DNA of 38,257 bases, from positions 1 to 38,257 of the forward strand of contig JAUSES010000048.1 in NCBI GenBank assembly GCA_030649835.1, written 5' to 3'. The notes beneath the pieces were generated by a model. It ran no database searches. It worked only from the letters and a program-made list of their open reading frames with translations, and was not told the DNA's origin. Below, piece after piece: positions 1 to 38,257 of the stretch (position 1 is the stretch's first letter; every line of letters starts with the position of its first letter). The position numbers and the translations under genes were made by a program. Source of the stretch: a bacterium (GTDB taxonomy: Bacteria > Patescibacteriota > Minisyncoccia > Phycocordibacterales > UBA1550).

Positions 1-108
1 GTCTATCGTAGAGAGATACGTCAAAAATCAGGGGAAACATGATGAAAAGCCCCCCACACTATGGTAAACTATTACTACGAACAAAACGGTGTCATGGGCC
101 CGGGTCAT

Positions 109-132
109 ACCCTGTGGTCTCTGCCACAGGGT
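109..132. terminator. Perfect hairpin downstream of tsaD
   Basis: A 9-bp perfect stem (ACCCTGTGG / CCACAGGGT) closes a 6-nt loop about 35 bases beyond the tsaD stop codon on the minus strand. No clear T-run follows on either side, so it could be a weak terminator or an RNA-stabilising structure. Nothing else recognisable lies in positions 1-165. Confidence 0.4.
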
Positions 133-165
133 TGTTGATTGGATAGTATTAAAATTGAAATTTAG

Positions 166-1383
166 TTATCTCCTCTTCCTCAATTCCTCAAGCGTGGGAC
201 TCACGGATTTTGCGAGTTTGAGGGTGCCGTTGGCGAGGATGTGTTTTTGTGATTTGGAGCGAAGGAGGCCGGCGACAGCGATCATGAGTCCATTGTCTCC
301 CGAGAGGAGAACAGACGGAATAAAGAGTTTTGTGTCGGGCATTTCGCGCGCAACAGTTTCTGTGAATACTTTGCGGATTTCTTTGTTTGCAGTAACACCA
401 CCGCCTAAAATAATTTCTTTTACATTGTATTTTTTTCCGGCTCTGATGGTTTTCGTAACGAGGACTTCTGTAACGGAATCTTCAAAATCTTTTGCGATGA
501 GTTCGCGGTCACGTTCAGTCAGAGTTTCAAACTTTTTGATTGCGTACAAGACGGAAGTTTTTAATCCTGAAAATGAGAAATCAAAGTCACCGGACTTGAG
601 CATGGGGCGGGGGAGCGGTACCGCGAGGGCCTGATTATGTGGTACCTTCTCGGCAAGCTTGGAAATCTCAGGACCGCCCGGATACCCGAGCCCGAGCATG
701 CGCGCCACTTTATCAAATGCTTCACCGACTGCATCGTCGCGCGTTTGCCCAAGCATTTTATACTTTCCCTTGCTCGGCATCAAAACAAGCTCTGTGTGTC
801 CACCAGAAATGAGAAGTGCGAGTGCGGGATAGTTGGCAGGTTTTAGGTGATAGGTTTTAGGTTTCAGTGGGTCGAGTTCTAGCAACGCAGTTGCGATATG
901 CCCCTCCATGTGGTTTACGGGAATGACGGGAACGCCCCAGAGCGCGCCAAGTGCCTCGGCAGTGTTTATGCCGACCCAGAGTGCGGGTTCAAGCCCTGGG
1001 CCAGAGGTCACTGCGACAGCATCGATGGCAGGAATTTTGAGTGAAAGAAGTGTGTCTTTGAATGTCGCAAAAAGCTCCGGCTCCTTGTGAAAAATTTTTG
1101 CAAAAGCAGCACCTTCTTTTGCTGTGAGTACCCGTGATTTTTTTAGTTTCTTTGCGATACCGGCTTCAGTCAAAGCGTGTATCAAAAGTGGCATAATATT
1201 TTTTGCATGCTCGCGACGTGCAAGAGCAGGGAATACACCACCAAACTGCGCATGGAGAGACGCTTGCGAAATAAGCGTATTCGCAAGGACCTTGAGGCTC
1301 TTCGGCGTGGCCGAAGAGCCCCTGGTTTCTACAACAGCAATCCCTGTTTCGTCACAGCTGGTTTCAATAGCTAAAATTCTCAT
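166..1383 (-). CDS. tsaD: tRNA N6-adenosine threonylcarbamoyltransferase TsaD
   Basis: TsaD transfers the threonylcarbamoyl group from TC-AMP to A37 of tRNAs that read ANN codons, acting in the cytoplasm with TsaB and TsaE. The N-terminus (MRILAIETSCDET) is the ASKHA-fold phosphate-1 motif of the family. NHMEGH gives the metal-binding histidines H158 and H162. LISGGHTELV and the C-terminal LSGDNGLMIA stretch are also typical. At 405 residues it is longer than the usual 335-345. The extra length lies mainly at residues 80-118 and 170-188, which read as family-atypical insertions. It is the last gene of a minus-strand group, 43 bp after the MGMT-type gene. The stop is TAA. Identification is secure. 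Confidence 0.97.
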   Translation of the reverse strand: MRILAIETSCDETGIAVVETRGSSATPKSLKVLANTLISQASLHAQFGGVFPALARREHAKNIMPLLIHALTEAGIAKKLKKSRVLTAKEGAAFAKIFHKEPELFATFKDTLLSLKIPAIDAVAVTSGPGLEPALWVGINTAEALGALWGVPVIPVNHMEGHIATALLELDPLKPKTYHLKPANYPALALLISGGHTELVLMPSKGKYKMLGQTRDDAVGEAFDKVARMLGLGYPGGPEISKLAEKVPHNQALAVPLPRPMLKSGDFDFSFSGLKTSVLYAIKKFETLTERDRELIAKDFEDSVTEVLVTKTIRAGKKYNVKEIILGGGVTANKEIRKVFTETVAREMPDTKLFIPSVLLSGDNGLMIAVAGLLRSKSQKHILANGTLKLAKSVSPTLEELRKRR

Positions 1384-1426
1384 AATGATGAGACTATAGC
1401 AAAATCAGGGGATTTTGTCTTACTCC

Positions 1427-1687
1427 CTACTTTTTTGAATGACCCCCTTCTTTTTTCAAAAGCTGAATTTTTGCTTCTGTGCCACGGTTGTATCCCCCTG
1501 CTTTTCCATCGGAACGCACGACACGGTGACACGGGATTTGTGGGTCGTAGTTTTTGTTCAGAATATTTCCTACAGCTCGCGCGCCAAGAATATTTCCAGC
1601 CTGCGTTGCTACCTGTTTGTAAGTGAGCGTCGATCCTTTTGGTATTTTTCTGGTAACCTGTAATACTTTTTCACGAAATGTTGGCAT
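1427..1687 (-). CDS. MGMT-family DNA-binding domain protein (alkyltransferase, C-terminal domain only)
   Basis: This 86-residue protein is only the DNA-binding/active-site domain of the O6-alkylguanine-DNA alkyltransferase family. Visible motifs are the wHTH region (GSTLTYKQVA), the arginine-finger region (ARAVGNIL) and PCHRV with the acceptor Cys53. ATL proteins normally replace that Cys (often by Trp), so the preserved Cys leaves real alkyl transfer possible. The N-terminal ribonuclease-H-like domain of Ogt/Ada is absent. The gene lies between a small membrane protein (24 bp upstream) and tsaD (43 bp downstream) on the same strand, probably in one transcript. The role is direct repair or marking of alkylated DNA; which of the two is uncertain. 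Confidence 0.88.
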   Translation of the reverse strand: MPTFREKVLQVTRKIPKGSTLTYKQVATQAGNILGARAVGNILNKNYDPQIPCHRVVRSDGKAGGYNRGTEAKIQLLKKEGGHSKK

Positions 1688-1711
1688 TTGAAATTAATCT
1701 AAACCTTACTT

Positions 1712-1948
1712 TTATATATTATTTAACAATCTTGTCTGTTCCTCTGCTTTCAATTTCTGCTCGTTTGCAATGTCATTCGCAACACCAATGTCTGAGCGAA
1801 GGCGTTCGTATTGGGTAGCAGAGGGAGCAGTTCCATTTTGGGTAGTCGGAGTAAAATATATTTTTGTAAATAGGAAAATCATACCTACTGTCCCGAGAAG
1901 GATTAGGAGTATTCCCATGTAGCCGCTTTTATTTGAATGGATTTTCAC
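1712..1948 (-). CDS. Small single-pass membrane protein, unknown function
   Basis: The protein has 78 residues, with one predicted membrane segment at about residues 11-31 (GILLILLGTVGMIFLF core). A Thr/Asn/Pro-rich linker follows, then a charged Glu/Lys/Arg-rich helix (about 47-76). The start used here is GTG and overlaps the 3' end of the preceding minus-strand gene by 20 bp, which suggests translational coupling. An internal ATG at codon 11 would give a 68-residue product beginning at the membrane segment. I recognise no family. Confidence 0.6.
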   Translation of the reverse strand: MKIHSNKSGYMGILLILLGTVGMIFLFTKIYFTPTTQNGTAPSATQYERLRSDIGVANDIANEQKLKAEEQTRLLNNI

Positions 1949-2087
1949 CTTTTATAACGCGCACAAGAATCATGATGACTGCAATAACGACGAGGATATG
2001 AATAAGCGCTCCTGCAATATGAAAAACAGAAAAACCAAGAACTCAAAGTATTAAGAGGGCGAGAATAAGTGTTGTGAATGTGGACAT
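1929..2087 (-). pseudogene. DUF5670/lmo0937-type small membrane protein with in-frame TGA at codon 15
   Basis: Read from the ATG at 2087, the frame gives MSTFTTLILALLIL, then TGA (2043-2045), then VLGFSVFHIAGALIHIL and so on to TAA at 1929. That makes 52 residues with one internal stop. From memory, the small DUF5670 (lmo0937-type) membrane proteins read ILWLLGx...GGxIHILLVIAxIxxLxRxIxG, so the TGA falls exactly where the family has Trp. It can be a TGG-to-TGA nonsense mutation, a base-call error, or a read-through/recoded codon. Reading frame and spacing are otherwise intact, so any decay is recent. Confidence 0.7.
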
Positions 2088-2130
2088 GTGATTAGTATAC
2101 ACCTTTTAGGAAAGAAAAAGGGGGGCAAGG

Positions 2131-2290
2131 GAATCGGTCACCAGTTACTAAGTATTCTTGCGCCTCGTGCGGGAAAATACTAAAAGATGTTGACGAGCGA
2201 AGCTCGGCTTAGTCTGTATGATCACAAGTTACTAAGTCTCTTCGAGTGATTACACTCTCATGGACGTAAGTACTTGTCGACCCCGGCTCG
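2131..2290. repeat. Two copies of a dispersed repeat (core AGTTACTAA)
   Basis: TCGGTCACCAGTTACTAA begins near 2134 and ATCACAAGTTACTAAGTCTC begins near 2220. The second copy continues into TAAGTACTTGTCGACCCCGG. The reverse complement of 17030-17115 carries the same series (GGTCACAAGTTACTAA, then CTTCG, then TAAGTACT, then GCGACCC). This is therefore a degenerate intergenic repeat family present on both sides of the accessory block. No coding potential is seen here. Confidence 0.55.
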
Positions 2291-2325
2291 CGATTTCGCT
2301 TGTTAGCGAAATAACGCTGCGCCTT

Positions 2326-2418
2326 CACAGATCGCCAAAGAGCAAAACTGTTTGCTCTTTTAAAAACAACAGAGGCGCTTCTCTCTGAGAAGTGCCTCTG
2401 TTGTTTTTGCGATTTGTG
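2326..2418. terminator. Composite palindromic element with two strong hairpins
   Basis: An outer stem (CACAGATCGC 2326-2335 with GCGATTTGTG 2409-2418, one G-U) encloses two hairpins. The first is a 9-bp hairpin at 2338-2359 (AAGAGCAAA / TTTGCTCTT). The second, at 2362-2408, has 15 bp, one mismatch and 6 bp, flanked by A5 and T5, so it can act as an intrinsic terminator in both directions. Nothing recognisable follows in 2419-2679 apart from AT-rich sequence ahead of the next gene. Confidence 0.75.
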
Positions 2419-2679
2419 AACTCATTGTACTTTAGTTGGAACACAATAGAAAGCGAGATTTTACGGTGGAAGGAGGCAATGCCAATCATAAGTCCAGTGT
2501 TTGAAAGGTTTGCTATACCAATATAAAACCGTGATTTACCAAGAACCAATGCAAAATAGCTACCTTAGTATTCTTACCTCTTTGGTAATAGAACTACATA
2601 GAGTAGAGACAACAAAAGTGATGTCTATGTTGTAAACAGTGTAAATAAACTGCACGAGCAAAAAACATTTTTCATTTTT

Positions 2680-3351
2680 ATGGCAACATCAAATATACAA
2701 AAACGAACAGGAGTAAACATTAACGACTTATCTCGCAAGCGGAAGCTACTTGCTTTGGAGATGAAGAAACCACCTCAGAAGATAGCCACACCTCCTATTT
2801 TTACCCCCTCAGTGCCTCGCACAGCAAAGCTAAAAGGTAGACCCATACTTTCCCTAAAGAAAGCCGATTTAGCCGATAAAAAAGAGAAATCCCTGTTCAA
2901 GTTTTTAGACGATAGTGGAGTTGAGCAACCCGATAAACTCCTTGTATTTGTTCGTTGGTTCGGTCTACCTAGAAAGTTAAGGAAGCCCGAGACGCAGGAG
3001 AAGCTGGGAGAGAAAATCGGTATACACAAAGATACCTTTGCTAATTGGAAACGCCGAGCTGGATTTTGGAAGGAGGTTAGTTTGTATAGCAATAACTATT
3101 TTCTTTCTCACGCCCCCGATGTCTACTACGCATTGGTTCAGTACGCCATAAAAACTGGAGACCCTAGTGCAGTAAAACTCTATGCTCAACGCTTTGAGGG
3201 TTGGAGCGAGAAGATACGCACTGAAGATGAAACACCAGAGAAGGAACTTGACCCAGAGTTGAAATCCGCAATCGCTTTGGCAATCAAAAACATCGGTCTT
3301 GCTTCCATTCTCAAAAATTACGAACAGAGCGATGTTGAGGAAACAGAGTAA
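2680..3351 (+). CDS. Helix-turn-helix protein resembling phBC6A51 / small terminase-type proteins
   Basis: The protein has 223 residues. The first 60 or so are basic and low in structure. Residues 105-126 (TQEKLGEKIGIHKDTFANWK) form a helix-turn-helix. A helical C-terminal part (YALVQYAIKTGDPSAVKLYA, about 150-170) follows, with an acidic tail. The HTH-then-'ALVQYAIKTGDPSAVKLYAQ' layout matches my recollection of phBC6A51-type proteins and small terminase-like DNA-recognition proteins. A DNA-binding role in a phage or integrative element is likely, but which one cannot be settled. It is the first gene inside the accessory block and is alone on its transcript. Confidence 0.65.
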   Translation: MATSNIQKRTGVNINDLSRKRKLLALEMKKPPQKIATPPIFTPSVPRTAKLKGRPILSLKKADLADKKEKSLFKFLDDSGVEQPDKLLVFVRWFGLPRKLRKPETQEKLGEKIGIHKDTFANWKRRAGFWKEVSLYSNNYFLSHAPDVYYALVQYAIKTGDPSAVKLYAQRFEGWSEKIRTEDETPEKELDPELKSAIALAIKNIGLASILKNYEQSDVEETE

Positions 3352-3430
3352 AGTTGTCCACAGCGAGCAACTCGTATCTCTTTACGTTTTCTATTCGGTA
3401 GCAAGTGCCACAAAATATTACTAAAAATCA

Positions 3431-3459
3431 TTGAATATATCGTTATTTTTTGGTAAAAT
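3431..3459 (+). promoter_or_regulatory. Sigma-70-type promoter for the structured leader/RNA
   Basis: A -35 TTGAAT (3431-3436), a 17-bp spacer and a -10 TAAAAT (3454-3459) predict a transcription start near 3466. That is about 230 nt ahead of the ATG at 3698 and directly before the multi-hairpin region. Confidence 0.6.
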
Positions 3460-3465
3460 ATACTT

Positions 3466-3683
3466 ACAACTAAATAAGTTGGAGACCTAACCCTTGTGGA
3501 TTTTCTACAAGGTATGGTTTCAAAATCGCGTTCAACATAAAAACCCTGTCATTAGGGCGTTGAACGCGTTGCAAGGGGAAACCTTTGTAGGGGGTCGCAA
3601 GACCCTTCCTAGTGGCAGGATTTTTGTGTATCAAAAACCTGCTATTCAAACAATCACCTTGTCGGAGGTGTTTGATTAGTAAA
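3466..3683 (+). ncRNA. Candidate structured RNA or long 5' leader
   Basis: Several independent stems follow one another. (a) 3491-3511: CCTTGTGGA/TTTCTACAAGG type, 9 bp with a 3-nt loop. (b) About 3516-3521 GGTTTC pairs with about 3579-3584 GAAACC and encloses the 10-bp perfect stem CGCGTTCAAC/GTTGAACGCG. (c) 3588-3611: TAGG+GGGTC, GCAA tetraloop, GACCC+CCTA, with a TT bulge. (d) GCAGG...TTTTTG with CAAAAACCTGC at 3614-3641. (e) CACCT/AGGTG near 3656-3670. A promoter sits immediately upstream. I recognise no known RNA class. It may be an independent RNA or the leader of the downstream repeat protein. Confidence 0.6.
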
Positions 3684-3697
3684 ACCATTATCTAATT

Positions 3698-4339
3698 ATG
3701 GAACAGCAGGTAAATAAATCTTTTTGGAAAAGTAAAAAGTTTCTATACGGGCTTGGTATTTTTTTCGCCCTTGGAATTATCGTGGACATATTTGACGGAA
3801 GCCCTGTACCAGCAGTGCAACAAACAGCAACTCAACCTGTTCAAAAAACTGAACAAGTTGTGGTAGAAAATAAAAATATAAAACCTGCATCTGTTGTAGC
3901 AAAAGTTACAACCACCACTTCGCCCACCCCAGCGAAGACGGAAACAAAAACTGCCATTGCAACAACCCAAGCACCTGCTCCTGCTCCTCAAACAGACAGG
4001 GATAGCGTACTTGTGATATTAAAAGCAAATGCTTCTACAAAATGGGGTACTGATTATCAAATGGTTCAATTTGAATATAATAATCAGGTTTTAGCTTATG
4101 ACTGGGTAGTGGCGCAGACAAAATATCCAGCCATTATGACTAAAGCAAAAAATAAATGGGGCAATGATTACCAAATGGTGAAGTTTGAATATAGCAACCA
4201 AGTTGAAGCGTACGAATGGATAATGGTGCAGACAGCGTACCCCAACATTATGACTAGTGCAAAACAAAAGTGGGGAGATGATTATCAAATGGTGAAGTTT
4301 GAATACACCAATCAGGTTGAAGCATATAAGAGTTTGTAG
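3698..4339 (+). CDS. Membrane-anchored protein with 38-residue tandem repeats, unknown function
   Basis: The 213-residue protein has an N-terminal signal anchor at about residues 14-32 (FLYGLGIFFALGIIVDIF). A long Thr/Pro/Lys/Ala-rich linker (about 35-100) follows, typical of an exported spacer. The C-terminal half is two full repeats and one truncated repeat of the pattern KWGxDYQMVxFEYxNQVxAYxW...QTxYPxIMTxAK, at about residues 115-152, 153-190 and 191-213. The repeats are nearly identical in protein and DNA, so they arose by recent duplication. The topology predicts the repeats outside the membrane or on the cell surface. The upstream promoter and structured leader probably belong to this gene. 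Family not recognised. Confidence 0.75.
   Translation: MEQQVNKSFWKSKKFLYGLGIFFALGIIVDIFDGSPVPAVQQTATQPVQKTEQVVVENKNIKPASVVAKVTTTTSPTPAKTETKTAIATTQAPAPAPQTDRDSVLVILKANASTKWGTDYQMVQFEYNNQVLAYDWVVAQTKYPAIMTKAKNKWGNDYQMVKFEYSNQVEAYEWIMVQTAYPNIMTSAKQKWGDDYQMVKFEYTNQVEAYKSL
4040..4336 (+). repeat. Tandem 114-bp coding repeats (2.6 copies)
   Basis: Units at about 4040-4153, 4154-4267 and 4268-4336 share long identical blocks around the codons for GDDYQMVKFEY and NQVEAY. They are exactly in phase with the reading frame, so copy-number change would lengthen or shorten the protein by 38 residues without a frameshift. Confidence 0.85.
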
Positions 4340-4416
4340 TTATAAGTAATTTACAGTCGTAGCACTTGTGCACCTTTCCTATTGCATTTTAGGTGGTGCT
4401 TGTTAGGTTTAATTCT

Positions 4417-4848
4417 ATGACAACTAAAAAAACATTTTCATTATTTTCCTGTGGACATAGTAACAAGCCAATCGCCATTTTTCTTGATGTTCTCAAAAAA
4501 CACAAAATTAATGTTTTGGTGGATGTTCGTACCTTACCTGTAAGTAGGTTTTGCCCGCACTTCAATCAGAATGCCCTACAAGACACGCTGGCTAAAGCGA
4601 CCATCAAATATCTATACAGGGGTAAGAACCTCGGTGGTAGAGGCGTAAACGTGGGATACGAGGAAGCCATAGACGAGCTGGTTGGTATGGCAAAGAAAGG
4701 AGCGAAGGTCGCAGTGATGTGTAGCGAGGGTGATTATCATAACTGTCACCGCTACTCCACACTCACTCCTTCTTTTGAGGAGCGAGGGGCAACGGTAGAA
4801 CATATTGAATATGAAAAGACAAACAAAACTGTCAAACGTAGTAAATGA
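4417..4848 (+). CDS. DUF488 family protein
   Basis: About 143 residues from the ATG at 4417; a longer frame opens at 4393. It shows the DUF488 signature: SCGHSNKPIAIFLDVL near the N-terminus, LVDVRTLPVSRFCPHFN in the middle, YRGKNLGG, and the C-terminal MCSEGDYHNCHR, equivalent to the usual 'CaE...CHR' cysteine/histidine motif. The biochemical function of the family is unknown to me. Its TGA stop overlaps the start of the downstream tyrosine recombinase by about 40 bp, indicating co-translation. TGA is rare as a stop in this window. Confidence 0.88.
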   Translation: MTTKKTFSLFSCGHSNKPIAIFLDVLKKHKINVLVDVRTLPVSRFCPHFNQNALQDTLAKATIKYLYRGKNLGGRGVNVGYEEAIDELVGMAKKGAKVAVMCSEGDYHNCHRYSTLTPSFEERGATVEHIEYEKTNKTVKRSK

Positions 4849-5713
4849 GCCGTCTCTGCACGAGAACATTTTTGATGGACTTGATGTGTCTGAGACGACA
4901 CGCAAAGAATACTCCGCTCGTATCGGTCTATTCCTTTCATACGTCCACGCTCGCGGTTTCAATCAACAAAGTTATCTTTCCTTCAAGCGATACTTACAAG
5001 CACGCACGGACTACTCCGTTGCAACAAAAAATAAATATCTTGCAACCTCTCGCGTCTTTCTTCGCGAGCTTACACGCAGAGGCAAACTACCTTTTGATGT
5101 AACAAATAATGTAAAGCAGTTTAGACAAAGCAAAAGACATAGACGCGAAGGGCTGTCTGATAAGGAAGTCCAACTGCTGGGAATGAAGCTCAAGTCGCTT
5201 CCAGATACGCCGAGAAACAGTCGCCTAAGGGCGCTGTTTTCATTACTGGCGTTTCAAGGACTACGGCAGATTGAAATTGTCCGCCTTGATGTTGCGGACA
5301 TAGACATAGGGAAAGGTGTCGCCTACATACACGGTAAGGGCGAAGATGATAAGGAACCTATCTATCTCGCACCTTCCACCGTCAAAGCCCTCAAAGCGTA
5401 TCTGAAAGCACACAAACTCACTGACGGTACACTCTTCCGAAGTATGGGTAATCGCAAAACAGAACGATTGAGTACTATGACCATAAAGCGAGAAGTTGGA
5501 GAACTACTAGCAGAGCTTGGTATAGAAAAGACCGTACACGGCTTCAGACATTTTTATGTTACCGAGCTACTCAAAAGTATGGACGTGCGAGATGTGCGGA
5601 AGTTTAGCCGTCATCGTTCGCTTGAAATGTTGATGATTTACGATGATGAGATTTCAGTCAAAGAAAAGGCACACACCGTCTTTAAGGCAATGGAGAAGTT
5701 TGCGGTGGGATAG
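4811..5713 (+). CDS. Tyrosine recombinase / phage-type integrase (XerC/D-like)
   Basis: About 300 residues. The N-terminal half is a SAM-like core-binding domain (YSARIGLFLSYVHARGF...). The C-terminal half is the catalytic domain, and all the expected residues are visible: Arg in FQGLRQIEI (R152), Lys in HGKGE (K176), HGFRH (H243, R246), His in SRHRS (H268) and Tyr in MIYDDE (Y277). It performs site-specific strand exchange, here probably for element integration, excision or dimer resolution. ATG 4811 is used; a TTG two codons earlier is an alternative. It overlaps the DUF488 gene upstream and converges with a minus-strand gene whose 3' end it overlaps by 32 bp. Confidence 0.95.
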   Translation: MKRQTKLSNVVNEPSLHENIFDGLDVSETTRKEYSARIGLFLSYVHARGFNQQSYLSFKRYLQARTDYSVATKNKYLATSRVFLRELTRRGKLPFDVTNNVKQFRQSKRHRREGLSDKEVQLLGMKLKSLPDTPRNSRLRALFSLLAFQGLRQIEIVRLDVADIDIGKGVAYIHGKGEDDKEPIYLAPSTVKALKAYLKAHKLTDGTLFRSMGNRKTERLSTMTIKREVGELLAELGIEKTVHGFRHFYVTELLKSMDVRDVRKFSRHRSLEMLMIYDDEISVKEKAHTVFKAMEKFAVG

Positions 5714-5906
5714 CTTCTGGTGGGTTGGTACTAGATAGATATTTTGCGTCTATTGCTTCCTTGTCTCTATGGTGTAGCTTCGCAAGCAAATCAAAATACT
5801 TGACCGCACCAGTCAAAATCTCCTCCGCTTCTTTTTCTGTGAGGTCTTTCCCATATTCTTGCCTTACGGCTTCTTGAAACTCCTTGAATGTTTCTTGGCT
5901 AATCAT
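5682..5906 (-). CDS. Small protein of unknown function, last gene of the defence operon
   Basis: The protein has 74 residues. The N-terminal two thirds are helical and charged (ISQETFKEFQEAVRQEYGKD, then LTEKEAEEILTGAVKYFDLL), and the tail is Pro-rich. The ATG overlaps the preceding TGA in an ATGA arrangement, so it is translationally coupled to the multi-TM protein upstream. I believe similar short 'F..EEYG..LT..EA.E....' proteins are common in CPR mobile regions, but I cannot name a family. Confidence 0.65.
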   Translation of the reverse strand: MISQETFKEFQEAVRQEYGKDLTEKEAEEILTGAVKYFDLLAKLHHRDKEAIDAKYLSSTNPPEAIPPQTSPLP

Positions 5907-6418
5907 TTTATTATCTGTTTATAGTTCTTTGCCATCGCGTATCCGATTGCAAAAACAATGCCCGATATTCCGAGTGCTGGAAACAGGTAAAGAACAAGTA
6001 TCGTGATGTTGTAGAAAAATGAAGCAACTGCATTTAGTATATTTACCACCACGGGGATAATCACGAAGTACATTCCAAGGACAAGGACTACCCAGATAGC
6101 ACCTTTCATTTCTTTGTAGGCACGATAGCCACCACGAGTACCGCGATAAGCGGAGTATAAAAACTCATAGAAACCCATTGCATAGAGAACTGCACCGAGA
6201 GTTACATAGACCAACGCACTGTAAAAGAGACGGGGCAACAAATCAGGTTCATCTACTGGAGATATGGATTGCCACTCAAATACTTTACCTGTGAAGTAGT
6301 GCCAGAGAGCTATCGTCAGGGCAAAGAGTACTGCAAAAATCGCACTGGAGATTATCTCTTTCTTTTTCTCCGTCAGTATTCTTTTATACCAAGTTTCTCT
6401 ATGTGCCATAACTCTCAT
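5903..6418 (-). CDS. Multi-pass membrane protein, unknown function
   Basis: The 171-residue protein has about four hydrophobic segments: IISSAIFAVLFALTIALWHY (about 20-40), LFYSALVYVTLGAVLYAMGF (about 65-85), IWVVLVLGMYFVIIPVVV (about 108-126) and ILVLYLFPALGISGIVFAIG (about 140-160). An RGTRGGYRAYKEMKG basic loop is probably cytoplasmic. It ends in TGA, overlapping the next start codon. It starts 21 bp after the PD-(D/E)XK-like nuclease gene. In this setting a membrane effector or an anchor for the nuclease is plausible but unproven. Confidence 0.7.
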   Translation of the reverse strand: MRVMAHRETWYKRILTEKKKEIISSAIFAVLFALTIALWHYFTGKVFEWQSISPVDEPDLLPRLFYSALVYVTLGAVLYAMGFYEFLYSAYRGTRGGYRAYKEMKGAIWVVLVLGMYFVIIPVVVNILNAVASFFYNITILVLYLFPALGISGIVFAIGYAMAKNYKQIIK

Positions 6419-6439
6419 TACATTACATTCAATCTCTAT

Positions 6440-7303
6440 TTACATACTGCTATCAAATCCTCGATTTCGTTGTGGTTGAGGTTGGGTTCGTTTATCACAT
6501 CTCAGTTTTTCCGAGATAGTAGCTACATCAAGTTTTTCTATTGTTGACGTAAGAAACTCTGGGAGTTTATCCAAACTTACAACATCAATTAGGAAGTACT
6601 CATTGTGTCCGTTTCTGTCCTTATCTGTGTAGGCATAGTTCACTTCAAGTGGGAATGCTTCTGTTATTGGTTTTGCTTCACCACTTCCGTTCATTTCTGT
6701 CGCGTGAAAGCTATCAAATGAGTTGACCACTATGAGTGGGTATGACACACGTTTGATTACTCGCTCTATATACCCACGCTCTGTTGTCGCTAGTTTTAGG
6801 TCTCCGCGATTGCGATAATAAACGGTTGCATTGAGTACTTGATTGATGGCTTTGTTTATCACTTCGTTATCCTCACTGCGACCTTTATCTGAAGCAAAAA
6901 GTTTAGCAATAGGCACATCTGCGTAGTGGTGATGTTTTTGTATACCAGTGTTCCTTCGTGGGTCATCTAGTCCAGTGTTGTGCATTATTCTTTCGGTTGC
7001 TCGCGCAATGTCTTTCTTCTCAAACCAAAACACCGTCTCATTGTTGACGTACTTACACTCAATGAAAAGAAGTACATTTACTGTGCCGAGCCATTCGCCA
7101 AATACTTCGGTAACGTTAAACTTCTTTTCGGCAATTATGTCTATCTCACGTGGTTTGTCAGTAAAGTTATCGTTATAGTGTGGGCTAACTAATACACTCC
7201 AACCTTCATCACGAAGTTTATTCACGACGCGTGAGTGAAAAGAGTTGCCACTTTTCTCTATTATTTCTTCAACTGCTGTTTTGCTCTTTATTTTTTCTGC
7301 CAT
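6440..7303 (-). CDS. Putative PD-(D/E)XK nuclease (restriction-endonuclease-like)
   Basis: The protein has 287 residues. Residues 22-95 fit the endonuclease fold. A helix, FHSRVVNKLRDEGW, is followed by a strand with PREIDIIAE (D55), then LLFIECKY (E82, K84). This is the D...ExK catalytic arrangement of Mrr-like and other PD-(D/E)XK enzymes. The C-terminal 170 residues have no recognisable motif and may give specificity. It lies 6 bp after the coiled-coil membrane gene and 21 bp before the multi-TM gene, inside the same minus-strand operon as Type III Mod and Res. A DNA-cutting defence role is inferred from fold and context. Confidence 0.7.
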   Translation of the reverse strand: MAEKIKSKTAVEEIIEKSGNSFHSRVVNKLRDEGWSVLVSPHYNDNFTDKPREIDIIAEKKFNVTEVFGEWLGTVNVLLFIECKYVNNETVFWFEKKDIARATERIMHNTGLDDPRRNTGIQKHHHYADVPIAKLFASDKGRSEDNEVINKAINQVLNATVYYRNRGDLKLATTERGYIERVIKRVSYPLIVVNSFDSFHATEMNGSGEAKPITEAFPLEVNYAYTDKDRNGHNEYFLIDVVSLDKLPEFLTSTIEKLDVATISEKLRCDKRTQPQPQRNRGFDSSM

Positions 7304-7309
7304 AAAGTT

Positions 7310-7741
7310 TTACTTATCAATGATTTGCAAAATAAAACCCATAACTCCAATAATCGAAAGTACAACCTCTAACGACCTACTCAATTTCCACCTCGTACTG
7401 ATAACTAGTGCAAGAAGTCCTATATCAATCAACAAAACTAGTCCTTTGAAAAACTTGTTTAGGTGTTCCCATAGATAAAAGTATGCCAGCAGATTTACAA
7501 CAACTAGAAGAATGAGCAAAGCTCCGAAGGACAGATTTTTGTAAAATACTATTTGTCTATCTTGCTGTGTACCTTCCTTTTGCTTTTCCATAGCTTCAGC
7601 TTCAGACACTCTGCCCCTTTTTTGATTTTCAAGTTCTAGTTGTTCAAGGCGTTCTTTATATCCACGGAGTTCGGCAATAAGTACATTTTCTGTTTGAGTT
7701 TCAATAAGGGTATTTAGAGCCGTGTCATCCTCCGCCCCCAA
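7310..7741 (-). CDS. Coiled-coil membrane protein, unknown function
   Basis: The protein has 143 residues. Residues about 10-62 are Glu/Gln/Lys/Leu-rich and predicted coiled coil (LRGYKERLEQLELENQK). Two or three membrane segments follow: FGALLILLVVVNLLAYFYLW (about 72-91), FKGLVLLIDIGLLALVIST (about 98-116) and LEVVLSIIGVMGFILQII (about 124-141). The start appears to be TTG, overlapping the end of the PIN-domain gene by 28 bp. Coupling to that gene suggests the two products work together. No family recognised. Confidence 0.65.
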   Translation of the reverse strand: MGAEDDTALNTLIETQTENVLIAELRGYKERLEQLELENQKRGRVSEAEAMEKQKEGTQQDRQIVFYKNLSFGALLILLVVVNLLAYFYLWEHLNKFFKGLVLLIDIGLLALVISTRWKLSRSLEVVLSIIGVMGFILQIIDK

Positions 7742-9312
7742 ACATTTTTACGAAAGGACTGGTCAAGGATAATGCCTAAAGCTATATCTGGTGGTAGGTC
7801 GTTGAAACCAGACATTTTTGCAAGGATTTTTTGCGTAAGGTTTGTTGGTAGAACTCCTTGTGCCGACTTTATTTGTGGGCGTGAGAAAAGCTCAAAGAAG
7901 GCCGCATCGTAGTCCTGTGTTCTTTGCCCAAAAGGACGGAGTATCTGTAATAACTGGTGTGGTAGAAGTACAAATGGCGTTTCTCCCTTCTCACGTGTAT
8001 TTCTATCGTATGTCAACAATAAGCTATCTAGGGACAGGAACCAATACTTATCTGGTTTTTGTTGCTGTTCAGCTTCCTTTCGTAGCTCACGAATAAGTAC
8101 CTTGTGATACACATCATGCCGTGCAACATTATCAGTTTTCCTTTGAGGGGAAAGAGCTGTGTTGAGTAGCTCTACTTCTTTATCAATAACGTCATTACCA
8201 AACTCCACACTCTTTTCAACTGGTATATTCTTTGCCGCCAATAGTTCTGAAACGTGAGTAAGTTTTTCAATAAAATCCTCTTTAGAAATACCAGTTTTGT
8301 GGAAAGCTCTCCAGTATGCAGTTACAAAGTTTTCTTCTTCCGATATGTCAGCTCCTACTTCTGCAAGCTCTCTTTTTATTGCTGGGCTAGAAAAAAGTAA
8401 CTCCTTCTTTAGTGTTAGAGATTTTTTCATTTCCTCAACTGTCTGTTGAGAAACGACGACTTTCATTCCAAAACTTTTTGCCTGATTGATTGCTTTTTCT
8501 ACGGTTGATGTGCGTCGCTTGTCTTGCAAATCAAATAATGAGTATAGAAGGTTTGTATCAAGATACAGGTGGTAGTTCTTGTAGTTGTCACGTATAAGCT
8601 TTTGTGTAAGTGGGTCAACTTGTACCAAATTGTATACAAAAGTACCATCTAGTATCCCAGCGAAGTAGATTTTCTTTTCATTATCTATCTGGCGAAGAAA
8701 GAGTGGGAACTCAACTCTCCGTATTTCCTTTAGTAGCTCGCTTCTCTCTGGAAGTATTTTATCCAGCGTTTCTGTTGAATAGTTTTTAAGTAACTGATTT
8801 AGCTTCTCTTCTTCTGGATAAATCAGTGTAACGCACTCTGCCCCGTGTTGTAAAAAAATTTTGTTGAGGTAAAGCTGTAAGTCAGCAGTCAGCCGTTTCT
8901 TATCATCATCCGATAAGTTTGGATATTTTATTGAAATGACGACAAGCCACTCTGCAAAAATCCGCTCCTCAAAAGTGCGAGTTTCAGCGTTTTTCTTTTT
9001 TATTTCTTCCGCGCGATTTACTTCCAAGCTATACCTACCAGCAGTGTTCAATATCTTACCGTTTGATGACAACTTTTCTAATGCTCCTGCTATTTCTTCT
9101 GGCGTGAAGTTGAGGAGAAATACCTGCCGAACGCCCTGCACTATGTCTCTCTGGGACTTGTTGTTTCCTATTTCAGAAAGTGTTTGCTCAATAAAAAAAG
9201 TTATTGCCGAGCTAGCAACATTTTCTTCATTTCCAATCACGACGTGAACAAGCCGTCGGAGTAGATGGTGTTTTAGTTCATTTTTATTTTGTGTAAATCC
9301 TTGCTTGTTCAT
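7714..9312 (-). CDS. Large PIN-domain protein with N-terminal winged-helix-like region
   Basis: The protein has 532 residues. Residues about 25-100 look like a winged helix (FTPEEIAGALEKLSSNGKI, then YSLEV). The middle (about 100-240) is an unassigned helical region. A PIN nuclease domain spans about 248-435: LYLDTNLLYSLF gives D252 and N254, VVSQQTVEEMKKSL gives E293/E294, NVARHD gives D400 and FLSLDSLLLTYD gives D429. That full acidic set predicts Mg-dependent RNA or DNA cleavage. It follows the Res gene by 39 bp and overlaps the coiled-coil membrane gene. It is far longer than the roughly 130-residue VapC toxins, so it is not an ordinary toxin-antitoxin component. A defence effector role is inferred. 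Confidence 0.72.
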   Translation of the reverse strand: MNKQGFTQNKNELKHHLLRRLVHVVIGNEENVASSAITFFIEQTLSEIGNNKSQRDIVQGVRQVFLLNFTPEEIAGALEKLSSNGKILNTAGRYSLEVNRAEEIKKKNAETRTFEERIFAEWLVVISIKYPNLSDDDKKRLTADLQLYLNKIFLQHGAECVTLIYPEEEKLNQLLKNYSTETLDKILPERSELLKEIRRVEFPLFLRQIDNEKKIYFAGILDGTFVYNLVQVDPLTQKLIRDNYKNYHLYLDTNLLYSLFDLQDKRRTSTVEKAINQAKSFGMKVVVSQQTVEEMKKSLTLKKELLFSSPAIKRELAEVGADISEEENFVTAYWRAFHKTGISKEDFIEKLTHVSELLAAKNIPVEKSVEFGNDVIDKEVELLNTALSPQRKTDNVARHDVYHKVLIRELRKEAEQQQKPDKYWFLSLDSLLLTYDRNTREKGETPFVLLPHQLLQILRPFGQRTQDYDAAFFELFSRPQIKSAQGVLPTNLTQKILAKMSGFNDLPPDIALGIILDQSFRKNVWGRRMTRL

Positions 9313-9351
9313 ATGTTTTTAACAACGTTGTGATTTTCGCATTCATAAATC

Positions 9352-9666
9352 TTAAAATAAATCCTCAAAAGGTTTCCATTCCTTGCTGTCATTTACTGAT
9401 TGCCCCTCCTTGAAGGAGTATTTCGGGCTGTCATTGTAATACCAAACTCCTGCTTCTTGAACGGCGATACCACCTATAAACTTTTTACCAAATACTTTTA
9501 GTTTTTGTTGCAAGGCGTTTGTCTTATCTGCTGTTTCTGTACTTGTAGCAGTATTGCCCTTTTTGGTATCAAAAATACCCATACGACCATCGGAGAAGCG
9601 AATAATCCAATCAGGATAAAATAGCTCATCTTCTTTTGTAGTAGAGTTTGTATATTTTACACCCAA
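9352..9666 (-). CDS. Type III restriction subunit Res, C-terminal part (after frameshift)
   Basis: These 104 residues are the end of the Res endonuclease domain: FYPDWIIRFSDGRMGIFDTK contains the PD...(D)xK catalytic arrangement. The same frame stays open upstream, without a stop, from 9666 back to the T-run at 9887-9893. It reads KIEEKEAYIFTIQEEYQYPE and onward to GVKYTNST, so this is the continuation of the Res protein and not a separate gene. Fused across the frameshift, Res would be about 791 residues. Confidence 0.85.
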   Translation of the reverse strand: MGVKYTNSTTKEDELFYPDWIIRFSDGRMGIFDTKKGNTATSTETADKTNALQQKLKVFGKKFIGGIAVQEAGVWYYNDSPKYSFKEGQSVNDSKEWKPFEDLF

Positions 9667-9791
9667 GTATTTTTTCCCTTGATTTCCGTTTTTGAACCAC
9701 CAATCAATCTTTCCTTTTTTCTTTTCTATATACTCAACAAAAGCGACTTCATTTTTGCGCCCATTGTAATCTTCAAGAAGATAGAATTTAT

Positions 9792-11726
9792 CTAATGCAC
9801 ATAGTTTTTGAGGTACAACCTTGTAATCTTCTGGGTATTGATATTCTTCTTGTATCGTAAAAATGTATGCTTCTTTTTCTTCAATCTTTTTTTCTTTTCA
9901 GTAAGCAAACCATCTGAAATCGGTTTATAAGCCCTAAGTGCTTTTGTTATCGCTGGACGAAACTTACTTTCATCTCCTCTGCGGACATCCTTAATAAATA
10001 TCTTGTACCAGTAAATATGGTCATCTTGTAAAACTGTCTTAAACCAAACACGGAGTGCCTGTTTTAGTACCGACCAAGAACGAGCTACATTTGAGTATTT
10101 TGCTTTGTCGTCTTCTTGCTCCCTTAAAACTTGATAGCAAAGATAATTAAAAGTTTTTTCAATATCACTTACCGACATTTCAAGAGAAACATCGCTACCT
10201 TTCTTTCGGAAATCAAAAGCAAGATTGTCATAATCCTCAAAGCGAGCATTTGCTACAACTTCATTTACTAAAGTATCCTTAAGGTCTAAACCCGCCTTTT
10301 TCAATTTCGCTTCTGCCTTTCCTAAAATATCGCTATTTGTAATTTTAAAATGTTTATTGAGTTCTGTTCTAAATACTTCTTGAAACTTTGAAGACACGCG
10401 AATATCACCGTAATCCAAGCGAGAAATATAATCGGATGGTAGCTCTATATTGCTTACTCCTTTCTTTCTATAAGCAAACTCGGTTAGGGGTTTATTTGCA
10501 GGATTTTGGTCGGGTATTATTACTTCCTTACGCTTGTAGTTTGTATACAAATAACCTAAGCGAAGGTTGGGATTGTTTTTATAATCTTCTTTGTCTTGAG
10601 GTTCAGGCATTCTCAAAATACGCCCAACAGTTTGAGTATAAAAAGTATTTGATTGTATCTCTCTGAACATTACGAGCACTGATGCACGAGGACAATCCCA
10701 GCCAGTACCTGCTGTTTGTTTGAAAAGAAGAAAATCGTGTTCGTCGTTATTATCTTCTAACCCCTTCGGTCGTGGGTTTTTATCAAACCATCTCGCTATC
10801 CTATGCGCAGGTATTTTGTTCCTAAGAAGATACTCCATAACAATATCTTCTTTTTTCTGTTCGCCTTTTTCTACAAGTTTACTATCATCATTTGGTAGCT
10901 GTATGAGCATTAAAGGGTTTATGTCTTTCCCAAGTGCCTTGAGTTCTGCTTTTAATTCTTCGCGCTTCTTTATTCCATTTTCAAGAAGCACCTTATCAAG
11001 GTCTTTACCAGACATACCCTCAAAATCTTCTTTTGTTTGAGTAACAATGGCTTCCTTGATTAAACCTTGTTCAACGACTTCTACCCGTGGGACTTCACAA
11101 AAACTACCGAGACGACGAGCTTCAAGCTCATCTTTTTCATTAGGTGTTGCCGTAATGTGAATAATTACCTTAGGGTCAATTTTGTCAATAATATCCTTTG
11201 CAAGTTTTGTATCTTTATTTTTATGAGCTTCATCAATTATCAAGATAATTTGTCTGCCATCTGCTTGGGTTTGTTCAATTACATCTTCAAAATATTTTCC
11301 TGTTTCCTTTTGCCATTCTACATCTTCGGGGCGACGAAGTATTCTTGTTTCAGCACTTTTAGCAATAACTTTTTGCCAGTTCAAAAATAAAATATCATTT
11401 TGATAGAGTTTGCCCTGATTTATATCTGCAACAGTCAATGCTCGGTTCTCAAGCATATTTTCAAAATACTCAAGAAACTTATTTTTGCTTTGCATTGCCA
11501 AGTCATCACTGAAAGTAATCCAAATAAACGCCTTATCTTCTTTCCATTGTGGTAGGTGGTTAAGCCCACGAATGAAAAGAGAGGTCATAAAGGTCTTACC
11601 ACTTCCAGTTGGCGACTTGAACACAATAGGTAATTGTCTATCATTTTGCTTCCACACCGAAACAAACATATCTGTTATATTTGCTACGGCATCTTTTTGA
11701 AACTTTGATGGATTAAATGTTTTCAT
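9792..11726 (-). CDS. Type III restriction subunit Res, helicase part (frameshifted)
   Basis: These 644 residues are the superfamily-2 ATPase/translocase portion of Res. Walker A is SPTGSGKT (about 38-45), motif II is DEAH (165-168) and motif III is TATPNE. QTVGRILRMPEP is motif VI. With Mod, Res cuts DNA after ATP-driven communication between sites. The genuine sequence ends near residue 612. Beyond the seven-base homopolymer at 9887-9893 the frame is wrong and terminates early in a Lys-rich artefactual tail. The start codon is 2 bp after the Mod stop, as usual for mod-res operons. Confidence 0.93.
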   Translation of the reverse strand: MKTFNPSKFQKDAVANITDMFVSVWKQNDRQLPIVFKSPTGSGKTFMTSLFIRGLNHLPQWKEDKAFIWITFSDDLAMQSKNKFLEYFENMLENRALTVADINQGKLYQNDILFLNWQKVIAKSAETRILRRPEDVEWQKETGKYFEDVIEQTQADGRQIILIIDEAHKNKDTKLAKDIIDKIDPKVIIHITATPNEKDELEARRLGSFCEVPRVEVVEQGLIKEAIVTQTKEDFEGMSGKDLDKVLLENGIKKREELKAELKALGKDINPLMLIQLPNDDSKLVEKGEQKKEDIVMEYLLRNKIPAHRIARWFDKNPRPKGLEDNNDEHDFLLFKQTAGTGWDCPRASVLVMFREIQSNTFYTQTVGRILRMPEPQDKEDYKNNPNLRLGYLYTNYKRKEVIIPDQNPANKPLTEFAYRKKGVSNIELPSDYISRLDYGDIRVSSKFQEVFRTELNKHFKITNSDILGKAEAKLKKAGLDLKDTLVNEVVANARFEDYDNLAFDFRKKGSDVSLEMSVSDIEKTFNYLCYQVLREQEDDKAKYSNVARSWSVLKQALRVWFKTVLQDDHIYWYKIFIKDVRRGDESKFRPAITKALRAYKPISDGLLTEKKKRLKKKKHTFLRYKKNINTQKITRLYLKNYVH

Positions 11727-11728
11727 AG

Positions 11729-13075
11729 CTAAATAATGTTGTATATCTGCTTGTATATCTCAAGAATTGGTTGCGGTATTGTTTTGAGGTTGATATTTTT
11801 GTTATCTTCAAAATCAATAATTTCTACTTTTTCCTCCCAGCTAAACATATACACTGTTACTGGTTTTTTGAGAGACAGGACTTCTTTTGCAAACTCATCA
11901 AGTTGGTCTTGTTCTTCTCGAAAATATACAGCTGTCATTCTTTCCCTGCTTTCAAATATCTGCCAGTGGGCATTCTTTTTTATTTGCTCCAATGTGTTTT
12001 CAGCTATCGCAAGCATTTCACCTGCGTGATGAGCAAGTTGAATTTTGTCCTTATCATCTGCATCAAGAATGTTGTGCTTGCCAACAAATGCGGTTTTGTA
12101 GTATTTTACTGAATTTCCCAATCCCTCCCTTTTTTCTTTTACATTTTTCTCTCCATAAACTATAATTTTATTATCATCAATTTCTTTGATTATTTTTTCA
12201 AACTGCATTGACCTCTTATTTTCTTCCTCAATTTCCTTTACTTCACTTAATATCCCATCTGTATTCTTTAGACTAGAAAAAGAAAGATTTTCTTCATATA
12301 GAGTTTCAGTGATTTTCCCAGAGAAGTTGTATCCTTTGATAATTTTTTCAACTCTAGGGTAACAAACCTCCTCCATTATCTTACCTTCATTGTTTGTTAC
12401 AAGTATAAACTGACGTTGCCCGTCATCCTCTGCATTTTTTTCTAATACTGCTTGAGCTGTTGTTCCTGAACCAGCAAAAAAATCTAGAACGATAGCTTCA
12501 GGATTATCTATAGATTTTATTATCTCTTTGACTAATTCTACAGGTTTTGGATAAGGAAAAACGTTATCTTTTCCAAGTATTTGGTCAAGTATTTGTTTAC
12601 CTAACTCATTGTAACCTGCATCTAGCCAAAGGTTGGTATGAACATTCCTTGAGTTTTCATCTCTATAAGATTTTTCGTTTGGGAAGCCATTTGAGTTAAC
12701 AAAAAGTCTATTGTCGTTAATTACTTTCTGGAACTCTCCATTCGTGTTCGTTTTACACCATTGTCCATCAATACGAACGTCGTTTTGTAAAATGCTATTT
12801 TTTACTACTGGTTCATCAAGAAGCTCGATGTATGCGAGTATATTTCTCTTACCTTTTATTTTTCCCTTATTCCAGTTTTTACAATCTATAAAAGTACCCT
12901 TTGGAATAACTTGTACTCTCCGCGGACGACTATCGAATTTAAATAAAGGAGTTGGCTTGTATGTCCCTCTTTCATCGGTTTTTGTTCCAGTCATTGGGCG
13001 AACAAGTTTAATGGGTATTTTGGAAAAATAGACAAGTAAAAAATTCGGCACTTTCTGAAATAGTTTTTGATGCAT
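11729..13075 (-). CDS. Type III DNA methyltransferase Mod, C-terminal part (frameshifted)
   Basis: This frame holds the second half of Mod. VLDFFAGSGTTAQAV is the SAM-binding motif I (FxGxG). PYPKPVELVKEII and YFREEQDQLDEF are typical of the C-terminal region of Type III Mod enzymes. The first 10 or so residues of the open frame (MHQKLFQKVP) are an artefact of reading upstream of the frameshift; true homology starts at NFLLVYFSKIPIKLVRP. Motif IV lies upstream in the other fragment, so the motif order (IV before I) is the beta class used by Type III N6-adenine methyltransferases. Confidence 0.9.
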   Translation of the reverse strand: MHQKLFQKVPNFLLVYFSKIPIKLVRPMTGTKTDERGTYKPTPLFKFDSRPRRVQVIPKGTFIDCKNWNKGKIKGKRNILAYIELLDEPVVKNSILQNDVRIDGQWCKTNTNGEFQKVINDNRLFVNSNGFPNEKSYRDENSRNVHTNLWLDAGYNELGKQILDQILGKDNVFPYPKPVELVKEIIKSIDNPEAIVLDFFAGSGTTAQAVLEKNAEDDGQRQFILVTNNEGKIMEEVCYPRVEKIIKGYNFSGKITETLYEENLSFSSLKNTDGILSEVKEIEEENKRSMQFEKIIKEIDDNKIIVYGEKNVKEKREGLGNSVKYYKTAFVGKHNILDADDKDKIQLAHHAGEMLAIAENTLEQIKKNAHWQIFESRERMTAVYFREEQDQLDEFAKEVLSLKKPVTVYMFSWEEKVEIIDFEDNKNINLKTIPQPILEIYKQIYNII

Positions 13076-13667
13076 TTTGAGGTTTTTGATTTTTTTTCCA
13101 GTGAATTATATTATGTTCTGGTTTTTCGTTAAAAATATCATCACAAAGAAGTTTTAATTGAGCTATTTCATCATTTCCTATAGAAATGAAAATTACACCT
13201 GTATCCTTAAGCAGTGATTTTGCAAGTTCAAGACGCTTTCGCATAAATGAAAGCCAATAACTGTGTCTGAATGGGTGGTCTTTTGGTACTTCAGTGCCAT
13301 CAGGATATTGGTCTAGAACTCTTTTATCTTTATACCTAAATCCATCTTGTCCAGTGTTGTATGGAGGGTCAATATAAATCACATCAATCTTTCCCTTGTG
13401 GGTATAGTTCAAGCAAGTAAGGGCGTGATAATTATCGCCCTCAATAAGAATATGTGTTGGCTTATCGTCTTTACTCTTGATTGCCTTTTTAGGTACTTCT
13501 TCAAGAATAGGTAATTTATTTTCAACATCATCTTCAAATGCTTCGGGTACATCAAGCCACACTAAACCATAGCGTTGAGTTTTGACTGCCTTTTTCCACT
13601 TCTCAATTTCTTTTTCAAGCTTAAGAATTTGATTTTCTTTTTGTTGTAACAATTCTTTTTCAGTCAT
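13008..13667 (-). CDS. Type III DNA methyltransferase Mod, N-terminal part (frameshifted)
   Basis: These 219 residues begin with a coiled coil (LLQQKENQILKLEKEIEKWK) and contain the catalytic motif IV, IYIDPPYNTG. Further family-typical segments are ILIEGDNYHALTCLNYTHKG and SYWLSFMRKRLELAKSLLKD. It modifies adenine at an asymmetric site and gives sequence specificity to Res. The true frame leaves this ORF at the six-base A-run 13038-13043 (plus strand). Removing one base joins it to the C-terminal part, giving about 645 residues, a normal Mod length. It starts 2 bp after the HTH gene. Confidence 0.92.
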   Translation of the reverse strand: MTEKELLQQKENQILKLEKEIEKWKKAVKTQRYGLVWLDVPEAFEDDVENKLPILEEVPKKAIKSKDDKPTHILIEGDNYHALTCLNYTHKGKIDVIYIDPPYNTGQDGFRYKDKRVLDQYPDGTEVPKDHPFRHSYWLSFMRKRLELAKSLLKDTGVIFISIGNDEIAQLKLLCDDIFNEKPEHNIIHWKKNQKPQNASKTISESAEFFTCLFFQNTH

Positions 13668-13669
13668 AG

Positions 13670-13945
13670 TTATTTTTTCTTTTTGGTTTTCTTCGCTTTT
13701 GCAATATCGCTTGGTTTTAGGTAAATCCGAGTTGCTTTTTTATCTAACGCCTCACGAATATTGGCATTTTGTGTAAGAAATACTCGCAAGTCGTAGTTAC
13801 TTATCTTCCAATATCCGATTTTAGTCGCCCTCAACCTACCGCTATGAATATATCGGTGTATGGTTCGTTCTCCCACCCCCAGCATTTCCCTCGCTTCTTT
13901 CAAGCTGTAAAGTTTTTCTGGCAAATCAGGTAAATCCTTTTTCAT
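13670..13945 (-). CDS. Small helix-turn-helix (excisionase/MerR-type) DNA-binding protein
   Basis: The protein has 91 residues. KLYSLKEAREMLGVGERTIH followed by RYIHSGRLRATKIGYWKISN is the HTH_17/excisionase-type fold (residues about 11-52), with a Lys-rich tail. It is the promoter-proximal gene of the minus-strand operon leading into mod and res (2-bp gap). It lies beside a symmetric set of TGGCAA/TTGCCA boxes, so it is a natural candidate for the regulator that binds them. It could also serve as a recombination directionality factor for the serine recombinase encoded divergently. Confidence 0.85.
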   Translation of the reverse strand: MKKDLPDLPEKLYSLKEAREMLGVGERTIHRYIHSGRLRATKIGYWKISNYDLRVFLTQNANIREALDKKATRIYLKPSDIAKAKKTKKKK

Positions 13946-13952
13946 ATCTCGT

Positions 13953-14054
13953 AGTTTAGCATTGAAATGTATGCACTGGCAAGGTGTGGCAAAATCTTAT
14001 ACACAGTTTTATGCACAGACCGACTTTGCCAAAAGTTGCCACTTCCTATATAAT
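13953..14054. promoter_or_regulatory. Divergent promoters with a paired-hexamer operator
   Basis: Plus strand: -35 TTGCCA (14026-14031), 17-bp spacer, -10 TATAAT (14049-14054). Minus strand: -35 TTGCCA (complement of 13977-13982), 18-bp spacer, -10 TAAACT (complement of 13953-13958). TGGCAA also occurs at 13987-13992 and TTGCCA at 14036-14041. Each side therefore has two boxes 10 bp apart, and the two pairs face each other. The boxes coincide with both -35 elements, so a bound protein would control both transcripts. Confidence 0.65.
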
Positions 14055-14079
14055 ATAAATACCACCTTTGGTAATTTTT

Positions 14080-14334
14080 ATGATAACTTTTGCCGAACAC
14101 AAAAAAACTCTTGAAGCAAAAGGCATATACCTACCCGACAAGGAGGTAGAGAAACTTTTGGCTACCCAATATAAGTTTGCAAACGCCTTTTTTGATTTTT
14201 GGGTAATGAAAACTAAGCCAGATGTTGTAATAGAAAAAAGCATTGTTGTTCACAAGAATGTAACAGTACACACAAAAAATGGTAATTGTGTCTCTGTTGA
14301 GAGTTACACCTTCGCATATGCCTACTCCTACTAA
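14080..14334 (+). CDS. Small protein of unknown function upstream of the serine recombinase
   Basis: About 84 residues from the ATG at 14080; a TTG start at 14068 is also possible. The N-terminal part is helical and charged (FAEHKKTLEAKGIYLPDKEV, then EKLLATQY). The C-terminal part alternates Val and charged residues, suggesting beta strands. It follows a good -10/-35 pair and overlaps the recombinase start by 17 bp, so the two are translated together. No family recognised. Confidence 0.6.
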   Translation: MITFAEHKKTLEAKGIYLPDKEVEKLLATQYKFANAFFDFWVMKTKPDVVIEKSIVVHKNVTVHTKNGNCVSVESYTFAYAYSY

Positions 14335-16054
14335 CACAAAACAAGAAAACTGTTTACTGGATTGCAGAGTAAGCGACCCACTTCAACTCAAAGGCGGTAG
14401 CTTGGAGTTACAGGAAATGCTTGGTAGAAAACTTGCTGAAAAACAGGGATGGAAGGTCATTAAAGTTTACAGACAACCTCACTCCGCCACCACAACCGAA
14501 CGTGATGACATAGAGGAGATTGAGGAGTTCATAAAAAGCACGGAGATAAAAGTTCATCACATTATTTTCAAGTGCATAGACAGGTTTACGAGAGAGGGGT
14601 CTTCAGAATATGAGAGGCGGAAGGTACGCTTGGAGAAACTGGGAGTACAGGTTTGGGATACACAGGGCATTATCCAACCGAAGAAAAATACCCTTGAACA
14701 TCTTGGGGATTTCAAATACAAGTGGAGTTACTACTCACCCAGCGAAGGAGCAGAAATGCTGGCAGCACATCAAGGGAAACAGGAGTGGAGAGACATCATA
14801 AACCGTCTCATCGGTGCAGAAATACAACTTGTTCGCGCAGGTTATTCGGTTAGAAGAGCACCCGATGGTTTGAAGAATAAGATAGTTCTTGTTGGAAGTA
14901 AGGAGTACACATCAAGAGAAGCAAATATTGCTCGCTCTCATTTCTTTGTGGAAATGATGGAACTCCGCGCTAGGGGGATGGATGATAAGGATATAGTTGA
15001 GCGGATAAATGCGATGGGTTTTCGTACTCAAACGTATAGGCATTGGGACAGAACAGATAAAGAGCATCCAGTAGTAATCGGTAAGCACGGTGGAAAGTTG
15101 CTTACAGTAAAGCAATTACAGCGATTTGTTCAATGTACTGAATATGCAGGAGTAACTTGCGAGAAATGGACACACTATAAGCCAGTGCGGATGCAGGAGT
15201 TTCGCGGGATTGTATCAATAGAAACATTCAACCTCGCAAATCGTGGCAAAGTTTACATAAAGGAAAATCCTGATGGAAGTTTGGAGATTTTGCGTGATTA
15301 CGAGAAGTATTTAAATGAAAAACCGAAACGGTTGAAAAATAACCCTGATTATCGCTATAAGTTTTTTCCTTGTCCAATCTGTAGTAAGTCAATGTTGGGT
15401 AGTAGTTCTAAGGGTAAATCTGGTGCGCATTATTCAGCATATCATTGTGGAGGTGCTACAAGCGGTGCGAGAGCGCATAAGTATGTTCGCTTTCCAAAGG
15501 AGGAATACGAAAACTCAATACAAAAGTTCATCGTTGCACTGAAGTTTACAGGGGTAATGGTAGATAGCTTTGGAAAAGTCCTAAATGATGTTTACCTTAC
15601 ACGAGAAAAAGAGGTTGTCGCTCAATCTTCAATGATTAGCCATAATGTTGGTGGCTTGAAGGCGCAACAGGCATCAGCGCTAGACACGCTCACTGTTACT
15701 CAGAGTGCAGTTACTCGTAAGAAGTTGGAGGAGAAGATTGATGACCTTGAACGACAGATACAGGAGGCAGAGGGGCAACGTGATGAAATAGAAGTGAACG
15801 AGAAAGACATTAAGGCATTTGTGAAATATGTAAAAACAATAATGGAACACCCATCAGAAATCCTTATGGATACTGACAGTATGCACGCTCAACAAATACT
15901 ATTTGGTCTTGTTTTTGATGAACTTCCAACCTACCCAGAAATACTTAATGGAACACCAAAACTATCGCTTGCTTTCAAGCTATCTGAAGATTATATAAAC
16001 CCAAACTCCCAATGTGTGACCCCACGGGGAGTCGAACCCCGCTTTAAAGCTTGA
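14318..16054 (+). CDS. Large serine recombinase (site-specific integrase)
   Basis: About 578 residues from the ATG at 14318. The catalytic serine is in LLDCRVSD (S19), and the resolvase-fold motif DRFTREGSS follows. A recombinase domain is next (about 180-300), then a zinc-ribbon pattern FFPCPICSK...YHC, and a C-terminal coiled coil (KLEEKIDDLERQIQEAEGQR). It catalyses integration and excision through double-strand exchange. The last 13 or so residues (TPRGVEPRF) are simply the antisense of tRNA-Glu, and the TGA stop is inside the tRNA. The native C-terminus was therefore probably altered by integration. Upstream it is coupled to a small protein. Confidence 0.93.
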   Translation: MPTPTNTKQENCLLDCRVSDPLQLKGGSLELQEMLGRKLAEKQGWKVIKVYRQPHSATTTERDDIEEIEEFIKSTEIKVHHIIFKCIDRFTREGSSEYERRKVRLEKLGVQVWDTQGIIQPKKNTLEHLGDFKYKWSYYSPSEGAEMLAAHQGKQEWRDIINRLIGAEIQLVRAGYSVRRAPDGLKNKIVLVGSKEYTSREANIARSHFFVEMMELRARGMDDKDIVERINAMGFRTQTYRHWDRTDKEHPVVIGKHGGKLLTVKQLQRFVQCTEYAGVTCEKWTHYKPVRMQEFRGIVSIETFNLANRGKVYIKENPDGSLEILRDYEKYLNEKPKRLKNNPDYRYKFFPCPICSKSMLGSSSKGKSGAHYSAYHCGGATSGARAHKYVRFPKEEYENSIQKFIVALKFTGVMVDSFGKVLNDVYLTREKEVVAQSSMISHNVGGLKAQQASALDTLTVTQSAVTRKKLEEKIDDLERQIQEAEGQRDEIEVNEKDIKAFVKYVKTIMEHPSEILMDTDSMHAQQILFGLVFDELPTYPEILNGTPKLSLAFKLSEDYINPNSQCVTPRGVEPRFKA

Positions 16055-16088
16055 AAAGCTTTCGTCCTAACCGATAGACGATGGGGCC
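16017..16088 (-). tRNA. tRNA-Glu (TTC)
   Basis: Read on the minus strand, the acceptor GGCCCCA pairs with TGGGGTC (one G-U). The D arm and T arm (GGGGTTCGACTCCCC) are intact. The anticodon stem AAAGC/GCTTT closes the loop TTTTCAA, giving anticodon TTC. The CCA end is not encoded. Its 3' half is overlapped in antisense by the serine recombinase gene, pointing to this tRNA as the attachment site. Confidence 0.95.
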
Positions 16089-16092
16089 CTAA

Positions 16093-16133
16093 ACCAAATC
16101 ACTGATTTGGTCGGGCGACCCGCTGTTGCGGGT
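16093..16133. other. Two adjacent hairpins in the tRNA-Glu upstream region
   Basis: ACCAAATC/GATTTGGT (16093-16111, 3-nt loop) and ACCCGC/GCGGGT (16118-16133, 4-nt loop) lie just upstream of tRNA-Glu. They may be remnants of a terminator or part of the intergenic repeat content. No gene is seen in 16089-16214. Confidence 0.45.
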
Positions 16134-16214
16134 TTAGCCAAAAGTAACCTGTGCAGTATATCAATTTTTGCCAAAAATGCAAAAAAATGCTACGTTAATG
16201 GAGCCGTTTTAATT

Positions 16215-16304
16215 GGAGATGTGGCTGAGCGGTTGAAGGCAGCGGTTTCGAAAACCGCCGTGCGGGAAACCGTACCGTGAGTTCAAATCTCACCATCTCC
16301 GCCA
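16215..16304 (+). tRNA. tRNA-Ser (CGA)
   Basis: Acceptor GGAGATG pairs with CATCTCC. The anticodon stem GCGGT/ACCGC encloses TTCGAAA, giving CGA. The long variable arm (GTGCGGGAAACCGTAC) is diagnostic for tRNA-Ser. The T arm contains GTTCAAATC. GCCA follows the acceptor, so CCA is encoded, unlike in the two neighbouring tRNAs. Confidence 0.96.
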
Positions 16305-16328
16305 TTTTATATAATATTATAAAACAAC

Positions 16329-16796
16329 ATGAAAATAAGGCATGAAAAAATTACAATATACATAGCATGCTTAATGGTAGTGGGGATTATTCATCATTTA
16401 GATCACGTCCTCCGATACGATCATAGTGGATGGCCCTTTAGACCTGAAATAAGTCCCTTCACATTTAGCTTGCTCGTGTATCCTGTTATTGTGTCGCTCT
16501 TCATTATAAAAAATAAAATGTATCGCGTGTGCGCAAGTGGAGTACTGGCATTGTTGGTGATACTGGCACATATTTTTCTTGAAACACCAATTGATCAATT
16601 TAGCACCTGGGCCCACAACAGCAGTAGCTTTGTGTACGCTCTTGGACACCCCAATTTACTCAACATACAATCGGTCGCTTTGGGATACGGAGCAGTTATT
16701 CTTGGTATGATGTTAAACATCGGTATCGTTACTCTCCCATTTTTGTTTTGGAAAGAGGAAAAGTTCCAAAATGATAAGATAACAAGGAAGAATTAA
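16329..16796 (+). CDS. Multi-pass membrane protein, unknown function
   Basis: The 155-residue protein has about four hydrophobic helices: ITIYIACLMVVGIIHHLDHV, FTFSLLVYPVIVSLFII, VCASGVLALLVILAHIFL and VALGYGAVILGMMLNIGIVTL. A conserved-looking histidine-rich patch (GIIHHLDHVLRYDHSGWPF) near the first helix, plus AHIFLE and WAHNSSS, could bind a metal or heme; this is only inference. It stands alone between tRNA-Ser and tRNA-Val. No clear family. Confidence 0.7.
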   Translation: MKIRHEKITIYIACLMVVGIIHHLDHVLRYDHSGWPFRPEISPFTFSLLVYPVIVSLFIIKNKMYRVCASGVLALLVILAHIFLETPIDQFSTWAHNSSSFVYALGHPNLLNIQSVALGYGAVILGMMLNIGIVTLPFLFWKEEKFQNDKITRKN

Positions 16797-16882
16797 AATT
16801 AAATACGGGAGATTAGTTGTTATTGTTGTATGTAAGTCAACTGATATTATGTAGTAATAAATGTAATTTAAAAATAAATAAC

Positions 16883-16956
16883 GGGCGATTAGCTCAGATG
16901 GTTAGAGCGTTACATTGACATTGTAAAGGTCGGAGGTTCGATTCCCCCATCGCCCA
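16883..16956 (+). tRNA. tRNA-Val (GAC)
   Basis: GGGCGAT pairs with ATCGCCC. The D arm is AGCTCAGATGGTTAGAGC. The anticodon stem TTACA/TGTAA encloses TTGACAT, giving anticodon GAC. The T arm is GGAGGTTCGATTCCCC. CCA is not encoded. Its last 11 bases overlap a downstream repeat/hairpin structure. Confidence 0.96.
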
Positions 16957-17129
16957 CAATAAAGACACTGGAAAAGTGTTTTTATTGTGGGCGATGAACA
17001 AGCCAACTGCTTGGCTTGTGTGGGGAATCGAAAGCCGGAACATGTCGCAATGTGACAGTGAGGCAGGGTCGCGAGTACTTATGAGCGAAGCGAATTAGTA
17101 ACTTGTGACCGAGACCCCATCGCCCACAA
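16945..17129. repeat. tRNA-Val 3'-end duplication with an inverted copy between
   Basis: CCCCATCGCCCACAA occurs at 16945-16959 (tRNA 3' end) and again at 17115-17129, with an inverted TTGTGGGCGATG at 16985-16996. The first and inverted copies form a 19-bp stem (16951-16969 with 16975-16993, one mismatch, 5-nt loop). A further hairpin ACAAGCCA/TGGCTTGT follows. 17030-17115 carries the AGTTACTAA dispersed repeat in reverse orientation. The direct repeats resemble attL/attR of a lost or decayed insertion. Confidence 0.7.
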
Positions 17130-17179
17130 AATTCGCTTGACAAAATATGAGAAGTTCAATATAGTAAAGGTTGCAATAG

Positions 17180-17917
17180 TTGTTTGAAATAACCAATCTT
17201 AATCAACTTGTGAGGGAGAGAAAAGTGAATATAATTGATGTGTTGAGCTGGGCTGGGGTAGCGTTTCTTGGCTGGGCTGTTTTCTGTGCATTTGTCGTGG
17301 CGAGGATGGAGTTTCGCGACACAAAATCGTGGCACGGGATCTTGATTTCGGTCATGGGAGAGTTTTGGGGTGGATACAAGTTATACAAATTAAATAATTC
17401 GTGCAGTTACTGGCTAGCACTCGTCTTTTTACCTTGTGTTTTATTAATTACGCTGGTTCTTAATTTGATTCTTGTCGTTTTGGCACTAATAACTTACTGC
17501 ATTGCGATTTGTTTCAGGGTGGCCGTGCGAATGGTAATGTTTTCTATGAACGGGGAATTAGCGCACCTTACTAAAGATATTAAGGCAATGTTCATAGTGC
17601 AACCAGGTGATTACGAAAATAACCTTGGAACCTATTTGTTTAGGCCAACACGATCACTGGCAGTCTACACTTTGGTGGCGTGGGTGGTGTATCAGCTTGC
17701 TGTCATAGATTATGGTTCGATGGTAAATAGCGCAACAAGTACGGTGAAGCAGGTAGACTGGTCGGGGAATCTTGAGTTGGTGGGAATTGCTGTTGGGATA
17801 GTGCTTGCATACAACGGTATCAGGATGGCATGGCCGACCATTTCAAAGGCGTGGAATATTTTTCACGGCAAGGTTTGCTACAAACTCCCAATCAAGAGTG
17901 ATGTTTTGGATGGTTAA
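17180..17917 (+). CDS. Membrane protein, unknown function
   Basis: The protein has 245 residues. Hydrophobic segments are at about 21-42 (VLSWAGVAFLGWAVFCAFVV), 80-115 (LALVFLPCVLLITLVLNLI extending into ALITYCIAICF), 160-178 and 200-222 (LELVGIAVGIVLAYNGIRMA). Between them is a soluble loop (HLTKDIKAMFIVQPGDYENN). A TTG start is assumed; GTG codons within the next 15 positions are alternatives. A good intrinsic terminator follows the TAA stop. I do not recognise the family. Confidence 0.65.
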   Translation: MFEITNLNQLVRERKVNIIDVLSWAGVAFLGWAVFCAFVVARMEFRDTKSWHGILISVMGEFWGGYKLYKLNNSCSYWLALVFLPCVLLITLVLNLILVVLALITYCIAICFRVAVRMVMFSMNGELAHLTKDIKAMFIVQPGDYENNLGTYLFRPTRSLAVYTLVAWVVYQLAVIDYGSMVNSATSTVKQVDWSGNLELVGIAVGIVLAYNGIRMAWPTISKAWNIFHGKVCYKLPIKSDVLDG

Positions 17918-17934
17918 TTGCGGGTTTTGAGTAA

Positions 17935-17964
17935 GAGGCTGACGCAATTGTCAGCCTCTTTTTT
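17935..17964 (+). terminator. Rho-independent terminator
   Basis: A 9-bp perfect stem GAGGCTGAC/GTCAGCCTC with a 6-nt loop is followed by six T, 17 bp after the stop of the membrane protein gene. It separates that gene from prmC. Confidence 0.9.
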
Positions 17965-18008
17965 GTATTATTCGCATGAATGCAATTTTGTGTTAAAGTA
18001 TCCGAATT

Positions 18009-18773
18009 ATGGGAACCGAACTCTCTCAAAACATCACAAATCTCCTTGCCGACAAATACTCTGGAATAGAAACTCCTGAGTATTTCGCCGATGTTGAACG
18101 ACTGAAAGCGGGGGAGCCATATGCGTATGTTTTGGGATGGAAGGATTTCTTGGGGGTGCACATTGACCTTTCGTGCAAGCCCATCATTCCGCGCGCAGAG
18201 ACCGCTCATTGGGCATTAAGAGCTATTGAGGAGCTCAAGGTAAGGCAGGCAGAACTTGGCCGCTCACTTCGTACCTTCGATGCATATGCCGGCTCGGGAA
18301 ATGTAGGGCTTGCGGTTGCAAAACATATTCCCGATACAATGTCTGAAATCAGCGAGCTTGATGCGCTTTTATCGCCCGGCATCATTGAAAGCGCACGCGC
18401 AAGTGGAGTTCCAGAAAGTCAGATAAAAGTTATTCCCGGCGACTCGCTTGAAACAGCGACTGGACTTTATGACGCTATTTTTGCAAACCCGCCGTATATA
18501 CCACCGAGTGATATTGATAACCTTGATCCCGATATGGTTGCACACGAGCCCCATCTCGCATTTTTTGCAAACGACGGCGGGAATGAATTTCATAAAATAT
18601 TGATAGACCAAGCGTGGGATTTTTTGTATCCAGGCGGGGCGGTATATATAGAAGCAGATGAATATCAGAAACCGGCAATCGAAACGCTACTAAAGGGGAC
18701 ACGATGGACGTATGAATTCTGGGAAGACCAGTATGGGCAGGTGAGGTTTCCGGTGTTGCGAAAGATGCTATAA
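18009..18773 (+). CDS. prmC: Release factor glutamine methyltransferase PrmC (HemK family)
   Basis: PrmC methylates the Gln of the GGQ motif in peptide-chain release factors, using SAM. The protein has 254 residues. The N-terminal helical domain contains PYAYVLGWKDFLG and PRAETAHW (the family's PRxET). SAM motif I is DAYAGSGNVGLAVA (about 91-104). The catalytic NPPYIPPSD begins at residue 160. Length is slightly below E. coli PrmC (277). Some motif residues are divergent (DAYAGSG instead of DLGTGSG), so a related N5-Gln methyltransferase such as PrmB is a weaker alternative. The stop overlaps that of the convergent DKNYY gene by 6 bp. Confidence 0.85.
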   Translation: MGTELSQNITNLLADKYSGIETPEYFADVERLKAGEPYAYVLGWKDFLGVHIDLSCKPIIPRAETAHWALRAIEELKVRQAELGRSLRTFDAYAGSGNVGLAVAKHIPDTMSEISELDALLSPGIIESARASGVPESQIKVIPGDSLETATGLYDAIFANPPYIPPSDIDNLDPDMVAHEPHLAFFANDGGNEFHKILIDQAWDFLYPGGAVYIEADEYQKPAIETLLKGTRWTYEFWEDQYGQVRFPVLRKML

Positions 18774-20063
18774 CGACAATAAATTTTCGTTAAGACTAGA
18801 CTTGTAATAAGATTTTATTTTACAATTATTTTCCACCGTCTCTTTTGTGCATTTAGTTGGATTAGCACATGACCCGTACGCATTAAGTACTTTCTGATTA
18901 AGTATATAAATACAGTTTTTATCTTTTGCAACAAATGGTCTGCACCGCCCGTTTATTGGACAGGATGCACCAGCTATGAATTCAAATGTAGAGACATCGA
19001 CACCTGGAAGTATTTTCCCAAAAAAGAAAACATGAAAAGCATCCCTTGCATAGACAGATGCAAATTTTTCATACTTATATTCATCTAGGAGCGTGTGATT
19101 CCCGAGGGGGATAAATGTTTTTACATCTACGTCTTGTAACGTGTTAATCTCAGAAAGACCTTCATGCCACTCTTTCCAGTTTGTATGAAAATAGTAAATA
19201 TTTGCGGCGTCTTTTGCATAATAGTCGCTTAAAACGATAAAGGATTGGATATCAAGGGGGTGCTGTGAGGTATTTAAATTTACAATAAGGGGTGTTCCAT
19301 TATAAAACAATCTATCTTTGTCTTTTGCCCATCCTGGGAAAGCCTTCTCAAACAAAGAAAAGGTTGAAGCGTTTGCTGGTATTTTTTTGCCATTATAGAG
19401 GACACTTACGCTATCTTTTGCATAGTATTTATTGAGTATGATAAATGTTCTTACATCGAGGTAAGTATAAGGGATACCGTGGTAATAGATGAAGTTTTTG
19501 TCTTTAGCATAACCAAACTGTAATGGCTCAAATGTTTTTTCGTTTGTTTTAGTTATTTTAACTGGAGGGTGGTTTAATTCATCGAGGGACGCGGTAGGCT
19601 TCCCTGTTTCGTAAGGAGAATAGAACCAGTATTTATCTTTCCCGTAGAAATCTGCAAGAACAGTAAAGGTTGGGATGTCCACATCACCCCAAGTCATGGC
19701 AAACAAACACAACCCTTTTTGGTAGTATAGACGTTCTCCGTTCCAGAGGGGAGTTGGAAAATAATAAGTGCTCTTGATTAGTGTGCTAATTTCAGCCCAT
19801 TTAATATCCTCGCCACAAAGAATTTCTGGTGGCTGGGAACATTGAAAGGCGGAACAGTGTTTATCTACTTTTTGATGTGGCACTATCTCTTGTGCTGTAG
19901 AGGAGGCAACAGTCTCAGTCGGTGAAATAGGGGTTTCTTCTTTTGCATCAATATTTATACCAAGCTTTTTGGTGACGATTGTGTAGTTTGCCAAACCTAC
20001 ACTACCGAGAACAATAACAATGATAGTAATGATTCTCGCTGATAAAATTATGGATTTTCTCAC
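18768..20063 (-). CDS. DKNYY-repeat protein, membrane-anchored
   Basis: The 431-residue protein has an N-terminal signal anchor (about 5-26, IILSARIITIIVIVLGSVGL), a Thr/Pro-rich spacer, and then many copies of the DKNYY pattern. Each copy has a YAKD or AKDKN box followed by Y-hydrophobic and a short 'NG..I' stretch: YGKDKYWFY, YAKDKNFIYYHG, YAKDSVSVLYNG, AKDKDRLFYNG, YAKDAANIYYF, YARDAFHVFFFG, AKDKNCIYI. Several Cys pairs (CSAFQCSQPPEILC and a C-terminal cluster) suggest disulphides outside the cell. The molecular function of the family is unknown. It is convergent with prmC and 44 bp downstream of the CreD-like gene on the same strand. Confidence 0.85.
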   Translation of the reverse strand: MRKSIILSARIITIIVIVLGSVGLANYTIVTKKLGINIDAKEETPISPTETVASSTAQEIVPHQKVDKHCSAFQCSQPPEILCGEDIKWAEISTLIKSTYYFPTPLWNGERLYYQKGLCLFAMTWGDVDIPTFTVLADFYGKDKYWFYSPYETGKPTASLDELNHPPVKITKTNEKTFEPLQFGYAKDKNFIYYHGIPYTYLDVRTFIILNKYYAKDSVSVLYNGKKIPANASTFSLFEKAFPGWAKDKDRLFYNGTPLIVNLNTSQHPLDIQSFIVLSDYYAKDAANIYYFHTNWKEWHEGLSEINTLQDVDVKTFIPLGNHTLLDEYKYEKFASVYARDAFHVFFFGKILPGVDVSTFEFIAGASCPINGRCRPFVAKDKNCIYILNQKVLNAYGSCANPTKCTKETVENNCKIKSYYKSSLNENLLSL

Positions 20064-20107
20064 GGTGTTGAATTATTTGGAATACAAATACTGAAAAATA
20101 TTTTGGT

Positions 20108-21553
20108 CTATTGATTATCCCTTGTATTGTTTCCAATAGCGTACCAATCTATTTTTCTCGAGAAATACATAACAGATGAGAGAATTAAGAACAGGAAGAT
20201 ACTTCCCATGAGCAAAGCGTAATCCTCAAGCTGGAGTATTATATAGATAAATACATACAGGAATGCGAGGACACCTCCTTGTAGCAGAGCTATATTTTGA
20301 TTGAGGTGAATACTTTTTGAATATGCGGTTATGAGTGCGATGGTTGCAACGCTCGCAATGAGGTACGCTAAACCAAATCCGGCAATTTCTGAAATTGAAA
20401 TCAGTAAAGCGTAAAACAAAACGAGAGCAAGCCCAACTAAAATATATTGGATTGGGTGTATCATTTTTTTGTTTAGAATTTCCGCAAAAAAGAATACGAG
20501 GAAGGTGAGCGCTATGATGAGTATTGCATATTTGGCGCTCCGCGTAGTTTTTGTGTAGCCATCTACACCAGCGAGAAGCTTTACTCCCGAGGCTGATGCG
20601 TACACATCATAACTACTCCCAATCCATGACTGTGGGTATCCCCTATTTAGGTCAAAAATTTTCCATGAGGCGTCAAATCCTGTATCTGAAATTTCTCGTG
20701 TATCAGGCAAGAATGCTCCACTGAAACTTGGTGAATCCCATGTTGATGCCAAAGTAACCTCGGTTGTTTTTCCAACGGGAACGAATTGCAGATCACTGCT
20801 TCCGTTTAGATGTAGATTGAATGAAAAAGTATGCGGGGTGGTTTTCCATCGCTCAATATTTAGTGGGACCCGCGCGCTCAATCCGCTTGTGTTGCCAGTA
20901 GTAATCGGCCAAAACTCTGCAGGTTGTGGCATGCTCATGTCCCTACTAGTGTTTCCATAGTAAGGCTTTGTATCATAATTGTTTAAACCTGAATTTCTGA
21001 TTACATCGCTTGTCTTGACCCCTGGTTCAAACTGAATTGGGTTCTTGTTCCAATCTAGACTTGCATTTTCATTAATGCCTCGTACATCAGAAATTCCTAC
21101 GGCAACAAACGCATTATTCCAATCTACATCGCCGTCGGCTACACCAAGCGTTTGAAGATTCGGTTGCTTAAATTCTCCCGACAAATTTATTTCAGAGGAA
21201 TAAACAACTGCGTCAAAAATCCCACGTGATCGAATTTCTGGACTCAATGTTCCATTAACTGAAAGTGTCTTTGGGAGAAAATGCGCGTATTCTGTTATGA
21301 CAGTACGTTGTCCATTTTCATCGAGAACACTTTTTCTATAGGGTACGGAGATGATGGGTCCGACTATTGTCTGTTGTTCTCCCCATTTTTGAGCGATTTC
21401 TGAAACAGCTCCAATTTTTGTTGACTCTCTCTCACGTACAAGCTCCTGAATCATTGCGACAGGAATAAGAAGAAGAAGTGCCAAAATTGCCACTACCGCA
21501 ATGCGAAAAGCCACAGAATATCGTATCCATTCGATAATATTTTTATCCTCCAT
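20108..21553 (-). CDS. creD: CreD-like inner membrane protein
   Basis: About 481 residues from the ATG at 21553; the open frame extends to 21625. The pattern matches CreD: an N-terminal membrane helix (AVVAILALLLLIPVAMIQEL) followed by VRERESTKIGAVSEIAQKWG and the conserved QTIVGPIISVPY. A large extracytoplasmic domain comes next, then five or six C-terminal membrane helices (from YAILIIALTFLVFFFAEILN on). In enterobacteria CreD belongs to the Cre regulon and affects envelope integrity and colicin/beta-lactam response. No creBC lies nearby, so the role here is open. The upstream region is AT-rich without a clear start signal. Confidence 0.88.
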   Translation of the reverse strand: MEDKNIIEWIRYSVAFRIAVVAILALLLLIPVAMIQELVRERESTKIGAVSEIAQKWGEQQTIVGPIISVPYRKSVLDENGQRTVITEYAHFLPKTLSVNGTLSPEIRSRGIFDAVVYSSEINLSGEFKQPNLQTLGVADGDVDWNNAFVAVGISDVRGINENASLDWNKNPIQFEPGVKTSDVIRNSGLNNYDTKPYYGNTSRDMSMPQPAEFWPITTGNTSGLSARVPLNIERWKTTPHTFSFNLHLNGSSDLQFVPVGKTTEVTLASTWDSPSFSGAFLPDTREISDTGFDASWKIFDLNRGYPQSWIGSSYDVYASASGVKLLAGVDGYTKTTRSAKYAILIIALTFLVFFFAEILNKKMIHPIQYILVGLALVLFYALLISISEIAGFGLAYLIASVATIALITAYSKSIHLNQNIALLQGGVLAFLYVFIYIILQLEDYALLMGSIFLFLILSSVMYFSRKIDWYAIGNNTRDNQ

Positions 21554-21678
21554 ATTAAAATCTATTATAGCAAAATAGGTGCTGAATTCCAAAATTTCCA
21601 TACGTTGGGAAGTAATGCAATCCACTGTATTAAGGAGTAAATAATGTATAATAGAACGATAGTAAATAAATAAAATAT

Positions 21679-22092
21679 ATGAAAAAAATACTTTTAATTA
21701 TTGTGCTCGCCGTTGTTATCGCCGGATTTGGTGGGTGGTGGGTCGTCGGTAAAAATTATTCAAACAGTGGAAAAACCTCCACTTCAGCAGACAATGCGCC
21801 ACCAGGTAGTATTCATAATTTGCCTGTGCCTGAAGCTGTCTCTCGCGTGCGCTCACTTGTTGCGAAGGAGCTTGGTATTAGTGAAGGAGTGGTCATTGTG
21901 ATGAGTGCGTATGAAAAAAACTGGCCCGATGGCTGTCTCGGGCTTGGTGGTGACAAAATGTGTACGCAAGCGATTGTCCCAGGCTACGAGGTAACGGTAC
22001 AAGCTAAAGGTACAGAGCGGACATATCGCACCAGCGCAGACGGCTCATTTATACAAAGGGAGAAGCAGATTGTATTCAGGAAGATATTGTAA
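21679..22092 (+). CDS. Small exported protein with WPDGCLGL...CTQAIVPGY motif
   Basis: The 137-residue protein has an N-terminal hydrophobic signal or anchor (KKILLIIVLAVVIAGFGGWW). The C-terminal half contains NWPDGCLGLGGDKMCTQAIV followed by PGYEVTVQ and a YRTSADGSFIQ ending. I have seen this two-cysteine module in small secreted proteins of cyanobacteria and other bacteria, but I know no function. The two Cys probably form a disulphide outside the cytoplasm. It converges with the thioredoxin-reductase-like gene across a long palindrome. Confidence 0.7.
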   Translation: MKKILLIIVLAVVIAGFGGWWVVGKNYSNSGKTSTSADNAPPGSIHNLPVPEAVSRVRSLVAKELGISEGVVIVMSAYEKNWPDGCLGLGGDKMCTQAIVPGYEVTVQAKGTERTYRTSADGSFIQREKQIVFRKIL

Positions 22093-22100
22093 AGAATGCC

Positions 22101-22239
22101 CCCAAAACTAAAATCCCGCATTTGCTCGCGATAGCCAAGCGAGCGAGCGAAACGAAAGTACCAACTTTCATTTCCGAGCGAGCGCAGGCTATATTTTACC
22201 TAGTTATATAGCGAGCAAATGCGGGATTTTAGTTTTGGG
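22101..22239. repeat. Long intergenic palindrome between convergent genes
   Basis: A 29-bp perfect inverted repeat (22101-22129 with 22211-22239) begins CCCAAAACTAAAATCCCGCA. The interior folds further: ATAGCC/GGCTAT, GCGAGCG/CGAGCGC and GAAA.GAAAGT/ACTTTC.TTTC. Transcribed from either side it gives one long hairpin, so it probably terminates or stabilises both transcripts. The inner CGAGCGAAA...TTTCCGAGC arms recur in the 32834-32901 element. Confidence 0.85.
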
Positions 22240-23169
22240 CTATTTCGAATACAAATATTGAAAAATATCCTCAACTGCACGGATGGCGTCGCCTGCAGCA
22301 ATGTTGTTTTGGTGGTAGAGTACGTCTGTGCAGTCCCCAGCTGCCCATATGCCCGCGACTGAGGTTTTTTGCGTGCGTGGGTCAGTGATGACGTGGTTGT
22401 GGTCGTTTAAATCAGTAACGCCTTTTAAAAATTCTGTGTTAGGAAGCTGACCAATTTCAATAAAAATACCACCAACAGGGAGCTCAGTTACAACACCAGA
22501 GACCTTGTCTTTGTATACAATCCCATTTGCGAATTTATCACCTTTGATTTCAAGAATGTCCACATTTTTTATCGCGCGCATGTTGGGGTGTGAGAGAACT
22601 TTTTCAACGGTGATCTGGTCTGCACGATGAAAGTCCTCGCTACGATGAATTAGGGTAACACTCTTTGCATATGCTAAAAGTTGCGCAGCTGTTTCAAACG
22701 CAGCATTACCCCCACCCACTACAGCTAGGTCTTGATCAGCAAAAAGGGGACCATCACACGAAGCACAGTACGTGAGCCCCTTGTGTTCAAAAATATCCGC
22801 GCCTGGAACCTCAAGCTTCCTCCGGTGGCTCCCTGTTGCCACAAGTACCGTGCGAGTCTGGTAGGAGGATTTCTCCGTTGTAACAATGAACCCACTCTCT
22901 TTTTTCTCGAGAGCTTGAACGCGCTCATCACGAATAGTGAGTACATCACCAGCGTATGCTTCTACATGTTTTTTTAGAGACTCCGCAAGCTCGGTTCCAG
23001 AAATAGCTACGGTCCCAATCCAGTTTTGTACCTCAGCAGAATCTGTGGATTGACCTGCAAATACCTCTGCAATGATAAGGGTCTTCAGGCGCTTGCGCGC
23101 TGAATACACGCCCGCAGCGGCTCCTGCGGGCCCTCCTCCTATTATGATGAGATCGTATAAAGTAGTCAT
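22240..23169 (-). CDS. trxB: Thioredoxin reductase (NADPH/FAD-dependent)
   Basis: The protein has 309 residues. The FAD dinucleotide motif GGGPAGAAAG is at 11-20, and the redox-active pair is in YCASCDGP (C135, C138). The NADPH-binding GGGNAAFETA follows, and then the C-terminal FAD motif (VAGIWAAGDCTD). Length and order match low-molecular-weight TrxB. CxxC is CASC rather than the common CATC, as in some deeply branching groups. It reduces thioredoxin or a glutaredoxin-like partner in the cytoplasm. It lies just downstream of the four-helix-bundle gene. Confidence 0.93.
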   Translation of the reverse strand: MTTLYDLIIIGGGPAGAAAGVYSARKRLKTLIIAEVFAGQSTDSAEVQNWIGTVAISGTELAESLKKHVEAYAGDVLTIRDERVQALEKKESGFIVTTEKSSYQTRTVLVATGSHRRKLEVPGADIFEHKGLTYCASCDGPLFADQDLAVVGGGNAAFETAAQLLAYAKSVTLIHRSEDFHRADQITVEKVLSHPNMRAIKNVDILEIKGDKFANGIVYKDKVSGVVTELPVGGIFIEIGQLPNTEFLKGVTDLNDHNHVITDPRTQKTSVAGIWAAGDCTDVLYHQNNIAAGDAIRAVEDIFQYLYSK

Positions 23170-23182
23170 TAGTTTGTAGTTG

Positions 23183-23554
23183 TTAGTGAGTAGTATCTTT
23201 CTCTAGTTGGCTTATAAATTTATTAAGCATCCTCATAATCTCATCAAGAGGTTTCTCTACGCTAGTATAATCGAGATGCATGGTCTTTGGCAATCGTTTC
23301 GAGATCACGATCTGGGTTTCTAGTTCAGCCCCAGAACCAAATGCAATTATTAGAAAATTTCTGAAATCTTTTTTTGTACCCCGCATGCTACCTTCTGCAA
23401 TATTTGACGAGATAGAAACTGAAGACCGCCTCATTTGAGAGGTAAGCCCATAAATCTCTTCTTTTGGAAAGTTATCAGTAAGCTTATAAATCTCAATGAC
23501 AAGATCAATTGATCGCTTCCAAACAACAAGATCTTTATAGGATGTGATGTTCAT
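23183..23554 (-). CDS. Four-helix-bundle protein (S23 / 23S rRNA-IVS-type)
   Basis: The 123-residue protein is the TIGR02436-type family. KDLVVWKRSIDLVIEIYKLT is the first helix, FPKEEIYGLTSQMRRSSVSI follows with SNIAEG, then FRNFLIIAFGSGAELETQI. Members are often encoded within 23S rRNA intervening sequences but also stand alone in CPR genomes; their role is not established. Here it sits between ftsZ and trxB with 13- and 38-bp gaps, probably cotranscribed. No rRNA is nearby. Confidence 0.92.
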   Translation of the reverse strand: MNITSYKDLVVWKRSIDLVIEIYKLTDNFPKEEIYGLTSQMRRSSVSISSNIAEGSMRGTKKDFRNFLIIAFGSGAELETQIVISKRLPKTMHLDYTSVEKPLDEIMRMLNKFISQLEKDTTH

Positions 23555-23592
23555 GTTTGTGAATTACAACCTACAAACTACAAACTAAAATA

Positions 23593-24795
23593 CTAGATCT
23601 TCTTTGGGCGACGAAGAAATGCAGGCACTGCGCTCCAGTCCTCTGTACCCTCTGCATCAAGGTCAATAATAGCGATAGGCTCCTTACTATGAGGTGCTTT
23701 TAAGGTTTCTGTAGCAACCTCTATTTTTTTTGGTGCTTCCTCAACAAAACTATTGTTAATCTCTCTCTTGTCGCGATTTTCCTCACGAGTAATTGGTTGC
23801 TGTTTCGCGCCACTAGAAAAAAGATTTCTCTTTTCTACACCCTCAGGAAATCCTGCGGCGATGACAGTAATTTTTACCTCACCTTTCTTTAGTTTGTCGT
23901 CTATGATTGCGCCAAAAATTACACGCGCATCGGAGTCAATGGATTCAGTGATTATTTTTGCCGCTTCATTTATCTCGTGCATGCGAAGGTCAGCACCGCC
24001 CGCAATGGCAAAGAGCACACCCTTTGCGCCTGAAATAGAAAGGTCAAGAAGAGGGGAGTTGATAGCCGCTATTGCAGCTTCTTGAGCACGGTTTTCGCCA
24101 GTTGCAGAGCCAATGCCGAGAAGTGCTGAGCCTGCGTTAGAAAGGACCGAACGAATATCCGCAAAGTCCACATTAATAATCCCCGGTGTAGTAATAAGGT
24201 CTGAGATACCCTCTACTGCTTGGCGGAGGACCTCATCGCTCATCGTAAATGCAGACTTGAACGTGGTATCTTTGTCGGCCACACTCATGATGCGGTCGTT
24301 AGGAACAACAATAAGCGCGTCTACATTTTTGCGAAGCTCCTCAAGACCCATGTCTGCAATGCGCCCACGGTGAGAACCCTCAAATGAAAATGGTTTTGTC
24401 ACCACACCAATAGTGAGAGCGCCTTGTTCCTTTGCAATATTTGCAACGATTGGCGCAGCTCCTGTGCCCGTGCCTCCACCCATTCCTCCTGCAATAAAAA
24501 TCATATCAGCGCCCTTGAGTACACCTTGGATTTCTTCTTTTGTTTCCTCAGCTGCTTTGCGCCCGATCTCAGGGTTCATGCCGGTCCCCAGCCCGCGCGT
24601 AAGGTTTTTTCCAATATGAATTTTTTTCTGAGCGAGCGAATGATGCAAATCCTGCGCATCGGTATTCATTACAATAAATTCAACCCCTTTTATTTTAGAG
24701 TTGACCATGTGATTCACTGCATTTTTCCCTGAACCTCCAACACCGATAACTTTAATTCGTGCGAATGCTTCTACTTCTGGTTGTACTTTTGGCAT
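23593..24795 (-). CDS. ftsZ: Cell division protein FtsZ
   Basis: The 400-residue tubulin-like GTPase forms the division ring. The nucleotide-binding region IKVIGVGGSGKNAVNHM begins near residue 14. The tubulin signature GGMGGGTGTGAAP spans about 103-115. The T7-loop region is present (NVDFADIRSVL). The variable linker after residue 330 is short, and the C-terminus ends in WSAVPAFLRRP, the conserved peptide that binds FtsA and other partners. ftsA lies upstream on the same strand but is separated by a 343-bp interval that holds a MITE. Confidence 0.97.
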   Translation of the reverse strand: MPKVQPEVEAFARIKVIGVGGSGKNAVNHMVNSKIKGVEFIVMNTDAQDLHHSLAQKKIHIGKNLTRGLGTGMNPEIGRKAAEETKEEIQGVLKGADMIFIAGGMGGGTGTGAAPIVANIAKEQGALTIGVVTKPFSFEGSHRGRIADMGLEELRKNVDALIVVPNDRIMSVADKDTTFKSAFTMSDEVLRQAVEGISDLITTPGIINVDFADIRSVLSNAGSALLGIGSATGENRAQEAAIAAINSPLLDLSISGAKGVLFAIAGGADLRMHEINEAAKIITESIDSDARVIFGAIIDDKLKKGEVKITVIAAGFPEGVEKRNLFSSGAKQQPITREENRDKREINNSFVEEAPKKIEVATETLKAPHSKEPIAIIDLDAEGTEDWSAVPAFLRRPKKI

Positions 24796-24868
24796 GACTG
24801 ATGGTCTGATTTATTACTAATAATTTACTTGTATTAGTAGAATACCAAGAAAGAGCGTCTAAAGTCAA

Positions 24869-25111
24869 AAGCCACTGGTTCTTCAACAATTAGTGTGGTG
24901 GATAACTAACAAAGACGGCTCTGTTAAGCTGTAAAAGGGTCAAGACCAACTCAAATCATCGCTAGACACCCCGCAGGTCATACAAGGCTTCCTTCTTATA
25001 AGAAATTTGTCAAAATATACTTTAAAAATAACGATTTTTAAATTTTAAGTAAATTAGCCATTAAAAGCTGAGTTAAATCTTCCACACTAATTGTTGTAGA
25101 ACCAAGCCACT
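24869..25111. mobile_element. MITE-like element with 8-bp target duplication between ftsA and ftsZ
   Basis: AAGCCACT occurs directly at 24869-24876 and 25104-25111. Immediately inside are 22-bp terminal inverted repeats, 24877-24898 (begins GGTTCTTCAACAATTAG) and 25082-25103, with one mismatch. The 227-bp interior has no complete ORF but contains a palindrome TTCTTATAAGAA and the hairpin CTTTAAAAAT/ATTTTTAAA. Ends starting GGTTCTT with an 8-bp duplication fit the ISL3 family. It occupies almost all of the ftsA-ftsZ gap, so ftsZ promoter sequences may come from the element. Confidence 0.8.
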
Positions 25112-25127
25112 AAAGTCCATAAGGTTT

Positions 25128-25154
25128 GCCGTTTTTGCCTAAGGCAAAAACGGC
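25128..25154. terminator. 12-bp hairpin at the end of ftsA
   Basis: GCCGTTTTTGCC/GGCAAAAACGGC with a 3-nt loop contains the last codons and stop of ftsA. No T-run follows, so it is more likely a stability or attenuating structure than a complete terminator. Confidence 0.5.
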
Positions 25155-26302
25155 TTAACCCAGTTTTTTAGGGTATCTAAAATGTTGCTAAAGCTCGTTT
25201 CGATACCCTCTTCCGGTTTCTGAAGCGCATACATTGCAAGCCCGTATGCGACGAGCCAGGAGGAATCTTTTACGGGGAATTTGCCCGCATGCGCTATTGC
25301 AGGATGTGCAAGCGATGATGGAAGCTTGAGCACCGCTTTTGCAAGGTCTTCAATAGTTGCTATTCCTGCCCCACCACCAGTGAGCACAACACCAGCAGGA
25401 AGGAGCCCGCTTCTCCCAATCTTTTTCAGATGCGCCTCAAGGAGCTCAAAGATGTCGTAGAGTCGTGCCTCAATGATCTCATCAAGTTTCTTTTTTGGGT
25501 AAACACCATTTGGGCCATCTAGTTTTATTTTTTCTGCCTCTTGAAGAGGGATTTTTAACCCGAGTGCGATGTCGTTGGTGATATCAGTCGAGCCAATAGG
25601 AAAGACCTGAAGAGAAATAGGAATGTCATTTTCAAATACGGAAATGGAAACTGTTTCTGCACCAATATTTACGAGCGCGCACCCTACAGATCGCTGCTTC
25701 TTGTTGAGGGCCACCTGTGCTGCGGCGAGAGGAGAGGGAAGTACCTCATCAACTTCAACACCAAGCTCTTCAATGGTACGAATGATGTCATTTAAATGTT
25801 GTTCAAGACAGGTGATAAATAGCATTTTCACATCAAGCTTTGTGCCAATCATACCGACCGGGTCACCCAGCACATCCTTATTGTCGAGCTTGTAGCGAAG
25901 CGGTGTGCGATATATAACGCGCTTGTTTACGAGATGAGCAAGGTTTTCTTCTGAATCTGCGGACACTTTTCTGATGTCAACCTCGCTTACCTCTCCCGAC
26001 GCTCGAGAAAGGATAGCGGTGCCGTGTGCAACAGACGCCTCAAGGCTTATTCCCCCTACAGAAAGAATTGCGTTTTTTATTTTGAAACCCACCATTTTTT
26101 CTGCGTGGGTGATGGCAGTGCGGATGCTTTTTATGGCATCTGGCTTATTGATGATGTAACCGTGTCGCAAACCACGCGTTTCAGAGACACCGGTGCCTAT
26201 GATTAGCGGGGATTCTCCGCGCGCATGTTCCACCACAACCACACGGGTAGAGTGAGTACCTATGTCGATGCCGGTAGCAATGCGTTTGGTGTGGCGGTTC
26301 AT
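25139..26302 (-). CDS. ftsA: Cell division protein FtsA
   Basis: The 387-residue actin-like protein tethers FtsZ to the membrane. ATGIDIGTHSTRVVV is the phosphate-1 motif. The 1C-domain region (ITHAEKMVGFKIKNAILSVG) is present. CALVNIGAETVSISVFEND is phosphate-2, and VVLTGGGAGIATIEDLAKA is the adenosine motif. The C-terminal ILDTLKNWVKPFLP is an amphipathic membrane-targeting helix. It starts 38 bp after ybeY on the same strand. Confidence 0.95.
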   Translation of the reverse strand: MNRHTKRIATGIDIGTHSTRVVVVEHARGESPLIIGTGVSETRGLRHGYIINKPDAIKSIRTAITHAEKMVGFKIKNAILSVGGISLEASVAHGTAILSRASGEVSEVDIRKVSADSEENLAHLVNKRVIYRTPLRYKLDNKDVLGDPVGMIGTKLDVKMLFITCLEQHLNDIIRTIEELGVEVDEVLPSPLAAAQVALNKKQRSVGCALVNIGAETVSISVFENDIPISLQVFPIGSTDITNDIALGLKIPLQEAEKIKLDGPNGVYPKKKLDEIIEARLYDIFELLEAHLKKIGRSGLLPAGVVLTGGGAGIATIEDLAKAVLKLPSSLAHPAIAHAGKFPVKDSSWLVAYGLAMYALQKPEEGIETSFSNILDTLKNWVKPFLP

Positions 26303-26340
26303 TTTACTTAGTATAGCAAAAAAAAACTACACACTCAAAT

Positions 26341-26718
26341 TTATATCCTGAATAAGGTCCTTACTTTTTTCTCCGCATTCTCCATTTTTGTGCCGTGGTC
26401 ATGCCCCTTGAGGTGGAAGAGGGCGTGGATGAAAAGAAAGCCGATGAAGTTTGTGTAAGTGCGGTCAAAATTTGGCGCATCTTCGCGTGCCTTTTTTAAA
26501 TCAAGAAAAATCTCGCCCTCGTTAGTATCTAGTGGAAAGGATAGAATATTTGTTGGCGTATCCTTCTGGCGATATGTGCGATTGAGCTCCTGTGACTTCA
26601 GTGAGCTCACTACGACGAGAGAACATTCGTAGTCCTTACCAAGCACAGCGTTAGCCATTTTAGTAAAAGGCAAGCGCGGGAGCTTGCCTTTTGTTGTGTT
26701 TGTGATTGAGAGCGACAT
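26341..26718 (-). CDS. ybeY: Endoribonuclease YbeY (rRNA maturation factor)
   Basis: The 125-residue metal-dependent RNase is needed for 16S rRNA 3'-end processing and ribosome quality control. The zinc motif is HALFHLKGHDHG, matching HGxLHLxGYDH. The conserved RTYRQKDTPTNILSFPLD lies upstream. It is a little shorter than E. coli YbeY (155) at the N-terminus. It precedes ftsA on the minus strand. Confidence 0.94.
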   Translation of the reverse strand: MSLSITNTTKGKLPRLPFTKMANAVLGKDYECSLVVVSSLKSQELNRTYRQKDTPTNILSFPLDTNEGEIFLDLKKAREDAPNFDRTYTNFIGFLFIHALFHLKGHDHGTKMENAEKKVRTLFRI

Positions 26719-26807
26719 GGAGGGTAGGTGTTAGTTTTTAGCATTTAGGTGTTAGGAGATACAAAATGCATTCACTAAAACCTCAAACCTATCACCTGCT
26801 TTTTAGC

Positions 26808-27068
26808 TTATTTTTTGCCCTTCTGACCACGAACCTTCTTTTCTGGGAGTTTGCCGAGTTTGTCGAGAAGTTCGTATTCCTTACGCATACCAAGCACCAC
26901 AAGCGCATCCTTCTTCATACGGCTGTGGTTAGGCTTGCGCTGGTTGTAGCGAATAGAACGAACGCGTGGGATAACACCCGAGCCCTGCACGCGCTTAGTA
27001 AAGCGACGAATAAGGCTAATCGCGTTTTCGTTTGGGTTTTTCTTAACTTCTGCGTTTACGGTTGACAT
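26808..27068 (-). CDS. rpsU: 30S ribosomal protein S21-like protein
   Basis: 86 residues from the ATG at 27068. NENAISLIRRFTKRVQGSGV is the S21 core, and the C-terminal half is very basic (KKVRGQKGKK). KEYELLDKLGKL resembles the extended S21 forms common in CPR. The downstream hisS-lepB group is on the same strand. The assignment rests on the N-terminal motif, and the C-terminal half is more divergent. Confidence 0.8.
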   Translation of the reverse strand: MSTVNAEVKKNPNENAISLIRRFTKRVQGSGVIPRVRSIRYNQRKPNHSRMKKDALVVLGMRKEYELLDKLGKLPEKKVRGQKGKK

Positions 27069-27118
27069 AGGCGATATCTTATCACAATGGGGATTTAGAT
27101 GCAAATTTTCTGAAGTAG

Positions 27119-28465
27119 TTACCTCAACTCATCCTTCAAATGCTTCACGAAGTCGGGGAGGTCGGCGAGTTTGACGGTTTCTTGGGAGCGGGTTTCCATA
27201 TTGCGGGCAATGATGGTGTTGTCGAGGGCTTCTTTTTGACCAAAAATAATAGTGAATGGTGCACCGCTACGTTCTGCGATGGCGAGCTGTTGCCCCAAGC
27301 CATCTTTGGAAAGTGACTGCGCGATGGGCACATGTGCTTTGCGGAGGACTTCGATAATGCCAAAACTCTTCAACTTTGCTTCATTGCCGAGCTGAATAAA
27401 ATACACTTTTGGTTTTTTGAGAATTCGCGGATTGATAGGCTTGTGTGATGGTGACATGATGACACGGTCCACACCAATAGCGCCACCGACTGCGGGGACA
27501 TCTTTTTTGCTCCCGAGAGACTTTGCTAGGAGGTCATAGCGACCACCACCACCGAGCGAGAGTGGAGTAGAAACCTCAGCACCTTCTACAGGTGGTGCGG
27601 TATCTATTTCAATAATTTCAAACACCGTTCGTGTATAGTAGTCGATTCCGCGTACAAGGTTTTTATTTATATGATAGGGAATACCCATTTCCTCGAGGTA
27701 TTCAATAACTTCTTTGAAGTGATGACGACAGTCGTTGCAAAGGGAATCAATCGGTGTTGGTGCTTTTATTTTTATTTCCTGACAGCGCGCGTCTTTGCAG
27801 TCAAGGAGGCGAAGGGGGTTTGTACGAATGCGGTCCTTGCAGTTGGGGCAAAGTGCATCAATCTGTTTTTTGTAATAGCTGGTAAGCTCGCGGATAAAAC
27901 CGCTACGGCATTCTTTGTCGCCGATACTATTGATCTCCACTGAAAGATTTTTAAAACCTGCTTCATCCAAAATGAGTGTCATTGCGCGGATGATGGTAGC
28001 GTCAGCAATGCTTTTTGAAGTGCCTAAAATCTCAAGTCCGAACTGACGAAGCTCGCGGAGACGCCCGCGCTGAGGGTTTTCGTGGCGAAAGTACGGCCCA
28101 TAGTTGTAGAGCATCACAGGCTGGGGGAGAGCCTGCATCCCGTTCTCTAAGTATGCACGCATGACTCCTGCGGTGCCTTCGGGACGCATGACGAGATGGT
28201 CTCCACCTTTGGTTTTTAACGTGTACATTTCTTTGTCACGAATGTCTGTGCCCACACCGAGAGATGAGGTAAAAACAGCCTCACGCTCAAGGATAGGTGT
28301 CTCAATGGGGCGGAAGCCGTAGTATGAAGCGATCTCAGCCGCCTTTTCAAAAAAACCTTGGTACGCATAATACTCTTTGTCCAAAATATCTCGCATGCCT
28401 TTTGGGCTCGCAATATCTTCTTCGCGTAATTTCTTTGGTTTTTCTGATGATGTATCTTTTGTCAT
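27119..28465 (-). CDS. hisS: Histidyl-tRNA synthetase
   Basis: The 448-residue class II aminoacyl-tRNA synthetase shows all expected blocks: GMRDILDKEYY, motif 2 MRPEGTAGVMRAYLENGM, the His-specific LVRGIDYYTRTVFEI, and motif 3 GGGGRYDLLA, followed by GGAIGVDRVIM. The C-terminal anticodon-binding domain (VYFIQLGNEA...VPIAQSLSKDGLGQQL) is complete. A four-Cys cluster (CPNCKDRI and CNDCRHH, about 195-245) lies in the insertion domain. It starts 11 bp after the lepB stop. Confidence 0.97.
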   Translation of the reverse strand: MTKDTSSEKPKKLREEDIASPKGMRDILDKEYYAYQGFFEKAAEIASYYGFRPIETPILEREAVFTSSLGVGTDIRDKEMYTLKTKGGDHLVMRPEGTAGVMRAYLENGMQALPQPVMLYNYGPYFRHENPQRGRLRELRQFGLEILGTSKSIADATIIRAMTLILDEAGFKNLSVEINSIGDKECRSGFIRELTSYYKKQIDALCPNCKDRIRTNPLRLLDCKDARCQEIKIKAPTPIDSLCNDCRHHFKEVIEYLEEMGIPYHINKNLVRGIDYYTRTVFEIIEIDTAPPVEGAEVSTPLSLGGGGRYDLLAKSLGSKKDVPAVGGAIGVDRVIMSPSHKPINPRILKKPKVYFIQLGNEAKLKSFGIIEVLRKAHVPIAQSLSKDGLGQQLAIAERSGAPFTIIFGQKEALDNTIIARNMETRSQETVKLADLPDFVKHLKDELR

Positions 28466-28476
28466 GATATTAAAAA

Positions 28477-29088
28477 TTATTGCTGTCTATATTCACCGGG
28501 TAGTACGTCAATGGCACTTAAAGGGAAGAGTCTCAAGAATGCCCTACCGACAAAAAACTCGCGGTCAACCGGCCCCCACGAGCGTGAGTCAAAGCTTCCT
28601 GCACGATTGTCGCCCATCATAAAGTACTCATCGTCTTTGAGCGCGCGCTCAAGCGAGCCGTCTCGGGGGAATGCTACGTACGGCTCCGTAAGTGTGGCAA
28701 CCACTTTTCCTTCGGCATTTTTTATAAAGACTTTTCCGGTGCTGTCTATGAGCACGGTTTCTCCCGGGAGCCCGATGACGCGCTTTATGAAATACTGTTT
28801 CGGATTTTTAGGATATTTAAAAATAGCCACATCTCCGCGCGCTGGGTCACTCAAGTGATAGGAGAGCTCGTCCACTATGAGGTACTGCTTGTCATGGAAA
28901 GTTGGGTCCATTGATGCGCCCGACACAATGAACGGCTGTGCGATGAAGAGGCGAATAGGAACGACAATGATGAGCGCAACAATTAGAAAACGAAAAGTTT
29001 CCCACGCTTCATCGCGAAAAGAATGTTTATTTTCTGCCACCGCGTCTGTCGCCTCTGTTTTTAAATCCTCATTCATTAGTGCCATCAT
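28477..29088 (-). CDS. lepB: Signal peptidase I
   Basis: About 203 residues from the ATG at 29088; the frame opens with TTG at 29115 and MNEDL (29076) is another candidate. A single N-terminal membrane helix (FLIVALIIVVPIRLFIA) is followed by the catalytic Ser in VSGASMDPT and Lys in YFIKRVIGLPGE. The remaining conserved boxes, YFMMGDNRAGSFDSR and WGPV, are present. It cleaves signal peptides on the outer face of the membrane. It is the upstream partner of hisS. Confidence 0.96.
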   Translation of the reverse strand: MMALMNEDLKTEATDAVAENKHSFRDEAWETFRFLIVALIIVVPIRLFIAQPFIVSGASMDPTFHDKQYLIVDELSYHLSDPARGDVAIFKYPKNPKQYFIKRVIGLPGETVLIDSTGKVFIKNAEGKVVATLTEPYVAFPRDGSLERALKDDEYFMMGDNRAGSFDSRSWGPVDREFFVGRAFLRLFPLSAIDVLPGEYRQQ

Positions 29089-29106
29089 TTTAAAACAGAA
29101 GTGGAC

Positions 29107-29136
29107 TTGATGCAAAGGATGGATATGTGGTATAAT
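29107..29136 (+). promoter_or_regulatory. Promoter for the small gene at 29180
   Basis: TTGATG (29107-29112), 18-bp spacer, TATAAT (29131-29136). It reads away from lepB and leads into the 66-residue gene. Confidence 0.6.
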
Positions 29137-29179
29137 AAAACAGTAGCGATAGATTTTAATAATTTAATACAATAATGAT

Positions 29180-29380
29180 ATGGGACAAGAAAATTTTGAT
29201 AATATAGGTCTAGACCCATTACAGGAGCATGAAGTTAGCCCAACTGATAGTGATGGAATGATGGCTCACAAAGTTCTCACTGATGAGGAACTCGCTGGAG
29301 CACTCGATACAGGATTTGCAAGTAGACCAGGATTTGAAGAAGAGCACAATCAAATTGATCCCACTGAATTAATGCACTAA
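29180..29380 (+). CDS. Small acidic protein, unknown function
   Basis: The 66-residue acidic protein (many Asp/Glu, MGQENFDNIGLDPLQEHEVS) has no membrane segment or known motif. A good promoter lies upstream and a perfect bidirectional hairpin includes its stop codon. Its last residues (LMH) and those of the facing gene (TMH) are encoded within that same palindrome. No family recognised. Confidence 0.6.
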   Translation: MGQENFDNIGLDPLQEHEVSPTDSDGMMAHKVLTDEELAGALDTGFASRPGFEEEHNQIDPTELMH

Positions 29381-29423
29381 AATAAATGAGCTCCCATTTG
29401 GGAGCTCATTTATTTTAGTGCAT
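29372..29423. terminator. Perfect 24-bp palindrome, bidirectional terminator
   Basis: ATGCACTAAAATAAATGAGC is the start of a 24-bp arm (29372-29395) that pairs perfectly with 29400-29423 around a 4-nt loop. The stop codons of both convergent small genes fall inside it. A-rich on one side and T-rich on the other, it works as a terminator in either direction. Confidence 0.9.
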
Positions 29424-29747
29424 AGTTGCTTTTTTGGCTGTATCCATTTTTTGAGCTATAGCGAGTACCATCGCTGCTTCGTAGGGGCACTCTGGGTGTT
29501 CGTGTAAAAATTGTTCACAATTTTCCTCAGTAAGATTAAATGCTCCAGAATGTTCACGAGAGAAAATTTCAATAGCAAGCGCAAACCTCGTATTTTTTAC
29601 AATAGTTTCTGCTCCTAGTCTTAATTTATCGACTTTTTCATTAAACGACATGTCCTCTCCTTTTGATACGGCACGCTCCTCCGAAGTGAGACCAGTTATC
29701 TTCATTGAGTTAAGTCCTGTTCCTTGATATTCATTATGTTCTTGCAT
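29415..29747 (-). CDS. Soluble protein of unknown function
   Basis: The 110-residue protein is predicted helical, with no membrane segment. Features include VSKGEDMSFNEKVDKLRLGA, ETIVKNTRFALAIEIFS and EHPECPYEAAMVLAIAQKM. A single Cys pair (NCEQFLHEHPECPY) lies in the C-terminal half. Diverges from pth, sharing the 57-bp upstream region, and converges with the 66-residue gene. No family recognised. Confidence 0.6.
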   Translation of the reverse strand: MQEHNEYQGTGLNSMKITGLTSEERAVSKGEDMSFNEKVDKLRLGAETIVKNTRFALAIEIFSREHSGAFNLTEENCEQFLHEHPECPYEAAMVLAIAQKMDTAKKATMH

Positions 29748-29804
29748 GATGGTGTTGTTACAGTTGATTGCTACTAATTCATTTTTATTATACCATACTC
29801 ACAT

Positions 29805-30395
29805 ATGCAATACCTAATTGTTGGACTTGGTAACCCGGGAGAGGAATATGCGGACACGCGTCACAATGCGGGGCGGATGGTGGTGGAGCAGTTTCGAAAG
29901 AAAAACGATTTTCCTGAGTGGGTTTTGGATAAAACGTTGAAGGCTCTCGTATCGAAAAGCACATGGGGAAAGGATAAAGTGGTCTTACTTATGCCGAACA
30001 ACTTTATGAATGTGTCAGGAAAAAGTGTGGCGCCATTGGTCAAGAATGCAAAAGATACAGAGCGCACTGTTGTAGTGTATGACGACCTCGACTTGCCTTT
30101 GGGTGGAATGAAAATTTCCTTTAACAGAAGCTCAGGCGGGCACAGGGGAGTGGAGTCAATTATTAAAGCCATCAAGACGCGAGCCTTCGCAAGGCTTCGT
30201 ATTGGTATTTGTCCCACAACCCCGAGTGGAAAACCAAGAAAGCCAAAAGGGGAGGATGCACTGCTCGAATTTATCGTCGGGCCGTTTAAAAAAGCAGAGC
30301 TAGACGAAATGAAAAAGGTTGTCAAAAAAGGCGCCGAGGCACTTGCATTTATTTTGGACGAAGGGCGCGAGATAGCGACGGGGAAGGTGAATTAG
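29805..30395 (+). CDS. pth: Peptidyl-tRNA hydrolase
   Basis: The 196-residue enzyme frees tRNA from dropped-off peptidyl-tRNA. YLIVGLGNPGEEYADTRHNA is the N-terminal signature with the catalytic His (His22 region). VVVYDDLDLPLGGMKI and SSGGHRGVESIIKAI are the other conserved boxes. The C-terminal tail is normal in length. A TTGATT/TATTAT promoter-like pair lies at 29764-29791. Confidence 0.97.
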   Translation: MQYLIVGLGNPGEEYADTRHNAGRMVVEQFRKKNDFPEWVLDKTLKALVSKSTWGKDKVVLLMPNNFMNVSGKSVAPLVKNAKDTERTVVVYDDLDLPLGGMKISFNRSSGGHRGVESIIKAIKTRAFARLRIGICPTTPSGKPRKPKGEDALLEFIVGPFKKAELDEMKKVVKKGAEALAFILDEGREIATGKVN

Positions 30396-30420
30396 GGTTT
30401 GCATTGTCAATGTCATTTTT

Positions 30421-30501
30421 GCTCCTGTGTGTGAAAATCCAAATCGCACCACAGAGTTCAAGTCATGACTTGAACTCTGTGCGATTTTGGCGGTAAGGAG
30501 C
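30421..30501. terminator. Palindromic hairpin between pth and the M24 peptidase gene
   Basis: ACAGAGTTCAAGTCA/TGACTTGAACTCTGT (30451-30480) is a perfect 15-bp inverted repeat. It is extended by AAATCGC/GCGATTT after a 3-nt bulge and by outer GCTCCT/AGGAGC. The structure sits between two genes of the same orientation and could terminate pth transcription. Confidence 0.75.
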
Positions 30502-30549
30502 TGCGTCTTAGTGAGTTAATACAGATCTAGTGTTATACTGATACGACAA

Positions 30550-31635
30550 ATGAGCAACAGAATCACAAAACTAAGGAAAATTCTAAAAGAAAAAAAGCTC
30601 GATGGGTTCGTTGTGTTTACTGTTGAGGATAATAATAAGAACGTTCGTTATTTGAGTGGTTTTGGAGGTTCTTTTGGAGTCCTTGTCCTTGGGGGGAAGA
30701 AGCAGGTACTTCTTGTTGACCCTCGTTATACTGAGCGCGCCCAAAAAGAAGCAAAAGGTTTTACGGTCATTGAAGTCGCAAACGCAAAAGGGCTTTACGA
30801 ATATATTGAGAGGGGGCTTGAGTTAATACATCTCGGAAGAAATGCTCGACTTGGGTATGAAGGTAGGAACGTTTCTGTGATTGGAGAAAAGTCACTAAGT
30901 AAAAATCTTCCACAAAAACTTGTTCCCACCGAAGGAGTGGTGGAGGGGTTGCGTCAGTATAAAAGTGAAGAAGAGGTTGCCTTCATTCGTCATGCATGTC
31001 GTGCGACAAGTGAAGCATTTTGTGAAGTAGTGCCAAATATCAAGGCAGGAATGAAAGAAAGCGAAATTTCAATGTTAATAGACATCGCTCTCCGTAAATA
31101 TGGCGCAACGCAAAATAGTTTTTCAACTATTGCAGCGAGTGGTCCTAATGCAGCTATTCCCCATCATGAAACGAGTGATCGGCGTGTGAGAGCGGGGGAA
31201 ACACTCGTCCTTGATTTTGGAGGTATCTTCAAAGGTGGATATGCCTCAGATCTTTCGAGAACGCTATTTATTCCAGGGAAAAAACCGGACCCAGAGTTTG
31301 TACGTATTTATAATGCAGTGCGCGGAGCACAAGAATCAGCGCAGAAGACATTGTATAATAACCCAACGTTTAAAGAATATGATTCCGCCGCTCGTTCGTA
31401 TCTTGAGAAGGCGGGGTATGGTAAATATTTCACACACTCCATCGGACATAGTTTGGGGTTAGAGGCGCATGACCCGTTTGATTACCGAGGAGGCATTATA
31501 AAAGTAGGAACAGTGCTTACAAATGAGCCAGGAGTATATATTCCAGGACGTGGCGGGGTGCGTATAGAGGATGATTTAGTGATAACAAAATCAGGTCCGA
31601 AGAGGCTGACTACTGCACCCTATTTAAAATTTTAA
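30550..31635 (+). CDS. M24-family aminopeptidase P (Xaa-Pro aminopeptidase-like)
   Basis: The 361-residue protein has an N-terminal creatinase-type domain (about 1-125) followed by the pita-bread metallopeptidase domain. Metal ligands are visible in VLDFGGIFKGGYASDLSRT (both Asp), HSIGHSLGLEAHD (His), TNEPGVYIPG (Glu) and VRIEDDLV (Glu). It removes N-terminal residues before proline in cytoplasmic peptides. Length is typical of the short aminopeptidase P/PepQ group; distinguishing the two from sequence alone is not secure. Confidence 0.93.
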   Translation: MSNRITKLRKILKEKKLDGFVVFTVEDNNKNVRYLSGFGGSFGVLVLGGKKQVLLVDPRYTERAQKEAKGFTVIEVANAKGLYEYIERGLELIHLGRNARLGYEGRNVSVIGEKSLSKNLPQKLVPTEGVVEGLRQYKSEEEVAFIRHACRATSEAFCEVVPNIKAGMKESEISMLIDIALRKYGATQNSFSTIAASGPNAAIPHHETSDRRVRAGETLVLDFGGIFKGGYASDLSRTLFIPGKKPDPEFVRIYNAVRGAQESAQKTLYNNPTFKEYDSAARSYLEKAGYGKYFTHSIGHSLGLEAHDPFDYRGGIIKVGTVLTNEPGVYIPGRGGVRIEDDLVITKSGPKRLTTAPYLKF

Positions 31636-31653
31636 ATAGATGATTGCTCTCTT

Positions 31654-32826
31654 TTATTTCGAGTCCTTAATCGTGAGTGCGTAGGGGAGTGCACTGAGGA
31701 GAATAACACCCAGCACAATAAAAAGATTTTGGAACTCCATAAAAGAGAGAAGGAAAAATCCAAGAAGCGGACCAAGGATTCCCGCACACGCGCGCGCCGT
31801 ACGCATAAAAGTGATCAGGTGCGTGTCGCCCGCATTTACTTGTTTGAAAAAATAGCTCTCTGTGGTTACCTCAACCATGCTTGCGCCGGTGCGGGTGATA
31901 AAGAGAATTACTACCCACATGAGTAAGCTCGTAGTCGTAATAAAGGAAAGCCCAATTACCGAGAGCGCCATAATGATGAAGCCCACGGTGAGAATTTCCT
32001 TCTCACCATATTTTGTGTCTGCGAGTTTCCCCAAGAACACTTCAAAAAGAACAAACGGAAGGAGTGCGATAGGGGTGATGATGCCAAGAATTTCATTCAT
32101 TGGTATGCCTATGTGTTGATTGAGATAAAGCGGAACATAAATAACCATCCATGAATAAAAAAGAGAAAGGAGAAAATGCGCGTAGATGATGGAGTGTATA
32201 TCGTGGCTATCCTTAACAACTTGAAATGTTTCTTTGAATTTTGGGACCACGTACGCGGGGTCAATGTAGCCTTTGAAATTTTTCGCAATGACGATGAAGC
32301 TGAGCGCCATAAACGCTGCAGCCGAAAGATATATTTTCCAAAAGTCGTGATCGGTGAGCATGAGACCAGCAAGAAATGGTGCCACTACGACCGCAATATT
32401 GAGTACCGTCATAAACATTCCTCGGATGCGACCGGTATCAGTGTCTACTGAAAACGCCTCCACAAAACTATCAAAGTTGAGGAAAATTACTGAAGCGAGT
32501 GTCTGATGGAGAATGAATATTGGGACAATGAGAATCGGGTCGGTGATAAGAGCGAGCCCTATGAGCGCGAGCGTCTCGAGTGCCATGGCGACAAGTGTTG
32601 CTCGGTAGTTACCAAACCTCCGAAGGATACGTGGAAAAAGAAACGTAAATATTGCGGAAAAAACCGCTGCGATGGAAAAGAGAAGTCCAATAGTTTTCTC
32701 AACCGAGAGAAACTGCGAGATGAATGATGACTCTATGTAGATTGGAAGCGCGTAATGAAACGAATACAAAAAGCTCGCCAGATAAACGAGAATGAAAAGC
32801 GGATTTTTTGCAGTGATGCGAGGCAT
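31654..32826 (-). CDS. MFS transporter
   Basis: The 390-residue protein has about 12 hydrophobic helices and a central cytoplasmic loop (PAYVVPKFKETFQVVKDSHD). The N-terminal half contains FPRILRRFGNYRATLVAMAL, an MFS motif-A-like loop, and the second half has LGKLADTKYGEKEILTVGF. Substrate cannot be told. It stands alone, downstream of a palindromic intergenic element and of rnj on the same strand. Confidence 0.88.
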   Translation of the reverse strand: MPRITAKNPLFILVYLASFLYSFHYALPIYIESSFISQFLSVEKTIGLLFSIAAVFSAIFTFLFPRILRRFGNYRATLVAMALETLALIGLALITDPILIVPIFILHQTLASVIFLNFDSFVEAFSVDTDTGRIRGMFMTVLNIAVVVAPFLAGLMLTDHDFWKIYLSAAAFMALSFIVIAKNFKGYIDPAYVVPKFKETFQVVKDSHDIHSIIYAHFLLSLFYSWMVIYVPLYLNQHIGIPMNEILGIITPIALLPFVLFEVFLGKLADTKYGEKEILTVGFIIMALSVIGLSFITTTSLLMWVVILFITRTGASMVEVTTESYFFKQVNAGDTHLITFMRTARACAGILGPLLGFFLLSFMEFQNLFIVLGVILLSALPYALTIKDSK

Positions 32827-32833
32827 AATTTTT

Positions 32834-33000
32834 TATTAGCGACGTAGAGCGAGCGAAATGGAAAAGTATTCTTTTCCATTTCCGAGCCGAGGAGCTAATA
32901 TAAGGGTTGAATACCCCGTCCCTCTGGGGCGGAAAATGTGTGAACGAAGTGAACAACATTTTGGCCGTGGCTTGCCCCGGGGTAAATACCGCTTTTATAG
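32834..33000. repeat. Palindromic intergenic element upstream of the MFS gene
   Basis: The first hairpin (32834-32901) pairs ATTAGC and GCGAGCGAAATGGAAAAG with CTTTTCCATTTCCGAGC and GCTAAT around a 4-nt loop. A second, branched structure follows (TACCCCG with CGGGGTA; AAAATGT with ACATTTT). The CGAGCGAAA / TTTCCGAGC arms are shared with the palindrome at 22101-22239. No ORF is supported here. Confidence 0.7.
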
Positions 33001-33012
33001 TATAGCACAACA

Positions 33013-33046
33013 AAAAAACTCGTCGCACTTGTGCGACGAGTTTTTT
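33013..33046. terminator. Terminator after rnj
   Basis: AAAAAACTCGTCGCAC pairs with GTGCGACGAGTTTTTT. The A/T runs on both sides make it functional in either direction. It lies 11 bp beyond the RNase J stop codon. Confidence 0.9.
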
Positions 33047-33056
33047 GTAATGAGTA

Positions 33057-35159
33057 CTAGATCGACAGAATTACCGGAATTACAATCGGGCGCTTCGCGG
33101 TCTCTTGGAAGAGGAGGCGGGCGACGGCGTCGGTGACACCGTCTTTGAGGTAGTCAAAGTCAATGGGGCGCATTCCTTTGGCAAGCTCCTCGGTTGTTTT
33201 CTTTGCGAGAAAGCGCGCTTGGCGAAGGAGCTCTTGGGATTCACGCAGATACACAAACCCGCGCGAGATAACATCGGGCGACTTGATGACCTTGCCCGTA
33301 GTAGTATCAAGAGTTGCGACGACGATAAAGATGCCGTCTTGCGAAAGCATTTGTCTATCGCGGAGCACTACTTCCTGAATGTCTCCCACAGAGAAACCGT
33401 CAACGAGCACGAGGTTTCGTGGAGCAGACTCTTTGAGTGCAACCATCTTTGCGCCGTTGTCTTGAATCTCTACAATCATACCGTTGTCGGGGATGATAAT
33501 GTTTTCAGGCGCGACAAGACGCTTTGCAATCTCGGCATGCACGCGGTGCATATAGTGGTATCCGTGGACCGGAATAAAAAACTTTGGATTGATGTGCTTG
33601 TGAATCCATGCGAGCTCGTCGGCATTTGCGTGTCCTGAAGAGTGAATGTCCATGATCTTGTAGTGAACAATTTTTGCTCCTTGGCGTGAAAGATTGTCCT
33701 TCAAGCGCTGAGCCTCACGCTCGTTGCCCGGCACAATAGACGCGGACATGAGTATGGAGTCACGATCGTTTAAGCGAATATATTTGTGAAGCTTGTTTGC
33801 AATACGCATGAGCGCGGCAAACTCTTCTCCTTGTGCGCCCGTCACGAGCGCAAGAATGCGGTCGGGTGGGTACATGTCGATATCTTCGATAGGGATAATC
33901 AAATCCTTTGGAGGATTGAGAAGATTTGCAAGCTTAAGAATCTCCACGTTGGTCTTCATACTTCTGCCATCTACAACAATTTTCTTTCCGTATTTTTCTG
34001 CGAGCTGAATAATTTTAAGCATGCGATCAACCTGTGAAGCAAACGTACTCACAATCAAGCGTCCGGGAGTCGTACGGATGACTTCTTCAATATTGTTGTA
34101 CACGAGTTGTTCTGAGGTAGAAAAGCCGGGGTTCTCACAGTTGGTGGAGTCGGTCATAAGGAGAAGCACGTTTCTTTTTTTAAATACTTCGTACACATCA
34201 TCCTCTGCTTCCGAAACGACGCCATCGGTGTGTTCAAGGCGAAGGTCGCCGGTGCACACAACGTCGCCCTGTGGCGTTTCAATAATCACACCCATTGAGT
34301 CGGGAATAGAATGGCTCACTGCAAAGAAAGACAAATGAATGTCACCCATCGTGATGCGCGCATTTTCTTCAACGAGATTTATATTGAGTGGCTCGACGAA
34401 AGGAAATTCCTCTTGGCGACGCTTGATGAGAAGCGATGAAAAAAGTCTCGTGTATATTGGCGGGTTTCCAATGCGATCCATAAGATAGGGGATACCTCCA
34501 ATGTGATCCAAGTGACCGTGCGTGATGACGAGGCCTTTTATTTTTGCCTTGTTTTCCTCAAGGTAGCGCGTGTTGGGAAGAATAAAATCAATGCCTGGCG
34601 TGCTTGCTTCTTTAAACTGTAGCCCCGCGTCTACAATCACGATGGAGTTTTTGTATTCTATTGCGGTCATGTTGCGACCTACTTCCTCTACTCCTCCAAG
34701 GAAAATAATACGAATATCGCCGTCCTTTAAAGGTGGAATAGGTGCCATGGTGGGGGTAGAGGGGAAGTTGAGTACCATGCGACGCGTGTCTGCTTTTTCG
34801 CGACCAGTGTTGTGCTTTACACGGTGTGCGGGCATAGGAGTCTCCTGTGTTTTTGCAGTTCCTCCGGGACCGGTGGTACCACGAGACGGTGGACGCCTAC
34901 GGTCACGACCCTTGTTTGCCACGATCGATTGCTGAAGGGGTGTGTACACACGAGCGGGAGCCTCAGATGATGGAGTATCATTATGAGCTGGTCTCGCATG
35001 AGGCCTTGCGCTATTTGCCGACGAGTGACCACGATACGGAGGTCGTGCATTTCCGCCTCTTGCTGGAGACTTGCTGTAGTGAGGTCTATTCTGTGGACGA
35101 GGGGCATTTTGTCGAGGAGCGCCCTGTGAATTATTGTCAGTATTTTTTTGTTCGGTCAT
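33057..35159 (-). CDS. rnj: Ribonuclease J
   Basis: The 700-residue metallo-beta-lactamase/beta-CASP RNase has both endonucleolytic and 5'-3' exonucleolytic action. The core starts near residue 148 (DIRIIFLGGVEEVGRNMTAI). The metal motif is THGHLDHIGG (213-222), and MTDSTNCENPG and HSSGHANADEL follow. The family is usually about 555 residues. The extra 140 or so at the N-terminus are Pro/Arg/His/Gly-rich and disordered (PRPQNRPHYSKSPARGG), resembling RNA-binding tails. The start is the first ATG of the open frame. Confidence 0.96.
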   Translation of the reverse strand: MTEQKNTDNNSQGAPRQNAPRPQNRPHYSKSPARGGNARPPYRGHSSANSARPHARPAHNDTPSSEAPARVYTPLQQSIVANKGRDRRRPPSRGTTGPGGTAKTQETPMPAHRVKHNTGREKADTRRMVLNFPSTPTMAPIPPLKDGDIRIIFLGGVEEVGRNMTAIEYKNSIVIVDAGLQFKEASTPGIDFILPNTRYLEENKAKIKGLVITHGHLDHIGGIPYLMDRIGNPPIYTRLFSSLLIKRRQEEFPFVEPLNINLVEENARITMGDIHLSFFAVSHSIPDSMGVIIETPQGDVVCTGDLRLEHTDGVVSEAEDDVYEVFKKRNVLLLMTDSTNCENPGFSTSEQLVYNNIEEVIRTTPGRLIVSTFASQVDRMLKIIQLAEKYGKKIVVDGRSMKTNVEILKLANLLNPPKDLIIPIEDIDMYPPDRILALVTGAQGEEFAALMRIANKLHKYIRLNDRDSILMSASIVPGNEREAQRLKDNLSRQGAKIVHYKIMDIHSSGHANADELAWIHKHINPKFFIPVHGYHYMHRVHAEIAKRLVAPENIIIPDNGMIVEIQDNGAKMVALKESAPRNLVLVDGFSVGDIQEVVLRDRQMLSQDGIFIVVATLDTTTGKVIKSPDVISRGFVYLRESQELLRQARFLAKKTTEELAKGMRPIDFDYLKDGVTDAVARLLFQETAKRPIVIPVILSI

Positions 35160-35268
35160 TTTTTAATTATTAATTATTACTACTATTTGTGAGAACTTAT
35201 CTCAAAAACAAATATGAATTGCTTGCTGGCACTCATGTTCATTTTTAAAATAACTTCTCCGTGATATT

Positions 35269-37056
35269 TTATTTTGTCCGCGCAAATATTTTCCAGACGT
35301 TGTCGGTGTCGATATACCACGTCCAGACATTTAAGAACCGCTCTGAAGGCGTGGTGATGGCTGAAATGGAGACCCCTTGTACATCTTTAGGAAGCACATA
35401 CAAAAATTCTGGCGCATACATAAAAATAGCGGGAGCATCTTTCTTTATTTCATTGTTGAATGATTGATAAAGCTTTACTCTTTTTTCAGGATCAATCTCT
35501 GTGCGCGCACTGTCCAAGATTTTGTCTACTTTTGTATTTGCATATGATGCAATGTTAAGGTTTGGATCTAGGCGCTGGCTTGAATGCCAAAAGGCATAAG
35601 GGTCACCGCCAAGACCGATCACCTGTCCAAAGAAAAGCGCATCAAACTTTCTTGGGCGCACAATGGTTTCCTTGAGGTCGCCTGTTGCATACACCGTAAC
35701 TTTTACCCCAACCCCAAGTTCTGCCCACGCATCCTTGAGCTCATTTGCGACCGTTTTTAATTCAACTGCCTCAGATGTCGCAAGGTCAAAACGAAGTGTC
35801 TGAGTCTCTTTCTTTACTTTCTTTGTCCAGGAGTTTGTGGTTGAAGAAAATTTCCAGTCCGCCTTTTCAAGAAGCTTGCGTGCTGAAACAAGAGCCTCGG
35901 CACGTGTGTAAGTATCATCTACTGATTCGTATCCGCTGGTCCCCGGGGGGAGAGGTGAGTCGAGGGGAACTCCGTATCCAGCAAGAGCACTATCAATGAT
36001 GGCCTGTTTGTCCACTGCGAGCGTGAGTGCTTTTCGCACAGACGGATCACTAAAAAATGCTTGCTCATCCTGATTAAAGAAAACAGCAAGGACGCGCGGA
36101 AGTGGTGTGTGCTCAATGCGAAAACCATCCTCTGCAAGTTTTTTTGCATTTTGTGGGGAAATGGAATTTATAGCGCCGATAGACCCCGTTCGTACTGCTT
36201 GCGCGAGCGCCTCCTCGCTTCTAAAAAAAACAAATTTTATGGTGTCGATGTAAGGCTCCCCTAATGCAAACGAACCAAAAGATTTTAACGTATAGGATAT
36301 AGGAATTTCATCGCCATCCTTTGTGGTTGTCTCAAGTCCATCAAATTTGTACGGGCCAGAGCCAATTGGTTCTCTGTTGTATTTGTTTGTATCAAAGCGG
36401 TTGTAGTCAATTGTCTTCCAAACATGCTCTGGCAAAATTCCCATCGTTGCATTTTCAAGAAAGGGCGCATACGGCTTTTTTAAAGTAAAGCGCACGGTGA
36501 GTTCATCCACTTTTTCAACAAGCACCCCGTCCCAGTTTGCGCGCTTTGGACTCTTCATTCGGCCGTCTTGAGCAGTTTTTATGGTAAATACAATATCATC
36601 GGCGGTAATTTTCTTACCATCATGCCACTCTAGTTTTGGTTTTAAAACAAATGTGTACACCAAACCATCTTTCGAGACACTATAGCTTTCTGCTAGATCG
36701 GGGATGAATCCATTTTCCGCATTTCTTCGAAGTAGGCCAGAATACACGAGCGAAGAAATATCGCGGTCAGCCTCGGTACCAACCTCGGATGTTGCAAGGA
36801 GGGGATTGATATGTGCGGGGGTATTGATGACCCCCTCCACAAGCGTACCACCCGTTGCGGGGACTTTTACTATGTAGATATTGTTGACCGCAATGAGAAG
36901 AACAATAGTTGTGCCGACGAGGACACCCATTGCCGTAAAAAATATTTGATTTTCTCTGTTTGTAAACGACTTGAGCGCAAGGGTAAAGCGTCCCTCAAGT
37001 GGAAATGAGTAGCGGGAATTGAGCTTATTTGAGAATGATGAAAGAAATTGCTTCAC
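35269..37056 (-). CDS. Peptide/solute-binding protein of an ABC transporter, membrane-anchored
   Basis: The 595-residue protein has the SBP_bac_5 fold: GTLVEGVINTPAHINPLLAT, then SLVYSGLLRRNAENGFIPDL, WHDGKKITADDIVFTIKTA and NREPIGSGPYKFDG. Instead of a lipobox, a single N-terminal membrane helix at about 38-62 (IFFTAMGVLVGTTIVLLIAV) follows a 37-residue basic cytoplasmic segment, so it is tethered by a signal anchor. The permease and ATPase genes are not in the window. It could import peptides or serve as a standalone binding protein. Confidence 0.92.
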   Translation of the reverse strand: MKQFLSSFSNKLNSRYSFPLEGRFTLALKSFTNRENQIFFTAMGVLVGTTIVLLIAVNNIYIVKVPATGGTLVEGVINTPAHINPLLATSEVGTEADRDISSLVYSGLLRRNAENGFIPDLAESYSVSKDGLVYTFVLKPKLEWHDGKKITADDIVFTIKTAQDGRMKSPKRANWDGVLVEKVDELTVRFTLKKPYAPFLENATMGILPEHVWKTIDYNRFDTNKYNREPIGSGPYKFDGLETTTKDGDEIPISYTLKSFGSFALGEPYIDTIKFVFFRSEEALAQAVRTGSIGAINSISPQNAKKLAEDGFRIEHTPLPRVLAVFFNQDEQAFFSDPSVRKALTLAVDKQAIIDSALAGYGVPLDSPLPPGTSGYESVDDTYTRAEALVSARKLLEKADWKFSSTTNSWTKKVKKETQTLRFDLATSEAVELKTVANELKDAWAELGVGVKVTVYATGDLKETIVRPRKFDALFFGQVIGLGGDPYAFWHSSQRLDPNLNIASYANTKVDKILDSARTEIDPEKRVKLYQSFNNEIKKDAPAIFMYAPEFLYVLPKDVQGVSISAITTPSERFLNVWTWYIDTDNVWKIFARTK

Positions 37057-37082
37057 AACAATGTAAATATAGAGTGTTGAAA

Positions 37083-37248
37083 ACTAGTACCCCATCCACT
37101 TAATTTTCTACCAACGAGAATCTCTAAATTTCGAGCGAAAATGGAGGATGAATGAGGAATTGAATCGGGATTCAGTGACGAATGAAACTCCATTTGCAGC
37201 CAAAATTTAGGGATTATCGGGACAAAATTAAGTGGATGGGGTACTAGT
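37083..37248. repeat. Palindromic MITE-like element between secG and the binding-protein gene
   Basis: 25-bp perfect inverted repeats lie at 37083-37107 (starts ACTAGTACCCCATCCACTTA) and 37224-37248. The pairing continues imperfectly inward (TAAATTT/AAATTTA; AAATGGAG/CTCCATTT). The outermost ACTAGT is itself a palindrome, so it may represent a target duplication. The interior (166 bp in all) has no ORF. Confidence 0.8.
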
Positions 37249-37256
37249 GTACGGTG

Positions 37257-37490
37257 TTATGCGCGAAGAAGAAGCACTGCAAATGCCGAAAGGGCAAATA
37301 AAATTGCAATGACAATAGAGAGATAAAAAAGCACTTTCTCCAAGCCTCTTCGTGTGTAGTGGATAGAATCGTCGCCCCCACCAAATGCGCCACCGACACC
37401 TGCTCCTGTTTGCTGGAGAAGGATAGCTGTAACGAGGATGATAGAGAGAACGACCTGCACCCAAGGCATAATAGTAACCAGAAATTCCAT
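37257..37490 (-). CDS. secG: Protein translocase subunit SecG
   Basis: The 77-residue protein has two membrane helices (VQVVLSIILVTAILLQ and VLFYLSIVIAILFALSAFAVL) separated by the Gly-rich QQTGAGVGGAFGGGDDSIHY loop and RRGLEKVL, the typical SecG layout. It assists SecYE/SecA-dependent export. The stop is TAA, 9 bp from the palindromic element. Confidence 0.95.
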   Translation of the reverse strand: MEFLVTIMPWVQVVLSIILVTAILLQQTGAGVGGAFGGGDDSIHYTRRGLEKVLFYLSIVIAILFALSAFAVLLLRA

Positions 37491-38002
37491 AGATTATAAT
37501 ATAGCAGAGATAGAAAAATGATGCAATCCTCGGTAGGGTAGTGTGCATGGCAAGTGTGGCGGCAATACCCTCATGATAGAAATTGCTATTACCGATGGCC
37601 CAGAGAAAGAAAAACCGCAGGTTGTCAGATTATGGGTGAAAAAACTAGTGTCTCTCAAATAGTCAAGAAATAAACCGCAAAAAATTATAGGAATAATCGC
37701 TTCGCACTTGTTCCTATATCGTTATTTATGCAAGTGGTTTTTCTTGCCAAAGCTTTGAACTGCCATAGAGGCGCTCGGGGCGTTCTTTTCTTTTTGTCCC
37801 TTTTATCCCCTTGACGATCAATCTTTTAAAAGTATTTCTAAAAAGTTCATGAATTTTAGTACACTTTTTCTCTCTTGGACTGTTACATTTTGGATAAATT
37901 CCGAAAAATATGATTTTCCTCAAATTCAGTTACTCATGTTGTACCAGGAGTATTATGTGTAGAACCAAGAAAATTTTCATATGCAGTGAACTAATACTAT
38001 AT
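37491..38002. other. Intergenic stretch upstream of secG with only weak ORFs
   Basis: No convincing gene was found. A 29-codon ORF on the plus strand (37573-37662, MIEIAITDGPEKEKPQ...) has no clear ribosome-binding site. A 65-codon Lys/Arg-rich frame on the minus strand (37726-37923) starts with TTG and matches nothing I know. A hairpin pairs ATAGGAA with TTCCTAT near 37688-37715. Confidence 0.5.
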
Positions 38003-38031
38003 TTGGCATCCACACTCTAAAATGTTATAAT
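38003..38031 (+). promoter_or_regulatory. Strong sigma-70-type promoter
   Basis: TTGGCA (38003-38008), 17-bp spacer, TATAAT (38026-38031); predicted start near 38038, at or next to an ATG. Confidence 0.65.
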
Positions 38032-38037
38032 GCATTT

Positions 38038-38090
38038 ATGAATCCCGTTAGAGGTCGCACAATTGGTCTGTGACTCTGGGGGAGTTATAA
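38038..38090 (+). other. Short structured transcript start (possible leader or small RNA)
   Basis: The ATG at 38038 opens only 11 codons (MNPVRGRTIGL) before TGA. The same stretch folds: CCC/GGG, AGA/TCT and GTCGCA/TGTGAC stems enclose CAATTGGTC. It follows the promoter directly. It may be a leader, a small RNA or a conserved intergenic repeat; the window ends too soon to tell. Confidence 0.4.
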
Positions 38091-38120
38091 GGTGATGTGT
38101 CGAAACTTTACTAATAACTT

Positions 38121-38257
38121 TGAATTACGAAACTGAAATATCCCAGCATCGTCTTTGCGAGCAAAGCGAAGCAATCCAGGATTATGCTCGATAAACTCTG
38201 GATTGCCACGTTGGATTACCAACTCGCAAAGACGGAAAACCAGAGTTTCGTAATTCA
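38121..38257. repeat. Palindromic repeat element at the window end
   Basis: Terminal arms TGAATTACGAAACT (38121-38134) and AGTTTCGTAATTCA (38244-38257) are perfect inverses. Inside, GTCTTTGCGAG (38151-38161) pairs with CTCGCAAAGAC (38223-38233) and AATCCAG pairs with CTGGATT. The internal GCGAAGCAATCCAG motif resembles a widely dispersed bacterial intergenic repeat. The element may continue past the window. Confidence 0.75.

Follow-up and report, generated by a model that had tools for sequence, protein, structure and literature searches.

The C4-type RNAs of P1, P7, N15 and P4/PhiR73 carry a short block that is complementary to the leader or start region of the gene that follows (PMC7567579, PMC8198154). 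The inter-inverted-repeat (IIR) transcript of the Vibrio PLE satellites, an abundant noncoding RNA of a mobile element, is complementary to leaders of the element's own genes (PMC7567579). The RNA analysed here lies in a window of 38,257 nucleotides, the whole stretch of DNA that was examined, and is a member of another known family, LOOT. The Rfam model RF03000 matches it over its full length (model 1-121) with 83.3 bits against a gathering threshold of 46.4 (E 1.9e-14), including all four stems P1-P4 and the covarying P2. The earlier note had described a multi-hairpin RNA that matched no class its author could name; an Rfam search supplied the name. Rfam types RF03000 as 'Gene; sRNA' and attaches no function to it, and no functional study of LOOT was found in the literature covered. 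The C4 model (RF01695) matched nothing in the window, nothing at 3300-3800 with the threshold relaxed to E <= 10, and none of eight further LOOT loci. By Rfam LOOT is not a C4 RNA, nor is it one by gene content: the Pfam and PHROG families listed for the downstream genes include no antirepressor. The features of the locus are as follows.

3431-3459, + strand: promoter, with -35 TTGAAT (3431-3436), a 17-bp spacer and an extended -10 TAAAAT (3454-3459); pattern scan
3466-3476, + strand: conserved motif ACAACUAAAUA at the probable transcript start (consensus in the family: ACAACUGAAUA), 6-7 nt 3' of the -10 box; family alignment
3484-3607, + strand: LOOT RNA, Rfam RF03000
3484-3519, + strand: P1, outer GACC/GGUU (3484-3487/3516-3519) and inner CCUUGUG/UACAAGG (3492-3498/3506-3512); Rfam alignment, RNAfold
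3527-3568, + strand: P2, with the 10-bp variable stem P2a CGCGUUCAAC/GUUGAACGCG (3527-3536/3559-3568); Rfam alignment
3537-3558, + strand: P2 loop, with the covarying inner hairpin P2b CCCU/AGGG (3544-3547/3554-3557)
3570-3589, + strand: P3, UGCAAGGG-GAAA-CCUUUGUA; Rfam alignment, RNAfold
3590-3607, + strand: P4, GGGGGUC-GCAA-GACCCUU; Rfam alignment, RNAfold
3608-3627, + strand: 3' tail CCUAGUGGCAGGAUUUUUGU, beyond the Rfam model, with a U5 run at 3621-3625; covariation, minimum-energy fold
3698-4339, + strand: downstream gene for a 213-aa protein with an N-terminal membrane segment and three 38-residue repeats; list of open reading frames
14279-16054, + strand: large serine recombinase (Resolvase PF00239, E 1e-7), its 3' end overlapping tRNA-Glu (16016-16088, - strand)

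The source genome carries three LOOT copies. The nearest relatives of a window protein, at up to 90-92% identity, belong to Candidatus Yonathbacteria (Parcubacteria/Paceibacterota); the host is a Yonathbacteria-like Patescibacterium. LOOT was present in 23 of 61 close relatives, in 159 of 397 sampled genomes of the order (~40%) and in 83 of 380 sampled genomes of the phylum (22%), with up to seven copies per genome; none of 14 control genomes searched was positive, and eight IMG/VR contigs showed the LOOT pattern. The presence is patchy within one genus and therefore suggests that LOOT is mobile. The family comparisons drew on ~155 copies from Patescibacteria. A first set had 115 loci; an independent set of 40 was retrieved later from other parts of the phylum.

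The multiple independent stems seen before are present far beyond chance: the 165-nt RNA at 3466-3630 folds with -75 kcal/mol (z = -9.2), a stability that none of 200 dinucleotide shuffles equalled, and for the 232-nt stretch 3466-3697 the folding z is -7.8. In a scan of 918 windows over the 38 kb, comparable stability was reached in only a few other places, and those inspected were simple long inverted repeats. Long near-perfect inverted repeats, with stems of roughly 20-33 bp, lie between genes at 2361-2408, 22101-22239 and 29375-29420; they are among the window's most stable folds and share no mutual similarity. Of the individual helices singled out in the earlier note, the 10-bp perfect stem is P2a, and the GCAA-capped helix exists as P4, with 7 bp by the family model in place of 9. 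The enclosing GGTTTC/GAAACC helix is not a helix of the family: GGUUUC forms the outer P1 with GAGACC at 3482-3487, and GGGAAAC belongs to P3 as its conserved tip. A further hairpin at ~3647-3676 falls outside the conserved RNA, and the proposed extent of ~210 nt contracts to a predicted conserved transcript of ~165 nt, from 3466 to ~3630 with the U-run at its end. The overall reading, a promoter-driven noncoding RNA of many stems ahead of the repeat-protein gene, is supported by family alignments in which the stems covary and the reading frame is not conserved. The relatives thus do not keep a protein frame at the expense of pairing; the phase of the internal-AUG frame is spread 26/21/19. Relative to AUGG the loop stop falls in random phase, and no short leader reading frame is conserved. 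Leader-peptide attenuation was considered for the conserved GGCAUGGNGAAAA, which resembles a start, and was rejected, as its frame and stop are not conserved.

The promoter is as it had been described, with the 17-bp spacing and a TG preceding TAAAAT. In the 111 aligned LOOT loci, an extended -10 TGnTATAAT is conserved together with a weak -35 TT. The start motif occurs in 111 of 115 loci, usually 14-22 nt upstream of the LOOT model start, and 8 of its first 10 positions exceed 1 bit. Because of its distance to the -10 box, this motif is very probably the 5' end of the RNA, and we infer that the leader is transcribed from there.

At its other end, the conserved RNA extends ~20 nt past the Rfam model into a tail that ends in U5 and has ACCCAUGUGGUGGGCUUUUUGU as its commonest family form. 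When the P2 loops and tails of 111 loci were aligned separately and blind to structure, the column pairs with the highest mutual information fell on one antiparallel diagonal. The tail and the P2 apical loop form a helix of 16-20 bp that is near 100% paired and uses all Watson-Crick types. Most positions are 98-100% paired, against shuffled means down to 0.41-0.46 at the variable ones, where compensatory changes are seen (for example AU 52, CG 35, GC 18, UA 3). The pairing score of a loop with its own tail was 35.6 compared with 21.2 ± 0.6 for swapped tails, and 29.7 compared with 19.4 ± 0.7 in the 40 independent loci; kinship of the sequences can inflate shuffle statistics of this kind, but many distinct compensatory haplotypes argue against it. 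Two U.G pairs and one A.C mismatch within the helix are themselves conserved, the loop U : tail G pairs being kept in 108 and 71 of ~110 loci on the + strand only. In the window, the tail pairs with the P2 loop (3537-3556) at 19 of 20 positions, with a single C.A mismatch at 3544/3620. Locus L177, on an IMG/VR contig, is an outlying case: this divergent LOOT differs strongly in its P2 loop, and its tail has changed along with the loop. The long loop:tail helix takes up the 5' side of P2b, so that only one of the two can form at a time; pairing of the tail with just the tip of the P2b loop could, however, leave P2b closed. For the window's sequence, the loop:tail helix is part of the minimum-energy fold, whereas the centroid computed for the longer stretch (3466-3697) has P2 closed in its place. 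LOOT has the layout of an intrinsic-terminator attenuator: a GC-rich loop:tail helix and U5 stand before a gene and compete with an earlier P2b/P2 helix.

A second possible pairing lies at the start of the next gene. Within a zone 15-165 nt after LOOT, the P2 5' arm is repeated exactly over at least 9 nt (9-13 nt) in 41 of 115 loci, compared with ~1 for swapped arms and 1 for the inverted control, and nearly all of these repeats end 0-7 nt upstream of the next gene's ATG. The independent set has the repeat in 8 of 40 loci, 7 of them at the start codon. Because the complement of the P2 3' arm thereby recurs before the ATG, this arm could cover the start region in repeat-bearing loci; the modelled pairing is -16.4 kcal/mol in loci with the repeat and -2.9 in those without, in duplex energies that ignore pseudoknot and loop penalties. 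A candidate C4-like antisense block against the downstream start is present in ~40 of 115 LOOT loci. The window lacks the start-codon repeat, and loci without an exact repeat have no degenerate one either (pairing 10.5 versus 10.0 for swaps): the repeat is all-or-none. Locus L167 has, some 3.3 kb downstream of its LOOT, a shrunken LOOT-like relic whose P1 end and P2 5' arm lead directly into an ATG, with the P2 word CCGTCCAA in tandem.

Identity between the start-codon repeat and the P2 5' arm would also be expected if LOOT were mainly a trans-acting antisense or immunity RNA of the type of C4 of P1/P7 or the CI RNA of P4. In this reading a short RNA, released from the leader by cleavage or termination, would pair through its P2 loop and 3' arm with the tails and start-codon repeats that other LOOT-led messages with its specificity carry. 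Such leader complementarity is known for the RNAs of P1, P7, N15, P4 and PhiR73 (PMC7567579), and superinfection immunity and exclusion families occur among the genes downstream of LOOT. P2 arm words moreover recur across unrelated genomes without the P1 expected from common descent: 90 of 6517 pairs between genomes share at least 9 nt of P2a, and only 2 of the 90 also share P1. The words CCTATCAAGC, CCAGTAACGA and CCCGCTAGAG are instances without matching P1 (loci L032-L174), and these recurring words have a common CC....AAG-like pattern. Three results weigh on the other side and make this explanation rather doubtful in our view. The same P2 word shows no excess elsewhere in the surrounding kilobases, where trans targets were sought (94 matches versus 59-97 in controls). 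Copies within one genome mostly have different P2 arms (1 of 38 pairs sharing), with neither avoidance nor sharing beyond chance. Finally, the order loop - 3' arm - tail - repeat is that of a cis pseudoknot rather than of a continuous antisense duplex.

The position of LOOT relative to genes bears on whether it is a leader at all. An ATG follows LOOT by no more than 300 nt in 110 of 115 loci (median distance 56 nt); in the window, the ATG of the 213-aa gene is 90 nt past the end of the LOOT model. Were LOOT a free-standing structured sRNA or a protein-binding RNA, with the loop:tail helix as a 3' closing pseudoknot and terminator and the downstream gene incidental, this proximity would be hard to explain, as would the ~40 leaders with a P2-arm repeat exactly at the start. 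The class given by Rfam, the RNA's own promoter, the U-run at the helix end and the retention of the loop:tail helix in loci without the start-codon repeat all speak for such an RNA, which we nevertheless consider unlikely.

The downstream proteins are mutually unrelated, with a mean column identity of 4%. The 110 proteins together carry 40 Pfam families, none represented more than four times, and the 213-aa repeat protein of the window belongs to no Pfam family. N6/N4 methylases, staphylococcal nucleases, superinfection-immunity and superinfection-exclusion families and PADLOC candidate defence families are among them; these defence-like families are listed as occurrences, with no enrichment for defence claimed. 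Conserved single-stranded segments (ACAACUGAAUA, CCUAAAC..GCAUGG and GGGAAAC) beside a bistable P2/tail would suit a classical riboswitch in which P1, P3 and P4 bind a metabolite and P2/tail serves as the expression platform. With no common pathway among the downstream genes, we regard a riboswitch as very improbable.

The surroundings of LOOT point to mobile elements. A large serine recombinase (PF07508) is found no more than 10 kb away from 26 of 37 LOOT copies, where 2.3 were expected, and 25 of these 26 share one divergent layout, with the recombinase upstream on the opposite strand. The recombinase in the window departs from this layout, being downstream of LOOT on the + strand. Its last residues (CVTPRGVEPRFKA) are encoded by the antisense of tRNA-Glu; the overlap suggests integration at the tRNA gene, and recombinase and tRNA-Glu together probably mark the end of the mobile element that carries the window LOOT. 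No att-site repeat of tRNA-Glu of at least 14 nt was found in the window. A small alkyltransferase-like neighbour (1427-1687) was tried as a marker of the empty site and set aside, as no more than 3 of the 16 genomes in the genus have it. Directly after tRNA-Val (16883-16957), an inverted copy of the tRNA 3' part (GGTTCGATTCCCCCATCGCCCACAATAAA...) at 16920-17030 forms a very stable hairpin and could be a recombination scar. At 11729-13667, adjoining a helicase-like gene (9792-11726), a type III-style DNA methylase-like gene is split into two overlapping frames near 13008-13075, through a frameshift, phase variation or an assembly error. The mobile context and the diverse cargo behind a constant leader would also fit a recombination site at the DNA level, an attI/attC-like folded single strand with the repeat before the ATG as cassette junction. 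That reading is barely credible: the G.U pairs conserved only on the + strand favour RNA, promoter and start motif are conserved, and the spacing of the repeat is tied to the ATG.

Our preferred reading, to which we give about even credence, is that an integrative mobile element of Patescibacteria carries LOOT, together with the tail left out of its model, as the promoter-driven 5' leader of a cargo gene, in many loci one with a link to phage defence, and that this leader acts as an RNA switch. In fold A, P2 would be closed by pairing of its 5' and 3' arms, with P2b inside. In fold B, the P2 loop would pair with the tail in the 16-20 bp helix, which ends in A-U pairs over U5 and resembles an intrinsic terminator, and P2 would be open. 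The tail ends in a U-run as an intrinsic terminator does, and an attenuator is therefore proposed, with start-codon blocking as an optional second level. Fold B would end transcription at ~3630, giving the RNA of ~165 nt, or stall it. In repeat-bearing loci it would also free the P2 3' arm to pair with the repeat and block translation, either in cis or in trans from the terminated RNA. Given the order 5' arm - loop - 3' arm - P3 - P4 - tail - repeat - ATG, the loop:tail and 3' arm:repeat pairings would form a single H-type pseudoknot opposed to closed P2. Closed P2 would thus be ON and open P2 OFF, with some trigger presumably shifting the balance. Since the window copy has the tail and no start-codon repeat, only the termination half could apply there. 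Against the leader switch, about 60% of loci, the window included, have no start-codon repeat, which is thus not universal; the conserved A.C mismatch adjoining the U-run (16% paired) is odd for a terminator optimised for strength; and the downstream genes share no common function that would hint at a trigger or ligand.

More tentatively, LOOT may represent a phylum-wide class of mobile-element switches, in which one leader shuts off defence or superinfection-exclusion cargo by termination and start-codon covering and the variable P2 arm sets the pairing specificity, possibly between elements in the manner of an immunity group. With the tail helix and the start-codon repeat, LOOT changes from an orphan sRNA into a candidate leader switch that offers defined base pairs for mutation, and the family is placed in serine-recombinase elements that carry defence-like cargo. 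If the switch holds, it would amount to a general control of cargo expression by mobile elements of Patescibacteria.

Compared with known systems, the window RNA is like LOOT RF03000 in its full-length match, four stems and Patescibacterial host. The RF03000 model, with 121 positions, stops at P4; the promoter and start motif, the start-codon repeat and the 3' tail with its pairing to the loop all lie outside it. Together with the link to serine recombinases, the tail helix and the start-codon repeat appear to be new here: none of the three is part of the Rfam model and no description of them was found in the literature covered, although an earlier report is possible. LOOT as modelled is like intrinsic-terminator attenuators in having mutually exclusive helices before a gene, the later one GC-rich with a U-run. 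It differs from them in having no leader peptide and in where the 5' half of the putative terminator comes from: an earlier hairpin supplies it with its apical loop, P3 and P4 lying in the ~60 nt between. With the IIR transcript, LOOT shares a mobile-element origin and complementarity to leaders, which in LOOT is limited to its own downstream leader. It is unlike the C4, N15 and P4 RNAs in its fold, in its cargo of many kinds where theirs is an antirepressor, and in the window copy's want of a start-codon block. Like C4 (RF01695) and the N15 and P4/PhiR73 RNAs, it is a promoter-driven leader of mobile elements, with a candidate complementary block in ~40 of 115 loci, trans action and processing being hypothetical in LOOT. 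By analogy, LOOT would resemble in its operation the leader-complementary RNAs of P1, P7, N15 and P4, possibly also in acting in trans.
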